Shown here: piece after piece, positions 1-64,000 of the stretch | Position numbering within the stretch: the first letter of the stretch is position 1 | Layout of the letters: each line of letters opens with the position of its first letter | Assembly: GCF_003336875.1 (NCBI RefSeq) | Contig: NZ_QGNJ01000015.1 | Location: 1-64,000, forward strand | Direction: 5' to 3' | Source of the DNA: Oleisolibacter albus | GTDB taxonomy: Bacteria; Pseudomonadota; Alphaproteobacteria; Azospirillales; Azospirillaceae | Length of the DNA: 64,000 nt | Translations under genes and position numbers: made by a program | Notes under the pieces: generated by a model | Told to the model about the DNA's origin: nothing | The model's database searches: none | Seen by the model: the letters and a program-made list of their open reading frames with translations, nothing else

Positions 1-1431
1 GTCTCCACCTTCCTGGACATCTACATCCAGCGCGACATCGAGGCCGGCGTCCTGACCGAAGAGCAGGCGCAGGAGATGATCGATGACATGGTCATCAAGC
101 TGCGCATCGTCCGCTTCCTGCGCACGCCGGAATATGACCAGCTGTTCTCCGGCGACCCGACCTGGGTGACCGAGTGCCTGGGCGGCATGGCCATGGACGG
201 CCGTCCGCTGGTGACCCGGAACAATTTCCGCATGCTGCAGACCCTGTACAATCTGGGTCCGGCCCCGGAGCCGAACCTGACGGTGCTGTGGAGCACGCAG
301 CTGCCGCGCGGCTTCAAGGATTTCTGCGCCAAGGTCTCGGCCGACACCAGCGCCATCCAGTACGAGAACGACGACCTGATGCGGCCGCATTGGGGCGACG
401 ATTACGGCATCGCCTGCTGCGTCTCGGCCATGCGCATCGGCAAGCAGATGCAGTTCTTCGGCGCCCGCGCCAACCTGGCCAAGGCCCTGCTCTACGCCAT
501 CAATGGCGGCGTGGACGAGAAGTCGGGCGCCGTGGTGGCCAAGGGCTTCGAGCCGATCACCGGCGACGTGCTGTCCTATGACGAGGTCGTGGCCAAGTTC
601 GACAAGATGATGGACTGGCTGGCCAAGACCTATGTCAAGGCGCTGAACACCATCCATTACATGCACGACAAGTACGCCTACGAGCGGATCGAGATGGCGC
701 TGCATGACCGTGACATCCTGCGCACCATGGCCTGCGGCATCGCCGGCCTGTCGGTGGCGGCGGACAGCCTCTCGGCCATCAAATACGCCAAGGTCTCGGT
801 CATCCGCGACGAGTCCGGCCGCGCCGTCGATTACAAGATCGAGGGCGAGTACCCGGCCTATGGCAACAATGACGACCGCGCCGACACGATCGCCGTGTGG
901 CTGACCAAGACCTTCATGGACAAGGTCGCGGCCCAGCCGCACTTCTATCGCAAGTCCATGCCGACCCAGTCGGTGCTGACCATCACCAGCAACGTCGTCT
1001 ATGGCAAGAAGACCGGCAATACACCGGACGGACGCCGGGCCGGCGAGCCCTTCGCCCCCGGGGCCAACCCGATGAACGGCCGCGACCGCAAGGGCTTCGT
1101 CGCCGCCGGCGCCTCGGTGGCCAAGCTGCCCTACGACTCCGCCCTCGACGGCATCAGCTGGACCGCCTCCGCCACCCCCGACGCCATGGGCCATACCGAG
1201 GCCGAACGGACCCGCAACCTCGCCAACTGCCTCGACGGCTTCGCCGCCGCCGGCGGCTTCCATGTCAACGTCAACATCTTCAAGCGCGACATGCTGCTCG
1301 ACGCCATGGAACATCCCGAGCTCTATCCCCAGCTCACCATCCGCGTCTCCGGCTATGCCGTCAACTTCGTCAAGCTGACACGCGAGCAGCAGCTCGACGT
1401 CATCAGCCGCACCTTCCACGAGCACATGTGA
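1..1431 (+). CDS. pflB: Pyruvate formate-lyase (formate C-acetyltransferase), 5' truncated
   Basis: Glycyl-radical enzyme that converts pyruvate and CoA to formate and acetyl-CoA without oxygen. The reading frame is open from base 1, so the gene begins left of the window; 476 codons are present of about 750-760 usual. The adjacent catalytic cysteines (GIACCVSAM) are encoded at 415-420 and the radical-bearing glycine (RVSGYAV) at 1351-1353, close to the C-terminus as in the family. Both essential motifs are intact. First visible gene of a pflB-pflA-ackA-pta-focA operon. The promoter lies outside the window. Confidence 0.97.
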
Positions 1432-1459
1432 TCGTGGACCGGTGAGTAAGGAGAAGCGC

Positions 1460-2242
1460 ATGTCAGGCCCCGACCACACCACCGCGCCGTCCCCCCGGGG
1501 ACATGAGGCGGTCACGACGGGATACCTCCACTCCGTGGAAACAGGTGCCGCCGTCGACGGGCCGGGCATGCGCTTCGTCTTCTTCCTCTCCGGATGCCAG
1601 TTGCGCTGCCTCTATTGCCATAATCCCGATACCTGGAAGCTGCATGACGGCCGGGCCGTCACGCTGGACGAGGCGGTGGCCGAAGTGGCCCCCTATGCCG
1701 GCTTCCTGCGCTTCGCCGGCGGCGTCACCCTGTCGGGTGGCGAACCGCTGGTACAGGCCCCCTTTGCCGGGGCGTTGATGACCCGCATCAAGGCGGAGTA
1801 CGGACTGCACACGGCCCTGGACACCCAGGGCGCGCTGCATGCCAACGTCTCCGACGATTGGTTCGACGCCACCGATCTAGTTCTGCTCGATATCAAACAT
1901 TCCGATCCCGAGCAGTATCACCGTCTCACCGGATACGCACTGCAGCCGACGCTCGATTTCGCGCGCCGGCTGGTCCGCCTGGGAAAACCCATGTGGATCC
2001 GCTACGTGCTCGTGCCCGGTCTGACGGATGGACGCGACGATATCCTGCGGCTGGCGGATTTCGTCGCGGACCTGGGACCGCTGGTGGAGCGGGTCGAGGT
2101 CCTGCCCTTCCACAATCTGGGTGCCTCAAAATGGGCGCGCCTGGGTCTGACTTACACACTTGCAGACACGCCGACCCCCACGGCCGATCAGGTCCGCACC
2201 GCACGCGGCCTCTTCGCCTCCCGGGGCTTGACCGTGACTTGA
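1460..2242 (+). CDS. pflA: Pyruvate formate-lyase activating enzyme
   Basis: Radical SAM enzyme that installs the glycyl radical on PflB. About 260 residues, the usual length of the family. The cluster-binding motif CQLRCLYC (C-x3-C-x2-C) is near residue 47 and the glycine-rich SAM region (TLSGGEPL) follows. I chose ATG 1460 because AAGGAG (1448-1453) sits six bases upstream; an in-frame GTG at 1442 would add six residues but lies over that ribosome site. It starts 28 bp after pflB, so the enzyme and its activator are co-transcribed. Confidence 0.95.
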   Translation: MSGPDHTTAPSPRGHEAVTTGYLHSVETGAAVDGPGMRFVFFLSGCQLRCLYCHNPDTWKLHDGRAVTLDEAVAEVAPYAGFLRFAGGVTLSGGEPLVQAPFAGALMTRIKAEYGLHTALDTQGALHANVSDDWFDATDLVLLDIKHSDPEQYHRLTGYALQPTLDFARRLVRLGKPMWIRYVLVPGLTDGRDDILRLADFVADLGPLVERVEVLPFHNLGASKWARLGLTYTLADTPTPTADQVRTARGLFASRGLTVT

Positions 2243-2258
2243 TCGAGGGACCGTTCCG

Positions 2259-3461
2259 ATGCTCCATAGCCCGCTGATTCTCGTCATCAACTGCGGCAGC
2301 TCCTCCCTGAAGTACGCCGTTTTCGCCGCCGACAGCCGTGATCCCCTGATTTCGGGGCTGGCCGAGTGCCTGGGCGCCGCCGATGCGCGCCTGCACTGCA
2401 AGCAGAACGGCGTCAAGACCACCACCAGCCTGGATGGCGGCGGACACGAAGCCGCCGTGGAGGGCCTGCTGGCCATCCTGTCCGAACGCGGCCTGCTGTC
2501 TGGCATCGGTGCCGTCGGGCACCGCGTCGTCCATGGCGGCGAGCGCTTCGCCCGCTCCATCCGTCTCGACGCCGAGATCCTGACCGACATCGAGGCCGTC
2601 AGCGGCCTCGCCCCGCTGCACAACCCGGCCAACCTCATCGGCATCCGCATGGCCATGGCCAAGCTGCCCTGGGTGCCGCAGGTGGCCGTGTTCGACACCG
2701 CGTTCCACCAGACCATGCCGGAAGAGGCCTATCTCTACGCCATTCCGCGCAAGCTCTATGACGAGCATGGCGTCCGCCGCTACGGCTTCCACGGCACCAG
2801 CCACCGCTTCGTGGCGGAGGAAGCCGTCCGCCTGCTGCAGCTGGACCCCGCGGATCACGGCATCGTCATCGCCCATCTGGGCAACGGCGCCTCGGCCACC
2901 GCGGTCCTGAACGGACGCAGCATCGACACCACCATGGGCATGACCCCGCTGGAGGGGCTGGTCATGGGCACCCGCTCCGGCGATGTCGACCCCGGCATCC
3001 TGACCTATCTGGCCACCAAGCTGGGCTGGAGCGCCGCCACCATCGACCATGTGCTGAACAAGGAAAGCGGCCTGCTGGGCCTGTCCGGCCTGTCCAATGA
3101 CTGCCGCACCCTGGAGGCCGCCGCGGCCGAGGGCCATGCCGGCGCCAAGCTGGCGCTGGATGTCTTCGTCCACCGTCTGGCCCACCATATCGGCGGCCTG
3201 GCCACCACGCTGCCGCGGCTCGACGCCGTGGTCTTCACCGGCGGCATCGGCGAGAATTCGGCCTTCATCCGCGCCTCGACCCTGCAGCGCCTGGGTCCGC
3301 TCGGCCTGGATCTGGACGAAGCGGTCAACCGCGACACCGTGGGCGGGGCCACCGGCCTCATCAGCCGCTCCGTGCGCCCGGCCGCCGTCGTCATTCCGAC
3401 CAACGAGGAATGGATGATCGCCCGCGATGCCGCCGAACTGGCGGAACTCCTCGTCCACTGA
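2259..3461 (+). CDS. ackA: Acetate kinase
   Basis: Catalyses acetyl phosphate + ADP to acetate + ATP, the energy-yielding end of the Pta-AckA branch. The 400-residue product matches the family length. It begins with the N-terminal phosphate-binding signature (LVINCGSSSLKYAVF) and carries the second signature region (HRVVHGGERF), GFHGTSH, and the late VFTGGIGENS motif of the ASKHA fold. ATG 2259 has GAGGGA eight bases upstream. It follows pflA by 16 bp, and a strong hairpin separates it from pta. Confidence 0.97.
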   Translation: MLHSPLILVINCGSSSLKYAVFAADSRDPLISGLAECLGAADARLHCKQNGVKTTTSLDGGGHEAAVEGLLAILSERGLLSGIGAVGHRVVHGGERFARSIRLDAEILTDIEAVSGLAPLHNPANLIGIRMAMAKLPWVPQVAVFDTAFHQTMPEEAYLYAIPRKLYDEHGVRRYGFHGTSHRFVAEEAVRLLQLDPADHGIVIAHLGNGASATAVLNGRSIDTTMGMTPLEGLVMGTRSGDVDPGILTYLATKLGWSAATIDHVLNKESGLLGLSGLSNDCRTLEAAAAEGHAGAKLALDVFVHRLAHHIGGLATTLPRLDAVVFTGGIGENSAFIRASTLQRLGPLGLDLDEAVNRDTVGGATGLISRSVRPAAVVIPTNEEWMIARDAAELAELLVH

Positions 3462-3474
3462 CTGCCCCTTGCAA

Positions 3475-3499
3475 CCGGCCGCCCCCACAGGGCGGCCGG
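3475..3499 (+). promoter_or_regulatory. Intercistronic hairpin between ackA and pta
   Basis: A perfect 10-bp stem (CCGGCCGCCC with GGGCGGCCGG) closes a five-base loop. The right arm runs into the purine-rich ribosome-binding segment of pta (GGAGAGG, 3498-3504). No U-run follows, so it is not a classical terminator. An mRNA processing, stability or translation-tuning element is inferred. Confidence 0.5.
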
Positions 3500-3513
3500 A
3501 GAGGTTTACGACC

Positions 3514-5628
3514 ATGTCCAGCCATAAGACCCTGTTCCTCGTCCCCACATCCCACGATGCGGGGCTGACCTCCATGGCGCTCGGCCTCGTGCAGGCCCTG
3601 CAGTCCCAGGGGCTGTCCGTCGGTTTCGTCAAGCCGATCTCGCAGCCGGAGGAAGTGTCCCGCACCACCGACCCCTCGGTCCATTTCGCCAGCAGCCTCT
3701 GCGGCGTCAACGCCCCGCGCGGCCTGACCTTCCAGCAGGCGGAACAGCGCCTGCGCACCGGCGACATGGATGCGCTGATGGAGGAGGTGGTGGCCCTGGT
3801 GGACAGCGCCAGCCACGCCAAGGATGTGGTCGTGGTCGAAGGCCTGATCCCCTGTGATGCCGCCCCCGGCGCCCAGGCGCTGAACGCCGCCATGCGCCGC
3901 AGCCTGGCCGCATCGCTGGTGCCGGTGGTCGATGGCAGCGCCCAGCCGCTGGCCGACCTGCCGGAGATGCTGGAGATCACCGCCCGCACCTATGCCGAGG
4001 CCGAGCTGGCCGCCGGCAACACCCCCTTCGCCGGCGTCCTGGTCAACAAGCTGACCGACGGCTCGACCGCCGCCGATATCGCCGCCCAGATCGGCCGCCG
4101 CACCCCGGTGCTGGCCGCCGTGCCGTTCGAGCCGTCGCTGAACGCCCCGCGCGTCAGCGAGGTGGTCGAGGCCCTGTCGCTGCAGGTGATCCATCCCGGC
4201 ACCATGGCCCAGGCCCGCGTGCATGAGGTGGTGGTCGCCGCCCAGGCCGTGGAGAAGGTCATCGACCGCATGGGCCCCGGCACCCTGGTCGTCACCCCGA
4301 CCGACCGCAGCGACGTGGCCCTGGCCGCGGCCCTGACCCATCAGAACGGCGTGCCGCTGGCCGGCCTGCTGCTGACCTGTGGCGGGACCCTGCCGGCCTC
4401 GGTCTATGCGCTGATGGCCCATGCCCGCGAGTCCGGCCTGCCGGTGCTGGGCACGGCGGCCGACACCTATGGCACCGCCAGCCGCCTTGCCGCCCTGAAC
4501 TGCCATGTGGCCACCGACGACGAGCGGCAGATGGAGCAGGTGCTGCGCTTCATCGCCACCCGCATCGACTGCGCGCCGCTGCTGGTCAGCATCGAGGAGG
4601 AGGAGGACGACCGCATGTCGCCGCCGGTGTTCCGCCACCGGCTGATCCAGTCCGCCCGCTCCGCCGCCAAGCGCATCGTCCTGCCGGAAGGCGACGAGCC
4701 CCGCACCATCCAGGCCGCCCTGCGCTGCCACGAGAAGGGCATCGCCCATTGCGTGCTGCTGGCCGAGCCGGCGAAGGTGCATGACGTCGCCCGCGGCCTG
4801 GGCCTGTCGGTTCCCGACAGCCTGGAGATCATCGATCCGGCCCGCGTGCGCGACCGCTATGTCCCGCACATGGTGGAGATGCGCAAATCCAAGGGCATGA
4901 CGCCCGCGCAGGCGGCCGAGCAGCTGGAGGACGCGGTGGTCCTCGGCACCATGATGCTGGCCCTGGACGAGGTGGACGGCCTGGTCTCCGGCGCCGTGCA
5001 CACCACGGCCAACACCGTGCGTCCGGCCCTGCAGCTGATCAAGACCCGGCCCGGCGTCAGCCTGGTGTCCAGCGTGTTCTTCATGCTGTTGCCGGACCAG
5101 GTGCTGGTCTATGGCGACTGCGCCATCAATCCCAATCCGACGGCCGAACAGCTGGCCGAGATCGCGGTCCAGTCCGCGGACTCCGCCAAGGCCTTCGGCA
5201 TCGAGCCGCGCGTGGCCATGATCTCCTACTCCACCGGCACCTCCGGCACCGGTGACGATGTGGAGAAGGTGCGTGAAGCCACCCGTCTGGCCAAGGCGCT
5301 GCGGCCGGACCTGCTGATCGACGGTCCGATGCAGTACGACGCCGCCAGCGTCGCCAGCGTCGGCCGGCAGAAGGCGCCGGGCAGCCCGGTGGCCGGTCAT
5401 GCCAACGTCTTCATCTTCCCGGACCTCAACACCGGCAACACCACCTACAAGGCGGTGCAGCGCTCGGCCAATGTCGTCAGCGTCGGCCCGATGCTGCAGG
5501 GCCTGCGCAAGCCGGTGAACGACCTGTCCCGCGGCGCCCTGGTGGATGACATCGTCTACACCGTGGCCCTGACGGCCATCCAGGCCACCGGGCAGAAGCA
5601 GGCCACGCCGGATCTGGTGGGGGCGTGA
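3514..5628 (+). CDS. pta: Phosphate acetyltransferase, long (three-domain) form
   Basis: Transfers the acetyl group of acetyl-CoA to phosphate, supplying acetyl phosphate to AckA. At 704 residues it is the long form: an N-terminal P-loop/BioD-like domain (start MSSHKTLFLVPTSHDAG), a DRTGG regulatory domain in the middle (about 215-330) and the C-terminal PTA_PTB catalytic domain (from about 375; IVLPEGDEPRT, SYSTGTSGTGDDV near 570). ATG 3514 was chosen because GGAGAGG lies just upstream; the longer open frame from 3427 would overlap ackA. Its TGA overlaps the ATG of focA (TGATG). Confidence 0.95.
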   Translation: MSSHKTLFLVPTSHDAGLTSMALGLVQALQSQGLSVGFVKPISQPEEVSRTTDPSVHFASSLCGVNAPRGLTFQQAEQRLRTGDMDALMEEVVALVDSASHAKDVVVVEGLIPCDAAPGAQALNAAMRRSLAASLVPVVDGSAQPLADLPEMLEITARTYAEAELAAGNTPFAGVLVNKLTDGSTAADIAAQIGRRTPVLAAVPFEPSLNAPRVSEVVEALSLQVIHPGTMAQARVHEVVVAAQAVEKVIDRMGPGTLVVTPTDRSDVALAAALTHQNGVPLAGLLLTCGGTLPASVYALMAHARESGLPVLGTAADTYGTASRLAALNCHVATDDERQMEQVLRFIATRIDCAPLLVSIEEEEDDRMSPPVFRHRLIQSARSAAKRIVLPEGDEPRTIQAALRCHEKGIAHCVLLAEPAKVHDVARGLGLSVPDSLEIIDPARVRDRYVPHMVEMRKSKGMTPAQAAEQLEDAVVLGTMMLALDEVDGLVSGAVHTTANTVRPALQLIKTRPGVSLVSSVFFMLLPDQVLVYGDCAINPNPTAEQLAEIAVQSADSAKAFGIEPRVAMISYSTGTSGTGDDVEKVREATRLAKALRPDLLIDGPMQYDAASVASVGRQKAPGSPVAGHANVFIFPDLNTGNTTYKAVQRSANVVSVGPMLQGLRKPVNDLSRGALVDDIVYTVALTAIQATGQKQATPDLVGA

Positions 5629-6500
5629 TGGACGAGCACAAGCCCGCCCCCTTCATCGATGCCCCCCTGCCGGAGGGCATCGCCCGGGCGGCCGAGAATC
5701 TCGGCGTCAAGAAAGCCCACTATGGCGGGGCGACCCTGTTCGCCCTGGCCGTTCTGGCCGGGGCCTTCATCGGCCTGGGCGCCATGATCGCCACCCTGGT
5801 CGTCTCCGGCGCCGACGGCATGATGCCGTTCGGCGTGACGAAGCTGCTGGGCGGGTTCGTGTTCTCCCTTGGCCTGATCCTGGTGCTGGTGGGCGGCGCC
5901 CAGCTGTTCACCGGCGACATGCTGATGGTCATGGCCTGGGCCAGCGGCAAGCTGCGCATCCGGGACATGGTCCGGGTCTGGACCATGGTCTGGCTCGGGA
6001 ATTTCGTCGGGGCGGCCATCACGGCCGTCCTGGTCTTCCTGTCCGGGCAGTACATGTTCGGCCATGGTGCCGTCGGGGCCACGGCCGTCTATTACGCCGT
6101 CGCCAAGACGGGCTATCCGCCCTTCCAGGCCCTGGTGCTGGGCATCCTCTGCAATGTGCTGGTCTGTCTGGCGGTCTGGCTGTCGCTGGCGGCCCGCAGC
6201 GTCACCGACAAGGTGCTGGCCATCGTCTTCCCGGTCACCGCCTTCGTCGCCGCCGGCTTCGAGCACTGCGTCGCCAACATGTACTATGTCCCCATGGGGC
6301 TGCTGATCCAGCACGGCGCTCCGGCGGAGTTCTGGCATGAGATCGGCCGGGCCGCGCCGGAGATCCCGCTGGGGGCCTTCATCGTCAACCTGCTGGCCGT
6401 GACGGCCGGCAACTGGATCGGCGGCGCCATCCTGGTCGGTGCCATCTACTGGTTCATCTATCTGCGTCCGCGGGACGCGGCCGGCAAGGCCGCCCACTGA
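5628..6500 (+). CDS. focA: Formate channel, FNT family
   Basis: Inner-membrane pentameric channel for formate, about 290 residues. Six hydrophobic segments are visible, and the FNT hallmark FEHCVANMYYVP (about residues 207-218) contains the pore histidine. Nitrite (NirC) or hydrosulfide members share the fold, but position directly after pflB-pflA-ackA-pta argues for formate. The start overlaps the pta stop (TGATG), indicating translational coupling; GTG 5625 is an alternative start one codon earlier. Confidence 0.92.
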   Translation: MDEHKPAPFIDAPLPEGIARAAENLGVKKAHYGGATLFALAVLAGAFIGLGAMIATLVVSGADGMMPFGVTKLLGGFVFSLGLILVLVGGAQLFTGDMLMVMAWASGKLRIRDMVRVWTMVWLGNFVGAAITAVLVFLSGQYMFGHGAVGATAVYYAVAKTGYPPFQALVLGILCNVLVCLAVWLSLAARSVTDKVLAIVFPVTAFVAAGFEHCVANMYYVPMGLLIQHGAPAEFWHEIGRAAPEIPLGAFIVNLLAVTAGNWIGGAILVGAIYWFIYLRPRDAAGKAAH

Positions 6501-6514
6501 TCCCAGGCCGGGTT

Positions 6515-6591
6515 CCGGTCCCGACGTCGGGACCGGCGCTGCGGGCATTCCAGACAAGGGCCAGGGTTCCGGCAGCGGGACCCTGGCCCTT
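6515..6591 (+). terminator. Two stem-loops downstream of focA
   Basis: The first is a perfect 22-bp palindrome at 6515-6536 (CCGGTCCCGAC followed by its complement). The second pairs AAGGGCCAGGGTTCC (6556-6570) with GGGACCCTGGCCCTT (6577-6591), one mismatch, six-base loop. They end the fermentation operon. There is no clear T-tract, so Rho-independent activity is uncertain. Confidence 0.5.
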
Positions 6592-6744
6592 GGCATTCCA
6601 GCGCCCCGGCCTGGATGATCCTGCCATGACAGGTTCCCCCTTCCGGTCGGGCTCCTGTTTTGCCACAGTCGTTCGACTGGTAACGGCCGGCCGGGGCACG
6701 CATCCTCCGTCCCCGGCGGACGGACCGTCGGCGAAGGAAGCCCC

Positions 6745-7557
6745 ATGCAGACCGTGCTGGCGCGGCATAACGGCCGGATTCTCGGCAACGGCCCAGTGAC
6801 CCTGGTCCTGGCCCACGGCTATGGCACCGACCAGAGCGCCTGGGACCGGCTGCTGCCCTGGGCAACCCGGCATTTCCGTGTGGTTCTGTTCGATCTGGCG
6901 GGATGCGGCCCGGGAGGCGCGGATCTGTTCGACCCCCGGCGCCATGGCAGCCTGTACGGCTTCGCCGACGATCTGGTGGCGCTGGTTGAGACCTGCTGCG
7001 ACCGGCCCTGCCTCTATCTTGGCCATTCCGTCAGCGGCATGGTCGGCGCGCTGGCGGCCATCGCCCGGCCCGACCTGTTCGACCGTCTGCTGTTGCTGGC
7101 CGGCAGCCCCCGCTACCTCAACGATCCCGACAGCGGCTATGTCGGCGGCTTCGACCAGCCGGCGCTGGATGGCCTCTATGCCGCCATGGCCACCAACTTC
7201 TCCACCTGGGTCGCCGGCTTCGCCCCGCTGGTGGTCGGCGTGGAGCATCCGGCCCTGCAGGAGTTCTCCCGCACCCTGTTCTCCATGCGGCCGGACATCG
7301 CCCTGGCCATCGCCCGCACCATTTTCCAGTCCGATCTGCGCGGCATCATCGGCCGGCTGACGGTCCCCGCCGTGATCCTGCAGCCGGCCGAGGACATGGC
7401 CGTCCCCCTTGCGGTGGGGCACTATCTGCAGCAGGCTTGGCCGGGAAGCACGCTGGATGTCATCCCCACCCGCGGACACCTGCCGCACATGACCGCGGCG
7501 GATCAGGTGCGGGCGGCGCTGGAGCGGCATCTGCCGCTGGTGGACGCCGGCGTATGA
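6745..7557 (+). CDS. RsbQ/KAI2-like alpha/beta hydrolase, probable ligand sensor
   Basis: A 270-residue alpha/beta hydrolase collinear with Bacillus RsbQ and the plant KAI2/D14 receptors. Nucleophile Ser95 sits in GHSVSG, Asp217 in AEDMAVP and His245 in [18 protein letters not shown] near residue 24 forms the oxyanion region and SPRYLND follows the nucleophile as in RsbQ. RsbQ binds a small hydrophobic ligand needed by the PAS domain of RsbP. Here the stop overlaps the start of a PAS hybrid histidine kinase (ATGA), so the same sensing logic with a kinase output is inferred. GAAGGAAG precedes ATG 6745. A plain esterase remains possible. Confidence 0.82.
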
Positions 7558-9950
7558 TGGTCCGCCCCGCGTTCGACGCACCGGAGGGCGGCAGCGGCCT
7601 GGACGCCGTGCTGGAGATGCTGCGGGCGGCGCTGGGGGCCGGGGCGGCCGTCGCCGTCGCCCGGCGCGGTCCGGTCTGCCTGCCCATCGCCGCCGCCGGG
7701 TCCGCAGTGCCGGCCGGCGCCTTCGCCACGGACCGGTTGAGCTGGAGCGGGACGCGGACCGACGGCCTGGTGCTGCTGGCCCCATCGGCCCTGCCCGTCT
7801 GCCTGCTGCCGCTGCTGGAGACAGGTGCGGCCCAGGCGGCGCTGCTGGTGCCGCCCGCGGACAGCGAGGGCGTTGTCGCCGGTGGCATCCTGCTGCTCTG
7901 GCCGCAGCCACACCCCCTGGCCGGGCATGAGCCGGTGGCCGCCGTCCTGGCCCCGCGCCTGCCCCAGATGATCCGCGACCATGAGTCCGCCCATCTCTGG
8001 CAGCAGATGCGGGTGCGCTTCGAGGATCTGCTGGCCAGCATCCCCATCGGGCTGGTGTTCACCGATGCCCGGTCCGAGGATTGTCTGGTCAATGCCGCTG
8101 CGGCCGACCTGTTGGGCTGCCCGCCCGGGATCATCGCCCCGGCCGATCTGGCGCAGCGGATGCAGGCGCTGCGGCGGCGCTGCGCCAATGCCGACTCCCT
8201 GGAAAAGGGCATCATCGTCGCCCTGGCCCACCCCCACGCGCGGGCGACGGAGATCTGGGACCTGGACGACCGCCTGCTGTCGGTGGAGTCCCGCCCGCTG
8301 CTGGGCAACGGCCAGTTCGGGCGGGTCTGGATCTTCGAGGATGTGACCACGGCGCACAGGGCCCGGACCCAGTTGGAGCATCTGGCTGCGGACCTGCGTC
8401 TGGCCCGCGATCAGGCCCAGGCCGCCAACGAGGCGAAAAGCGCTTTCCTGGCCACCATGAGCCATGAGATCCGCACACCCTTGAACGCGGTGCTGGGCTT
8501 CGCCGACCTGCTGCGCGACACGCCCCTGTCCGATGAGCAGCGCACCTTCGTCGATCTGCAGTACGAGGCCGGGCGCAGCCTGCTGGCCATCATCAACGAC
8601 ATCCTGGATTTCTCGAAGATCGAGGCCGGACGGCTGGCCATCGACCCGCATCCCTTCGATCTGCGGCGGGTGCTGGAAGGCTGCCTGGGCATGGTGCGCA
8701 CGACGGCCCAGGACAAGGGGCTGTCGCTCGATCTCGATGTGGCGGCCGATGTGCCGGCGATGGTGGTAGGCGACGGGCTGCGCCTGCGTCAGGTGCTGCT
8801 GAACCTGCTGAGCAATGCGGTGAAGTTCACCGCCGTCGGGTCGATCCGGGTCCAGGTCCAGGGTGACCCCGGCCCGGATGGCGTCTGGAAGCTGCTTCTG
8901 CGGGTGGAGGACACCGGCATCGGCATCCCGACGGAGAAGGTCGAGCAGCTGTTCGAGCCGTTCACCCAGGCCGATGCCTCCACCACGCGGCATTTCGGCG
9001 GCACGGGGCTGGGGCTGGCCATCTGCCGGCGGCTGATCCAGGCCATGGGGGGCGATATCGGCCTGGCCCCGCGGCCCGGCGGGGGCAGCTGCTTCTGGTT
9101 CACCCTGCCCCTTCCCGCGGCCAGCAATCTGGACCCGGCGGACGCCGGAACCCTGTCGCGCCCAGCCCTGCCGCGGCGCGGACGCATCCTGGTGGTGGAT
9201 GATCTGCGGGCCAACCAGATCCTGGTCTCTGCCATGCTGCGCAAGGCAGGCCAGCAGGTGATCCTGGCCGACAACGGCCTGCAGGCCGTGGAGGCCGCAA
9301 GCGGCGGCGGGTTCGATCTGGTGTTGATGGATGTGCAGATGCCGGTGATGGACGGTCTGGAGGCCAGCCGCCGCATCCGTGCGCTGGATGGTCCGGCCGG
9401 GCAGGTGCCGATCCTGGCCCTGACCGCGGCCATCCTGCCGGAGGAACTGGCCCGCTGCCGCGACGCGGGCATGAACGGCCATGTGGCCAAGCCGGTGAAC
9501 CAGGACGATCTGCTGCACAAGAGCATGCTCTGGCTGGACGCGGGACCGCAGCCCGAGACGGCGGCGGCCGGGGACCCGGCCATTGCCGCCCAGCCCGACA
9601 TCGACATGACCGTGCTGGACCTGATCGCGGATACGGTCGGCCAGGCCACGCTGGAGCAGATCGTGGCCGCGGCCCATCCGGCGCTGCGCGCCGATCTGGC
9701 GCAGCTGGCCCATGCGCCGGAACCGGAGAGCGCGGCGCGGGCCGCCCACCGGCTGGTGTCCACCGCCGGCAATCTGGGCTTCCGCGGACTGGCCGATCTG
9801 GCCCGCCGCCTGGACCAGGCCGCCAAGGCCGGCGACCGGGCCGGCATGGCCGCCCTGATCCCGCAGATCCAGGCCGAAGGAGTGCGGGCCGAGCGCTGGC
9901 TGGCCGCCCGGTTCCCCGACCGGGCCGGCGGTCCGGCCCTGATGGGCTGA
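7554..9950 (+). CDS. Hybrid sensor histidine kinase (GAF-like/PAS-HisKA-HATPase-REC-HPt)
   Basis: About 798 residues with no obvious membrane segment, so probably cytoplasmic. Order: weak GAF-like N-terminus (1-145), PAS (about 155-280; [14 protein letters not shown]), HisKA with phospho-acceptor His304 (SHEIRTPLN), ATPase ([23 protein letters not shown]), receiver with Asp593 (LVLMDVQMP) and a C-terminal HPt domain with His732 (AAHRLVS). This is a complete internal phosphorelay; the output regulator is not adjacent. ATG 7554 overlaps the hydrolase stop, and ATG 7557 is equally possible. Coupling to the RsbQ-like gene suggests the PAS domain receives the hydrolase signal. Confidence 0.9.
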
Positions 9951-10054
9951 ACGGCCGGGACTTCGAGGCCGGGACAAACCCGGGTCGGCCCCAACCCCGA
10001 TCGGCGCGAACCGGAGGCCGGCCCCATCCCGGGACCGGCCCCGACCGCTGCGGA

Positions 10055-11446
10055 TCAGAACTTGGCGTCGATATCGACGACGCCGATCAGCTTGTGGTTG
10101 ACGAACTCCTTGATGCCCAGGCCGATCAGCTCGCGGCCATAGCCGGAGCGGCGGATGCCGCCGAAGGGCAGATCGGCCTTCACCATGGTCGGGTGATTGA
10201 CGAAGACCATGCCGGTGGAGATGCGGCGCGCCACCGCTTCGCCATGCTTGACGTCACGGGTGAAGACGGAGCCACCCAGCCCGAAGGGCGAGTCATTGGC
10301 GATGCGGATGGCATCCTCCTCGTCCTTGGCCCGGAACAGCATGGAGACCGGCCCGAAGAACTCCCAATACCGGGCCGGATTGTCCTCGCCCACATTGGTC
10401 AGGATCGTCGGCTGCACGAAGGCGCCGCGCGACGGCACCTTCGGCCCCACCTCGGTGGCGGTGGCGCCATGGGCAACCGCCTCGCGGATCTTCTCCCGCA
10501 CCTCGTCGGCCGCGGCCTGGGAGGACAGGGGGGCCAGAGTCGTCTCGGGGTCCAGCGGGTCGCCGGCCTTCAGCCCGGCCACGCCCTGCGCGTACAGCTC
10601 CAGGAAGCGGTCATACAGATCATCGACGATGATCATGCGCTTGGAGGAGACGCAGACCTGCCCGCCGTTCCAGTGGCGGCCGAACACGGCCCAGCGCACC
10701 GTCTTCTCCAGATCGGCATCGGCCAGCACCACGAAGGCGTCGGCACCGCCCAGTTCCAGCGTGGATTTCTTCAGCGCCTTGCCGGCCTGGGCCGCCACCA
10801 CGGCGCCCGCTCCCTCCGAGCCGGTCAGGGCCACGCCATGCACCCGCGGATCGTTGATGATCATCTCGATCTGGGAGCGGGTGGCATACAGGTTGCGGAA
10901 GGCGCCCGCCGGCAGACCTGCCCGCAGCATCAGCGCCTGGAAGGCGGCGGCGCTCTGCGGCACGTTGGCGGCATGCTTCAGCAGCATGGTGTTACCGGCC
11001 GACAGCTGCGGCGCGATGATGCGGGCGATCTGGTAGTAGGGGAAGTTCCAGGGCTCGATGGCCAGCAGCACGCCGAGCGGCTCGCACACCAGCGTGGCAA
11101 CACCCGTCTCCGGATCGGCCACGGGCAGCGTCTCCGGCGCCAGCAGCGTCTCGGCGTGGCGGGCGTAGTAATCGAGGATATCGGCGGACAGGGCCACCTC
11201 CAGCTTGGCCTCGACCAGCAGCTTGCCCATTTCCATGGTCAGGATGCGGGCATAGGCGTCGGTTTCGGCCCGCAGAATCTCGGCGGCCTGATGCAGGATG
11301 GCCGCGCGCTCGGCGAAGCTGGTCGTGCGCCAGGCAAGGAAGGCCTGATGGGCGGCATCAATGGCCTGGCGGACCTCGTCATCCGTCGCGTCCGGAAAAG
11401 TTTTCAGCACGTCCCCGGTAAAGGGGTTGGTCGTTGCGTAAGCCAT
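10055..11446 (-). CDS. NAD(P)-dependent aldehyde dehydrogenase, Sad/succinate-semialdehyde type
   Basis: 463 residues, the short succinate-semialdehyde dehydrogenase class, closest in layout to E. coli Sad (YneI). The catalytic cysteine is in GQVCVSSKR, the general base glutamate in LELGGADAF, and the cofactor segment in PWNFPYYQ. AAGGGAG lies just before the ATG. A twin dyad operator lies 84-120 bp upstream of the start, so the gene is probably controlled by a dedicated regulator not in this window. It converges on the histidine kinase gene. The exact aldehyde substrate cannot be set from sequence. Confidence 0.88.
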   Translation of the reverse strand: MAYATTNPFTGDVLKTFPDATDDEVRQAIDAAHQAFLAWRTTSFAERAAILHQAAEILRAETDAYARILTMEMGKLLVEAKLEVALSADILDYYARHAETLLAPETLPVADPETGVATLVCEPLGVLLAIEPWNFPYYQIARIIAPQLSAGNTMLLKHAANVPQSAAAFQALMLRAGLPAGAFRNLYATRSQIEMIINDPRVHGVALTGSEGAGAVVAAQAGKALKKSTLELGGADAFVVLADADLEKTVRWAVFGRHWNGGQVCVSSKRMIIVDDLYDRFLELYAQGVAGLKAGDPLDPETTLAPLSSQAAADEVREKIREAVAHGATATEVGPKVPSRGAFVQPTILTNVGEDNPARYWEFFGPVSMLFRAKDEEDAIRIANDSPFGLGGSVFTRDVKHGEAVARRISTGMVFVNHPTMVKADLPFGGIRRSGYGRELIGLGIKEFVNHKLIGVVDIDAKF

Positions 11447-11529
11447 GGTGCGCTCCCTTGGGTTGTTTTCGGCGGCGGGAGACCTGGCCAGGCCCGTATC
11501 CGCCCGGCGCCTTTCCCGCTTGCCAAATT

Positions 11530-11565
11530 AACCGCATTGTGGTTAATTAAACCCGCAATACGGTT
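11530..11565 (-). promoter_or_regulatory. Twin dyad operator upstream of the aldehyde dehydrogenase
   Basis: Two related sites lie side by side: AACCGCATTGTGGTT (11530-11544) and AACCCGCAATACGGTT (11550-11565). Reading the second in reverse gives AACCGTATTGCGGGTT, so both contain AACCGyATTGyGG in opposite orientations, five bases apart. Such paired dyads are typical of TetR- or MarR-type repressors. The identity of the regulator is unknown. Confidence 0.55.
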
Positions 11566-11656
11566 CACTTCCCTTTGTTTGGGCCGAACCACGTCCAGGT
11601 GCAACAGTGAAGCGGCTGACCGGACTGAGGTGGATTGCCGCGCCCGGGCGCAGAAC

Positions 11657-13333
11657 TCAACTCAGCAGCAGGACCAGAACCTGCGGGGCCAGAATGCGCA
11701 GGCACATGGCCAGCGGATAGACCGTGGTATAGGCCAGGGCCGGCGCCTCGGACGCGGCGATGGCATGGGCGTAGGCCAGACCCGGCGGATTGGTCTGACC
11801 CCCGGCCATGATGCCGCAGATGCTGAGAAAATTGAGCTTCAGCACACCGCGGGCTATGACGCCCGTCACAAGCAGCGGGACCAGGGTGACCAGAACGCCC
11901 CAGGCCATCCAGGGCAGGCCCGCCCCGCTCAGCAGCGTCTCGACGAAACGGGCGCCGGAGGCGATGCCCAGCACGGCCAGGAACAGCACGATGCCGATCT
12001 CGCGCAGGGCCAGATTGGCGGCCGGCGGCATGAACCAGACCAGCCCGCCCAGATGCCCCAGCCGTGACAGCAGGATGGCCACCACCAGCGGGCCGCCGGC
12101 CAGCCCCAGGCGCAGCGGCGCCGGCAGGCCGGGGATGAACAGGGGAATAGACCCGACGATGGCGCCGAGGGCGATGCCGATGAACATCGGGATGATCTCC
12201 ACCTGCTGCAGACGGCGCTGGGAATTGCCGATGAGCTGGGCGGCGGATTTCAGCCCCTCGGGCCGGCCGATGACGGTCAGGATGTCACCGAACTGCAGAC
12301 GCAGCGCCGCGTCCGGAACCAGTTCGACACCGGCGCGGTTGACGCGGCTGATGACCACCTTGAGGCTGCGCACATCGAGCGCGGCGATGGGCTTGCCCAG
12401 AATGGCGTTGTTGGTGACGACGATGCGTTCCCATTTCAGTTCGGTGCCCTGGGTGGTCAGGGCCACATCGGCTTCCCGCCCCAGGGCCCGCTTGACCTCG
12501 TCCAGCTTGGCCTGCGGCCCGACCAGATGCACCGTATCGCCCACGCGCAGCGGGATGTCGGGCTGCGGCACCATCAGTTGCCGGTCGCGCAGCAGGCGCG
12601 AGACGACGACGCCCAGCTGCGGCAGCATGGAGAGCTTGCCCAGTTCCACCCCGTCCATTTCCGGATTGAGAATGACCACGTCCATGGCGTGGAGTTCGGC
12701 GATCTCACGCCGGCGGGCCGCCTCGAACTCGGCCGCCTCCTTGTGCGGATCGATGCGGAACAGGATGCGGATGGTCGACATGGCCAGCAGGTTGCCGGCG
12801 ATGCCGAACGGATAGGTCACGGCGAAGGCCAGGCCGGGCAGAAGCAGCAGGCCGGCATCGGCCCCCACCTCGGTCAAGACCTGCTGGGTCGCCGCCAGGG
12901 CCGGAGCATTGGTGACACCGCCGGCAAAGACGCCCAGCGCCGGCGCCAGGGGCACAATGCCGAACACCGTCAGCGCCGCCGTCACCAGCACCGACAGCAG
13001 CACCATGAGCAGGGCCAGGCCGTTGAAGGCCAGCCCGGTGGTCCGCAACCCCTCGATGAAGCCTGGTCCCACCTGGACGCCGATGGTGTAGACGAACAGG
13101 ATCAGGCCGAAATCCCGGATGAAATCCATCATCTCGGGATTGAAGGAAACACCGCACTGGGCCGCGAGATGGCCACCGGCGATCCCGGAGAACAGCACGC
13201 CGCCGATGCCGAGGCCGATGCCGCGGATACGGATCTGCCCCAGGGCGACACCCGCCGCGGAGACCAGGCTGAGGACCAGCACCACGCGGGCCAGAGCCGG
13301 CATTCCGAGAAACAGGTCGACCAAGAGCTGCAT
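11657..13333 (-). CDS. AspT/YidE-family membrane transporter with two RCK_C (TrkA-C) domains
   Basis: About 558 residues in the aspartate:alanine exchanger family layout: five or six N-terminal membrane segments, two soluble TrkA_C-type domains (about 190-365; for example VGDTVHLVGPQAKLDEV and FGDILTVIGRPEGL) and a second membrane half ending LRILAPQVLVLLLS. Family members exchange amino or dicarboxylic acids, but most are uncharacterised and the substrate here is open. ATG 13333 was preferred over an earlier in-frame start because GGGGGATT precedes it. A 13-bp palindrome lies 109 bp upstream. Confidence 0.85.
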   Translation of the reverse strand: MQLLVDLFLGMPALARVVLVLSLVSAAGVALGQIRIRGIGLGIGGVLFSGIAGGHLAAQCGVSFNPEMMDFIRDFGLILFVYTIGVQVGPGFIEGLRTTGLAFNGLALLMVLLSVLVTAALTVFGIVPLAPALGVFAGGVTNAPALAATQQVLTEVGADAGLLLLPGLAFAVTYPFGIAGNLLAMSTIRILFRIDPHKEAAEFEAARRREIAELHAMDVVILNPEMDGVELGKLSMLPQLGVVVSRLLRDRQLMVPQPDIPLRVGDTVHLVGPQAKLDEVKRALGREADVALTTQGTELKWERIVVTNNAILGKPIAALDVRSLKVVISRVNRAGVELVPDAALRLQFGDILTVIGRPEGLKSAAQLIGNSQRRLQQVEIIPMFIGIALGAIVGSIPLFIPGLPAPLRLGLAGGPLVVAILLSRLGHLGGLVWFMPPAANLALREIGIVLFLAVLGIASGARFVETLLSGAGLPWMAWGVLVTLVPLLVTGVIARGVLKLNFLSICGIMAGGQTNPPGLAYAHAIAASEAPALAYTTVYPLAMCLRILAPQVLVLLLS

Positions 13334-13441
13334 ACAATCCCCCGACAGCCATAGCACCGGCCCCGCCGGCACTCCCTTGGACGGTTACCAGCAGGGCACG
13401 GCGGCAGCCCGTATTGGTTGCGCTGTCAGCCACTCTGGAAG

Positions 13442-13454
13442 TAACGGTCCGTTA
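13442..13454. promoter_or_regulatory. Palindrome TAACGGTCCGTTA upstream of the AspT-like gene
   Basis: Perfect dyad TAACGG-T-CCGTTA in the 214-bp gap between the zntA 3' end and the transporter start. Its size and place fit an operator for the leftward transporter gene. No regulator is adjacent. Confidence 0.35.
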
Positions 13455-13547
13455 TGAACACGCTACCCCATTACCATTGGACCCGGGTTGATCCGAACCG
13501 TTCCGCTCCCATCTGTCGCACCACGTCCGGGAAAGGCAGCCACCACG

Positions 13548-15746
13548 TCAGCGCAGGGCAGAGCGGCTCGCCAGCAGACGCATGGCATTGAGTGTCACGA
13601 TCACCGTGGCCCCGGTGTCGGCCAGCACGGCCAGCCACAGCCCGGTCACGCCAGCCAGCGTGGTGACCAGGAACACCGCCTTCAGCCCCAGGGCAATGAC
13701 GACATTCTGATGGATGGTGCGCAGGGTTGCGCGTGACAGCGTTATCATGTCGGCAACACCGTCGACGCGGCTGCCCAGAAGCGCCGCGTCGGCGGATTCC
13801 AGGGCCACATCGGTGCCCCCGCCCATGGCAACGCCCACATCGGCCGCGGCCAGGGCCGGCCCGTCATTGATGCCATCTCCGACCATGGCCACGGGGCCGT
13901 CCTGCTTCAGGTCGGTGATGGCCCGCAGCTTGTCCTCGGGCAGAAGCCCGGCCTGCACCTCGATACCCAACCCGTCGGCAATGGCCGCAGCCGTGCGGGC
14001 ATTGTCCCCGGTCAGCATCAGCGTCCGCACGCCCAGCGCGCGCAACCGTGCCAGAGCGCGGGCGGCATCGGGCCGCGGTTCGTCGCGCACAGCGATCAGG
14101 CCCAACGCTTGACCGTCGGCCAGAACGGCGACCACGGTCTTGCCTGCGGCCTCCAGGGCTTCAACCCGATCCAGCGGCAGGCTGGCTCCGCGCTCCAGCG
14201 CGTGGCGGACGGAGCCGACCTCCACCCGCCGGCCAATGACAATCCCCTCCGCGGCACGGCCCGGCTGGGCCTTCTGCTCCCGCACCGGACGCGGCGGCAC
14301 GGCCTCGGCGGCGGCCTTGGCCAGGATGGCCCGGGCGATGGGATGGCTGGAGCCGGTTTCCACCGCCGCCGCCAGCCCCATCAGGGTGCCGTCGCTGCCG
14401 GACAGCAGCACAAGGTCCGTGACCTGGGGCTCGCCGCGGGTCAGGGTGCCTGTCTTGTCGAAAGCGACGGTCCGCATATGGCCCATGGCCTCCAGCGCGG
14501 CACCGCCCTTGATCAACAGGCCGCGCCGCGCGCCGGCGGCAATGCCGGAGGTGATGGCCGCCGGGGTGGACAGCACCAGGGCGCAGGGGCAGCCGATCAG
14601 CAGCACCGCCAGCCCGCGATAGATCCAGGTCTGCCAGTCGGCCCCCGCCACCAGCGGCGGGATCAGCACGGTCAGGAGGGCGATGAGGATGACCAGCGGC
14701 GTGTAGCGGGCACTGAAGCGCTCGATGAAGCGGGCGGTGGGGGCGCGGCTGGCCTCCGCCTCCTCCACCATGCGGATGATGCGGGCGATGGTGTTGTCGG
14801 CCGCGGCCCGCGTCACGCGGATCTGCAGGGCGCCGGTGCGGTTGATGCTGCCCGCCAGCACCGTGTCGCCCTCGCCCCTGGTCACCGGCACGGACTCGCC
14901 GGTAATGGGGGATTCGTCCAGGTCGGAGCGGCCATCGCTGATCGTGCCGTCGGCGGGCACCCGGTCTCCAGGCCGGACCAGAAGGGTCTGGCCCACCTCC
15001 ACCCGGGCCGCCGGTATCGCCCGCGCGCCCCCCTCCTCCACCAGCAGGGCCATGCGCGGCACCAGAGCCGTCAAGGCGCGGATGCCCGACCGGGCCCGCC
15101 CCGCCGCCACCCCTTCCAGCAACTCGCCAATGGCGAACAGCAGCACGACGACGGACGCCTCCGCCGTCTCTCCAATGGCGATGGCGCCCAGGGTCGCCAC
15201 CACCATCAGCATCTCGATGCTGAAGGGTGATCCGGTGCGCGCCAGCAGCAGGGCACGACGCCCGAACACGGCCAGACCGGCAAGGGCGGCGGGCAGCAGG
15301 GCATAGGGTTCCGCCGTCGGCAGCAACCAGGGCAATACCCAGCCGGCAGCCACCAGCAGCCCGATCACCAGGGTGATCCGCAGCTTGGGCGACAACCACC
15401 AGGGCGTCCCGGCAGCGCTGTCCGCCTCCTCCGCGATGGTGGTGCCATCTGCTGCGACAATGCTGAGCCCGTCCAGACGCTGGAGCGTATAGCCCAGCGC
15501 CCGGATGACCTGTTCCAGCCCCTCCCGCGGCGTGGCGGCCGGATCCAGGGTCAGCTTCAGCAGCTGCGACTGGTAATTCAGGCTGATTGCATCGACGCCG
15601 GGCAGGCGGCGCAATGCCGTTTCCACCTTGGCCACGCAACTGGGACAATCCATGCCGCCGACGCGGTAGCGCAGCGGCTCAGGCCCCACGGCGGGAGCCG
15701 CGGAGGACGGTGAAGCGGTGGCGGACAGATCCGCGAACTGATCCAT
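13548..15746 (-). CDS. zntA: Zn/Cd/Pb-exporting P1B-type ATPase
   Basis: Exports Zn(II), Cd(II) or Pb(II) across the inner membrane using ATP. It has 732 residues, like E. coli ZntA. An N-terminal heavy-metal domain (GMDCPSC, about residue 31) is followed by eight membrane segments, TGES, the membrane CPC motif (GCPCAL, about 385), the phosphorylated Asp in DKTGT, the GSSHPIA motif and GDGINDGP. The last helices carry Lys in LGLKAVFL and Asp in LADTGAT, the ZntA-type metal residues, rather than the CuI pattern. GGGAGAG precedes the ATG. A MerR-type promoter with a 19-bp spacer lies 51-81 bp upstream. Confidence 0.94.
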   Translation of the reverse strand: MDQFADLSATASPSSAAPAVGPEPLRYRVGGMDCPSCVAKVETALRRLPGVDAISLNYQSQLLKLTLDPAATPREGLEQVIRALGYTLQRLDGLSIVAADGTTIAEEADSAAGTPWWLSPKLRITLVIGLLVAAGWVLPWLLPTAEPYALLPAALAGLAVFGRRALLLARTGSPFSIEMLMVVATLGAIAIGETAEASVVVLLFAIGELLEGVAAGRARSGIRALTALVPRMALLVEEGGARAIPAARVEVGQTLLVRPGDRVPADGTISDGRSDLDESPITGESVPVTRGEGDTVLAGSINRTGALQIRVTRAAADNTIARIIRMVEEAEASRAPTARFIERFSARYTPLVILIALLTVLIPPLVAGADWQTWIYRGLAVLLIGCPCALVLSTPAAITSGIAAGARRGLLIKGGAALEAMGHMRTVAFDKTGTLTRGEPQVTDLVLLSGSDGTLMGLAAAVETGSSHPIARAILAKAAAEAVPPRPVREQKAQPGRAAEGIVIGRRVEVGSVRHALERGASLPLDRVEALEAAGKTVVAVLADGQALGLIAVRDEPRPDAARALARLRALGVRTLMLTGDNARTAAAIADGLGIEVQAGLLPEDKLRAITDLKQDGPVAMVGDGINDGPALAAADVGVAMGGGTDVALESADAALLGSRVDGVADMITLSRATLRTIHQNVVIALGLKAVFLVTTLAGVTGLWLAVLADTGATVIVTLNAMRLLASRSALR

Positions 15747-15796
15747 GACAGGCTCTCCCAGGGGCCGGGCATGATTGCGCCACCCGACCGCCGCCT

Positions 15797-15827
15797 GGGA
15801 TAGACCCTGTAGCCGCTACAGGGTCAA
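15797..15827 (-). promoter_or_regulatory. MerR-family (CadR/ZntR/PbrR-type) promoter of zntA
   Basis: On the minus strand a -35 TTGACC and a -10 TATCCC are separated by 19 bp, the long spacer typical of MerR-activated promoters. Between and across them lies a perfect dyad ACCCTGTAG-N3-CTACAGGGT (15804-15824), matching the known operator form for Cd/Pb/Zn-responsive MerR proteins. The regulator gene is not adjacent. The -35 hexamer includes the stop codon of the preceding PepSY gene. Confidence 0.88.
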
Positions 15828-17044
15828 GACCCCGCCTTGCCCGCCACCGATGCGCGCCGGGCGCGGCACTTATGGCGCCAGCGCAGGAGGCCGGTGAGGC
15901 AGAGCACCGGCGGCACCAGCCCGGACAGCAGGATCAGCCAGCGCCCAGCCATGCCGAACGCCTCGCCGCTGTGCAACGGGTGCAGCCAGGCCAGCAGCGT
16001 ATCGCCGGCCCTGTCCCGCAGGCCGTCGCGCACATCCAGAATGCGGCCGGTCAGCGGATGCACCCAGACATTGGTGCGGGGAAACCGGCGGCTGGGCTCG
16101 CCCGGCTGCCACAGATTGATGCGGTAGGCCCCCTGGTGCAGGCCCGGCGTCTCGATCCAGGCCAGTTCGGCCGTGGGAAAGCGCTGGCGGGCCACAGCGA
16201 CGGCGGCATCCAGATCCAGACGCCGCCCCTCCGGCGGCAGATGGACGGAACCGGTCACCGGGACATGCAACGGTGACACCCGGTCGAGCAGCGGCCGCAC
16301 CACGCCCGGCAGGCTGAGCAGCACGCCGGTGACCACCACGACCAGCAGCGGCACCAGACCGGTGAGGCCGGCCAGCTTGTGCAGATCATAGATGCGCCGC
16401 TGCGGTGATGCGCCCCGCTTCAGCGCCAACGCTCCCCGCCATTTGCCGGCGGCCGGCCACCACAGATACAGGCCGCCCAGCAGCAGAAGCAGCTGACCGA
16501 TCCCCGCCACGCCCATGATGATGGCACCGTCCGCCCCCAGCAGCAGACGGTAATGCAGATCGTACAGCCAGGTGGTGAGGTAGTCGCCCCAGAAGGCCTG
16601 GCGCAGCACGGTCAGCGCGTGCGGATCGATCCACAGCATCAGCGGGGCGAAGGACCGCGCCTCCGTCTCCGCCGGCCAGTAATAGCGGATGGGAATCGGC
16701 CCGCCCGTCTCCGTCACTTCGATCCGCCAGGGGCCGCTGCGGCCGGGTTCGGCCCGCAGCAGCGCCTGATAGACCGCCTCATAGCTTGGGGGCCGCCCCG
16801 CGGCCGGCACCGGCCGCAGGGCCGGGTGCAGACCCCGGTCAAGCTCGGGATAGAAGACCAGCAGGCTTCCCGTCAGCCCGGCCAGCACGAACAGCAGCCC
16901 CACCGACAGGCCGAGCCAGCGATGGAGCCACCCCCAGAGAGCGCGGGCCATGCGGCCCGGGACAGTGCGCACCGCAAGGGCACGCCCCGCCCGCACCCGG
17001 CCGGCGGACGCCGGACCGCGGAGAGCTGAGAAACGGATGGTCAT
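15824..17044 (-). CDS. PepSY-associated transmembrane protein (PiuB/iron-uptake type)
   Basis: A 406-residue inner-membrane protein with the PepSY_TM pattern: a first helix after WLHRWLGLSVGLLFVLAG (about 40-65), a periplasmic PepSY segment, central helices (IMGVAGIGQLLLLLGGLYLWWP; LHKLAGLTGLVPLLVVVVTG) and a final helix (GLVPPVLCLTGLLRW). Conserved histidines near the helix ends suggest a heme- or metal-linked reductase-like role, as proposed for siderophore partners such as FoxB. AAGGAG precedes ATG 17044. It lies 25 bp after the TonB receptor gene, so co-transcription is likely. Its stop codon falls inside the zntA promoter. Confidence 0.85.
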   Translation of the reverse strand: MTIRFSALRGPASAGRVRAGRALAVRTVPGRMARALWGWLHRWLGLSVGLLFVLAGLTGSLLVFYPELDRGLHPALRPVPAAGRPPSYEAVYQALLRAEPGRSGPWRIEVTETGGPIPIRYYWPAETEARSFAPLMLWIDPHALTVLRQAFWGDYLTTWLYDLHYRLLLGADGAIIMGVAGIGQLLLLLGGLYLWWPAAGKWRGALALKRGASPQRRIYDLHKLAGLTGLVPLLVVVVTGVLLSLPGVVRPLLDRVSPLHVPVTGSVHLPPEGRRLDLDAAVAVARQRFPTAELAWIETPGLHQGAYRINLWQPGEPSRRFPRTNVWVHPLTGRILDVRDGLRDRAGDTLLAWLHPLHSGEAFGMAGRWLILLSGLVPPVLCLTGLLRWRHKCRARRASVAGKAGS

Positions 17045-17069
17045 GGCCCCGCTCCTTGGTCCGGCAGCC

Positions 17070-19148
17070 TTAGAACCGCAGGGTCACGGTGCCGTAGACG
17101 GCACGTTTGTCGCCCGGCGAATGCAGCGACTGGATGCCGTCCCACCAGACATAGGCATAGTCGGTGTTGGTCAGGTTCTTGACCTGGACCGAGGCTTCCA
17201 CCGTCTCGGTGACCTGATAGGCGATCTCCGCCGTCAGCAGCACATAATCACCGAACTTGCCCTTGCTGTTGCTGGACTCCAGGTAATAGCTGCTCTGGCC
17301 ATTGCCCCAGAGCGACAGGCGCAGGTCGGGCGTCGGTTGCACGTCGATGCCGCCGGAACCGAGCCAGGACGGCACATGGTCGATGCGGTTGCCGCGGGTG
17401 GCGGGGGAGGCCGGGTCGGGTTCGCGGATCTCGCCCTTCTGCCAGGCGACGGCCAGCCACAGCTCCAGCCAGTCCAGCGGCCGGACATTGACCTGGGCAT
17501 CGATGCCCTGACGCCGGGTCTTGCCCAGATTGTCGAAATCGCCCAGCGGATCGTTGAGCTTGCGCTTCACCTCGCCCGAGGCCGTCTGCTCCCAATAGGC
17601 CAGCCGGGTTTCCAGCCAACGGCCGGGGGACAGCTTCACGCCGGTTTCCCACCCCTCATTGACGGAGGCGGCCAGATCGGTGGTGCGCGGCGGGATCTTG
17701 TAGGCGCCGGAGCCAACGCCGATCTGGAAGCTGCGCCCCCAATTGCCATAGACCACCACACCATCGACCGGTGTCAGGGCGGCGCTGATCTTGGGCTGGT
17801 CGATGGTGCCGTAATCATTGACATCATAGCCACGACCGCTCAGCCGGTCATGATGGTCGCCGCCGACGGCATCCACCCGGTAGGCCGGGACGATCTTCAG
17901 GAAGTCCGTCGGTTCGATCACCGCCTGGACATAGCCGCCATAGACATCGAGATCGAAGGACTGGTCGCGGGTCTGGCTGGTGCGCTGACGGGCGCGCGTC
18001 AGATAGCGCAGGCTCTTGTTGTCCTGGATCTGGACATCGCCCCCCGCCTCCAGCATCAGCGCATGCAGGCCGCTGTCCTGCACATGGTAATGCACGGCGG
18101 CAATGCCGCCATACTGCCATTCATCGGTGACGCGCTCCTGCTGCGACGTCCCCGGCGAGAACTGCACCCAGCGCCGGTCCTTGAAACGGTTGACATAGGC
18201 GCGGGCCATGGCGTCGGCATGGTCGCCCAGATCGGTGTCGAGATGCAGGCTGCCCTGGGCCAGCCGCCGCCGGCCACGATCGGTCGCGTTGTAGGCATTG
18301 GTGGCGGAGGGGCGCTCCTCGGCGTCCACCCGCGTCAGATAACCTGCCTCCTCGGCATTGTTGCGGGCATAGCGCAGGATGGCACCGACGCGGGTGCCGC
18401 CGTCGCCCAGCGTGTAGAACCATTTGCCGGCGGCGCTGAGCCGGTCGGCATCGCCATGGTCGCGGTAGCCGTCGCTCTGCCGATAGGCCGCCATGTAATT
18501 CTGGCTGAAGCCGCCCTCCTCGATCCCGGCCACAGCCTGCCCCTCGAAGGTTGCGAAGCTGCCGGCAGTCAGACGGGCCTGCTGGTAGTTGCCGCCGGTC
18601 CGCGTCTGCATGTCGGCGCTGCCGGCGATGGCGTGCAGGCCCCAGCGCGGATCGGCGGTGCCGCGCACCGTCTCCACCGCTGCCAGCTCCAGCGGGAACA
18701 CCATGTCCAGAAACGGCATGTTGCCGTCATTGCTGTTGCTGGGGATGCCGTCGATCAGCAGCTTGACGGCATTGATCTCGCCCTCGCCGTTGAAGCCGCG
18801 GAAGGAGAATTTGCCGCTGGTGGTGCCCTGATTGAAATCGGTCAGCAGCACGCCGGGCATGCGGCCCATGAGTTCCCAGGCGCTGTCCACCACCTGCCGT
18901 TCCAGCAGGTCGCCGCCCAGCCGGTCGACAGAACTGTAGAGCGTGGCGCTGGACCGGGCCATGCGCGTGCCGGTCACCACCACCTCGCCGATGGTGAAGG
19001 TGGCATCATCGGCCGCCAGGGCGGCGACCTGGGCCGGGGCGGCGGGCGGATCCTCCGCCGCGGCGATGGCGGGCATGGCGGAAAGCACGCTCAGGGACAG
19101 GACGGCCGGGGACACGCCGGCCAGGATACGGGTGCGGAACAGGGACAT
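17070..19148 (-). CDS. TonB-dependent outer-membrane receptor
   Basis: Outer-membrane beta-barrel importer, about 692 residues: signal peptide (MSLFRTRILAGVSPAVLSLS to the AIAAAE cleavage region), a TonB-box-like FTIGEVVVTGTR, a plug domain (LLIDGIP; ETVRG) and a long barrel ending in a C-terminal Phe (YGTVTLRF). I start at ATG 19148 because the signal peptide begins there; the ribosome site is weak. The neighbouring PepSY membrane protein and DUF2946 protein suggest a ferric siderophore or another metal complex. The substrate cannot be told from sequence. I saw no clear Fur box. Confidence 0.9.
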   Translation of the reverse strand: MSLFRTRILAGVSPAVLSLSVLSAMPAIAAAEDPPAAPAQVAALAADDATFTIGEVVVTGTRMARSSATLYSSVDRLGGDLLERQVVDSAWELMGRMPGVLLTDFNQGTTSGKFSFRGFNGEGEINAVKLLIDGIPSNSNDGNMPFLDMVFPLELAAVETVRGTADPRWGLHAIAGSADMQTRTGGNYQQARLTAGSFATFEGQAVAGIEEGGFSQNYMAAYRQSDGYRDHGDADRLSAAGKWFYTLGDGGTRVGAILRYARNNAEEAGYLTRVDAEERPSATNAYNATDRGRRRLAQGSLHLDTDLGDHADAMARAYVNRFKDRRWVQFSPGTSQQERVTDEWQYGGIAAVHYHVQDSGLHALMLEAGGDVQIQDNKSLRYLTRARQRTSQTRDQSFDLDVYGGYVQAVIEPTDFLKIVPAYRVDAVGGDHHDRLSGRGYDVNDYGTIDQPKISAALTPVDGVVVYGNWGRSFQIGVGSGAYKIPPRTTDLAASVNEGWETGVKLSPGRWLETRLAYWEQTASGEVKRKLNDPLGDFDNLGKTRRQGIDAQVNVRPLDWLELWLAVAWQKGEIREPDPASPATRGNRIDHVPSWLGSGGIDVQPTPDLRLSLWGNGQSSYYLESSNSKGKFGDYVLLTAEIAYQVTETVEASVQVKNLTNTDYAYVWWDGIQSLHSPGDKRAVYGTVTLRF

Positions 19149-19346
19149 GGTCTGATCTCGACGGACGGAGGCTGCCCGGGTGACGGATGGCGGCCCATCG
19201 GCCACGGCACGCCGGCACGGGCGCGGAACGGCGCAAACCGATCAGCGCGCACAGGGACCCGCAGGCAGCAGGACTGGATCTGGGTCGGGAAACCGGCGGC
19301 GGGACAGCGCCGACATCGGGCGGCTGTCACATCGGCCGGACGGCCA

Positions 19347-19817
19347 TCAGGCCGGAATCAAGGTCCCGGCGGGCGGCCCGCGGGCCAGACGATCATCGCT
19401 GCGGAAGATGCAGCGGGTGGCCGGCAGACGCGGCGGGCGCAGCGTCCCCAGGCGGGGCCAGACCAGCAGCAGGACCACAAGCGCCAGCAGCACCGGCAGG
19501 GCCCAGCCCAGGGTCAGGGCAAAGGGACACAGCCCCGGCGGGGTTCCGTCCGCCCCGGTGCCGCCATGACCACCGTCCGGCCGGGTTTCCCCGACCGCTG
19601 CGACCTTGGCGACCACACCGTCGGGCCGCGTCAGATCCATCAGCACCGTCATCTCGCCGGACCCGGTGCAGATCACCAGCGGGATCGCCCCCTGCGACAG
19701 GCGGCTGAGGTCCGGCATCATCCCGACCGGCACCAGGCCGCGCAGCAGCATCGCACCCAGAAGCAGGCACGACAGCAGCCAACGGAACCGGCGGTGCTGG
19801 GTCGGGGTGACGCTCAT
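19347..19817 (-). CDS. DUF2946-like membrane-associated protein
   Basis: 156 residues. One N-terminal hydrophobic segment runs into LLRGLVPVGMMPDL, followed by LVICTGSGEM, a Gly/Pro/His-rich linker (DGGHGGTGADGTPPGLCPF) and a second membrane helix (LPVLLALVVLLLVW). This Arg-x-x-x-Pro-x-G-x-M-P and CTG arrangement is that of DUF2946 proteins, often found beside TonB receptors or copper genes; their function is unknown. AGGAGT precedes ATG 19817. It is the first gene of a likely DUF2946-TonB receptor-PepSY transcription unit. Confidence 0.7.
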   Translation of the reverse strand: MSVTPTQHRRFRWLLSCLLLGAMLLRGLVPVGMMPDLSRLSQGAIPLVICTGSGEMTVLMDLTRPDGVVAKVAAVGETRPDGGHGGTGADGTPPGLCPFALTLGWALPVLLALVVLLLVWPRLGTLRPPRLPATRCIFRSDDRLARGPPAGTLIPA

Positions 19818-19996
19818 GGGACTCCTGATACCAGGGGACGGTTCATGCTGGCAACGGCTGCCGCATCGCAACAAAACACAATTCCGTTCTCCGGCATGTC
19901 GGCCCGGATACAGTCACGGCAATACACGACACAATGAAAGAATTTTCGTCGAAGAAAATACAAAACATATATTCAGAAAAATATACGCCCATGCGC

Positions 19997-20010
19997 TTGA
20001 TATTCGTCAA
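19997..20010. promoter_or_regulatory. Degenerate FNR/FixK-like box
   Basis: TTGAT-ATTC-GTCAA, one mismatch from the FNR/FixK consensus TTGAT-N4-ATCAA, in the AT-rich region before ccoG. It lies about 71 bp upstream of a perfect box, so it may be an accessory site. Confidence 0.4.
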
Positions 20011-20067
20011 CTCGAACAGGACACAAGATCAAGTTATTATTGTTTTCTCCAGAAAATGAAGTTCAGT

Positions 20068-20081
20068 TTGATCCCCATCAA
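20068..20081 (+). promoter_or_regulatory. Perfect FNR/FixK box upstream of ccoG
   Basis: TTGAT-CCCC-ATCAA matches the anaerobic or microaerobic activator consensus exactly. It lies in a 434-bp, visibly AT-rich gap (19818-20251) that contains no convincing gene. The site centre is about 177 bp before the ccoG ATG, which leaves a long leader if activation is from the usual -41.5 position. ccoG is commonly under FNR/FixK control. Confidence 0.78.
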
Positions 20082-20251
20082 TTCAATAACTCCGAAAATC
20101 CATTTCCCTCACCACATGATCGCGCCGGCATATGGTTTCTGCCGTCGATCATGCTTCCGCTTTCCTTTCTAGGACGGGCCGGCAACCGCGTCTTTGCGCG
20201 CCCACAAACAGACCGCCCGGTTCACCGTCCCGCTTGGCAAAGGCCAGACAG

Positions 20252-21715
20252 ATGCCGTTCGATGCAGCGCCGATCCGCGATCCTTCGCAACGCAAGGCCT
20301 ATCCGCAGTCGGTCGCCGGACCGTTCCGCCGGACCAAGACGGCACTGTCGAGCCTGATTCTGGGCCTGTTCCATCTGGGACCCTGGCTGCGCTGGGACCG
20401 GGGCGCGGGCTTTCCCGATCAGGCGGTGCTGCTGGATCTCGACCGGGGCCGGGGCTGGCTGCCCGGCGCCGTGCTGTGGCCGGACGAGGTCTATCATCTG
20501 GTCGGGCTGCTGATCGCCGCCGCCATCGCCCTGTTCGGTGTTTCCGCCCTGTACGGCCGCGTCTGGTGCGGATTCACCTGCCCGCAGACGGTGTGGACGG
20601 AGCTGTTCGTCCGCATCGAGGCGCTGCTGGAAGGGGACCGCAACGCCCGCATGAAGCTGGACCAGGCGCCCTGGACAGTGGCCAAGCTGGCCCGCAAGGC
20701 GGCCAAGCACCTGCTGTGGCTGATCCTGGCCGTGGTCACCGGGGCCAGCTGGACCTTCTGGTTCGTGGACGCACCGACGGCGGCCCACGCTTTCCTGACC
20801 CTGTCGGCAGGGCCGTGGATGTGGACGTCGCTGCTGGTGATCGCCGCCAGCACCTATCTGCTGGGCGGGCTGACGCGGGAGAAGTTCTGCGTCTATATGT
20901 GCCCCTGGGCCCGAATCCAGACGGCCATGGGCGACCTCTCCACCCGCAGCATCACCTATGACGCCGCACGCGGCGAGCCGCGCGGCAAGGCGCGGGCCGG
21001 CGGCCCGCCCATGGGCGACTGCATCGATTGCACACTGTGCGTCCGCGTCTGCCCCACCGGGACCGACATCCGGGCCGGCTACAGCGTGTCCTGCATCAAT
21101 TGCGGGCTCTGCGCCGATGCCTGTGCTCCGGTCATGCGCAAGCTGGGCCGCCCGACCGGCCTGATCGCCTTCGCCGCGGCGGCAGAGGCAGAGGCAGAGG
21201 CGGCGGCGCGGGCGGAAAGGACCTATGCCCTGACACCCACCGCCCCCGCGCGCCCCTCGACGCGCACCCCGCCCCGGCGTCGCCTGTCCGCCAAGGGTGT
21301 GATTTCCGCCGCCGCCGTCACCGGCATCCTGCTGCTGATGGCCGGCGTCTTCGCCCTGCGGCCCAGCCTGACCGTCGCCGCGCAGCAGGAGCGGTCCCCC
21401 GTGGCCGTGGCCCTGGCCGACGGCAGGGTGCGCAACGGCTACCGGCTGAACCTGTCCAACCGTACCCTGGCCCCGGCCACCTATGTCATCACCGCCGAGG
21501 GGGTGGACGGAGCGGAGCTGCGCAACCCCGCAGAGGATGAGACCGGGCAAACACTGCGCGTCGCGGTCGCTGCCGACAGCACCCAGACGGTCCGGCTGTT
21601 CGTCACGGCCCCGGACGGTGCCGGCGGCAACAGGCCCCTGCATCTGCGCATCCAGGATGCCGGCACAGGTGAGGTGGCGATGGCGGAGACGGTCTTCAGC
21701 CTGCTGAAACACTGA
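20252..21715 (+). CDS. ccoG: Cytochrome c oxidase accessory protein CcoG (RdxA/FixG)
   Basis: Membrane iron-sulfur protein that supports copper delivery to cbb3-type oxidase. 487 residues: membrane helices in the first half, WCGFTCPQTVW and FCVYMCPWARIQ motifs, then two ferredoxin clusters (CIDCTLCVRVCPTG and CINCGLCADACAPV, about 255-300), a further helix (GILLLMAGVFAL) and a C-terminal Ig-like FixG domain. ATG 20252 is the start since family homology begins there (RKAYPQSVAGPFRRTKT); AAAGG lies upstream. It stands alone, without fixNOQP or ccoI neighbours in this window. Confidence 0.93.
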   Translation: MPFDAAPIRDPSQRKAYPQSVAGPFRRTKTALSSLILGLFHLGPWLRWDRGAGFPDQAVLLDLDRGRGWLPGAVLWPDEVYHLVGLLIAAAIALFGVSALYGRVWCGFTCPQTVWTELFVRIEALLEGDRNARMKLDQAPWTVAKLARKAAKHLLWLILAVVTGASWTFWFVDAPTAAHAFLTLSAGPWMWTSLLVIAASTYLLGGLTREKFCVYMCPWARIQTAMGDLSTRSITYDAARGEPRGKARAGGPPMGDCIDCTLCVRVCPTGTDIRAGYSVSCINCGLCADACAPVMRKLGRPTGLIAFAAAAEAEAEAAARAERTYALTPTAPARPSTRTPPRRRLSAKGVISAAAVTGILLLMAGVFALRPSLTVAAQQERSPVAVALADGRVRNGYRLNLSNRTLAPATYVITAEGVDGAELRNPAEDETGQTLRVAVAADSTQTVRLFVTAPDGAGGNRPLHLRIQDAGTGEVAMAETVFSLLKH

Positions 21716-21967
21716 CCGGCCCGCTCCGTCGGGAGGAGGCGTGGACTCCCCTCTTGCGGCACCGCCCGTTCGCAGGTATAGGCGAAGCTGCATCAAGAGT
21801 TGGGCCGACGCCCAACGCCAACCTGCCTTCCCGGGCAAGGTGGCGCCTCCCCGCGGGGGGAGGGATGCGGCCGGACCGGCAACCAATCGGGACACAGAGC
21901 CGCAGCGTCAGCCCGCCTCGACCGGCCCCCACGGGCCGGACCGTCCACCGGACCCAGGAGCGCGGAT
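21716..21967 (+). other. Structured leader upstream of metC, S-box-like fragments
   Basis: Several hairpins lie in a row: TTGGGC-CGAC-GCCCAA (21800-21815), TGCC-TTCCC-GGGCA (21824-21837) and a GC-rich stem (21846-21863). Around them are ATCAAGAG (21792-21799), CGCCAACC (21816-21823) and AAGGTGGC (21837-21844), which resemble consecutive SAM-I riboswitch pieces (ATCAAGAG, GGCAACC, AAGGTGC). The kink-turn GGA and a clear P1 helix are missing, so a SAM-responsive leader is only a suggestion. It could equally be the ccoG terminator. Confidence 0.25.
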
Positions 21968-23254
21968 ATGACCCCTACGGCCACCCTTCCAGCCCCCTCA
22001 TCCCCTGCCGAGTCCGCCCAGGCCGTCCCGGGTCCAACGCCGGCGACCCTGCGCCCGGACACGCTGCTGGCCCATGTCGGGCGGTGCCGCAGCAGCACCC
22101 AGGGGGCCGTGAACCCGGCAGTGGTGCGGGCCTCGACCGTGCTGTTCGACAGCGTTGCCGCCATGCGTTCGGCCCAGCAGGGCTATGAGGGCTTCCGCTA
22201 CGGCCGCTACGGCACGCCGACCACGCGCCAGCTGGAACAGGCCTATGCCACCCTGGAAGGGGCCGACGGGGCCGTGGCCGTGTCGTCGGGTTTCGCCGCC
22301 ATCGTCACCGCCCTGCAGGCCTTCGTGCGGCCCGGCGACCACATCCTGGTCAGCGATGGCGTCTATGAGCCGGCCCGCCGCTTCTGCCTGACCCGCCTGG
22401 CCGAGCAGGGGGTGGAGGTGGAGTTCTTCCCCCCGCGCGAGGGGGCGGCCATCGCCCGCCGTCTGCGGCCGCAGACACGGCTGGTCTATCTGGAGGCCCC
22501 GTCCAGCATCACCTTCGAGCTGCACGACGTCCCCGCCATCGTCGATGCCGTGCGCCAGGGCGACGGAATGCGGCCGGCACCGACGGTGCTGCTGCTCGAC
22601 AATACCTGGGCCACCTCCCTGTTCTACCGCCCCCTGGACCTGGGCGTGGATGTGGTGGTGCAGGCGGCGACCAAATATGTGGTCGGCCACGCCGACGCCA
22701 TGCTGGGGCTGGTGGCGGCGCGCGACACCTATTTCCCGGCGCTGCGGCGGGCCGCCATTGATGGCGGTTTCTCCGCCTCGCCCGACGATGCCTATCTGGG
22801 GCTGCGGGGTCTGCGGACCCTGTCGGTGCGGCTGGAGCGGCACCAGCGCAATGCCCTGGCCGTGGCCTCCTGGCTGGAGCGGCGCCCCGAGGTGGAGCGG
22901 GTGCTCTATCCCGCCCTGCCCTCCCATCCCGACCATGCCATCTGGCGCCGGGATTTCCGCGGCGCCAGCGGCCTGTTCTCGGTTGTGCTGAAGCCCGTGA
23001 CCGAGGAGCGGGTGGTCCGCTTCATCGACAGCCTGCACCTGTTCGGCATCGGCTTCTGCTGGGGCGGGTACGAATCACTGGTCTCGCCGGAGCCGGTCCA
23101 GGCCGGCCGCGACCCCGCCACCCTGGGCCTGAACGGTCCGCTGGTGCGACTTCATGTGGGATTGGAGGACCCGGCCGACCTCATCGCCGACCTGGAAGGC
23201 GCCCTGCGGCATTTGGCGCCGGCCCCGGCGGCCACCGTCGGTGGTGCGGTTTGA
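21968..23254 (+). CDS. metC: Cystathionine beta-lyase (PLP enzyme)
   Basis: Cleaves cystathionine to homocysteine, pyruvate and ammonia in methionine synthesis. 428 residues of the Cys/Met metabolism PLP family: YGRYGTPTTRQLE near residue 78, SSGFAAI, the DNTWATS region binding PLP, the Schiff-base lysine in AATKYVVGHADAM, and the MetC-like GFCWGGYESL. ATG 21968 has AGGAG seven bases upstream; longer open frames start at a TTG with no homology. A structured leader precedes it. It is followed by pyk after 142 bp. Confidence 0.9.
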   Translation: MTPTATLPAPSSPAESAQAVPGPTPATLRPDTLLAHVGRCRSSTQGAVNPAVVRASTVLFDSVAAMRSAQQGYEGFRYGRYGTPTTRQLEQAYATLEGADGAVAVSSGFAAIVTALQAFVRPGDHILVSDGVYEPARRFCLTRLAEQGVEVEFFPPREGAAIARRLRPQTRLVYLEAPSSITFELHDVPAIVDAVRQGDGMRPAPTVLLLDNTWATSLFYRPLDLGVDVVVQAATKYVVGHADAMLGLVAARDTYFPALRRAAIDGGFSASPDDAYLGLRGLRTLSVRLERHQRNALAVASWLERRPEVERVLYPALPSHPDHAIWRRDFRGASGLFSVVLKPVTEERVVRFIDSLHLFGIGFCWGGYESLVSPEPVQAGRDPATLGLNGPLVRLHVGLEDPADLIADLEGALRHLAPAPAATVGGAV

Positions 23255-23396
23255 TCTATTGGCGATCTTGCATGGGAACGGCAGTTATACTCTCCTCGAA
23301 CTCGTCGACGGTCGGGACCGCTCCGGTCCGCGCCACCGTCGATGCCGCCCGCGCCATCTTGATGGCGTGACCCGTTTCGACGAGGCCCGTCTTTGC

Positions 23397-24848
23397 ATGC
23401 GTGAACCTATCTTCCGCAATCGCCGCACCAAGATCGTTGCCACCCTGGGTCCCGCCAGCAGCAGCGAGGAGGTGATCGAATCGCTGTTCCGGACCGGCGT
23501 CGATGTCTTCCGGCTGAACTTCAGCCACGGCTCGCACGAGGACCATGCCGCCCGGCTGGCCAGCATCCGCGCCATCGAAGCCAAGTATGAGCGGCCCATC
23601 GGCGTGCTGGCCGACATCCAGGGCCCGAAGCTGCGCATCGGCACCTTCCGCAGCGGCCATGTCATCCTGCAGAAGGGCCAGAGCCTGCGCCTGGACATGA
23701 GCCCGGTCCCCGGCGACTCCACCCGGGTGCAGCTGCCCCATCCCGAAATCATGACGGCCGCCCGCGTCGGCACCCGGCTGCTGCTGGACGACGGCAAGAT
23801 CCGCCTGCGTGTGACCCGTTGCGGCGAGGAGCATCTGGACACGGAAGTGCTGGTGGGTGGACGCCTGTCCGACCGCAAGGGCGTCAACGTGCCCGACGTG
23901 GTGCTGCCGATCCCGGCCCTGACCGCGAAAGACCGCCTCGACGTGGCCTTCGCCCTGGAGCTGGGGGTCGACTATATCGGCCTGTCCTTCGTGCAGCGGC
24001 CCGAAGACATCATCGAGGCCCGGGAGATCGTGGGCGACCGCGCCTGGATCCTGGCCAAGATCGAGAAGCCGCAGGCGCTGGAGCGCTTCGACGAGATCGC
24101 GGCCCTGACCGATGCCATCATGGTGGCCCGCGGCGACCTGGGCGTGGAACTGCCGGCCGAGGAAGTGCCGCTGGCGCAGAAGCGCATCGTCCGCACCGCC
24201 CGCCGCCTGGGCAAGCCCGTGGTGGTGGCGACGCAGATGCTGGAAAGCATGATCCAGGCGCCGACGCCGACCCGGGCCGAAGCCTCCGACGTGGCCACGG
24301 CCGTGTTCGACGGGGCCGACGCCGTCATGCTGTCGGCGGAGACCGCAGCCGGCCAGTTCCCGCTGGAAGCGGTGGACATCATGAGCCGCATCACCGCCCG
24401 TGTGGAGCAGGATGAAAGCTGGCGCGTGGTCACCGACGCCAGCCGCGCCCGGCTGGAACGCACCACCAGCAATGCCATCGCCGCCGCCGCCTGCCAGATC
24501 GGCGAGGATATCGATGCCAAGGCCATCGTCGCCTACACCCATCTGGGTCCGACCGCCCTGCGCATCGCCCGCGAGCGGCCGGCCATCCCGGTGCTGAGCC
24601 TGACCCCCTTCACCGCCACGGCCCGCCGGCTGGCCATTGTCTGGGGTGTGGAGCCGGTGGAGTCCCCCACCGTCCACAGCATGACCGAGGCCGTGGCCCG
24701 CGCCACCGCCATCACCCGCTCCACCGGCCATGCCGACGGCACCGGTGAGATCGTCGTCGTCGCCGGCGTGCCCTTCGGCCGCTCCGGCGTCACCAACGCG
24801 CTGCGCGTCGCCAGTATCGGTCGCAAGCGCGGGAACAGCCGCCCGTAA
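23397..24848 (+). CDS. pyk: Pyruvate kinase
   Basis: Converts phosphoenolpyruvate and ADP to pyruvate and ATP. About 483 residues, typical length. RTKIVATLGPAS at the N-terminus, FRLNFSHG, a B-domain insert, KIEKPQAL with the catalytic Lys, the Mg/ADP signature MVARGDLGVELPAE and ATQMLESMI are all present, with the C-terminal allosteric domain (AYTHLGPTALRIARERP). I use ATG 23397; GTG 23367 is an in-frame alternative. It feeds pyruvate to the fermentation genes at the left end of the window. Confidence 0.95.
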   Translation: MREPIFRNRRTKIVATLGPASSSEEVIESLFRTGVDVFRLNFSHGSHEDHAARLASIRAIEAKYERPIGVLADIQGPKLRIGTFRSGHVILQKGQSLRLDMSPVPGDSTRVQLPHPEIMTAARVGTRLLLDDGKIRLRVTRCGEEHLDTEVLVGGRLSDRKGVNVPDVVLPIPALTAKDRLDVAFALELGVDYIGLSFVQRPEDIIEAREIVGDRAWILAKIEKPQALERFDEIAALTDAIMVARGDLGVELPAEEVPLAQKRIVRTARRLGKPVVVATQMLESMIQAPTPTRAEASDVATAVFDGADAVMLSAETAAGQFPLEAVDIMSRITARVEQDESWRVVTDASRARLERTTSNAIAAAACQIGEDIDAKAIVAYTHLGPTALRIARERPAIPVLSLTPFTATARRLAIVWGVEPVESPTVHSMTEAVARATAITRSTGHADGTGEIVVVAGVPFGRSGVTNALRVASIGRKRGNSRP

Positions 24849-24868
24849 GGCGCGCATTTCCCGATCCG

Positions 24869-24906
24869 GGCCGGCAGTCCCGTCACAGTAAAGATGACTG
24901 CCGGCC
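24869..24906 (+). terminator. Stem-loop after pyk
   Basis: Perfect 11-bp inverted repeat GGCCGGCAGTC / GACTGCCGGCC with a 16-base loop, starting 21 bp after the pyk stop. No T-run follows. Confidence 0.5.
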
Positions 24907-25077
24907 TGGGTAGGTGAACGACTGTTCGACAGTTTCTTTCTATTGGGCCATAGACTGGACCTGTGATTTTCTTCACACTTGCTTGAAACACATGGGTGCC
25001 GCAGCAAAATGTCTCATGTTGCGGCGCAACAATTCAGCCATATAAAGGGCAACCATCATCCCGATAGGATTGCCCCG

Positions 25078-25440
25078 ATGCGTTTCCATCGCCTTGCCGC
25101 CCTGGCTGCCGCCGGGCTGATCACCGCCGCTGCCGGGACCGCCCCAGGGACCGCCGCGGCCGCCACCGCCGAACTGCGCGAGAACCAGGCGCACACGGTG
25201 CAGCTGGATGGCCGGACCGCCGTCATCTATTTCACCCGCACGGGCGACGACTTCACCGTGGTGACCACCGCTGCCAATGAAACCGGCGCCGCTGCACTGC
25301 GCACCATCCACACGCTGAAGGACGGCGAGAGTGTCGCCGTGCAGCTGTCCTCGGGCGTGCCCACCGCCACCCGCCTGGACCTGACCCGCACCGGCACCAC
25401 CCTGTCCGTCGACCAGATCGTCCAGGTTGCCGCCCGCTGA
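25078..25440 (+). CDS. Small exported protein of unknown function
   Basis: 120 residues. The N-terminus MRFHRLAALAAAGLITAAAG is a clear Sec signal peptide with likely cleavage near TAAAATAE, leaving a periplasmic domain of about 90 residues rich in Thr, Val and Asp and apparently all-beta (AVIYFTRTGDDFTVVTTA). No cysteines or catalytic motifs are visible and I do not recognise the family. The start was chosen from the signal peptide; a weak TAGGA lies upstream. It stands between two stem-loops and is probably its own transcription unit. Confidence 0.65.
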   Translation: MRFHRLAALAAAGLITAAAGTAPGTAAAATAELRENQAHTVQLDGRTAVIYFTRTGDDFTVVTTAANETGAAALRTIHTLKDGESVAVQLSSGVPTATRLDLTRTGTTLSVDQIVQVAAR

Positions 25441-25477
25441 GTCTTTCTGCCGGCCCTCCATTGGTGGCTCCAATCTG

Positions 25478-25508
25478 ACGCCCTGCCCCACCTCCGGGGG
25501 CGGGGCGT
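25478..25508 (+). terminator. Stem-loop after the small exported protein
   Basis: ACGCCCTGCCCC pairs with GGGGCGGGGCGT (one wobble), loop of about seven bases, 38 bp after the stop codon. The rest of the gap to the terC start (25509-25829) holds GC-rich short repeats but no gene. I looked for the yybP-ykoY manganese riboswitch common before TerC genes and did not find its core. Confidence 0.55.
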
Positions 25509-25829
25509 CTGTCTCTGGCGGCCATGCCGGCGGGCGTGGCGGACAACGCCGGCCTGCCTTGCAGGAGCCGAGCCGGCGCGCCGCATGTTCCGCTTTGACG
25601 TGAGCACGATTTTGCATGATGGTGCCGGCGTGCCAGGCCGGGCCCCTCTGGCAGTCCTTTCGGGCTGCGATGTCGGACTGGACAGTCGTGGAGTGGCCCT
25701 GTCCGCGTTCCCGTCCGACCCTCCCGCGGCCGGCCAGCCTGCCTGAAGCCAGCGGCGGTGCCGATGCGTGGCGGGTGGCGTGGGCGTGCCATCTCCGCGT
25801 CGGCGAACGCAGGATACAAGGCACAGCCC

Positions 25830-26492
25830 ATGACCGAATTTTTCACCTCCGAAGCCCTGACCGCCCTGCTCCAGGTCGTCATGATCGATCTGGTGCTGGC
25901 CGGCGACAATGCCATCGTCATCGGCCTCGCCGCCGCCGGCCTTCCGAAGGAACAGCGGGCCAAGGCCATCCTGGTCGGCATCCTGGCCGCCACGGTGCTG
26001 CGCATCGCCTTCGCCGCCGTCACCACGCAGCTGTTGCAGATCGTGGGCCTGCTGCTGGCCGGCGGCATCCTGCTGCTGTGGGTCTGCTGGAAGATGTGGC
26101 GCGAGCTGCGCACCTCCCGCGAGGAGGAGCTGGAGGCGGTCGAGGCCATCGAGAACCAGGATCTCAATGCCGACGGCAGCGTGGCCGGCCATGCGCGGCG
26201 CAAGAGCTTCGCCCAGGCCGCGTGGCAGATCGTCATCGCCGACGTCTCCATGTCGCTGGACAATGTGCTGGCCGTGGCCGGTGCCGCACGCGAGCATCCG
26301 GCCGTGCTGGTCATCGGCCTGGGCCTGTCCATCGCGCTGATGGGTCTGGCCGCCAGCTTCATCGCCCGCCTGTTGCAGCGTTACCATTGGATTGCCTATG
26401 TCGGCCTGGCGGTGATCCTCTATGTGGCCGTGGAGATGATCTATCGCGGCACGCTCGAAGTCTGGCCCCTGGTCAACGGCGCCGCCGGCTGA
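25830..26492 (+). CDS. TerC-family integral membrane protein
   Basis: 220 residues with seven predicted membrane spans and the TerC duplication: VMIDLVLAGDNAIVIGLAA near residue 15 and its repeat VIADVSMSLDNVLAVAGAA near 138, both with the conserved Asp-Asn pair. A hydrophilic loop (ELRTSREEELEAVEAIENQ) separates the halves. Members of this YkoY/Alx-like group export manganese or serve exoenzyme metalation; the substrate here is inferred, not shown. ATG 25830 was chosen because the first helix follows directly; upstream codons in the open frame are not family-like. Confidence 0.85.
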   Translation: MTEFFTSEALTALLQVVMIDLVLAGDNAIVIGLAAAGLPKEQRAKAILVGILAATVLRIAFAAVTTQLLQIVGLLLAGGILLLWVCWKMWRELRTSREEELEAVEAIENQDLNADGSVAGHARRKSFAQAAWQIVIADVSMSLDNVLAVAGAAREHPAVLVIGLGLSIALMGLAASFIARLLQRYHWIAYVGLAVILYVAVEMIYRGTLEVWPLVNGAAG

Positions 26493-26513
26493 TCCCGTGT
26501 CGGACCGGGCTGC

Positions 26514-26536
26514 GGGGAAGAGGCACATCCTTCCCC
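26514..26536. terminator. Stem-loop between convergent terC and ampR genes
   Basis: GGGGAAG / CTTCCCC with a nine-base loop, placed between the two convergent stop codons. It could act for both directions. Confidence 0.45.
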
Positions 26537-26569
26537 CAACCCGGCGGCGGGGATGGTTCCTGCGCGTTG

Positions 26570-27439
26570 TCAGCCCCCGGCCTGCCGAAGCAGCCAGTCC
26601 GTGAAAGCCTGCTGCGCCGGACCGGGATTGCGGGATTTCAGCCAGGTCAGCCAGTAGCGCCCGCTGCCCACACCGACCGGAAAAGGCTGGACCAGCTGTC
26701 CCTGTTCCAGCAGCCGGGAGAACATCAGCACCGGCGCCAGTGCCACGCCATGGCCCTGCAGCGCGGCCTCCACCATGACCCACGAGGAATCAAAGACCGG
26801 ACCGCGGATCGGCGGACAATCGCAGCCCGCCGCCGCGAACCAGCCCGGCCACTCGTCGGCACGGTAGGAGCGCAACAGCCGCTCCCCCGCCAGATCCTGC
26901 GGCGTTCGCAGACGGGCGGCCAAGGCCGGCGTGCAGAGCGGTGCCAGCGGCGCCTCCAGCAGCGGCACCGCTTCCGTGCCATGCCAGGCGCCGTCGCCGA
27001 AGCGGATGGCGCAATCCAGCCCCTCCGCCGCCAGATCGACCCGGTTGTTGTTGGTGGACAGCCGCAGATCGACGAAGGGATGCTCCTCCTCGAACGCCGC
27101 CAACCGCGGCAGCAGCCAGCCGGCGGCGAAGGTGCCGACCACGCCGACCGCCAGCACCTGGCGCACACGCCCGCCGTCGAAGCGCTGCAGCAGATGGCCG
27201 ATACGGTCGAAACTCGCCCGCAGCCCGGGCAGCAACGTCAGCCCCTCGTCGGTCAGCGCCAATCCCCGCGGCAGCCGCTGGAACAGCCGCACCCCAAGCC
27301 GCGCCTCCAGCGCCTTGACCTGATGGCTGACCGCCGCCTGGGTCACGCACAGCTCGATGGCGGCGCGGGTGAAGCTGAGATGCCGGGCCGACGCCTCGAA
27401 AGCCCGGAGCGCGTTGAGCGGAAGGTAAGGGCGGGTCAT
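26570..27439 (-). CDS. ampR: LysR-type regulator, AmpR group
   Basis: 289 residues, collinear with AmpR: N-terminal winged helix MTRPYLPLNALRAFEASARH and LSFTRAAIELCVTQAAVSHQ, then the effector domain with VGVVGTFAAGWLLPRL, LSTNNNRVDLAAEGLD and RSYRADEWPGWF, all AmpR/GcvA-like landmarks. It is divergent from a class A beta-lactamase gene over a 92-bp shared promoter that has an AT-rich stretch at 27444-27456, the expected place for the operator. By analogy it senses cell-wall muropeptides and induces bla; that is inferred from family and context. Confidence 0.88.
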   Translation of the reverse strand: MTRPYLPLNALRAFEASARHLSFTRAAIELCVTQAAVSHQVKALEARLGVRLFQRLPRGLALTDEGLTLLPGLRASFDRIGHLLQRFDGGRVRQVLAVGVVGTFAAGWLLPRLAAFEEEHPFVDLRLSTNNNRVDLAAEGLDCAIRFGDGAWHGTEAVPLLEAPLAPLCTPALAARLRTPQDLAGERLLRSYRADEWPGWFAAAGCDCPPIRGPVFDSSWVMVEAALQGHGVALAPVLMFSRLLEQGQLVQPFPVGVGSGRYWLTWLKSRNPGPAQQAFTDWLLRQAGG

Positions 27440-27531
27440 GGCCTAGATTTCTTAATGGCTCGGCCGACGTAACATGGTTTGCCGCCCTCCGGCCAGACCC
27501 CGTAGCGTGCGGATCAAGCAACCGGGAACCC

Positions 27532-28473
27532 ATGATGATCACACGCCGCACCATCCTGCACAGCCTGGCCTTCGCCGTTGCCGCCGGCAGCACCACCCTG
27601 CTGGGGGCCGCAGCATCCAGGGCCGCAACAAGGACCACGGCCACCGCGGCCGCCCGGCCCGGCCGTCTGGCGGCCATAAGATCCGCTATCGCCGATCTGG
27701 AAACCAGAAGCGGCGGCCGCCTGGGAGTCGCCGTGCGCGACATGTCCAGTGGCGAGGCCGTGGACTGGCGCGGGGAGGAACGGTTCCCGTTGTGCAGCAC
27801 CTTCAAGCTGCCGGCGACGGCCCTGGTCCTGTCCCGTGTCGACCGTGGACAGGAACGGCTGGACCGGATCGTGCCCTATGGCACCGCGGACCTGATCGAC
27901 TATTCCCCGGTGACGGCGCCCCATGCCGGCACGGGCTTGTCCATGGAGGCCCTGTGCCAGGGTGCCATGATCCTCAGCGACAACACCGCCGCCAACCTGA
28001 TGCTGGACAGTTTCGGCGGTCCCGCCGCCCTGACCGCCTTCCTCCGTGACCTGGGCGATGGCGTCACCCGTATCGACCGGCGCGAACCGGAGGTCAACAT
28101 CGTGCCACCGGGAGAGGTGCGCGACACCACCAGCCCGCTGGCCATGCTGCACACGCTGGAACGGCTGACCCTGGGCGACAGCCTGTCCCCCACCAGCCGC
28201 GCCCGGCTGGTGGGCTGGCTGATCGACAACCGCACCGGCGACAAGCGGCTGCGCGCCGGACTGCCGGCGGGCTGGCGTGCCGGGGACAAGACGGGCAGCT
28301 GGGACTCCGGCCAGGGCAAGGGCACCGCCAACGACGTGGCCATCCTCTGGCCGCCCGGCGGCGGCCCGCTGCTGGTGACCGCCTATCTGACCGAGGCACC
28401 GGGCGGGAATGACGGACGCAACCGCATCCTGGCCGCGGTCGGGCGGCTGGTAGCGGGAGGCTGGCAGGGCTGA
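27532..28473 (+). CDS. bla: Class A beta-lactamase, Tat-exported
   Basis: Serine hydrolase of beta-lactam antibiotics, 313 residues. The N-terminus has a twin-arginine signal (ITRRTILHSLAF). All four class A elements are present: CSTFK (Ser70 and Lys73), LSDN (Ser130), the omega-loop Glu in REPEVN, and KTG (Lys234) in DKTGSWDSG. A cysteine precedes the nucleophile as in several environmental and carbapenemase enzymes, but the position after KTG-S is Trp rather than Cys. The stretch between KTG and GTAND is about four residues longer than in CTX-M. ATG 27532 and 27535 are both possible starts. It is divergent from ampR. Confidence 0.93.
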   Translation: MMITRRTILHSLAFAVAAGSTTLLGAAASRAATRTTATAAARPGRLAAIRSAIADLETRSGGRLGVAVRDMSSGEAVDWRGEERFPLCSTFKLPATALVLSRVDRGQERLDRIVPYGTADLIDYSPVTAPHAGTGLSMEALCQGAMILSDNTAANLMLDSFGGPAALTAFLRDLGDGVTRIDRREPEVNIVPPGEVRDTTSPLAMLHTLERLTLGDSLSPTSRARLVGWLIDNRTGDKRLRAGLPAGWRAGDKTGSWDSGQGKGTANDVAILWPPGGGPLLVTAYLTEAPGGNDGRNRILAAVGRLVAGGWQG

Positions 28474-28536
28474 CGCCGGCAACAGGCAGGCCGCCGCGCT
28501 GTTGCCCTCCCAACGGACAGCGCAGAGGGGGCTTGC

Positions 28537-29038
28537 GTGGACAAGACGGACAAGGGGCGACCGATCCGGGCCGCAGACCTGCTGGCCGGGGCCGCTGGGG
28601 GCTTCGCCGCCACCCTGCCCATGACCCTGGCCATGACGGCGCTACACGCCCGGCTGCCGCCGGACCGGCGCCAACCGCTGCCACCGCGCCCGCTGACGCG
28701 GCAGGTGCTGCGCCGGGCCCATCTGCCCTGGCCGGAAGCGGAACCGCTCCGCAAGGGCCTGACTTTGGGCGCCCATTTCGGGTTCGGGGCCGCTTCAGGC
28801 GCCCTGTACCCCGCTCTGCGGCGGGTCCTGGGTCCCGGCGTCGGGACCGGCATGCTGCACGGCATGGCGGTCTGGGCCGGCAGCTATCTGGGCTGGGTCC
28901 CGGCCACCCGGCTGCTGCCCCCGGCCACACGCCATCCGCGGGAACGGGTGGCGCTGATGGTGGCGGCCCATCTGGCCTGGGGGGGCCGCCACCGCCCTGG
29001 TCAGCGACGCACTGTCCGCACCGGAGGAGTCCGGGTAA
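28537..29038 (+). CDS. DUF1440-like membrane protein with a probable single-base frameshift
   Basis: GTG start with AGAGGGG upstream. The uninterrupted frame runs to 29109, but its last 40 residues are arginine-rich and overlap the convergent reductase gene. A run of seven G at 28979-28985 follows the codons for HLAW; removing one G gives a hydrophobic, family-like end (WGAATALVSDALSAPEESG) and a TAA at 29036-29038, for 166 residues. The body has alternating hydrophobic helices and HFGFGAASGALYP, resembling DUF1440/YagU-type proteins of unknown role. The cause could be a sequencing error, a real inactivating mutation or slippage. Confidence 0.6.
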
Positions 29039-29051
29039 GCCGGCCGGTGAC

Positions 29052-30062
29052 TCAGCGCCCCGTGCCCGACCGCTCGCTGTCGAGATGGGCCAGCTGCGCC
29101 TCGTTGTAGCGCCCGCCCTTGGCCACACCCGGTGCGAAGATGCGGTTCAGCTCGTCCAGCTCCGCTTGCGGCAGGGCCACGTCCTGGGCGCCCAGCGCCT
29201 CGGCCAGCCGGTCGCGGCGGCGGGCGCCGACCAGGGGCACGATGTCCTGGCCCTGGGCCGCCACCCAGGCGATGGCCAGTTGCGCCGGCGTGGCCCCCAG
29301 CCGCGCGGCCATGGTGCGCAGATGCTCCACCAGCGCCAGATTGGCATCCAGGTTGCCGCCCTGGAAGCGCGGACTGTGACGGCGGAAGTCCTGGCCGCCG
29401 GCCGCGGACTGCGGGGTCCAATGGCCGCTGATGAGGCCGCGGGACAGCACGCCATAGGCGGTGATGCCGATGCCGAGGTCGCGGCAGACCGGCAGGATCT
29501 CCGCTTCGATCCCGCGGGAGATCAGGGAATATTCGATCTGCAGGTCACTGATGGGGTGCACGGCGGCGGCGCGGCGCAACGTGGCGGCTCCGACCTCGGA
29601 CAGGCCGATCTGGCGGATATAGCCGGCCTGCACCAGATCGGCCAGGACCCCCACCGTCTCCTCGATCGGCACAGCGGGGTCGAGACGGGAGGGCCGGTAG
29701 ATGTCGATATGGTCCACCCCCAGCCGGCGCAGGCTGTAGGTCAGGAAGTTCTTCAGCGCCACCGGCCGGCTGTCATAGCCGTTCCAGCCCATGGCCGGAT
29801 CACGCAGGGCGCCGAACTTGACGCTGATCAGCACACGGTCGCGGTCACGGCCTGCCAGGGCCTGCCGGATCAGCATCTCGTTATGGCCCATGCCATAAAA
29901 ATCGCCGGTGTCGAGCAGGGTGATGCCCGCCTCCAGCGCGGCATGGATGGTGGCGATGCTCTCCGCCTCGTCGGCGGGGCCGTAGAAATCGGACATGCCC
30001 ATGCAGCCGAGGCCGATCATGGCCGTGGTGGGGCCGGCAGCCCCCAGGCGACGCTGTTCCAT
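29052..30062 (-). CDS. Aldo/keto reductase
   Basis: 336-residue (alpha/beta)8 NADPH-dependent oxidoreductase. It begins RRLGAAGPTTAMIGLGCMGM, has the catalytic Asp and Tyr in LLDTGDFYG, the Lys in ISVKFG, and the cofactor-binding end around VPLVGARRRDRLAEAL. The position normally occupied by the tetrad His (QHRVDP in relatives) reads RPSRLDP, so the His is replaced, as in some members of this subgroup. It is divergent from the LysR gene at 30191, which probably regulates it. The substrate is unknown. Confidence 0.9.
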   Translation of the reverse strand: MEQRRLGAAGPTTAMIGLGCMGMSDFYGPADEAESIATIHAALEAGITLLDTGDFYGMGHNEMLIRQALAGRDRDRVLISVKFGALRDPAMGWNGYDSRPVALKNFLTYSLRRLGVDHIDIYRPSRLDPAVPIEETVGVLADLVQAGYIRQIGLSEVGAATLRRAAAVHPISDLQIEYSLISRGIEAEILPVCRDLGIGITAYGVLSRGLISGHWTPQSAAGGQDFRRHSPRFQGGNLDANLALVEHLRTMAARLGATPAQLAIAWVAAQGQDIVPLVGARRRDRLAEALGAQDVALPQAELDELNRIFAPGVAKGGRYNEAQLAHLDSERSGTGR

Positions 30063-30190
30063 GCTTCAGGGTCCTTCCGTGACAACGCTTCCAGGGCAGA
30101 TCGTCCTCTGCCGTGCCGGAACACTCTGGCGCATCGGCAAGCATGCGATAAGCTGGACAGTCCCACATGGGCTGTTCGGAAAAATGAACA

Positions 30191-31126
30191 ATGGACGAAC
30201 CGGATCTGCGCGACCTCCAGGCCTTCGCGGTGCTGGCACGGCATCGCAACTTCCGGCGCGCGGCGCAGGAACTGGGTATTTCCACCTCCAGCCTCAGCCA
30301 GCGGCTGCGGGACCTGGAACAGGCGTTGGGTGTGCGACTGCTGAACCGCACGACACGCAGCGTGGCGCCCACGGAACTGGGGACGGCATTGCTGGACCGG
30401 CTCGGCCCCGCCCTCGACAGGATCGCCGATGCCGTTCGCACGGTGCAGGGACAGCGGGCACAGCCGGCCGGCCGGCTGCGCATCACTGCGCCGGCGCCGG
30501 CGGCGCATCTGGTGTTGGCGCCAATGATCGCCCCGTTCCTCATGCGTTATCCCGACATCGCCCTGGACCTTGTGGTGGATGCCAGCTTCGTGGACATCGT
30601 CGCCGCCGGCTTCGATGCCGGCATCCGCTACGAGGAACATCTGGCGCAGGACATGATCGCGGTGCCGCTGGGGCCGCCCCAACGCTATGTGCTGGTGGCG
30701 TCCCCGGACCTGCTGGCCCGCAGCCGCGTCCCCCGCCATCCGCGGGATCTGCTGGAGGTTCCGACCATCAGCGGGCGCTTTCCCAGCGGCCAGGAATTCC
30801 CCTGGGAGTTCGAGCGGGGGACGGAGCGGGTCCGTATCATGCCGCGCGGGCCGCTGAAGGTGCTCGACATCCGCGTGCAGCTGCGGGCGGCGCTGGACGG
30901 GCTGGGTTTCCTGGTCACCTTCGACGGCTATGCAGGGGATGCGATCGCCCGCGGATCACTGGTTCCCGTTCTGGATGACTGGCTGCCGTCCTTCCCCGGT
31001 CCCCTGCTCTATTATCCCAGCCGCCGGCAGCCACCGCCGCCGCTGGCCGCCTTCCTGGACTTCCTGCGGGATTGGCGGCGCATGCCGCAGCCGTGCGAAC
31101 GGACCATGGCGCGACCACCGGCGTGA
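30191..31126 (+). CDS. LysR-type transcriptional regulator
   Basis: 311 residues. The N-terminal helix-turn-helix is LRDLQAFAVLARHRNFRRAA with SQRLRDLEQALGVRLLNRTT, and the substrate-binding half follows (GRLRITAPAPAAHLVLAPMI; FDAGIRYEE). This is the large LysR subgroup that controls adjacent oxidoreductases. It is divergent from the aldo/keto reductase across 128 bp. The last residues are proline- and arginine-rich, beyond the usual domain. Confidence 0.88.
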   Translation: MDEPDLRDLQAFAVLARHRNFRRAAQELGISTSSLSQRLRDLEQALGVRLLNRTTRSVAPTELGTALLDRLGPALDRIADAVRTVQGQRAQPAGRLRITAPAPAAHLVLAPMIAPFLMRYPDIALDLVVDASFVDIVAAGFDAGIRYEEHLAQDMIAVPLGPPQRYVLVASPDLLARSRVPRHPRDLLEVPTISGRFPSGQEFPWEFERGTERVRIMPRGPLKVLDIRVQLRAALDGLGFLVTFDGYAGDAIARGSLVPVLDDWLPSFPGPLLYYPSRRQPPPPLAAFLDFLRDWRRMPQPCERTMARPPA

Positions 31127-31207
31127 CAAGACAGGGAAGCCGGCCCTCATCGGCACTGCCTGTCGGGACCACCCTGCCCCCTCCGCCCGGCTTCGATCCA
31201 GACCGGT

Positions 31208-32101
31208 TCAGCGCTCCACATGACTGCGGAGGCCGTCGACCAGACCATCGAAGACAGCGCGGCAGCGCGGGGCGCTGCGCAGGTCCGAATGCATGACGAT
31301 CCAGGTACCGAGCCGCAATTCAACATAAGCGGGCAGCACGCGCACCAAGTCGGGCGTGCGCCGGGCGAGAGGAACCTGGCAGAAGCCGATGCCGAATCCG
31401 GCCCGAATGGCGGCCAGTTGCGCCACGTCGCTGTCGGCACGAAGCGCATATCGCAGCTGTGCCACGGCCGGCAGTCTTTCCCGCATGGCCCGGATGGCTG
31501 GCGTCTCCCGGTCGAATCCGATGACCGTATGGTCGGCCAGATCCTCCGGCTGCTGCGGCACGCCGCAGCGCATAAGATAGGTTTGATGGGCATAGAGGCC
31601 GACCGGGATCTCGCCCAGCCTGCGCACCAGCAAGGCCTCCTGGCGCGGTTCCACCATGCGCACGGCAATATCCGCCTGCTGCCGCAGCAGGTCATCCACG
31701 GCATTGGACAGCACCAGTTCGATCTCCAGCGCCGGATGGCGGACACGCAGGCCGGCCAGGATCGGTGGCAGCACCTCGACTCCGACCACCTCGCTGGCTG
31801 TCAGCCGCACCGTGCCGCGCACCCCCTGCCCCTGTCCCGAGGCCATGCGCAGCAGGGCCTCCGCCGTTGCGGCCATGGCCTCAGCCTGGGGGCGCAGCGC
31901 CTCGGCCAGTGCGGTGGGCGTCAGGCCAAGAGGGGAGCGCAGGAACAGTGGAGCGCCGAGGGACGCCTCCAGCGCTTCCACCTGCCGCCCCACCGTGGGC
32001 TGGGTGAGGCCCAGCGACCGCGCCGCGGCCGAGAGCGATCCCCCGCGCAGCACGGCCAGGAAGGTGCGGTAAAGGTCCCAGTCGGGTTCAGACAGCTTCA
32101 T
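31208..32101 (-). CDS. LysR-type transcriptional regulator
   Basis: 297 residues: HTH DWDLYRTFLAVLRGGSLSAA and LTQPTVGRQVEALEASLGAP, then an effector domain with VRGTVRLTASEVVGVEVLPP. It is divergent from the epimerase-like gene at 32205 across a 103-bp, AT-rich promoter gap, which makes that gene its likely target. It converges with the LysR gene at 30191. No ligand can be inferred. Confidence 0.88.
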   Translation of the reverse strand: MKLSEPDWDLYRTFLAVLRGGSLSAAARSLGLTQPTVGRQVEALEASLGAPLFLRSPLGLTPTALAEALRPQAEAMAATAEALLRMASGQGQGVRGTVRLTASEVVGVEVLPPILAGLRVRHPALEIELVLSNAVDDLLRQQADIAVRMVEPRQEALLVRRLGEIPVGLYAHQTYLMRCGVPQQPEDLADHTVIGFDRETPAIRAMRERLPAVAQLRYALRADSDVAQLAAIRAGFGIGFCQVPLARRTPDLVRVLPAYVELRLGTWIVMHSDLRSAPRCRAVFDGLVDGLRSHVER

Positions 32102-32204
32102 TGATTTTCGTATAGCACATCAAGATCTTTAGCGAATTCTATTTATACAGCCTCCGGTCCATGGTTCCGCAGACACAAGACTGATACGGAAACCGGAGGA
32201 TCTG

Positions 32205-33224
32205 ATGACAGGAAAGCGGACAGCCCTGGTGCTGGGCGCCACGGGCGGAATCGGCAGCGCGGTGACCACGCGGCTGCTGGCCGATGGCTGGACGGTGAGA
32301 GCCATGCACCGCCATGCCGCGGTACAGTCCGGACGGCGGGGCGACACCGGCGGCGCCCTCTGGGTCCAGGGCGATGCGATGCAGGCCGAAGATGTGCGGC
32401 AGGCCGCGGACGGCGTCTCGCTGCTGGTCCATGCCGTCAACCCCCCGGCCTATCGCCACTGGGACCGGCTTGTGCTGCCCATGCTTGACAACAGCATCGC
32501 CGCCGCCCGTGCCGCTGGCGCCCGCCTGCTGCTGCCAGGGACGGTCTATAATTACGGTCCTGACAGTTTTCCCCTCATCGCCGAAGACGCGCGGCAAGCT
32601 CCGCTGACACGCAAGGGGATGATCAGGGTCGCGATGGAACGCCGGCTGGAACAGGCGGCCGGGCGGGGCCTGCGCGTTCTGATCGTGCGGGCCGGCGATT
32701 TCTTCGGCCCCACGGCCGGCAACAGCTGGTTCTCCCAGGGGCTGGTGAAGCCGGGGCGTCCCGTCAACGCCATCACCATGCCCGGCCAGGCCGGCATCGG
32801 CCACCAATGGGCCTATCTGCCGGATCTGGCCGAGACCATGGTCCGGTTGCTGCAGCAGGACGCACGACTGGACGGCTTTGCCCGCTTCCATTTCGGCGGC
32901 CATTGGGACCCGGACGGTCTGGCGATGATCCAGGCCATCCGCCGCGTCGTCGCATGCGAGGGCGGCAGGCCCGACGTGCCGTTGCGCCGCCTGCCCTGGA
33001 CCCTGCTGCGCCTGATCAGCCCGGTGGTCCCGCTGTGCCGCGAATTGGTGGAGATGCGCTATCTCTGGTCCGTGCCGGTGCAGGTGGACAACCGCCGTCT
33101 GACCGCTTTCCTGGGGACGGAGCCGCATACGCCTCTGGACCAGGCGGTGCGGACGACCCTGGCCGGGCTGGGGTGCCTGCCGCCGGTGTCACAGCCCCAG
33201 CAGGTCGGGCAGGTCCCGCAGTGA
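32205..33224 (+). CDS. NAD-dependent epimerase/dehydratase-like (extended SDR) protein
   Basis: 339 residues with an N-terminal Rossmann motif LVLGATGGIGSAVTTRLL and an atypical-SDR pattern afterwards (HAVNPPAY; LLPGTVYNYGP; VRAGDFFGP). The catalytic Tyr-x3-Lys is not clear, so it may be a binding-type or atypical SDR. The start follows the plus-strand promoter shared with the divergent LysR gene. Its last 36 bp overlap the convergent HAD gene on the opposite strand. Confidence 0.8.
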   Translation: MTGKRTALVLGATGGIGSAVTTRLLADGWTVRAMHRHAAVQSGRRGDTGGALWVQGDAMQAEDVRQAADGVSLLVHAVNPPAYRHWDRLVLPMLDNSIAAARAAGARLLLPGTVYNYGPDSFPLIAEDARQAPLTRKGMIRVAMERRLEQAAGRGLRVLIVRAGDFFGPTAGNSWFSQGLVKPGRPVNAITMPGQAGIGHQWAYLPDLAETMVRLLQQDARLDGFARFHFGGHWDPDGLAMIQAIRRVVACEGGRPDVPLRRLPWTLLRLISPVVPLCRELVEMRYLWSVPVQVDNRRLTAFLGTEPHTPLDQAVRTTLAGLGCLPPVSQPQQVGQVPQ

Positions 33225-33911
33225 GTCCAGGGTGGCGAAACCGTCGGTCGGGGCTTCGTCCACCACCTCGTGGGCCCAGGTCAGGGCATAGGGCACATGC
33301 ACGGCACGGCCACCCAGGGCCAGCACCGGCAGCACGTCGGAGCGCAGGGAATTGCCGGCCATCAGGAAATCGCGCGGTGGTATGCCGTTGCGCTCCAGCA
33401 GCCGGCCATAGGTGTCGGGGTCCTTTTCCGACACGATCTCGACATGCTGGAACAGGTCGGCCAGACCGGACCGGGCGATCTTGCTCTCCTGGTCGAACAG
33501 GTCGCCCTTGGTGATGATCCAGAGCGGCAGTCCGGCGGCGCGCAGCCGGTCCACCGCTTCCCGCACCCCGTCCAGCAGTTCCACCGGATGCGCCAGCATG
33601 GCCCGGCCCAGATCCAGGATCTCTTGGATCTCCGCGGCGGGAATGCGGCCGCCCGTCACAGCGATGGCCGTTTCCACCATGGACAGGGTGAAGCCCTTGA
33701 CGCCATAGCCGTAGGCCGAGAGGTTCCGCCGCTCCGTCGCCAGCAGCAGGGCATCGACCTCCGCCGCCGGCAGGTCCACATGCCGCCCCAGCAGGTCGCG
33801 GAACCGGTCGTGGGAGGCGGCGAACGCCGTCTCGTTGTGCCAGAGGGTGTCGTCCCCATCCAGCGCCACCACCGCCGGCAGCCGGCTCCATCCCTGTGTC
33901 GATCCCTGCAT
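33189..33911 (-). CDS. HAD-superfamily hydrolase
   Basis: About 240 residues. Motif I is ALDGDDTLW with the nucleophilic Asp, motif II is IITKGD, the motif III lysine is in VSEKDPDTY and motif IV is the FLMAGNSLRSDV segment (Asn replacing the first acidic residue). It has a helical cap of the phosphoglycolate phosphatase kind. ATG 33911 was chosen because GGAGG precedes it by five bases; earlier in-frame Met codons (33959, 33944, 33923) have no better site. A small-molecule phosphatase is likely; the substrate is unknown. Confidence 0.82.
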   Translation of the reverse strand: MQGSTQGWSRLPAVVALDGDDTLWHNETAFAASHDRFRDLLGRHVDLPAAEVDALLLATERRNLSAYGYGVKGFTLSMVETAIAVTGGRIPAAEIQEILDLGRAMLAHPVELLDGVREAVDRLRAAGLPLWIITKGDLFDQESKIARSGLADLFQHVEIVSEKDPDTYGRLLERNGIPPRDFLMAGNSLRSDVLPVLALGGRAVHVPYALTWAHEVVDEAPTDGFATLDSLRDLPDLLGL

Positions 33912-34095
33912 CCTTCCCTCCATGACCGGGGCGTTTTCTGCCATGCCCGGCGTGGGCATGCAGCGGAAAAAAGGCGGACGGAGCGTGGACGGCCCCCCGA
34001 TCGGTTACCGCTGCTGGTTTTTGCTGCAACCGGCGGCGCCGACGGGCTAGGTTGGCCCCAGTCAATGGCGCTACAGACGCCTCCGGGAGAGCTTC

Positions 34096-37401
<3,306 letters not shown>

Positions 37402-37411
37402 GACCGCAGGC

Positions 37412-37434
37412 GGGCGCGGCCCGGTGCCGCGCCC
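37412..37434 (+). terminator. Stem-loop after the amidohydrolase gene
   Basis: GGGCGCGG / CCGCGCCC with a seven-base loop, 11 bp after the stop codon. Confidence 0.5.
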
Positions 37435-37445
37435 ACCCGCCCCGA

Positions 37446-37460
37446 TTTACCAAGGGTTAA
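37446..37460 (+). promoter_or_regulatory. CtrA-like site upstream of the PilZ gene
   Basis: TTTA-CCAAGGG-TTAA, one mismatch from the CtrA consensus TTAA-N7-TTAA, ending 46 bp before the GTG start of the PilZ gene. Confidence 0.5.
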
Positions 37461-37506
37461 GCGAATTCGGGCTACCTTCAGCACCGAGGGTAGGGGGAAT
37501 CCGGAC

Positions 37507-38076
37507 GTGCGCAGCCCATTCATCGAAAAGCGGCGTCAGCTGCGTGTGCCCGTGGACAGCGGCCATGCGCTGGTCGGCAATCTGCGGCTTCCCCTGGTGA
37601 ACTGGAGCCAGAACGGGCTGCTGATGCGCGCCCCCGAGGCGCCGGCGCCCCGCGGCGGACGCCTGTCCGCCCAGATCGATCTGACTTCGGCCGGCCGGCG
37701 CTTCTGTTTCCCGGCCGAGCTGCGGGTGGTGCGCTGGCAGCCCGACCATCAGGCGCTGGCCGCCAGCTATGTCTGCCTCGACGTGCCCGTCGCCCGCAGC
37801 ATCGCCGGCCATTTCCAGCCGGGACCGGCGGGACGCCCGGCCTTCGTCCGGGATGCGGAACCACCGGGGCAGATCGCGGCGCCACCGGCGACGGATGTGC
37901 CCAGCGCCCAGAAGGAAATCGCGGCCTTGAAAGCCGCCTTTGCCCGGCTGTTCCACCCGGATACCGCGGCGCGCGACGAGACCTATGCCCTGCGGGTGGA
38001 ACTGTTCAAGGAATTCTGGTCGGTTCTGGAACAGGCGGAGGATCGCGTCCGCAACGGTCCACCGTTGAAGCCCTGA
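37507..38076 (+). CDS. PilZ-domain protein (probable c-di-GMP receptor)
   Basis: 189 residues. The c-di-GMP-binding arginine motif KRRQLRVPV is at the N-terminus and the second motif NWSQNGLL ((D/N)xSxxG) follows about 25 residues later, the PilZ signature. The C-terminal third is helical (KEIAALKAAFARLFHPDT). Position at the edge of the flagellar locus and a CtrA-like site upstream suggest a role in motility control. GTG start with GGGGG nine bases upstream. It converges with the small gene at 38114 over a strong hairpin. Confidence 0.82.
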   Translation: MRSPFIEKRRQLRVPVDSGHALVGNLRLPLVNWSQNGLLMRAPEAPAPRGGRLSAQIDLTSAGRRFCFPAELRVVRWQPDHQALAASYVCLDVPVARSIAGHFQPGPAGRPAFVRDAEPPGQIAAPPATDVPSAQKEIAALKAAFARLFHPDTAARDETYALRVELFKEFWSVLEQAEDRVRNGPPLKP

Positions 38077-38101
38077 CCGGACCGGAAGCACCGGTCCGGT
38101 C
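38075..38101. terminator. Bidirectional terminator between the PilZ gene and a small gene
   Basis: Perfect 11-bp stem GACCGGACCGG / CCGGTCCGGTC, five-base loop, between convergent genes. The left arm overlaps the PilZ stop codon. Confidence 0.65.
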
Positions 38102-38113
38102 AGAACAGACGGA

Positions 38114-38350
38114 TCAGCAGCAGCCGGCGGTCTCGGCCGTCAGCAGGGTCTGGGTCAGCATGGCGCGCTGAAGGGCCGGGATGTAGCCCAGTCCCTCCGG
38201 CACATCCAGCTGATACTCCACCAGTTCGGCCCCTTCGGCCAGACAGGTCAGCATCTGGTGCAGCCGGGCCAACCCCTGTTCATCGCTGAGGGCGGCCGCC
38301 ATGTCGAGGAGACGGTGCAGTTCGGTTTCAAGGGAAGCGGCCAGGGACAT
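38114..38350 (-). CDS. Small protein of unknown function in the flagellar locus
   Basis: 78 residues, acidic and helical (ASLETELHRLLDMAAALSDEQGLARLHQMLTC), ending Thr-Ala-Gly-Cys-Cys. I do not recognise a family. It looks real: GGGAGAG precedes its ATG, a perfect TTAA-N7-TTAA site lies 79-93 bp upstream, and a terminator follows. Its place next to the fliK-like gene suggests a flagellar or motility role, which is inference only. Confidence 0.6.
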   Translation of the reverse strand: MSLAASLETELHRLLDMAAALSDEQGLARLHQMLTCLAEGAELVEYQLDVPEGLGYIPALQRAMLTQTLLTAETAGCC

Positions 38351-38428
38351 CCGTCTCTCCCATCGTCAGCCAGGCCCCAGCGGCCCGGCATGTGGTCTGG
38401 ATTTCCCTAAAGTTTGATACGAACCGGG

Positions 38429-38443
38429 TTAAAGCCGCTTTAA
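38429..38443. promoter_or_regulatory. Perfect CtrA-type site TTAA-N7-TTAA
   Basis: TTAA-AGCCGCT-TTAA, also a near-perfect palindrome, between the end of the fliK-like gene and the small gene at 38114. CtrA is the master regulator of flagellar genes in many alphaproteobacteria. Confidence 0.65.
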
Positions 38444-38447
38444 AAAG

Positions 38448-39941
38448 TCATAGTCTGCGCTCGTGAATGGAACGGGCCGAGCCCGGCATCAGTTCCATCA
38501 AAAAGGGTGCCCTGCCCCAATGCAGACGCAGGCTGACGCCTGTGGAAACACCGGTAAGTGCTTGATCCAGCGCATTTTCGAATGCGGTCTGGGTCGGCGC
38601 GTCCGGAATGGCGGCCACAGCCAGATCAAGGACCAGCCGGTTCGGCATGCTCAAACCGCGGAGCTGAACCGGCCCCAGGCTGCGCAGATCCAGCCCCACC
38701 ATGAAGGCCGTTCCCGTCTCCCCTGCGGTCTCATCGTGCGCGGTTTCCTGGCCTTCCCCATCAGGGTCGACCGGCACCACCAGCCCTCCCATGCTGGACA
38801 GCAGCAGCACCGACGGCGCATCCCCATCGAAGAAGGGGACCATGACGCTGGTCCAGACCGACCCGTCCGCCGTCATGCGCTGGGCCGGAACCATGGCCTC
38901 CTCGACCTCGGCCAGGGCCGCCGCCTCGCTGCGTGTCAGGTGACGCAACTGCTCCTCGCCCAGCCAGGCACGCGCGCCGCCATTGCGGGCGCCGAACAGA
39001 TACAGCAGCAGTGCCGCACCCCCCAGGCGATCGGCCCGCGGCAGGAACGCAGCCATGCGGGCCAGCATGCCGGGATGGGCCAGCACCTGGGCCAGTTGCA
39101 GATCAGGGCGCAGGAGTTGGAGGTCCTGGGCCGGGGGTGTGGCATCGTCGGGCGTCGGCAGCGCCGCCATCTCCACCCCGCCGCCGCTGCCGCCGGCACG
39201 GCTGCGGATGGCGGCTTGCTGCTGCAGATCCTGCGCCCCGGTGCCGGCCCCCTTCTGGATGTCGGTGATGCCGGCGGCCGTCTGCAGGGCCGCCAGGGGG
39301 CGGGGTGTGTCCGCCTGCACGGGCGCACCGACCAGCGGCGCGACCCCGACGCGTGGCTGCATGGCCCCCGTCGTCGCCACCAGCTGCGGGCTGGCGGTCG
39401 AGGCCTGTACCGCCGTGGCTGTGGATGGCTGGGCCGAGGACAGGCTCATCTGGCCGGTCGCCACCGGTGGCCGAAGCGGCACCTGCACGGCCGGCTCCGT
39501 GCCGGCCGCGGCCAGAAAGCCGCGCAGCGCCGCCTCGGCGCCGCCCAGCGCACGGGCGGGGGACGGCGCAACGGTGGTCCGCTCCACCACACTCACGGCT
39601 GTCTGGACATTGCCGACACGGTTCCCCGGCCCGAGCGTGACCGTAACCGTGTTGCCGGCCTCCAGCTCCGATGGCCAGGCACCGGGAACCGGCTTCAGCA
39701 GGACCGTACCGAAGGTGGTGGTCAGAGGAACCTCGCCACCCGGCAGCACGCTCCCCAGCATCCCGGACACGATGGCGGTGCCGGACTGCGGCAGCTCGGC
39801 CGGACGGGACAGGATGGTCGCCTGGGTCGGCGACAGCATCGGTTTGGGCTGCGGGGAACCGGCAGCCCCCGCCGGCGCCGCCGCCCCTGCCTGCACCACG
39901 CCGCCTACGGCGCCCGGACCACCGCGCGTATCGGCGACCAT
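38448..39941 (-). CDS. FliK-like flagellar hook-length control protein
   Basis: 497 residues. A long Ala/Pro/Thr/Gln-rich low-complexity N-terminal region (about 1-300) leads to a compact C-terminal domain with FMVGLDLRSLGPVQLRGLSMPNR, the beta-rich Flg_hook pattern of FliK. FliK proteins show exactly this disordered molecular-ruler plus substrate-switch architecture. Placement directly after fliG supports it, though sequence conservation is low in this family and the C-terminal domain is divergent. It starts 24 bp after the fliG stop. Confidence 0.65.
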   Translation of the reverse strand: MVADTRGGPGAVGGVVQAGAAAPAGAAGSPQPKPMLSPTQATILSRPAELPQSGTAIVSGMLGSVLPGGEVPLTTTFGTVLLKPVPGAWPSELEAGNTVTVTLGPGNRVGNVQTAVSVVERTTVAPSPARALGGAEAALRGFLAAAGTEPAVQVPLRPPVATGQMSLSSAQPSTATAVQASTASPQLVATTGAMQPRVGVAPLVGAPVQADTPRPLAALQTAAGITDIQKGAGTGAQDLQQQAAIRSRAGGSGGGVEMAALPTPDDATPPAQDLQLLRPDLQLAQVLAHPGMLARMAAFLPRADRLGGAALLLYLFGARNGGARAWLGEEQLRHLTRSEAAALAEVEEAMVPAQRMTADGSVWTSVMVPFFDGDAPSVLLLSSMGGLVVPVDPDGEGQETAHDETAGETGTAFMVGLDLRSLGPVQLRGLSMPNRLVLDLAVAAIPDAPTQTAFENALDQALTGVSTGVSLRLHWGRAPFLMELMPGSARSIHERRL

Positions 39942-39965
39942 CGTCTTCTGCCTCCAGAGTGGCGG

Positions 39966-40988
39966 TTAGTAGACCAGCATGGCGGCGGCATCGCCGTTGC
40001 GGGTGATGGTAATGGTCCCGTCGTCGGCCAGCTGCTTGGCCACGCGCAGGATGCCCAGACGCGCCTCCTCCACGTCGCGGGCACGGACGGCACCCAGCAT
40101 CTCCATCTCCTCGCGCACCAGATTGCGGGCGCGTTCGGACATGTTGGCCAGGAACCGGTCCTGCAGGGTCTCCTCCAGACCCTTGAGGGCATAGGCCAGC
40201 TGGTCGCTGTCGCAGTTGCGGATGATGATCTGGATGGCCTGGGGATCGAGGCTGGCCAGATCCTCGAAGGTGAACATCAGCTGCTTGATGCGCTGCGCAC
40301 TCTCGGGCAGGCGCCGCTCCAGCGGCTCCATGATCTGGTCGAACAGACCCTTGTCGGTGCGGTTGAGGATCTCGGCCATGATGGCGTGGCTGTCGTGGCC
40401 CAGCGTGCGCACATAATTGGCCATGAATTCGCTGCGCAGGGTCTTCTCCACATCCTCCAGCACATCGCGCGGCACCGCCTCCATCTTGATGATGCGGGAC
40501 ACGACCATCTGGATCAGGTTCGGCGGCAGCAGGCCCAGCACCTTGGCCGCGTGCTCCGGGCGGACCTTGGTCAGGACCACGGCGATGGTCTGCGGGTGCT
40601 CGTTGCGGAGATAGGTGGCCAGAACCTGCTCGTTCACATTGCTCATCTTCTCCCACATGGTGCGGCCGGCGGGCCCCCGCACGTCCGCCATGATCTCCTG
40701 CACCCGATCGCCGGTGAGGAACTTGGAGAGGAAGCGCTCGGTGGTATCGAAGGTGCCGGCCAGTTCGCCGGTGCCGGCGAAACGCTCGGTGAAATCGCGG
40801 ATCAGCCGCTCCACCACCTTGCCGGAGACGGTGCCCAGGCTGGCCATGGCGTAGCTGACCTCGCGGATCTCGTCATCCTCCAGCCGCTCCATCAGGCGGG
40901 CGCCCCGCTCCTCGCCCAGCGACAGCAGGATGACGGCCGCCTTCTCCAGACCGTTGAGGCTCTTATGGTCGGTACGGACTTTCAGCAT
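39966..40988 (-). CDS. fliG: Flagellar motor switch protein FliG
   Basis: C-ring component that binds FliF and interacts with the stator to generate torque. 340 residues, normal length. FliG landmarks: LNGLEKAAVILLSLGEE at the N-terminus, the EHPQTIAVVL motif in the middle domain, and the charged torque helix in the C-terminal domain (SERARNLVREEMEMLG, with conserved Arg and Glu residues). GGAGAGA precedes the ATG. Its position after fliP and a FlhB-like gene rather than next to fliF is less usual. Confidence 0.96.
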   Translation of the reverse strand: MLKVRTDHKSLNGLEKAAVILLSLGEERGARLMERLEDDEIREVSYAMASLGTVSGKVVERLIRDFTERFAGTGELAGTFDTTERFLSKFLTGDRVQEIMADVRGPAGRTMWEKMSNVNEQVLATYLRNEHPQTIAVVLTKVRPEHAAKVLGLLPPNLIQMVVSRIIKMEAVPRDVLEDVEKTLRSEFMANYVRTLGHDSHAIMAEILNRTDKGLFDQIMEPLERRLPESAQRIKQLMFTFEDLASLDPQAIQIIIRNCDSDQLAYALKGLEETLQDRFLANMSERARNLVREEMEMLGAVRARDVEEARLGILRVAKQLADDGTITITRNGDAAAMLVY

Positions 40989-41008
40989 GACGGATCTCTC
41001 CGAAAGGA

Positions 41009-41344
41009 TCAGGCGGGATCGGGGCTGGCAGCGGCCGGCGCGGCCTCCGAACCCAGCCAGTGGTTCAGGCGGTACAGGTGGCTCAGCACTTCGGCGACGG
41101 CCATGATGGCCTCGACCGGGATCTCGCTGCCCGGCTCGACGGCGGCCAGCAGGGTCGCCAGGTCGGAATCCTCGCGCACCGGGATGCCATGGGCGAAGGC
41201 CAGTGCCACGATGCGTTCGGCCACCGCACCGCGGCCGGAAGCGACGATGCGCGGCAGAGCGTCATCGCCCCGCGTGTAATGCAGGGCGGCGGCGCGGGCC
41301 AGCGGCCGGGCCGGCGGGGCGGAAGGCGGAGCGGAACCGGTCAA
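41009..41344 (-). CDS. FlhB-like C-terminal domain protein (EscU/YscU family fragment)
   Basis: 111 residues resembling only the cytoplasmic end of FlhB: AAALHYTRGDDALPRIVASGRG, ERIVALAFAHGIPVREDSDL and VEPGSEIPVEAIMAVAEVLSHLYRLN. The self-cleaving NPTH motif and the membrane domain are absent. Such stand-alone FlhB-homologous (FhlX-type) proteins occur in other bacteria and can partly replace the FlhB tail. The start is TTG at 41344 overlapping the fliP stop (TTGA), with GGAGG just upstream, so it is translationally coupled to fliP. A full-length flhB is present at 48311. Confidence 0.8.
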   Translation of the reverse strand: MTGSAPPSAPPARPLARAAALHYTRGDDALPRIVASGRGAVAERIVALAFAHGIPVREDSDLATLLAAVEPGSEIPVEAIMAVAEVLSHLYRLNHWLGSEAAPAAASPDPA

Positions 41345-42138
41345 CCGCCGCCTCCATAGCTGCGCACCAGACTCTGGGCCACCAGCAGCCAGCCATCCAC
41401 CAGCACGAAGAAGATGATCTTGAAGGGCAGCGAGATCACCACCGGCGGCAGCATCATCATGCCCATGGCCATCAGCACCGCGGCCACGATCATGTCCACC
41501 ACCAGGAAGGGCAGGAACAGCAGGAAGCCGATCTCGAAGGCGCGCCGCAGTTCGGAAATCACGAAGGCGGCCACCAGCGTGCGCAGGCCCGGCTCGCCGC
41601 CGGCCGTCACGGCGGGGGCGGCGGGGGCTGCCTGCTGGCCCGGGTCCGGCGCCGGCCCGACCAGGGTGGACAGGGATTGGAACACCGCCAGATCCTTGGG
41701 CCGGACATGGGCCTTCATAAAGGCACGGAACGGCTCCACCGTGCGCTCGAAGGCCTGTTCCTCGGTGATCTGGCCATCCACCAGCGGCTGCACCCCCTCG
41801 CTCCAGGCCCGGTCGAGGGTCGGCCCCATGATATAGGCGGTCAGCAGCAGGCCGAGACCCACCAGCACCATGTTGGGCGGCGTCTGCTGCAGCCCCAGCG
41901 CCGAGCGCAGCAGCGACAGCACCACGACAACGCGGGTGAAGCTGGTCACCATGACCAGCAGGCCCGGCGCCACCGACAGCACCGTGACCAGGGCCATGAT
42001 CTGGACCAGACGGCCGGAGAAGGAGGCTCCGCCTGCTCCGGCATCCAGGGTGACGGACTGGGCCAGGGCCGGTCCGGCCAGCAGCAGGGCCGGCAGGGCG
42101 AACAGCAGAGCCTTGGCGACGAGGGATCGAGACAGCAC
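41341..42138 (-). CDS. fliP: Flagellar export gate protein FliP
   Basis: Core of the FliPQR export gate. About 265 residues from GTG 42138: a cleavable signal peptide (LLFALPALLLAGPALAQ), then the FliP membrane helices with TSFTRVVVVLSLLRSALGLQQTPPN and the C-terminal FLPFLVVDMIVAAVLMAMGMMMLPP signature. I prefer GTG 42138 (GGACGGAG upstream, signal peptide at the N-terminus); GTG 42177 gives a longer form. A Pro/Ala-rich insertion (GPAPDPGQQAAPAAPAV) lies in the periplasmic loop. Confidence 0.93.
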   Translation of the reverse strand: MLSRSLVAKALLFALPALLLAGPALAQSVTLDAGAGGASFSGRLVQIMALVTVLSVAPGLLVMVTSFTRVVVVLSLLRSALGLQQTPPNMVLVGLGLLLTAYIMGPTLDRAWSEGVQPLVDGQITEEQAFERTVEPFRAFMKAHVRPKDLAVFQSLSTLVGPAPDPGQQAAPAAPAVTAGGEPGLRTLVAAFVISELRRAFEIGFLLFLPFLVVDMIVAAVLMAMGMMMLPPVVISLPFKIIFFVLVDGWLLVAQSLVRSYGGGG

Positions 42139-42191
42139 AGTGACCGCACTCCGTCCTTCTGAACGGGCCTTCCGCACGGGGGCGCCGGACC

Positions 42192-42527
42192 TCAGATGAG
42201 GCCCAGCTCGCTCTTGACGATCTCGGTCATGGTGACACCGAGATTGCCTTCGTCGACGATGACGACCTCGCCGCGGGCAATCAGCCGGTCGTTGACATAG
42301 ACATCCACAGCCTCTCCGACCTTGCGGTTCAGCTCGACCACGGCGCCGCGCCCCAGCTTGAGAAGCTGGCTGACCGGCATGGTAGTGCGGCCCAGCACCA
42401 CCTGCACGTTGACCGGCACATTGAAGATGGCCTTCAGATCGTCCCGATCCTGGGCGGCCGCCTCCTCGGCGGGGGGAGCGGTCATGGTGTCGGCCTGGGG
42501 GAAATTCGCCTGCTGGGTCGTCGGCAT
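42192..42527 (-). CDS. fliN: Flagellar motor switch protein FliN
   Basis: 111 residues ending in a SpoA domain: FNVPVNVQVVLGRTTMPVSQ, LKLGRGAVVELNRKVGEAVD, VYVNDRLIARGEVVIVDE. With FliM and FliG it forms the cytoplasmic C-ring that sets rotation direction. AAGGA precedes ATG 42527. It lies between fliH and fliP in the leftward flagellar operon. Confidence 0.96.
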   Translation of the reverse strand: MPTTQQANFPQADTMTAPPAEEAAAQDRDDLKAIFNVPVNVQVVLGRTTMPVSQLLKLGRGAVVELNRKVGEAVDVYVNDRLIARGEVVIVDEGNLGVTMTEIVKSELGLI

Positions 42528-42573
42528 GGGGTGGTGTCCTTCTGGTCTCGGCAGGTCTCGGGATGGGATGGGG

Positions 42574-43245
42574 TCAGCGGGCGTCGCGGCTGCGCACGGT
42601 CAGCCGGCTGATGGCAATGGCGACGGCGTCGCCAAGCTGGCGTTCGAGCAGGCGCGGATTGTGCTCGGCCCCGCCGGTGCTCCAGTCGGCGGCGGCCGCT
42701 CCCGCCGGCAGGCTGGCATCGCCTTTCACGCTGACGCTGCCACGGAAGCCGGCGGTGGCCGCCATGCCGTCGATCTCGGCCCGTAGCCGCTCGGCGGCGG
42801 CGGGGGCGACCCGAATCTCCAGCACCGGCTGGCCCACGGCGGCCCGCAGGGTTTCCAGCACCAGCCCGTCCAGCTCGGCATCGGCCACGGCGTCCAGCAG
42901 CGGCGGCGCCAGCTTGGCCACCAGGGCCGTGACGACACGGACGCTGTCGCGCTCCAGTCGCTGCTGGAAGCCGGCCAAGTCGGCCAGGGTGCTGCGCAGG
43001 GCCGCCTCGACGGCGGCCAGCGCCTGGGCGTGCTGGGCATCGGCGGACTGCCGGGCCGCCTGCTGACCACGATCGAAGCCGTCGCGCTCGCCCAGCTCCA
43101 TGCCCTGCTTGAAGGCCCGGTCACGGACGGCCTCCAGATCCTCCTCGGTGAAGCCGCCGGTCATCACGGGATCGGGGCGGGACTTGGCCTGCGGTGGCAT
43201 GTCCTCGGGGAAATGGGTGTTGAACAGGAACGGGCGCATCGTCAC
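42574..43245 (-). CDS. fliH: Flagellar assembly protein FliH
   Basis: 223 residues: an acidic N-terminus, a helical middle with repeated small residues (FKQGMELGERDGFDRGQQAA), then the FliH/HrpE C-terminal domain. FliH binds and restrains the export ATPase FliI. The GTG start overlaps the fliF stop (GTGA), with AGGGG five bases upstream; ATG 43239 is two codons later. FliH sequences are weakly conserved, so the call leans on context between fliF and fliN. Confidence 0.82.
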   Translation of the reverse strand: MTMRPFLFNTHFPEDMPPQAKSRPDPVMTGGFTEEDLEAVRDRAFKQGMELGERDGFDRGQQAARQSADAQHAQALAAVEAALRSTLADLAGFQQRLERDSVRVVTALVAKLAPPLLDAVADAELDGLVLETLRAAVGQPVLEIRVAPAAAERLRAEIDGMAATAGFRGSVSVKGDASLPAGAAAADWSTGGAEHNPRLLERQLGDAVAIAISRLTVRSRDAR

Positions 43246-44942
43246 GAGGTCCCCTCATAGATCCAGCCCCGCAGCACGTTGACGCTGTCCTCGGGGTGCG
43301 TGTCCACCATGTTGGCCAGCCGGCGCAGCGCCGCGGCGCTGACCCCGCCCTCCACCGACCGCAGGTCGATGAGCTGGTCCATCTCCTCCTCCAGATTGCG
43401 GCCGGAGGCGTCCTCGTCGCCGGCTTCGGCCATGGCCGTGCCGGGCGCAGGCGCAACGGCCGTTCCCGGCGCCGGGGCATGCCCGATCTGGCCGACGACC
43501 GGTGGCGTGTCCGCGGTCAGCTGCGGCGCGGCGGCAGCCAGCTCGGCAGCGCCGGCGGTCGCCGGGACCGGCATCATCCGGTTCAGCAGCGGCCGCACCG
43601 CCATCACCGCCAGCAGCAGAGCCGCGATCCCGGCCACCACCCAGGGCAGGACGCCGCGCAGCAGGCCGTCGCCAGTGTCGGCAACCGCCGCCGCGGGCAC
43701 CTCCGGCTCCGGCAGGAACTGGAGGTTCTCCACCGTGACCTGATCGCCGCGTGTCTCGTCGAAGCCGATGGCCGTGCGCACCACATTCTCCACCTGCTTC
43801 AGCTCAGCCTCGCTGCGGGGGCGGTACTCGCTGGCGCCATTGGCGGCCGACGCATAGACTCCGTTGACCACCACGGCCACGGCCAGCCGGCGGATCTCGC
43901 CGGCATCCTGGGTGCGCTCGCGGACACGGGAGCTGATTTCGTAGTTGGTGGTTTCCTCGTTGCGCGCCGTATCGCTGCGCGACCCGGTGGCCGACGCCGA
44001 ATTCACGTTCTCCAGCGGCAGGTTCTGCTCGACCGTGGTCGGCTGCTCGCTGGTGCGGTCGGACGAGTTTTCCCGCTCCTCCACACTCTGCACCGAGCGC
44101 TCGACGCGGCCGTTGGGATCGAAGGTCTGCTCACGCAAGGTCTCACGCCCCAGATCGATCTGGGCGGCGACACGGACGCGGACATTGCCGGGACCGAACT
44201 TCGGCACCAGGATCTCTTCGATGGCGCGGGCCAGCCGCTGCTCCGTGGCCGTGCGCAGCTCCTCGGCCCGCAGCAGGGCCATGCCGTCGGTGGCGCCACC
44301 ATCGGCGGCCAGGACCACGCCGGCGGCATCCATCACGGTCACCGCACCGGGACGCAGACCCGGGACGGCGGCCGCCACCAGATGTCGGACGGCCATGGCC
44401 TGGCTGCGCTCCAGCCCGGCTCCGACGGTCCGCACCACCACCGAGGCGCTTGGCGGCGCCGCATTGGGGCGGAAGGTCTCGCCATCGGGCAACGACAGAT
44501 GGACCCGGGCCGACTTCACGCCGTTCAGCGTCTGGATCGTCCGCGCCAGCTCGCCCTCCATGGCCCGCAGCCGGTTCATATGCTGCATGAAGGAGGTCAG
44601 GCCGAGCGCGCCCTGGCTGTCGAACAGTTCATAACCGACGCCGCTGGCACTGGGCAGGCCCTGCTGGGCCAGCTGCATGCGGATACGGGCGATCTGCTTG
44701 GCCGGCACCCGGATGGCCCCGCCATCGCCGCTGACCTCGTGCGGCACGCCCATGGTCTGAAGCTGCCCCAGGATTCGGCCGGCCTCCGCATCATCGAGGC
44801 CGGCATAGAGCACGCCCATGGTCGGCCGCGACACGGTATAGGCCAGCAGACCCATGGCCAGCAGCACCGCCGCCGCGGTGACGCCGAGAAGCGCCAGCCG
44901 CCGCGGGCCAAGCGCCATCAGGTTCTGGAGGAGGTTCGCCAC
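43242..44942 (-). CDS. fliF: Flagellar MS-ring protein FliF
   Basis: 566 residues. Membrane helix 1 lies near the start (LALLGVTAAAVLLAMGLLAYTV), followed by RBM domains (VLYAGLDDAEAGRILGQLQ; QGLPSASGVGYELFD), a long periplasmic region (VRVAAQIDLGRETLREQTFDP), membrane helix 2 (LPWVVAGIAALLLAVMAVRPLL) and the C-terminal FliG-binding tail. It forms the ring on which the basal body is built. GTG start with GAGG upstream. Head gene of fliF-fliH-fliN-fliP-flhB-like-fliG-fliK-like, divergent from fliL. Confidence 0.96.
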   Translation of the reverse strand: MANLLQNLMALGPRRLALLGVTAAAVLLAMGLLAYTVSRPTMGVLYAGLDDAEAGRILGQLQTMGVPHEVSGDGGAIRVPAKQIARIRMQLAQQGLPSASGVGYELFDSQGALGLTSFMQHMNRLRAMEGELARTIQTLNGVKSARVHLSLPDGETFRPNAAPPSASVVVRTVGAGLERSQAMAVRHLVAAAVPGLRPGAVTVMDAAGVVLAADGGATDGMALLRAEELRTATEQRLARAIEEILVPKFGPGNVRVRVAAQIDLGRETLREQTFDPNGRVERSVQSVEERENSSDRTSEQPTTVEQNLPLENVNSASATGSRSDTARNEETTNYEISSRVRERTQDAGEIRRLAVAVVVNGVYASAANGASEYRPRSEAELKQVENVVRTAIGFDETRGDQVTVENLQFLPEPEVPAAAVADTGDGLLRGVLPWVVAGIAALLLAVMAVRPLLNRMMPVPATAGAAELAAAAPQLTADTPPVVGQIGHAPAPGTAVAPAPGTAMAEAGDEDASGRNLEEEMDQLIDLRSVEGGVSAAALRRLANMVDTHPEDSVNVLRGWIYEGTS

Positions 44943-45029
44943 CCTGGTGCCTCGGATCTTTAACGTTTCTGGAAACCGGCCCCGGCTATGTTCGGCCCGT
45001 GACCGAAGCGCACCTTAGCCGAGCCACTT

Positions 45030-45044
45030 TTAACGAGCGTAAAA
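45030..45044. promoter_or_regulatory. TTAA-rich CtrA-like site between fliF and fliL
   Basis: TTAA-CGAGCGT-AAAA, a degenerate TTAA-N7-TTAA, in the 179-bp divergent promoter region. A further TTTAAC half-site lies near 44960. No sigma-54 -24/-12 element was seen here. Confidence 0.35.
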
Positions 45045-45121
45045 AACGGCGAGGCAGCAGCCCAGGAAACACACCGAAAATACTTCGGATTTTCCGGAGA
45101 TGGTCTGCGGCAGGATCGGCG

Positions 45122-45607
45122 ATGACTGACAGTACATTTGATCGTCTTGAGCAACGCTTGCCTTCTCCGCCCGAGAAGAAGAACAACCGGCGGCAATTGC
45201 TCATCATGGCCGGTGTCGCCATCGGCAGCGGCCTGGCCGGCCTGCTGGTCGGCCTGCTGACCGGCGGCTTCCACGCCACGCCCGACGTGACCCCGGAGCT
45301 GGCGGCGGCCAACCGTTTCGTGGTGCTGCCGGAACTGACGGTCAACCTGCGGTCCACCGCGTCGGCCAAGCTGATGAAGATCGGCGTGACGCTGACGGTC
45401 CCGCCGGAGCATCACCAGCGGCTGGCCGGCCTGGAACCGGTGCTGCTGGACAGTGTGCAGGAGTATGTGCGCACGCTGGATGAACATGATCTGGAAGGCC
45501 GCATCGGCCTCGACACGCTGCGGGCCGAGCTGCTGCGCCGTGTCCGCCTGCTGGCCGAGCCGACCCCGGTGGACGGCGTCCTGCTGCGTACCCTGATCCT
45601 GCAATAG
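45122..45607 (+). CDS. fliL: Flagellar basal body-associated protein FliL
   Basis: 161 residues: a basic N-terminus (PPEKKNNRRQ), one membrane helix (LLIMAGVAIGSGLAGLLVGLL) and the periplasmic FliL domain (FVVLPELTVNLRSTASAKLMKIGVTL; LRAELLRRVRLL). FliL supports stator function. ATG 45122 was used; the longer open frame from 44999 is not family-like. First gene of the fliL-fliM-DUF6468-motE-like operon. Confidence 0.92.
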   Translation: MTDSTFDRLEQRLPSPPEKKNNRRQLLIMAGVAIGSGLAGLLVGLLTGGFHATPDVTPELAAANRFVVLPELTVNLRSTASAKLMKIGVTLTVPPEHHQRLAGLEPVLLDSVQEYVRTLDEHDLEGRIGLDTLRAELLRRVRLLAEPTPVDGVLLRTLILQ

Positions 45608-45630
45608 CGGCCTGCAAGAGGGGATGGTCC

Positions 45631-46698
45631 ATGAGCGATCCGAATATCGTTGACGACTCCGCGATGGATGGCCTGCTGGACGACGAGGCGGCCTGGGGCA
45701 GCATGCTGGCCGCGGAAGCGGATAAGACGTTGAGCCAGACCGAGATCGACCGGCTGTTGCAGGTGGACGACGTGGTCGGCGCACCGACGCGCAGCGTCAT
45801 CGACCAGATCGTCAATTCCAGCTTCGTGAATTACGACCGGCTGCCCATGCTGGACGTGATCTTCGACCGGCTGGTGCGGCTGCTCAGCTCCAGCTTCCGT
45901 AACCTGACCTCCGGCAATGTCGAGGTGACGGCGGCGGTGCCGGATGCCGTGCGCTTCGGTGATTTCCTGTCCGGCATCCCCCTGCCCTCGCTGATCACGG
46001 TGGTCAAGGCCGAGGAATGGGACAGCAACCTGCTGCTGACCGTGGACAGCGAGCTGATCTATTCCATCGTCGACATCCTGCTGGGCGGACGCCGCAGCGA
46101 GCCGGCGCCCATCGACGGCCGGCCCTATACGGTGATCGAGCGGGCGCTGGCCGAGCGCGTCATCAAGATGGCCTTGCGCGATCTGGGGGCCGCGTTCGCC
46201 CCGCTGACCAACGTGCATTTCGTGCCGGAACGGATCGAGACCAATCCGCAGTTCGCCGCCATCGCCCGCGCCAACAACGCGGCCGTCGCCGTGACCTTCC
46301 AGGCACAGCTGGACGGACGGACCGGCAGCGTCAGCCTGCTGATCCCCTATGCCGCGCTGGAGCCGGTGCGCAATGTGCTGCTGCAGCAGTTCATGGGCGA
46401 GAAGTTCGGCCGCGACAGCATGTGGGAATCCCACCTGAAGAGCGAGCTGCGCCGCACCAATGTCGATCTGTCCGCCGTCATGGCCCAGGCGACGGTCAAT
46501 CTGGCCGACATCCTGAACTGGAAGCCGGGCACCCAGCTGACGCTGGAAGTGCGGCCGGACGCGCCGGCCACCCTGACCTGCGGTCATGTGCCGATGTTCC
46601 AGGGCGAGATGGGCCAGCGCAACGGCCGTATCGCCATCCGCATCGATACCGATCTGGGCGGACAGGACGAGGTGATCCATGGCCTTCTTCAGCGTTGA
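45631..46698 (+). CDS. fliM: Flagellar motor switch protein FliM
   Basis: 355 residues. The N-terminal LSQTEIDRLLQ is the EIDALL-type CheY-P binding motif. A middle CheC-like domain follows (LIYSIVDILLGGR; PLTNVHFVPERIETNPQFA), then a C-terminal SpoA domain (GTQLTLEVRPDAPATLTCG). It receives the chemotaxis signal and switches rotation. GAGGGG precedes ATG 45631. The last 20 bp overlap the next gene. Confidence 0.96.
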   Translation: MSDPNIVDDSAMDGLLDDEAAWGSMLAAEADKTLSQTEIDRLLQVDDVVGAPTRSVIDQIVNSSFVNYDRLPMLDVIFDRLVRLLSSSFRNLTSGNVEVTAAVPDAVRFGDFLSGIPLPSLITVVKAEEWDSNLLLTVDSELIYSIVDILLGGRRSEPAPIDGRPYTVIERALAERVIKMALRDLGAAFAPLTNVHFVPERIETNPQFAAIARANNAAVAVTFQAQLDGRTGSVSLLIPYAALEPVRNVLLQQFMGEKFGRDSMWESHLKSELRRTNVDLSAVMAQATVNLADILNWKPGTQLTLEVRPDAPATLTCGHVPMFQGEMGQRNGRIAIRIDTDLGGQDEVIHGLLQR

Positions 46699-47230
46699 GA
46701 TGCTGTCGCCGCTGGTCAGCCTGACGCTGACCATGCTGTTCCTGGGCACGCTGTTCTATCTGGCGCGCCTGAACGAGCGGCTGTCGGTCATGCGCGGCGC
46801 CCAGTCGGAGCTGCGCACCGTGCTGCGGGCCTGTTCGGATTCGGTGGACGGGGCCGAACGCTCGATCATGGCTCTGCGTGCCGCCGCCCAGACCATCTCG
46901 GGCGATCTCGGCCGTTCGCTGGAAGAGGCGGAACAGCTGAAAGCGGAGATCGACCGCACCTGTGCCCTGGCCAATGCCGCCCTGGCCCGCCTGGCTGAAG
47001 GGCTGGAGCCGCCCGCCGCCCCCACAGCGATGGCCGTGCAGACCGGCGAGGCACCCCTTCCCGCGGCTGCGCCGGCGATGACGGCCGACAGGCCGCCCTT
47101 GACCGCGCCCGAGCGCGTACCGGTGGGACCGGGCCGGTCGGCCCAGCGTCAGAAACCCTCGAAGACACCCGCCGGTGATGCCGAGCGTGCCGCCCTGCGC
47201 CTGTTCCGGGAGACCATCCGTGCGCTTTGA
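46679..47230 (+). CDS. DUF6468 flagellar-locus protein
   Basis: 183 residues: a single N-terminal membrane anchor (LVSLTLTMLFLGTLFYLARL), a long alpha-helical, probably coiled-coil segment (LRTVLRACSDSVDGAERSIM and onward to about residue 105), then a Pro/Ala-rich linker and a basic C-terminus. This is the DUF6468 pattern conserved beside fliM in alphaproteobacteria; its role in motility is not established. It overlaps fliM by 20 bp and the next gene by 11 bp, so tight translational coupling is expected. Confidence 0.78.
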   Translation: MAFFSVEMLSPLVSLTLTMLFLGTLFYLARLNERLSVMRGAQSELRTVLRACSDSVDGAERSIMALRAAAQTISGDLGRSLEEAEQLKAEIDRTCALANAALARLAEGLEPPAAPTAMAVQTGEAPLPAAAPAMTADRPPLTAPERVPVGPGRSAQRQKPSKTPAGDAERAALRLFRETIRAL

Positions 47231-47966
47231 CTTCCCCTTCAAAGGCGGACTGCTGAAGCAGCCGCGGCTGCTGCCGCTGGTGATCGCAGCCTCGGCCGTC
47301 GCCGCGCCCTTCTATGCCATCGGCGTCAGTTCACCCTTCGGCGACGATGCGCGTCCGACCCAGGTCGCGGCCAACGAGGTGCTGCCCGGAGTCACGGACC
47401 TGCTGGCCGATCCGCCGGCCGGCGCCCTTCCGGCCCCGGCCTCCGCAACCCTGCCCGCCCCCCCGTCGGCCGGGGGTGGTAAGGCTCCCGCCAAACCGGT
47501 GGCCGCCGCCGGGTCCTGCGACCCGGCCCTGGCCGATATGCTGGCCGCCGAGCGCAAGGCCCTGGCCGAGCGCCAGACCGAACTGGACATGCGGGCGCAG
47601 ATGCTGTCGGCCGCCGAGCAGAAGGCCAGGGAGCAGCTGGCCCGGCTGGAGCAGGCCGGCCGCGAGGTCTCGGCCCTGCTGGACCGCCGCAGCAGCATGG
47701 CCAAGGCCGATCTGCAGCGTCTGGTCACCATCTATGAGAACATGAAGCCCAAGGATGCGGCGCGGCTGCTGAACGAGGCCGACCCGCTGATCCTGGTGGA
47801 CCTGATGGATCTGATGCAGGAACGCCGGTCCGCCCCCATCCTGGCCGAGATGGACCCGGTCAAGGTCAACGCCCTGACCCGGACCATGGCCGAGCGCCGG
47901 GTCCTCCCGGCCGACCGGCCACCCCAGAAGCCCAAGACCCAGACGGCCAGCCTGCCGGCACGCTGA
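47220..47966 (+). CDS. MotE-like flagellar protein (MgtE_N/coiled-coil)
   Basis: About 248 residues: an N-terminal membrane segment (LLPLVIAASAVAAPFYAIG), a Pro/Ala-rich stretch, a charged coiled coil (about 110-165; AEQKAREQLARLEQAGREVS) and a C-terminal MgtE_N-type domain (IYENMKPKDAARLLNEADP; VDLMDLMQERRSAPILAEMD). This matches MotE, the periplasmic chaperone of the MotC stator system in rhizobia. GTG 47220 was chosen for its GGGAG site and because the membrane helix follows; it overlaps the upstream gene. Confidence 0.8.
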   Translation: MRFDFPFKGGLLKQPRLLPLVIAASAVAAPFYAIGVSSPFGDDARPTQVAANEVLPGVTDLLADPPAGALPAPASATLPAPPSAGGGKAPAKPVAAAGSCDPALADMLAAERKALAERQTELDMRAQMLSAAEQKAREQLARLEQAGREVSALLDRRSSMAKADLQRLVTIYENMKPKDAARLLNEADPLILVDLMDLMQERRSAPILAEMDPVKVNALTRTMAERRVLPADRPPQKPKTQTASLPAR

Positions 47967-48007
47967 GACTGGTGCCACCCACACGGACGGGTTCTCCCAC
48001 ACCCCAC

Positions 48008-48033
48008 AAGGGCCGCCATGGAGCGGCCCTTTT
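48008..48033 (+). terminator. Rho-independent terminator after the fliL operon
   Basis: AAGGGCCGC / GCGGCCCTT with a six-base loop and a TTTT run. The remaining 277 bp before the convergent flhB stop (48034-48310) contain no gene or repeat that I can support. Confidence 0.8.
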
Positions 48034-48310
48034 CCCGTGGGACCTTTGCCGGCACAGAGATACCAGCCCGCCGCACGGGTCGATCAGCGGGTGCAGGAGG
48101 CCGAGAAGGTCCGAGGGGATCGTCGGCCGTCGCCACCGGCCACGCGCAGGAGGCGCGAGCGGCACGGGACAGCAGAACCCTGCGCTTGGCCCTCCCATCG
48201 GCGTGCAGAAAGCGTCGAGAATCGCGGCCCCCACCGGCGCATGGGAACCAGACATCAGGCCTTCGCACGCAGGGGGTGCGGCGGCCCGGCCGGCAGGGAC
48301 ATCCCCGGCC

Positions 48311-49390
48311 TCAGGCCACGGTGGTCTTGGCCTTCAGGCTCATGACGTAGCTGATCAGCTCGGCCACGGCCACGTAATGCTCCGGCTCGACCTCTTCGCC
48401 GATCTCCACGGCCTTGTGCAGGGCGCGGGCCAGCGGCGGGTTTTCCACCACCGGCACCTCATGCTTCTGCGCCACCTCGCGGATGCGCAGCGCCACCAGA
48501 TCCTGCCCCTTGGCCACGCAGACCGGGGCCGGGGCCTTGCTGAGGTCGTAGCGCAGGGCAACGGCATAGTGGGTGGGGTTGGTGATGACCACGGTGGCCG
48601 AGGGCAGTTCGGCGAACATGCGGTTGCGGGCGCGGTCGCGGCGCAGCTGCTTGATCTTGGCCTTGAGATGCGGGTCGCCTTCGGCCTGCCGGAATTCGTC
48701 CTTCAGTTCCTGCATGCTCATGCGCTGCTGACGCAGCCAGGAGAGCTGCTGCCAGACCAGATCCAGCACGGCGATCAGCAGGCTGGCCACCAGCACCGCC
48801 AACAGCAGACGCAGCGTCACATCGGACAGCAACCCCGGCAGGGCCGCGGCATCCACCAGCGACATGGCCTCGGCGCGCTTGATTTCCGGCCGCACCACCA
48901 GGAAGAAGGCCACACCGATGGTGGTGACCTTGGCCAGCCCCTTGAGGAACTCCACCAGATTGCGCAGCGACACCAGCCGGTTGAAGCCGGCCATCGGCGA
49001 CAGCCGTTCCAGCTTCGGCCGGATGCGCTCGGACGAGACCACGATGCTGCCCTGCCCCAGGGCTCCCAGCACGCCGGCAGCCAGCAGGATGACGACACCG
49101 GGGATCAGGGCCAGGCCGGCACCGCCGGCCACATAGGCGATGACGTTGAACGCATCGGCCGGGCTGGCCAGCACGATGTCGGCGGGGTTCTCGACCAGCG
49201 GCAGGAACCCGTCCATCAAGGCCCGTCCCACCGACGGCCCGACACCGCCGGCCAGGATGACGCCGGCCAGCACCACAAGCATGGAGCCCACATCGCGGCT
49301 GATGGGAACATCGCCGCGCTTACGGGCCTCGTCGAGTTTTCGTTGGGTCGGTTCTTCGGTCTTCTGGCTGTCGTCACCGCGCTCGCTCAT
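48311..49390 (-). CDS. flhB: Flagellar export switch protein FlhB
   Basis: 359 residues. It begins with the usual charged N-terminus (DDSQKTEEPTQRKLDEARKRG), has four membrane helices and ends in the cytoplasmic domain with the autocleavage site NPTH (VITNPTHYAVALRY), then ALRIREVAQKHEVPVVENPPLARAL. It selects rod/hook and later filament substrates. Last gene of the leftward flgB-to-flhB block, six bp after fliR. A second, truncated FlhB-like gene lies at 41009. Confidence 0.95.
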   Translation of the reverse strand: MSERGDDSQKTEEPTQRKLDEARKRGDVPISRDVGSMLVVLAGVILAGGVGPSVGRALMDGFLPLVENPADIVLASPADAFNVIAYVAGGAGLALIPGVVILLAAGVLGALGQGSIVVSSERIRPKLERLSPMAGFNRLVSLRNLVEFLKGLAKVTTIGVAFFLVVRPEIKRAEAMSLVDAAALPGLLSDVTLRLLLAVLVASLLIAVLDLVWQQLSWLRQQRMSMQELKDEFRQAEGDPHLKAKIKQLRRDRARNRMFAELPSATVVITNPTHYAVALRYDLSKAPAPVCVAKGQDLVALRIREVAQKHEVPVVENPPLARALHKAVEIGEEVEPEHYVAVAELISYVMSLKAKTTVA

Positions 49391-49396
49391 GGGGGA

Positions 49397-50182
49397 TCAG
49401 CCTCCGAACCGGTGCAGCCAGTCGCCGAACCCGGCGAGGAAGGTGGTCGCAACGACACCGATGGTCAGCGCGACCACGACCAGCCCGCCCAGGATCGACA
49501 CCGGCAGGCCGATGAAATAGACGGCGAATTGCGGCATGGCGCGGTTCACCAGCCCGATGCCCACATTGTAGACGAAGCCCAGAACCAGGAACGGACCGGA
49601 GAACTGCACCGCCATGCGGAAGGCGGTGGACACGGTCTCGACCGTCAGCTTGGCCAGCATGCCCATGGACGGCAGCACCGCCGGCGGCATCAGCCGGTAG
49701 CTCTCCACCAGCGCCGTGATCATGGCCAGATGCAGGTCGGTGACAAAGATCAGCACCAGCCCGCCCAGCATGAGATAGCTGCCGAGGACGGAGCCCGCCT
49801 CGAACCCCAGGCCCGGCTGGGCGAAGATGCTGGACAGGCCGACGGTCTGGGAGATCAGCTGCCCCGCCATCTGCAGCGCCCCGAAGATGATGCGCGCCCC
49901 GACGCCCAGCACGGCCCCGGCCATCAGCTCGCCGAACAGCTGGCGCAGCAGGTCCGACGGCGCATCCGGCGGCACGGCGGGCAGGCCGGGCACGATGGCC
50001 GACAGGGCCAGCGACACGGCGATGGCGGCCGCCATGCGCGCCCGCAGGGGCACCGCCATCTCGCCGAAGCCGGGCAGCATCGACAGGGCCGCACCGACGC
50101 GGACCAGAACCAGCAGGAAACCATAGATCTCTGCCGTCAGCAGCTGGGTCAGGGGCAGCGACAGGGGCATGGACGGGAGCAT
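49397..50182 (-). CDS. fliR: Flagellar export gate protein FliR
   Basis: About 261 residues, very hydrophobic, with the FliR helices FLLVLVRVGAALSMLPGFGE, LFGELMAGAVLGVGARIIF and GLVLIFVTDLHLAMI. It forms the FliPQR gate. ATG 50182 was chosen by family length; the upstream open frame is GC-rich noise. ATG 50170 is the alternative. Neither has a strong ribosome site, so coupling to flhA (stop 15 bp upstream) is likely. Confidence 0.93.
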   Translation of the reverse strand: MLPSMPLSLPLTQLLTAEIYGFLLVLVRVGAALSMLPGFGEMAVPLRARMAAAIAVSLALSAIVPGLPAVPPDAPSDLLRQLFGELMAGAVLGVGARIIFGALQMAGQLISQTVGLSSIFAQPGLGFEAGSVLGSYLMLGGLVLIFVTDLHLAMITALVESYRLMPPAVLPSMGMLAKLTVETVSTAFRMAVQFSGPFLVLGFVYNVGIGLVNRAMPQFAVYFIGLPVSILGGLVVVALTIGVVATTFLAGFGDWLHRFGG

Positions 50183-50196
50183 GGGCGGCGCCCGCG

Positions 50197-52266
50197 TCAG
50201 ATCTGGTCGATGGTGGTGACCGGCGCCTTGCGGTGCAGCTCGTTGTGGCAGATCACCGGCGTGGACGGGCTGACCCGTTCCAGCAGCGAGCGCACGAAGG
50301 GCCGCGCCGCCGGCGCCACCAGCACCGCCGGCCAATAGTCGGAGGTGGCGTGCGCCTGGATCTTGGCCCGGGCCGCCAGCAGGAAATCCTGCACCGTGGA
50401 CGGCGGCATGACGAACTGCCGATCCTCGCCCTCCTCGATGATGTTGTCCAGGAACACCTGTTCCCATTCGGGGCTGACGACGATGACGGGTATGAAGCCG
50501 TCCGGCGTAGTCAGAGCCTGGCAGATCTGCAGCGCCAGGCGCGAGCGCACATGCTCGGTCATCAGGGTGATGTTGCGGGTCCAGGCCGCCGCCTCGGAGA
50601 TGCCTTCCAGGATCAGGGGCAGATTGCGGATGGAGACACGCTCGGCCAGCAGCCCCTGCAGCACGCGCTGCACCACCGACAGGCTGACCTGTCCGGGGAT
50701 CAGATCGGCCACCAGCTTCTGATGCTCGCGGTCCAGCTCGTCCAGCAGCCGCTTGGTGGCAGCATAGGACAGCAGCGTCGGCATATGCTCCTTGATGATC
50801 TCGGCCAGATGGGTGGTGATGACGCTGTCGGGATCGACGACGGTGAAGCCCTTCAGCTCCGCCTCCTCCGACAGGCCCGGCTCGATCCAGCGGGCCGGCA
50901 GGCCGAAGGTGGGCTCACGCGTGTCGCTGCCAGGCACGTCGATGCCCTCGTTGCGGGGGTCGATGGCCAGCATCTTGCGCACCTGCACCTCGCCCTTGGC
51001 GATCAGCACGCCCTGGATGGAGATCTCGTAGGCGTTCAGCGACACCGAGGCGCTGTCGCGCAGGCGTACCGACGGCAGCAGGAAGCCGTAATCGGTGGCG
51101 AAGCGCTTGCGCAGCCGGCGGACCTTGGCCGACAGGCCGGTGGCCGGATCGATGATCATCGACACCAGCCCGTTGCCCAGCTCCACCCGGATATCGTCCA
51201 CCCGCAGCATGTCGGCCACCGGCTCCTCGGCCGTAGGCGCCTTGGCCGCCATCAGCTCGTCATGGCGCTTCTGCTCCTCCTGCTTGCGGGCGAAGCGGGG
51301 CAGGTACCAGGCCATGCCGCCGGTGGCGGCGCCCAGCAGCAGGAAGGGCGCCATCGGCAGGCCGGGCACCAGGGACAGGAACACCATCAGGCCCGAGGCG
51401 ACACCCAACGCCTTGGGATAGCCGCCCAGCTGGTTCAGCAACGCCTCGTCGATGGAGCCGCGGTTACCGCCCTTGGACACCAGGATGCCGGCCGCCAGAC
51501 TGACGATCAGGGCCGGGATCTGGGTCACCAGACCGTCACCGACGGTCAGGATGGTGTAGGTCTTGGCGGCCTCGCTGAAGGCCAGATCATGCTGGGCCAC
51601 GCCGATCAGCAACCCGCCCAGCACATTGATGGCGGTGATGATGAGACCCGCCACGGCATCGCCGCGCACGAACTTGCTGGCACCGTCCATGGCGCCGAAG
51701 AACTGGCTTTCCTGTTCCAGCTCGGAGCGCCGCTTGCGCGCCTCCGTCTCGTCGATCAGGCCGGCCGACAGGTCGGCGTCGATGGCCATCTGCTTGCCCG
51801 GCATGGCGTCCAGGGCGAAGCGGGCGCCCACCTCGGCGATGCGGCTGGCACCCTTGGTGATGACGATGAAGTTCACAATGACGAGGATGGCGAAGACAAT
51901 GAGGCCGATGACGAAATTGCCGCCCATGACGAAGTCGGCGAAACCCATGATGACATGGCCGGCGGCATCGGTGCCGGTATGCCCCTGGCTGAGGATCAGG
52001 CGGGTGGAGGCGAGATTGAGCGCCAGCCGCAGCAGCGTGGCGATCAGCAGCACCGTGGGAAAGCTGGAGAAATCCAGCGGCCGGTTGATCCACAGCCCCA
52101 CCATCAGGATCAGCACGCTGATGGCCATGGACAGGGCCAGCCCCATATCCAGCATCCAGCCGGGCACCGGCAGGATCAGGACGGCCAGCACGAAGATCAG
52201 ACCAAGGGCGAACAGGACGTCGCGATGACGCAGGCCGATCGGCAGGGCGGTGGTTGCGGCGGACAT
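50197..52266 (-). CDS. flhA: Flagellar export protein FlhA
   Basis: 689 residues: eight membrane helices in the first half with the FHIPEP-family signatures (LNLASTRLILSQG; GDAVAGLIITAINVLGGL; the cytoplasmic loop around FVITKGASRIAEVGARF), then the large C-terminal domain that docks chaperone-substrate complexes. Proton-driven export engine. ATG 52266 is used since MSAATTALPIGLRHRDVLFA fits the family; the 14 upstream codons do not. Confidence 0.96.
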   Translation of the reverse strand: MSAATTALPIGLRHRDVLFALGLIFVLAVLILPVPGWMLDMGLALSMAISVLILMVGLWINRPLDFSSFPTVLLIATLLRLALNLASTRLILSQGHTGTDAAGHVIMGFADFVMGGNFVIGLIVFAILVIVNFIVITKGASRIAEVGARFALDAMPGKQMAIDADLSAGLIDETEARKRRSELEQESQFFGAMDGASKFVRGDAVAGLIITAINVLGGLLIGVAQHDLAFSEAAKTYTILTVGDGLVTQIPALIVSLAAGILVSKGGNRGSIDEALLNQLGGYPKALGVASGLMVFLSLVPGLPMAPFLLLGAATGGMAWYLPRFARKQEEQKRHDELMAAKAPTAEEPVADMLRVDDIRVELGNGLVSMIIDPATGLSAKVRRLRKRFATDYGFLLPSVRLRDSASVSLNAYEISIQGVLIAKGEVQVRKMLAIDPRNEGIDVPGSDTREPTFGLPARWIEPGLSEEAELKGFTVVDPDSVITTHLAEIIKEHMPTLLSYAATKRLLDELDREHQKLVADLIPGQVSLSVVQRVLQGLLAERVSIRNLPLILEGISEAAAWTRNITLMTEHVRSRLALQICQALTTPDGFIPVIVVSPEWEQVFLDNIIEEGEDRQFVMPPSTVQDFLLAARAKIQAHATSDYWPAVLVAPAARPFVRSLLERVSPSTPVICHNELHRKAPVTTIDQI

Positions 52267-52341
52267 CGAGGCTCGGCTCTCCGGAATTCGTCGGTCGAGC
52301 CTACGCATCCCCGGTAAAACTGGCGTTCAAGCCGGGACGCG

Positions 52342-53010
52342 TCAGCCCAGGGGGCGCACGACCTGCATGGTGGGCGGCAGCCGCCAGCCCTCGGCGGCGA
52401 TGCTGGTCGGCCGGCGCTTGCGCGGCGGCGGCGCATCGGCCAGATCGTTCCGGCGCAGCATGACCAGGCGCAGATTGGCCGCCACCCGGTCGAAATAGGC
52501 GTCGCCCTTGTCCGGCGTGCGCGAGTGGTAGAATTTTACCGACCGTGACCAGTTGCGCAGGTCGCCATGGAAGTCCTTCAGCATGGCAGCGGCATAGGCC
52601 ACATTGGCCGCGGGATCGAAGGCCGTTTCCAGATCGGGAAAGGCGCGGGGGTGCCAATGCAGATTGACCTGCATGCACCCCACATCAATGGAACGCACCC
52701 CGCGCTTGCGCAAGGCCTGCACATGGGCGATGGCGCTCTGCTTGTCGGCGAAGTAGCGCCCCTGCCCCTCGGCATTGACGGTCCAGGGCCAGACGGTCAG
52801 ACGCCCCTCCAGATCACGGCCGGACTCGGTGACGCCGACGGCCATCAGCAGGCGGCCCGGCATGCGGTGGTCCTTCTCCGCCGTGCGGATGGCGGCCAGA
52901 CAGGCGGTCATCGGGCCACCGGCAGGCTCATCCGCCCGCACCGGTCCGGGGAGACCGACGGACAGCAGCGCCAAGGCCGGAGCCAGCGCCCAGGCCAGCG
53001 CCCGTCTCAT
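52342..53010 (-). CDS. Lytic transglycosylase (SLT domain), probable flagellar muramidase
   Basis: 222 residues: signal peptide (MRRALAWALAPALALLSVGL, cleavage near VRADE), then an SLT domain with the catalytic Glu in GVTESGRDLEG, SIDVGCMQVNLHWHP, and FDPAANVAYAAAMLKDFHG, the family's three blocks. It would open peptidoglycan for rod assembly, replacing the FlgJ muramidase domain. The ATG overlaps the fliQ stop (ATGA), and flhA follows, so it is embedded in the flagellar export operon. This resembles SltF of Rhodobacter in concept. Confidence 0.88.
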   Translation of the reverse strand: MRRALAWALAPALALLSVGLPGPVRADEPAGGPMTACLAAIRTAEKDHRMPGRLLMAVGVTESGRDLEGRLTVWPWTVNAEGQGRYFADKQSAIAHVQALRKRGVRSIDVGCMQVNLHWHPRAFPDLETAFDPAANVAYAAAMLKDFHGDLRNWSRSVKFYHSRTPDKGDAYFDRVAANLRLVMLRRNDLADAPPPRKRRPTSIAAEGWRLPPTMQVVRPLG

Positions 53011-53279
53011 GGCCCGACCGGTCCGCCGATATGGCTGACGATCTGCTCCATGTAGTTGGACAGAACATGGAACATGAAGGGCAGCGCGATGACGATGCTG
53101 ACCATGATCAGGGCGATCTTCGGCACGAAGCTCAACGTCGCTTCCTGGATCTGCGTCAGGGCCTGCAACAGCGAGATGCCGAAGCCGACCACCAGGGCCA
53201 CCATCAGGGGCGGCGCGGAGGCCCAGATCACGGCCCAGATGCCGCTCCGCAGAAGATCCAGCACATCGGCCTGGTTCAT
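53007..53279 (-). CDS. fliQ: Flagellar export gate protein FliQ
   Basis: 90 residues with two membrane helices (IWAVIWASAPPLMVALVVGFG; IALIMVSIVIALPFM) and the FliQ hallmark ISLLQALTQIQEATLSFVPKI. Its stop overlaps the ATG of the muramidase gene and it follows fliE by 14 bp. Confidence 0.95.
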   Translation of the reverse strand: MNQADVLDLLRSGIWAVIWASAPPLMVALVVGFGISLLQALTQIQEATLSFVPKIALIMVSIVIALPFMFHVLSNYMEQIVSHIGGPVGP

Positions 53280-53293
53280 CGCGCCCGTTCCCG

Positions 53294-53620
53294 TCAGATC
53301 GGCATGCGCATGATGTCGAGATAAGCGTTCACCAGCTTGTCACGCACCGACACCACGGCCTGGACGGTCAGCTCGGCCGACATGGTGGCCTGCACCACCT
53401 CCTGCACGCTGGCCTTGCCCTGCAGACCGGCGGCGGACATGCGCTCACCCTCGCGCACCGTGTTGACGGCCGACTTGACGGCGTCGGTGACGAGATCGGG
53501 GAAGCTGCCGCGGGCCGGCACGGCCCCGGACAGCGGCGTGGACTCGGCCGGCCCGGCGAGGCCGGGCATCTTGCCGGCGGCATAGGCACTGGCAACACCC
53601 GAAGCGGGAACGACGACCAT
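53294..53620 (-). CDS. fliE: Flagellar hook-basal body adaptor FliE
   Basis: 108 residues ending in the FliE core (KASVQEVVQATMSAELTVQA and VVSVRDKLVNAYLDIMRMPI), which links the MS ring to the rod. The N-terminal half is variable as usual. It is preceded by flgC and followed by fliQ. Confidence 0.94.
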   Translation of the reverse strand: MVVVPASGVASAYAAGKMPGLAGPAESTPLSGAVPARGSFPDLVTDAVKSAVNTVREGERMSAAGLQGKASVQEVVQATMSAELTVQAVVSVRDKLVNAYLDIMRMPI

Positions 53621-53639
53621 GGTGATTTTCCTTCCCGGC

Positions 53640-54059
53640 TCAGCCGCGCAGCATGTCGATGGTGCGGCCCAGCATGCCGCGGGCCTGCTGCATCACATTG
53701 AGATTGGCATCGTAGGACCGGCCGGCCTCGCGCATGTCCATGCTCTCGACCAGCGTGTTGACGTTGGGGAGCTTGACATAGCCGCGCTCGTCCGCGCCCG
53801 GATGGCCGGGATTGTATTCCAGGCGGAAATCGCTCTGGTCGCGGCCGATGCGCTTGACCTCGACCGTATCCGACTTCAGCGCCCGGTCGAGCACGCTGGC
53901 GAAGACCACGGTCTTGCGGCGGTACGGATCGCCGCCCGGCGTCTCCGACGTGGAATTGGCGTTGGCCATGTTCTCCGCCACCACCCGCAGGCGCGTGGAC
54001 TGGGCCTTCATGCCCGAGGCGGCGATGCCGAAGGAGACGGCGAGACTGTCGATGGACAT
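53640..54059 (-). CDS. flgC: Flagellar basal-body rod protein FlgC
   Basis: 139 residues with the rod-family N-terminus (FGIAASGMKAQSTRLRVVAENMANANSTS type, containing ENMANANS), GGDPYRRKTVVF, the FlgC-specific NPGHPGADERGYVKLPNVN, and the coiled-coil C-terminus (SYDANLNVMQQARGMLGRTI). Proximal rod subunit. It is preceded by flgB after 31 bp. Confidence 0.96.
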   Translation of the reverse strand: MSIDSLAVSFGIAASGMKAQSTRLRVVAENMANANSTSETPGGDPYRRKTVVFASVLDRALKSDTVEVKRIGRDQSDFRLEYNPGHPGADERGYVKLPNVNTLVESMDMREAGRSYDANLNVMQQARGMLGRTIDMLRG

Positions 54060-54090
54060 GGAGCAGATCCCCTGGACGGCGGCGATGCGA

Positions 54091-54480
54091 TCAGCGGCTG
54101 GTGAAGGCCTGACGCAGCATCGCCACGTTCTTCTGGAACAGGTTGGTGGCCAGATCGTAGGCCTGCCGGACCTCGGCCGACTTCATCATCTGTTCTTCCA
54201 GCACCACGCCGTTGCCGTCGGGCGCTGTCTCGTACACCGGGGCGCGGCGGTCCTCGCGGAAGGCCGCGGCCTCGCGCAGGGGCGACAGATGCCCGGAATC
54301 GGTGCGGACCTGGCTGACCTGACCCAGGGTGGCCTGGAAGTCGAACGGCTTCAGGTCCTTGGCCCGGAAGCCCGGCGTGTCGGCATTGGCGATGTTCTCG
54401 GCAATGGTCCTGTGGCGCGCGGACAGATAATCCATGCGCTGGCTGGCCAGCTTGAACAGGCCGATGGATGAAAGGTCCAT
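54091..54480 (-). CDS. flgB: Flagellar basal-body rod protein FlgB
   Basis: 129 residues: RMDYLSARHRTIAENIANAD and TPGFRAKDLKPFDFQ are the FlgB N-terminal rod signature, followed by a variable loop and the C-terminal helix VRQAYDLATNLFQKNVAMLR. First gene of flgB-flgC-fliE-fliQ-muramidase-flhA-fliR-flhB. A strong AGGAGGGG ribosome site precedes ATG 54480. It is divergent from fliI. Confidence 0.96.
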   Translation of the reverse strand: MDLSSIGLFKLASQRMDYLSARHRTIAENIANADTPGFRAKDLKPFDFQATLGQVSQVRTDSGHLSPLREAAAFREDRRAPVYETAPDGNGVVLEEQMMKSAEVRQAYDLATNLFQKNVAMLRQAFTSR

Positions 54481-54531
54481 CAGGTCCCCTCCTGGGTGCG
54501 GTCGGTCGAGGCGGATGGTTCCACGCCGGTT

Positions 54532-54586
54532 TTAAAGCGGCGTTTAAGGCAGGAGCGGCAGTCCCGCGGCTTTAATCGGCTTTAAA
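54532..54586. promoter_or_regulatory. Two TTAA-N7 (CtrA-like) elements between flgB and fliI
   Basis: TTAA-AGCGGCG-TTTA (54532-54546) and TTAA-TCGGCTT-TAAA (54572-54586) lie in the 170-bp divergent promoter. Each has one mismatch or so from TTAA-N7-TTAA. Both stand out against GC-rich surroundings. Confidence 0.45.
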
Positions 54587-54650
54587 CGGCCCCGCCCACG
54601 ATACGCCCCGACATTTCCTTCCCGGACATGCCAGCAAAGGGACATGCGCC

Positions 54651-56057
54651 ATGACCATCCTGGCCGGACTTTTGGCCGATATTCAGCAGATGCAGGGACC
54701 GCGCTTCCACGGCCAGGTCGTCACCTGCTCGGGACTGGCGCTGGAGGTCGAAGGTCTGGAGCGGCGCCTGTCCGTGGGCGATGGCTGCCGGGCCATGGCC
54801 CGGGACGGCCGCGCCGTCCCGTGTGAAGTGGTGGGATTCCGCCAGGGCCGGGCCGTGCTGCTACCCTTCGCTCCGCTGGACGGCATCGGACTCGGCGCCC
54901 AGGTCGAGGCCGGCACCGCCATGGGGCTGGTGCGGCCCGACCAGTCCTGGCTGGGCCGGGTGATCGATGCCTTCGGCCGGCCCGTGGACGGCAAGGGTCC
55001 CATCGGCCGCGGCGACGCCAACCGCCCGCTGCGGGCAGCCCCGCCACCGGCCTTCGAGCGCCGGCGCATGGGCGCCCGGCTGGAAACCGGCATCCGCGTG
55101 CTGGACAGCTTCATCCCGCTCTGCCGCGGACAGCGCCTGGGCATCTTCGCCGGCTCCGGCGTCGGTAAATCGACACTGCTGGCCATGCTGGCCCGGTCCA
55201 GCGCCGCCGATGTCAATGTCATCGGCCTGATCGGCGAGCGCGGGCGCGAGGTGCAGGAATTCATCCAGGACGATCTGGGGCCGGAGGGTCTGGCCCGCAG
55301 CGTCGTCATCGTCGCCACCGGCGACGAGCCGGCGCTGGCCCGGCGCCAGGCCGCCTATCTGACCATGGCCGTGGCCGAATATTTCCGCGATGGCGACCAG
55401 GACGTGCTCTGCCTGATGGACAGCGTCACCCGCTTCGCCATGGCCCAGCGCGAGGTCGGCCTGTCGGCCGGCGAGCCGCCGACCACCAAGGGCTATCCGC
55501 CCAGCGTCTTCGCCGAGCTGCCGCGCCTGCTGGAGCGGGCCGGGCCGGGCACGGCGAGCACGGGCGATATCACCGCTGTGTTCACCGTGCTGGTGGAGGG
55601 CGGCGACCATGACGAGCCGGTGGCCGACGCTGTCCGCGGCATCCTGGACGGCCATGTGGTCATGGACCGCAAGATCGCCGAACGCGGCCGCTATCCCGCC
55701 ATCGATGTGCTGAAGAGCGTGTCCCGCGCCCTGCCTGCCTGCCACGCGGACAGCGAGAACCGGACCATCACCGCTGTGCGCACCCTGCTCTCGCGCTACG
55801 AGGCCATGGAGGAGATGATCCGGCTGGGCGCCTATCGCGCCGGCAGCGACCAGGAGGTGGACCGGGCCATCAAGGCCTATGGTCCCTTGCAGGATTTCCT
55901 GCGCCAGCAGAAGGGCGAGTCCACGCCGCCCGCCGATTCCTTCGGCGCGCTGGACGGCATCCTGGCCCAGGTGGAACCGCCGCCCGCCCCCGCCGAACCG
56001 CCACCGGACGCCCCGGCCAAGGGCCGCGCCCTGACCCCGGCCCGCCGCACCCGCTGA
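54651..56057 (+). CDS. fliI: Flagellum-specific export ATPase FliI
   Basis: 468 residues, homologous to F1 beta-type ATPases. Walker A is GIFAGSGVGKSTLLAML (about 165-181), Walker B DVLCLMDSVTRFA, with GEPPTTKGYPPSVFAELPRL, the family's ATP synthase alpha/beta signature region, and DGHVVMDRKIAERGRYPAID. The C-terminus has a Pro/Ala-rich tail. AAAGGGA precedes ATG 54651. Stands alone on the plus strand; no fliJ follows. Confidence 0.96.
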   Translation: MTILAGLLADIQQMQGPRFHGQVVTCSGLALEVEGLERRLSVGDGCRAMARDGRAVPCEVVGFRQGRAVLLPFAPLDGIGLGAQVEAGTAMGLVRPDQSWLGRVIDAFGRPVDGKGPIGRGDANRPLRAAPPPAFERRRMGARLETGIRVLDSFIPLCRGQRLGIFAGSGVGKSTLLAMLARSSAADVNVIGLIGERGREVQEFIQDDLGPEGLARSVVIVATGDEPALARRQAAYLTMAVAEYFRDGDQDVLCLMDSVTRFAMAQREVGLSAGEPPTTKGYPPSVFAELPRLLERAGPGTASTGDITAVFTVLVEGGDHDEPVADAVRGILDGHVVMDRKIAERGRYPAIDVLKSVSRALPACHADSENRTITAVRTLLSRYEAMEEMIRLGAYRAGSDQEVDRAIKAYGPLQDFLRQQKGESTPPADSFGALDGILAQVEPPPAPAEPPPDAPAKGRALTPARRTR

Positions 56058-56283
56058 GGCGGGGTGCGTTGTCTCGCCACGGCGCGCCGGTGTCCTCAAT
56101 ACACCGATCGGGTGGCCGGGGTGTGCATGGCATGGATGAGTGCGGGCACTCGAAAGACGGTGTGTTGGCGAAACGCCTCTGGGGATCGATAAAAGGCGAA
56201 TGCACCGATCTACACGTTCGGGAAGGGAAATTGACCCTGAAAACCAGTTCTGACCGGACACACGTTGGGGAGCACGTCAACGA
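56058..56283. other. Gap between fliI and the peptide repeat array
   Basis: 226 bp without a supportable gene. Its right end (CGATCAGCTG, 56281-56290) is shared with the unit boundaries of the adjacent repeat array, so the array edge is here. Confidence 0.5.
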
Positions 56284-56442
56284 TCAGCTGCCAAAACTCC
56301 CATCATTACCAAAGGCCATGGAGTCGGCGGCGGTTTCGCTGATGTCGATGGCCCGCACAATCGGCGCGCACCACGCCCGACGTTCCGGGGATTTGGTTTC
56401 AGCGGCGGGTTCCGCCATCACGGTGTTGCGCTCAGAAGCCAT
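56284..56442 (-). CDS. Lasso-peptide-like precursor, copy 1
   Basis: 52 codons, too short for ordinary gene finding. The leader (residues 1-38) is nearly identical in all three copies, with W24-C-A-P27 in the place of the Tyr-x-x-Pro that lasso RRE proteins bind and I-D-I-S-E-T37-A38 before the tail; Pro-to-Thr spacing of ten and the central Asp match paeninodin-type leaders. The predicted core is ADSMAFGNDGSFGS: residue 1 Ala and Asp at 9 would close a nine-membered macrolactam. GGGAGACAC lies just upstream of the ATG. Function as a RiPP precursor is inferred; no processing enzymes are nearby. Confidence 0.65.
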   Translation of the reverse strand: MASERNTVMAEPAAETKSPERRAWCAPIVRAIDISETAADSMAFGNDGSFGS

Positions 56443-56492
56443 CGTATCGCTCGTGTCTCCCTGAATGATGCGGCACGATCATGGCCACAATC

Positions 56493-56520
56493 ATCATCCG
56501 AAAGGTCCGTATACCCACAA
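56493..56520 (-). promoter_or_regulatory. Promoter-like element of precursor copy 1
   Basis: TTGTGG, 16 bp, GATGAT, about 50 bp before the ATG and aligned with the better element of copy 3. The -10 is degenerate, so expression is probably weaker or needs an activator. Confidence 0.4.
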
Positions 56521-56776
56521 AGTTGTTGGTACAGCACTTCCCGTTATGGTCTGGGGGTGGGCAATGCTGGGCGGGAAAGAGCGGCCAGATCGGCGACGGT
56601 GTCGCCGCTGACCGGCAGGTCGGAGACCTAGCGGCGACGGGATGCGTCGCCAATCTCCACCGTATCCAAGCCGACCGCTGCCGGCTCGACGCGAGCATTC
56701 CGCCGCGGCCCCGCCCGGGTCGAGTTCGCGGCGAAGTGCAACCAGAACGAAGCAGCATCAGCGCCCGTATGGGCGA

Positions 56777-56935
56777 TCAGCTGTTAAAACCCGAATCAGG
56801 ACCCGGGCTGGAGGTGTCGGCGGCGGTTTCGCTGATGTCGATGGCCCGCACAATCGGCGCGCACCACGCCCGACGCTCCGGGGACTTGGTTTCAGCGACG
56901 GGTTCCACCATCACAGTGTTGCGTTCAGAAGCCAT
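56777..56935 (-). CDS. Lasso-peptide-like precursor, copy 2
   Basis: 52 codons, same leader as copy 1 except Val for Ala at residues 10 and 13. The predicted core is ADTSSPGPDSGFNS, different at most positions from copy 1 yet keeping Ala1, Asp2, Gly7, Asp9, Phe12 and Ser14. The start is 493 bp from copy 1. A small hairpin (56762-56775) directly follows the stop codon on the minus strand. It has its own promoter-like element (56989-57016). Confidence 0.65.
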   Translation of the reverse strand: MASERNTVMVEPVAETKSPERRAWCAPIVRAIDISETAADTSSPGPDSGFNS

Positions 56936-56988
56936 GGTATCCCTCGTATTTCCCTGAATGATGGATCACGGTCGCGTTCACATTGATC

Positions 56989-57016
56989 ATCATCCAAAAG
57001 ATCTGTCTACCCACAA
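56989..57016 (-). promoter_or_regulatory. Promoter-like element of precursor copy 2
   Basis: TTGTGG, 16 bp, GATGAT, same geometry as copy 1. A perfect 14-bp palindrome ACAGGAGTTCCTGT (57028-57041) lies just upstream and is not kept in the other units. Confidence 0.4.
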
Positions 57017-57270
57017 AAGCTATTGTTACAGGAGTTCCTGTTATGGTCTGTGGGTGGCGATGCAGAGCGGGAAAGAACGGCCAGATCGGCGACGGCGTCG
57101 CGGCTGACCGGCAGGTCAGTGACCTGGACGCGACGGGATGGGTCGCCAATCTCCACCGGACCCAACCCGACCGCTGCAGGCTCAACGCTGTCTTCCACCG
57201 CGGCCCCGCTCTTACCGAGCCCGGGTCAAAATGCAACCAGAAGAAGCAGCGTCAGCGCCCGTATGGACGA

Positions 57271-57429
57271 TCAGCTGCCAAAAGACCCATCAGACCCGCC
57301 GGTTAGGGTGTCGCCGGCGGTTTCGCTGATGTCGATGGAGCGCATGATCGGCGCGCACCACGCCCGACGCTCCGGAGACTTGGTTTCAGCGGCAGGTTCC
57401 GCCATCACGGTATTGCACTCAGCAGCCAT
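57271..57429 (-). CDS. Lasso-peptide-like precursor, copy 3
   Basis: 52 codons. The leader differs from copy 1 at residues 3 and 5 (Ala, Cys) and at Met29 and Ser31. The predicted core is GDTLTGGSDGSFGS with Gly1 and Asp9, the classic lasso ring pair. GGGGGATACC precedes the ATG, and this copy has the best promoter of the three (TTGTGG, 16 bp, TATAAT at 57483-57510). The start is 494 bp from copy 2. It is the copy most likely to be expressed. Confidence 0.68.
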   Translation of the reverse strand: MAAECNTVMAEPAAETKSPERRAWCAPIMRSIDISETAGDTLTGGSDGSFGS

Positions 57430-57482
57430 GGTATCCCCCGTATTTCCCTGAATGATGCGGCACGGTTGTGACAACATTGGTC

Positions 57483-57510
57483 ATTATACGAAAGTTTCGT
57501 CTATCCACAA
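57483..57510 (-). promoter_or_regulatory. Promoter of precursor copy 3
   Basis: TTGTGG and TATAAT separated by 16 bp, with the -10 about 54 bp before the ATG. It is a near-consensus sigma-70 -10 box. Confidence 0.6.
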
Positions 57511-57559
57511 AGTTATTGTTACGGCGCATCTCATTATGGCCTGGGGGGCAATGCGGGGC

Positions 57560-57891
57560 GGGAAGAACGGCCAGATCGGCAACGGTGTCACAGCTGACCG
57601 GCAGGTGGTGACCTTGCCATCGGACTTGGTGATCTCGATTTCCGGCCAATTGACGGTCATCCGCATCGGTGCCGCCGCGCAATGGCACGTCGCCGATCCA
57701 GCGATACCGGTGGATGCGCTTGTCGGCGCCATGCCCGACGGTCTCGCTCGGACTGTCGAGGTCGACGCCGGTCAGATACCCCGCCAGGGTCTTGTCGCTT
57801 ACCTGTTGCAGACCAGGAGAATGCTGCCATTCGCCGCCTGGATCGCAGCACACGGGAGCGGTCGCGCATAGCGGCCGTCACCGAGATCGCC
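57560..57891 (-). pseudogene. Decayed transposase fragment
   Basis: On the minus strand three frames carry consecutive pieces of one protein: GDLGDGRYARPLPCAAIQAA followed by NGSILLVC, then KTLAGYLTGVDLDSP and IHRYRWIGDVPLRGGTDA, then VNWPEIEITKSDGKVTT, and finally LPVSCDTVADLAVL. Read together they resemble the catalytic and C-terminal part of a DDE transposase of the kind with DVPLRDGEDA-x-x-VNW and TDLPV-x-x-DTVA blocks (ISNCY-like, from memory). At least two frameshifts and missing ends make it a remnant. Pieces of the same gene recur inside each peptide repeat unit. No terminal inverted repeats or target duplications were found. Confidence 0.55.
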
Positions 57892-57992
57892 CGACGACAG
57901 GCATCGGCCTCCTCCCAGCCCTCCGGATCAGCCTGCAACACCAATCATTGAGTGCCGCACATCATGCCCACGAACTTTAGAGACCCGAGCAA

Positions 57993-58994
57993 CTATTTCC
58001 CGACACCGTAAGAATCGACCAATGGCCCCAAAAGATCAGCCAAGGCTTTATGGGCATCCGGCGAGAAGTGAGACCATGCATCAATGAAGGGTGTTTCGAC
58101 CGTATCAAATGCATCGGACATATCAATGATCCGTGGATCCTGCCTCTCGACAATCAGGTGCCGAAGAGAATCGTAAGCGGGACGGAGCACCTCATATCGT
58201 GAGCGGATCACAGGATTGTTAAGGCCCTGCTCCGCTGTCAACGGGCGGCTGAAGTCAGTTGGCGCAATGACGATACGGACTGGAAGGTGCAGACTATCGG
58301 CTGTAGCCAGCATCGCCGACATCTCGCCATATATGGCCTGTGCAAGTGCGTTTGCCCGCTCTGGCTGTGCGCATGTGGCAAGAGCAGTTGTTTCCGTCTT
58401 CTCTGTGAGCTTTCTTCCAAAGGCAGCAAAGAGGCGCCCCAGCGCCAATTCATGCATTTTTTCCGGTCCCGGATCTCGCACCAAACATCTATCGCCGATT
58501 TCCAACAATCCCGTAACAACCAAAACCTGATCTATCGCAACACCCTTGTTATGCAAAAAAGAAAGCCGAATGCGATTACCGATAAGCGTCTCTCCCGGGG
58601 CTGCATAATTCATCACCTCCCAACCAGGATGATCCTGTTCGAGCAGCGTTGACACGACTTGTTTGTCCTGTACATGCATCCCGAACGCCTGTGACGCCCC
58701 AAGCATGAGAATGCGCCGTTGTGCCGGAAGAGCGTCGGCAGCGCGAGGCGCACGCCGACCATCGCCGGCAATTGTGAAGTCGGGGAACGCGATCGGTTTG
58801 GGCGTTCTGCCGATACCGGGATCCTGGGCCATATTTACGATGACAGATCTTGCCAACTCAGGTCGTTTTGCTCGTAAATCGGCAACAGAATCTCGAACCC
58901 ACCGTTGGGTGAATAAAAGGCCATCGACGATCCCATTCAGTAATGCCAGCAGGATCACGGTCTTCAGCAAAAAGTCCAAGGCTTTGGCGATCAT
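57993..58994 (-). CDS. SGNH-hydrolase-like protein, membrane-anchored
   Basis: 333 residues. One N-terminal membrane segment (LLKTVILLALLNGIVDGLLF) precedes an SGNH-like domain: ILMLGASQAFGMHV replaces the usual GDS-x-T-x-G block (Gly-Ala-Ser), NYAAPGETLIGN is block II-like, and the C-terminal WSHFSPDAHKALAD carries the expected His. Such proteins accompany MBOAT acyltransferases and transfer or remove acyl groups on surface glycans. It follows the MBOAT gene by 31 bp on the same strand. Codon use is visibly more AT-rich than in the flagellar genes. Confidence 0.7.
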   Translation of the reverse strand: MIAKALDFLLKTVILLALLNGIVDGLLFTQRWVRDSVADLRAKRPELARSVIVNMAQDPGIGRTPKPIAFPDFTIAGDGRRAPRAADALPAQRRILMLGASQAFGMHVQDKQVVSTLLEQDHPGWEVMNYAAPGETLIGNRIRLSFLHNKGVAIDQVLVVTGLLEIGDRCLVRDPGPEKMHELALGRLFAAFGRKLTEKTETTALATCAQPERANALAQAIYGEMSAMLATADSLHLPVRIVIAPTDFSRPLTAEQGLNNPVIRSRYEVLRPAYDSLRHLIVERQDPRIIDMSDAFDTVETPFIDAWSHFSPDAHKALADLLGPLVDSYGVGK

Positions 58995-59025
58995 TGCAGG
59001 CCTTCCGAATCAGAGGCTATAAGGA

Positions 59026-60390
59026 TCAAAAATCAAAATAATAAAAAGACGCAGGCTGGCTGGATGCCACGAGAGAGCAGGTCACAGTAACCACCATGCA
59101 AATCGGCGCACCGATCCAGGCTGGAATTACGTTTGCCATGCTGGTGATCCTGTCGCGGGTGTCAAGTCCGTGTAGCGCCAATGCCGTCACGCAAAGCCCA
59201 CACAACATGGGCCAGCCCGCAGGCGCGACGCCCCAACCATTGGCGCCAAAGAAGGCAAGCACCATGTCGCCGGCAACGCCCATTGTCGGCGCGCGGAACA
59301 TGGTCGCCGTCAACGCGAAAAATGTACAAGTATAAAGAACCCCGGATAATCGAAGCCATAAGCGACCCTTTTGGGTCAATCGACTGAAGCCGGTCCAATG
59401 TTCGACGACCAGGGCTGCACCGTGAGCAGCCCCCCACAGAACGAAATGCCAAGCGGCACCGTGCCATATTCCGGATACGACCATGGTCAGGAAGATCGCC
59501 AGTCTGGGTACGCTTCCACGAAACCGGCGGAACAGCGGCACGAAGACATAATCCCGCAACCATAATGTCAACGTGATGTGCCAGCGTCGCCAGAGTTCGG
59601 TCAGCGACGTTGCCAGATACGGTGAACGGAAATTTTCCGGAAAGTTAACGCCGAACAACATTGCCAATGCGATTGCCATGTCAGAATAGGCGCTGAAATC
59701 GCAATATATCTGTACCATGAATGCCAAAACGGCCAGCATGGCTTCGCCAGCACCCAGCATATCAACCCGCAAATACGCAGAATCGACATAAACTGCCAGA
59801 GGGTCCGCGATGACGACTTTCTTCACCACCCCAGCCGTGAATAGATAAAGTGCCGACATCACGGCCGCGCAATTTATGCGCATCCCTGGCAACTGCGGGA
59901 ACATCTGATGGCCGCGTAGGATCGGGCCCGCAATCAGATGCGGAAAGAAAGTCACATAAACAGAAATGGCGAGGAGCGACGGCGGCGGCTCCGTCTTGTC
60001 GCGGCGCGAATCAAGGATCAGGCTGACAATAGTGAAAGTAACAAATGAAACACCTAATGGCAATGTCCAGGGAGGCAATGTCCATTCAGTGCCAATCAAT
60101 CCGTCGAGTACAGATAAGAGAAAATGCGTGTATTTAAATCCTGCCAGCGGCAGAAGCACGGCAATGATGATAGCAGGCAGCGTCCTCGGCCATCGCCGGA
60201 CAATCCTGATACCGGCCCACGCCATCAGCACGAACATCACAATCAGCAACGCGTAGGGCGGATACCACCAAGCATAAAAGAATAGACTGGCAAGCGTCGT
60301 CCAGCCAAGACGAACACTTCCTTTGGTGATCGCAAAAACAGTCGCGAAAGCAGCAAGAAAAATAAAAAATTCATAATGATGGAACAGCAT
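59026..60390 (-). CDS. MBOAT-family O-acyltransferase (AlgI-like)
   Basis: 454-residue integral membrane protein with about ten to eleven helices. The AlgI/PatA pattern is clear: FVTFTIVSLILDSRRDK, FPHLIAGPILRGHQMFPQL, QIYCDFSAYSDMAIALAMLF, LTLWLRDYVFVPLF, and the active-site His in SGIWHGAAWHFVLWGAAHG. It moves acyl groups from the cytoplasm to an extracytoplasmic glycan or other acceptor, usually with an SGNH partner; two such partners flank it here. The acceptor is unknown. Confidence 0.92.
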   Translation of the reverse strand: MLFHHYEFFIFLAAFATVFAITKGSVRLGWTTLASLFFYAWWYPPYALLIVMFVLMAWAGIRIVRRWPRTLPAIIIAVLLPLAGFKYTHFLLSVLDGLIGTEWTLPPWTLPLGVSFVTFTIVSLILDSRRDKTEPPPSLLAISVYVTFFPHLIAGPILRGHQMFPQLPGMRINCAAVMSALYLFTAGVVKKVVIADPLAVYVDSAYLRVDMLGAGEAMLAVLAFMVQIYCDFSAYSDMAIALAMLFGVNFPENFRSPYLATSLTELWRRWHITLTLWLRDYVFVPLFRRFRGSVPRLAIFLTMVVSGIWHGAAWHFVLWGAAHGAALVVEHWTGFSRLTQKGRLWLRLSGVLYTCTFFALTATMFRAPTMGVAGDMVLAFFGANGWGVAPAGWPMLCGLCVTALALHGLDTRDRITSMANVIPAWIGAPICMVVTVTCSLVASSQPASFYYFDF

Positions 60391-60402
60391 CAGCCGAAAT
60401 CC

Positions 60403-61401
60403 TCAATTTGCATCAGACGACAGCATATAGAGGATTTTTTCAGAAATTGGCTTCTGCATTTTCGCAAAAGCAGCACCATTCAGATGGATATCATAACTTG
60501 ATACCCAGTATTTTTGGGCCGGCTCGCCCTTAAACAACGGGAAGAGATCAATGAAATTCCATCCATATCCTTCAGTGCGCCGCTGAATGATCTCGGTTGC
60601 AAAATCATATGGATAATTGATGAAGTCGTTTGTTTCGGGCATCATGGCAAACAGAACCTTGTAATCGCCTTTCGAGCGATCATCCGCGATGCTTCTGAAC
60701 GCGCGATCCAGAGAGGCGGTCATTTCTTGTCCAGTCCAGTGCCGACGGTAATAGGTTGTGAGATCCTCACGACCGCTGACCCCGCCAGCGACCTGACTGA
60801 TAAAAGACGATGCCAAGGCTGCCAACTGGCTGTTGCGCACCAACAGGGAGGCGCGCCCCTCTTGTTGAGGATCGGTCGCACGCATTGTCGGCAGGACAAC
60901 AAGCAGATCTGGGGACAGTTGAGCGTTCAGATCATGCCACCGGGCGGCAAGTTGCTCGAGATTCATGTTGCCAATGCCAGCATTCAGAACGGCGAAATCC
61001 GCCCCCAGCCGCTCCTGCAGCTGGCCAGCCAATGTCTCGGACTCTGGCACCCCCCAGCCAAAGGTCAGTGAATCGCCCAGCAACACAATAACCTTCTTGC
61101 CCTTCAGCATTCCCATATCCACATCCGGGCCACGCAATCCGAGATTGTTGATGCGGACATGGACATGCTGGAGATCGGCCGCGGTTCCCGGGCGATGCTC
61201 ATGCCCGGGCAGCCGCGCGGGCGTCGCCCGCTGCAGAAGATTGGCATAACGCCACATTTCAATAACGTAATGATCTTGGGACGATGTGGCGATCCGAACC
61301 AGCATCTCCCCGGCCGCGAATGCGAAAACAAGACTGAGGAGCAGCTTTGCCACCCGAATTCCAAGAGAGGCAGCCATAGACCCGGCATTGCCCGAAGACA
61401 T
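60403..61401 (-). CDS. SGNH/GDSL hydrolase-like protein, membrane-anchored
   Basis: About 332 residues from ATG 61401, chosen because AGGGA lies nine bases upstream (ATG 61410 and GTG 61440 are alternatives). An N-terminal anchor (VAKLLLSLVFAFAAGEMLV) is followed by VIVLLGDSLTFGWG with the catalytic Ser, LNAGIGNMNLEQL with Gly/Asn of blocks II and III, and SSYDIHLNGAAF with the Asp-x-x-His pair. All catalytic elements appear intact, unlike the paralogue at 57993. It lies 12 bp upstream of the MBOAT gene, pointing to an acyl-transfer pair. Confidence 0.82.
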   Translation of the reverse strand: MSSGNAGSMAASLGIRVAKLLLSLVFAFAAGEMLVRIATSSQDHYVIEMWRYANLLQRATPARLPGHEHRPGTAADLQHVHVRINNLGLRGPDVDMGMLKGKKVIVLLGDSLTFGWGVPESETLAGQLQERLGADFAVLNAGIGNMNLEQLAARWHDLNAQLSPDLLVVLPTMRATDPQQEGRASLLVRNSQLAALASSFISQVAGGVSGREDLTTYYRRHWTGQEMTASLDRAFRSIADDRSKGDYKVLFAMMPETNDFINYPYDFATEIIQRRTEGYGWNFIDLFPLFKGEPAQKYWVSSYDIHLNGAAFAKMQKPISEKILYMLSSDAN

Positions 61402-61495
61402 GATTAACATTCCCTTTCGCACGAAGGCGCTCTTATACACTTCGTACTGTCACATGGAGTTATAATTTTGTCTTCTATTCGCGCCGAAGCAGGAC

Positions 61496-61648
61496 TCAGA
61501 AAATTGTATATATGAAAGGCGCCCACGCGGTGCCCTGGCTAATGCCAATCAGAAAAGATGCGATAAGAAGAACGACAATCGCCGGTATGAATATAATTCG
61601 GGTCTTCTTGCTGAACAAAAACCTGAAAATTTCAAAAATTGTATCCAT
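61496..61648 (-). CDS. DUF5989-family small membrane protein
   Basis: 50 residues, found by reading the minus strand of the gap between the SGNH and SxtJ-like genes. A basic N-terminus (FRFLFSKKTR) is followed by one membrane helix (IIFIPAIVVLLIASFLIGIS) and the family-typical C-terminus QGTAWAPFIYTIF. DUF5989 proteins are almost always encoded next to SxtJ-like and NodU/CmcH-type carbamoyltransferase genes. AGAGGA precedes the ATG. It heads the leftward group DUF5989-SGNH-MBOAT-SGNH. Its function is not known. Confidence 0.85.
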   Translation of the reverse strand: MDTIFEIFRFLFSKKTRIIFIPAIVVLLIASFLIGISQGTAWAPFIYTIF

Positions 61649-61788
61649 CTTCCTCTCGCAATTTTATTTCCCGATTTTGCTTCCGTTGCGATCTTATGTG
61701 TCTATGCCTTCAGCTTTGTGTTTACAAGAATTCCCGATTTGGTTCAAGATAAAATCGCTGTCTGCCTGGAGTGCGTGGGGGAAATGGG

Positions 61789-62202
61789 ATGATTGATCCG
61801 ATGCCGATGCGACCGAAGGTGACGATGGGGTCTAATCGGTCGTTTGGACTGGTTTTCACGATTTTCTTCACTGTTATCGGGCTTTGGCCCCTGTCCGGTG
61901 GTAATCAGCCTAAATGGTCTGCGCTTTTCTTGGCTGCCGTCATATTGGCTCTGGCCCTTTTGATTCCCCGCATCCTCTACTGGCCCAATCGCGTCTGGTT
62001 CCTGTTTGGCACCCTTCTCCATCGTGTCATGTCACCGGTGACCATAGGCATCGTATATGTTTTTTCGGTGCTGCCACTGGGTATCCTTTTTGGTTTGCTG
62101 CGCAAGGATCCGCTTCGGCTGCGTTGGGATGCCAAGGCTGACAGCTATTGGGTTCCCCGAAATCCGCCATCGGCTTATGGCTCCATGCGGGATCAATTCT
62201 GA
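61789..62202 (+). CDS. SxtJ-like membrane protein
   Basis: 137 residues with three to four hydrophobic segments: SFGLVFTIFFTVIGLWPL, LFLAAVILALALLIP and VTIGIVYVFSVLPLGILFGLL, then a basic tail (LRLRWDAKADSYWVPRNP). This is the SxtJ family named from saxitoxin clusters and widespread beside carbamoyltransferases. ATG 61789 has GGGGGAAA upstream. It precedes the carbamoyltransferase by 38 bp, and the two were probably acquired together. Confidence 0.82.
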   Translation: MIDPMPMRPKVTMGSNRSFGLVFTIFFTVIGLWPLSGGNQPKWSALFLAAVILALALLIPRILYWPNRVWFLFGTLLHRVMSPVTIGIVYVFSVLPLGILFGLLRKDPLRLRWDAKADSYWVPRNPPSAYGSMRDQF

Positions 62203-62240
62203 CAATTCAACGCGCTTGTGAGAATAAGAGGCAACATATC

Positions 62241-64000
62241 GTGCGGATATTGGGGATTTCAGCTTTTTACCATGATAGCGCGGCCGCATTGATCGAAGAT
62301 GGACGGGTGGTAGCTGCGGCACAGGAGGAGCGGTTTACACGCATTCGGCACGACGCCGCCTATCCCGCCCGTGCCATTGATTATTGCTTGGCCGAGGCGG
62401 GATGCCCGCTGGCGGCGATTGATCATGTTGTGTTTTTTGATAAGCCTTTTCTGAAGTTCGAGAGGCTGTTCGTCACGGCCGTTGCCACAGCACCGCGCGG
62501 CTTTGAAATGTTTCGCACCGCAATGCCGGTGTGGTTGAAGGAAAAGTTGTTCCAGAAAGACGGGCTTCGCCGCGAGCTTGCCGCGTGCGAACCGGGCATT
62601 GACTGGGCATCGCGCCTGCTTTTCGCCGAGCATCACCAAAGCCATGCCGCCGCCGCCTTCTACCCATCACCGTTTGAAGAAGCAGCGATACTGACATTGG
62701 ACGGGGTCGGGGAATGGGCCACCACGTCGATCGCCATTGGTCGGGGCAATCGGATCAAACCGCTTAACGAGATCCATTTTCCCCATTCGCTGGGCCTGCT
62801 TTACTCGGCGGTGACCTATCATCTGGGGTTCAAGGTCAATTCCGGGGAATACAAGGTTATGGGCCTGGCCCCCTATGGGGAGCCCCGGTTCAAGAATTTG
62901 CTTATGGAGAAGGTCATTGATGTGAAGGCGGATGGCTCCTTCCGCCTCGACATGTCCTATTTCAGCTATTGCACCGGTCTACGCATGACCAACGCCAAGT
63001 TCGACGCGCTTTTCGGGCGGGCTCCCCGATTGGGACGCGACGAACCCCTGCAGGCATTCCATATGGACCTGGCCGCCAGCGTGCAGGCGGTGACCGAGGA
63101 GGTGGTGCTGCGCCTGACCCGGTCGCTGGCCCGGCAGACGGGCCTGCCCAACCTGTGTCTGGCCGGTGGTGTGGCCTTGAACTGCGTCGCAAACGGCAAG
63201 GTGTTACGCGATGGTGCCTTCCGGAATGTCTGGGTGCAGCCGGCCGCCGGTGATGCCGGCGGCGCGCTTGGCGCAGCCCTGGCCGGTTGGCACCACCATC
63301 TTGACCGGCCCCGGATCGTCGATGCGTCGGGGCAGGACGGGATGTCCGGCGCCTATCTGGGACCGGCTTTCGACGATGAGGCGTGTGCCAGGCGACTGAC
63401 CGTTGCGGGCGCCCGGTTCGAGCGGGCGGGTGACGAAGCCGGGCTGATGGCCCGTACTGCCGATGCATTGGCCGAGGGGCAGGCGGTTGGCTGGTTCCAG
63501 GGACGGATGGAGTTTGGACCCCGCGCCTTGGGCAACCGGTCGATTTTGGGCGATCCGCGCTCCCCGACAATGCAGCGTGACCTCAATTTGAAGATCAAAT
63601 TCCGAGAGGGCTTCCGTCCCTTTGCTCCGGCGGTACTGCGCGAGGCCGCAGCCGACTGGTTTCAGTTGAAGGAGGACAGTCCCTATATGCTGGTGACCAC
63701 TCCGGTGCTGGAGCAGCGTCGCCTTGTTCTAACCCCGGAACAAGCGGCACGGCAGGGGTTTGATGCGCTGTCGGTCGCACGCTCGACCGTGCCAGCCGTG
63801 ACCCATGTGGACTACTCGGCACGGGTCCAGACGGTGGATGAGCGGACCAATCCACGGTTCGCGGCCTTGCTCCGCGCCTTCGAAGCCCGAACCGGCTGTC
63901 CGATGGTCATCAATACCAGTTTCAATGTGCGGGGCGAACCCATCGTCCACACACCGGAGGAGGCTTTCGCCTGCTTTATGGGCAGCGGCCTTGATCTCCT
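62241..64000 (+). CDS. Carbamoyltransferase, NodU/CmcH family (3' truncated by window)
   Basis: Frame open from GTG 62241 (AAGAGG nine bases upstream) to the window end, 586 codons, so only the C-terminus is missing. The N-terminal Kae1-like domain shows GISAFYHDSAAALIEDG, EERFTRIRHD, EHHQSHAAAAFYPSPF, LTLDGVGEWATTSIA and NSGEYKVMGLAPYGEP. The C-terminal YrdC-like part shows GWFQGRMEFGPRALGNRSIL, FRPFAPAVL and TSFNVRGEPIVHTPEEA. These enzymes carbamoylate a hydroxyl of a sugar or secondary metabolite using carbamoyl phosphate and ATP. The acceptor is unknown; an exopolysaccharide or O-antigen context is inferred from the MBOAT/SGNH neighbours. Confidence 0.93.
   Translation, partial: MRILGISAFYHDSAAALIEDGRVVAAAQEERFTRIRHDAAYPARAIDYCLAEAGCPLAAIDHVVFFDKPFLKFERLFVTAVATAPRGFEMFRTAMPVWLKEKLFQKDGLRRELAACEPGIDWASRLLFAEHHQSHAAAAFYPSPFEEAAILTLDGVGEWATTSIAIGRGNRIKPLNEIHFPHSLGLLYSAVTYHLGFKVNSGEYKVMGLAPYGEPRFKNLLMEKVIDVKADGSFRLDMSYFSYCTGLRMTNAKFDALFGRAPRLGRDEPLQAFHMDLAASVQAVTEEVVLRLTRSLARQTGLPNLCLAGGVALNCVANGKVLRDGAFRNVWVQPAAGDAGGALGAALAGWHHHLDRPRIVDASGQDGMSGAYLGPAFDDEACARRLTVAGARFERAGDEAGLMARTADALAEGQAVGWFQGRMEFGPRALGNRSILGDPRSPTMQRDLNLKIKFREGFRPFAPAVLREAAADWFQLKEDSPYMLVTTPVLEQRRLVLTPEQAARQGFDALSVARSTVPAVTHVDYSARVQTVDERTNPRFAALLRAFEARTGCPMVINTSFNVRGEPIVHTPEEAFACFMGSGLDL

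Follow-up and report, generated by a model that had tools for sequence, protein, structure and literature searches.

Three tandem 52-codon genes on the minus strand of the Oleisolibacter albus window (the whole stretch of DNA analysed, 64 kb) probably encode precursors of lasso-type macrolactam RiPPs that are matured in trans, a reading drawn from sequence comparison. The genes themselves are confirmed as real. They had been described as minus-strand frames with differing 14-residue cores, and their positions and core sequences were reproduced. Each is preceded by a conserved upstream element.

57271..57429, minus strand: precursor 3, first in transcription order, 52 aa; leader, codons 1-38; core 57315-57274, GDTLTGGSDGSFGS
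56777..56935, minus strand: precursor 2, 52 aa; core 56821-56780, ADTSSPGPDSGFNS
56284..56442, minus strand: precursor 1, 52 aa; core 56328-56287, ADSMAFGNDGSFGS
57481..57510, minus strand: promoter-like element 5' of precursor 3, containing TTGTGG-16-TATAAT; putative function
56987..57016, minus strand: promoter-like element 5' of precursor 2, 30-base pattern match
56491..56520, minus strand: promoter-like element 5' of precursor 1, 30-base pattern match

The first-pass annotation described a single shared 38-residue leader. The leaders are strongly alike but not identical, with 36, 34, and 32 of 38 residues matching across the three pairs. All three contain WCAP and Thr37, which bears out the proposed W24-x-x-P27 to T37 spacing, and all have Asp at core position 9, also as proposed; Trp24, Pro27, Thr37, Asp47, and Ser52 are common to the three frames. 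Phe at core position 12, suggested as a plug, is present in every window core but in only 10 of the 37 aligned precursors considered below, these three included. Between pairs, 101-108 of 114 leader nucleotides and 26-29 of 42 core nucleotides are identical. Synonymous codon changes in the leader pairs (4, 7, and 7) exceed non-synonymous ones (2, 4, and 6), consistent with coding on the minus strand, while related leaders on contigs 1 and 40 mostly show the reverse trend, non-synonymous over synonymous. Frames of 52 codons are within reach of ordinary gene callers, not below their limits as had been stated. The frame of precursor 3 has an in-frame upstream ATG (57271-57477) that would give 68 aa; a GGGGG preceding the inner ATG appears to favour the 52-aa start.

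A strict pattern (W-x-x-P-x9-T-x7-9-D-x5-end, last residue S, ORF of 30-100 aa) has exactly three matches in the window, which are the three precursors. It has no match in 79 of 80 comparison loci (~1.12 Mb), a rough control given that these come from mixed taxa, including many distant phyla with other base composition. The 80th locus, a Tistrella array with five matches, is itself a relative.

TTGTGG lies within the conserved element 5' of each frame, with TATAAT 16 bases further in copy 3. A 30-base degenerate pattern, written from the three upstream regions themselves, matches three times in the window, each time at the array, and never in 100 shuffles. A scan of the array for promoter and terminator consensus sequences called none, and Rfam gave no match there at the gathering threshold.

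A dispersed precursor family

The O. albus genome contains 13 related precursors at six loci (profile searches, E up to 1e-4). A search with one precursor uncovered a second array, of four copies, on contig 1. A further six came from profile searches, two apiece from contigs 40 and 33 and single copies from contigs 17 and 2. A contig scan with an alignment of seven leaders confirmed no relative among 218 pattern matches, and relatives were therefore taken from the profile searches of whole genomes. Four less similar candidates, from lasso-type clusters on contigs 41 and 1 (one each) and 23 (two), were judged by eye only and stand outside the 13.

Among 82 genomes sampled from the family, strong matches are limited to O. 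albus, and weak ones (E 1e-4 to 0.007) occur in 7 of the 81 others. On reading, those in G071, G015, and G045 are precursor-like; those in G018, G039, G073, and G078 lie in unrelated-looking frames and were dropped. Matches at E up to 1e-4 occur in seven of 385 genomes sampled from the class: O. albus (13), the Tistrella genomes G114 (14), G339 (11), and G242 (6), and G175 (5), G121 (1), and G432 (1). At a threshold of 0.01 the three Tistrella genomes rise to 20, 15, and 14 matches, the weakest of which are uncertain.

Across 37 aligned precursors the signature consists of W-x-x-P, Thr ten or eleven residues on, Asp/Glu near core position 8-9, and a C-terminal Ser. Thr stands at P+10 in 32 of the 37 and at P+11 in four of the remaining five. 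Asp/Glu at core position 8-10 and a final Ser are found in 37 of 37, counts that are inflated, since some members of the set were selected by a pattern demanding both. Counted from P+12, cores are 13 residues long in 22 precursors, 14 in 11, 15 in three, and 16 in one. Core position 1 is highly variable (13 residue types in 37), and in the contig 33 pair one copy has Glu where its neighbour carries Asp.

Several precursor-like frames were noted in these genomes. On contig 1 (L027, 4301-8094) a different precursor type, WARPELVEIDIWSVTGAKGS, lies by PqqD, C-type, and sulfotransferase genes without B2, and a leader similar to it is also found in G015 (L038). A large lasso-type cluster on contig 41 (L022, 180000-199900) contains C, HPrK-like, PqqD, B2, nucleotidyltransferase, and ABC transporter genes, and also holds a precursor candidate with a terminal Ser. 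In G339 (contig 2, L181 9729-13184) two more candidates (WARPVLRPLMIASETL... and WSRPVLRPLAIASDTL...), both with Cys in the tail, lie by HPrK-like and sulfotransferase genes. G121 has a longer precursor-like frame (L230 9610-9828, WRKPTLDVLPVSATAGGSGSTCETTSVSNASQSS) that directly precedes a C-type gene and combines a P+10 Thr and a Glu at core position 8 with a longer tail.

Conserved leaders and diversified cores

The leader conservation and core diversification noted in the window hold in all four O. albus arrays, in each of which divergence is far greater in the core than in the leader. The sharpest case is contig 1. Copies 2 and 3 have identical leaders (114 of 114 bases), while their cores differ at 14 of 39 positions (Fisher 1e-16). 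The spacers after them match at 554 of 557 aligned positions, and every one of the eight altered core codons is non-synonymous. In copies 3 and 4, which the same spacers precede, 113 of 114 leader bases agree and 26 of 39 core positions differ (Fisher 1e-33). In the contig 33 pair the differences are 3/120 in the leader and 14/39 in the core (8 of 10 changed core codons non-synonymous), and in the contig 40 pair 6/123 and 21/39 (7 of 12). Window pairs differ at 6-13 of 114 leader and 13-16 of 42 core positions, with 8/8, 6/8, and 8/9 changed core codons non-synonymous. Between window copies 1 and 2 the core (16/42) also differs more than the upstream spacers (57/331, p 0.003).

In Tistrella the picture is mixed. 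Among seven pairs chosen as likely homologues, and by uncorrected p values, core change significantly exceeds leader change in three and not in three, and one pair is unscored because its core lengths are unequal; one of the seven has identical cores. The contrast is thus strongest in the O. albus arrays.

Homogenisation of leaders and spacers combined with selection for new cores is the likeliest cause of this contrast, with targeted change of the core as a possible alternative. A diversity-generating retroelement was considered and dropped: the leader search gave seven close copies and no template-like eighth. An assembly error is an unlikely source of the contig 1 contrast, given that it is precisely in the cores that the repeats diverge. 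The sharp border between leader and core makes RiPP core diversification directly testable. The 3' terminus of the upstream gene, whose last residues resemble a B12-dependent ribonucleotide reductase, also occurs twice (L021 7086-7265 and 7763-7978) within the repeated spacers of the contig 1 array.

Maturation enzymes and the form of the product

The lasso-type interpretation of the first-pass annotation, which would have been refuted by a genome without lasso B1, B2, and C enzymes or by a lack of homologous leaders beside such enzymes in relatives, stood up to both checks and is supported. Homologues of all three are present, all on other contigs, and homologous leaders lie by B1 and C on contig 40 and in G114, G175, G121, and G432. 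Inspection of the window and the following 16 kb turned up no B1, B2, or C gene, and a Pfam search for their homologues elsewhere on the window's contig found none.

Four B2 homologues are encoded in the O. albus genome, and both of those given to NCBIfam exceed the cut-off of lasso_biosyn_B2. Of the seven PqqD homologues, five were given to NCBIfam; lasso_PqqD_Bac is the best model for each, below its cut-off. The asparagine synthase family has eight matches, one under the cut-off, and for the three C proteins given to NCBIfam the lasso cyclase is the best model, again below its cut-off. One PqqD and one C protein of G175 score likewise, below the curated cut-offs. Cys and His are kept in seven aligned B2 proteins (four from O. 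albus, one from Tistrella, two from G175), two orphans included.

Gene neighbourhoods of the relatives vary. On contig 40 precursors lie near C, an HPrK-like kinase, and B1, and on contig 33 near an HPrK-like kinase and B1; B2 was not seen near the precursors of either contig, nor C on contig 33. Precursors lie beside B1 and C in Tistrella G114 (contig 13) and beside C, HPrK, and B1 in G175 (contig 15), and the single G121 match lies beside C, a sulfotransferase, HPrK, and B1. B2 is a precursor neighbour only in G432, whose single match stands beside B2, B1, HPrK, a sulfotransferase, and C. This is the only complete B1-B2-C cluster with a match, which is weak (2.9e-5) and lacks the Thr. B2 is elsewhere often on its own: the contig 41 B2 (L023) has no B1 or C within the 12 kb inspected, and each of the three Tistrella genomes has a single B2, solitary over ~10 kb to either side (a shorter stretch where one contig ends). 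From the location of B1, B2, and C on other contigs and the solitary B2 genes we infer maturation in trans. The scheme is not tidy, since each Tistrella genome has 7-10 PqqD homologues to one B2.

In published lasso peptides the ring comprises 7-9 residues and is closed at Asp/Glu, with Thr at -2 (lasso and RiPP background literature: PMC9266682, PMC10070186, PMC10885120, PMC8498205, PMC5067487). The three window ORFs have an aromatic-x-x-P motif, Thr at the predicted -2 position, and Asp at core position 9, inside the 7-9 range for ring closure. In the proposed pathway, the PqqD-like B1 (RRE) would bind the W-x-x-P part of the leader. The transglutaminase-like B2 protease would cut after Ala38, leaving Thr at -2 (Ser-Glu-Thr-Ala, then the core), and the asparagine-synthetase-like C would join core Asp9, through its side chain, to the freed N-terminus. 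The predicted product is a nine-residue ring with a five-residue tail ending in Ser. B1, B2, and C encoded on other contigs would act in trans, and tandem copies with a kept leader and a varied core would yield several products from one enzyme set. The ORFs, the leader/core contrast, the signature among relatives, and the existence of B1, B2, and C homologues are seen in the sequence itself; the acting homologues, the cut site, ring closure, threading, and any tailoring of the C-terminal Ser are predictions from it.

The enzymes could be of lasso type and the product still an unthreaded lariat, or one whose threading is held only by a capped C-terminal Ser as plug (the cap being phosphate, sugar, sulfate, or acyl). 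With tails of just 5-7 residues, 23 of 37 of them lacking an aromatic residue or His, a threaded lasso is tentative as against an unthreaded lariat. The C-terminal Ser in 37 of 37 points the same way, subject to the selection bias given above, as do the HPrK-like kinases near relatives: in published work a kinase phosphorylates the C-terminal Ser of paeninodin. Against this, Phe12 of the window cores is a possible plug and the tails are not devoid of bulk. Phe, Trp, Tyr, or His occurs in 14 of 37, and at least one of Phe, Trp, Tyr, His, Arg, Lys, Met, Leu, Ile, or Gln in 35. Lasso peptides of 14 residues are also known, canucin being one. The HPrK-like kinases are not beside the window array, and no capping enzyme is linked to it except, possibly, the MBOAT-SGNH genes. 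A lariat or cap-held product is possible, though we lean against it.

Among the known systems closest to the proposed lasso-type precursors matured in trans is the paeninodin type (PadeA, B1, B2, C, and a tailoring kinase). In paeninodin leaders W-x-x-P and Thr are ten residues apart. That spacing is shared, as are the split B1/B2 and the C-terminal Ser, and the O. albus genome has HPrK-like kinases. The paeninodin core, in contrast, has about 23 residues, while 33 of 37 cores here have 13-14. Further differences are the absence of cis-encoded maturases from the arrays, the high copy number per genome, and the MBOAT-SGNH genes at some loci. In the prochlorosins one lanthipeptide synthetase serves many dispersed precursors with constant leaders. 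The present family is alike in its conserved leader, its very variable core, and its many substrates apparently sharing few enzymes, but its precursors carry a lasso-type signature and lasso-type enzymes. The arrays suggest that one enzyme set serves many substrates, a natural library of cores mostly 13-14 residues long. Lasso precursors are usually looked for beside their enzymes, and orphan arrays such as these would escape enzyme-adjacent searches. Among the matches listed, a literature search on multiple lasso precursors gave no report of this arrangement, and among those listed for lasso peptides in Tistrella, Niveispirillum, Azospirillum, or Thalassospira none mentions a lasso peptide.

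MBOAT-SGNH neighbours

Directly upstream of the array lie three SGNH and MBOAT genes on the same strand, with two further frames beyond them.

57993..58994, minus strand: SGNH2, SGNH-hydrolase-fold protein, directly upstream of the array; candidate acyl-transfer partner
59026..60390, minus strand: MBOAT acyltransferase (PF03062 7.5e-26), ending FYYFDF (FxYxxF acyl-shuttle motif)
60403..61440, minus strand: SGNH1, second SGNH/GDSL protein (PF13472 6.4e-11)
61771-62202: SxtJ-like ORF, beyond SGNH1
~62240 to beyond 64000: carbamoyltransferase, by alignment with Niveispirillum irakense (N. irakense) L075

DltX and MBOATs including PatA have been described as carrying the FxYxxF motif (PMC12148441). 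The window MBOAT ends in this motif, scores 1.3e-39 against the DltB model (below that model's cut-off), and has an SGNH partner with Ser and His; aligned Ser101 and His309 are invariant in six SGNH proteins. SGNH2 has no significant Pfam match of its own, and its N. irakense counterpart (59% identical) matches PF13472 at 7.5e-4, below the cut-off.

The link between precursors and MBOAT-SGNH genes is real in the sense that they are adjacent in two genera. SGNH and MBOAT genes also follow the contig 1 array. Of the three MBOAT genes in the O. albus genome two adjoin arrays, and the third has no precursors within about 8 kb. In the three Tistrella genomes 3-5 precursors lie directly upstream of SGNH-MBOAT in the same direction, so that adjacency is found in 4 of the 8 precursor-bearing genomes checked for MBOATs. 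The recurrent neighbourhood points to a possible tailoring reaction: the SGNH and MBOAT proteins may be dedicated partners that O-acylate the exported peptide, probably at the C-terminal Ser, via the acyl-Tyr shuttle of polymer acylation. The chance that two of six precursor loci fall within 3 kb of three MBOATs is ~2e-4 by a rough, after-the-fact estimate. The MBOATs concerned fall into three non-sister lineages, not a precursor-specific clade; several separate origins of the pairing, or frequent loss of it, are therefore probable.

Other findings stand against acylation, which we hold only tentatively and rather doubt. The other four genomes lack the adjacency: precursors and MBOATs are on different contigs in G175 and G432 and about 15 kb apart in G121, and G071 has no MBOAT. 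The SGNH-MBOAT-SGNH block of N. irakense has no precursors within 8 kb, the strict pattern occurs among 80 MBOAT loci from named genomes in the Tistrella locus only, and the FxYxxF end is also found on MBOATs without precursors. PatA/PatB, DltB/DltD, and AlgI/AlgJ are alike in pairing an FxYxxF MBOAT with an SGNH protein that has Ser and His, but these known pairs acylate envelope polymers (PMC12148441), whereas here the adjacent genes are peptide precursors. Searches for lasso peptides with MBOAT, in which subscription literature is thinly covered, gave no report among the matches listed, and neither did those for the combination of RiPP, MBOAT, and SGNH.

A still bolder reading, which we think improbable, is that of a dispersed combinatorial lasso-type system with trans maturases in which MBOAT-SGNH pairs would cap the C-terminal Ser after export. 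It would comprise a dozen or more precursors with very fast-changing cores of 13-14 residues, the pairing occurring at several independently formed loci. If true, an acyl cap would substitute for a plug residue, and machinery of envelope acylation would tailor a RiPP.

That the frames are not RiPP precursors at all, and instead short secreted, regulatory, or decayed frames whose motif is common by descent, is very unlikely. In its favour, a family-HMM check like that suggested in the first-pass annotation gave no match: NCBIfam and Pfam models, whose curated precursor sets are incomplete, matched none of the three window precursors at E up to 10. It is opposed by the 13 copies at six O. albus loci, by relatives adjoining B1 and C genes, and by window leaders with mostly synonymous and cores with mainly non-synonymous change.

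Also very unlikely is that the SGNH protein replaces B2 as leader peptidase where B2 is missing: the top Foldseek match of the predicted SGNH2 model is CgnD (8.6e-8), an SGNH protein that serves as leader peptidase in crocagin (RiPP) biosynthesis, but the model has a mean pLDDT of 67.1 and begins with a long helix (maybe a membrane anchor), the weak, fold-level match is generic to the SGNH fold (TesA, PatB, esterases, and many general SGNH enzymes follow), the genes adjoin MBOATs with a periplasmic shuttle motif, and B2 homologues exist in trans. Precursors matured in trans by lasso-type enzymes differ further from crocagin in that the crocagin pathway is not known to have a macrolactam cyclase.

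The surroundings of the array are shared with N. irakense. A 32-codon antisense frame inside the N. irakense L075 MBOAT gene fits a looser pattern and was taken as chance. The MBOAT of N. irakense DSM 11586 is 86% identical to that of the window, and from 58921 onward, the MBOAT gene included, to the carbamoyltransferase the window is 80% identical to N. irakense L075.
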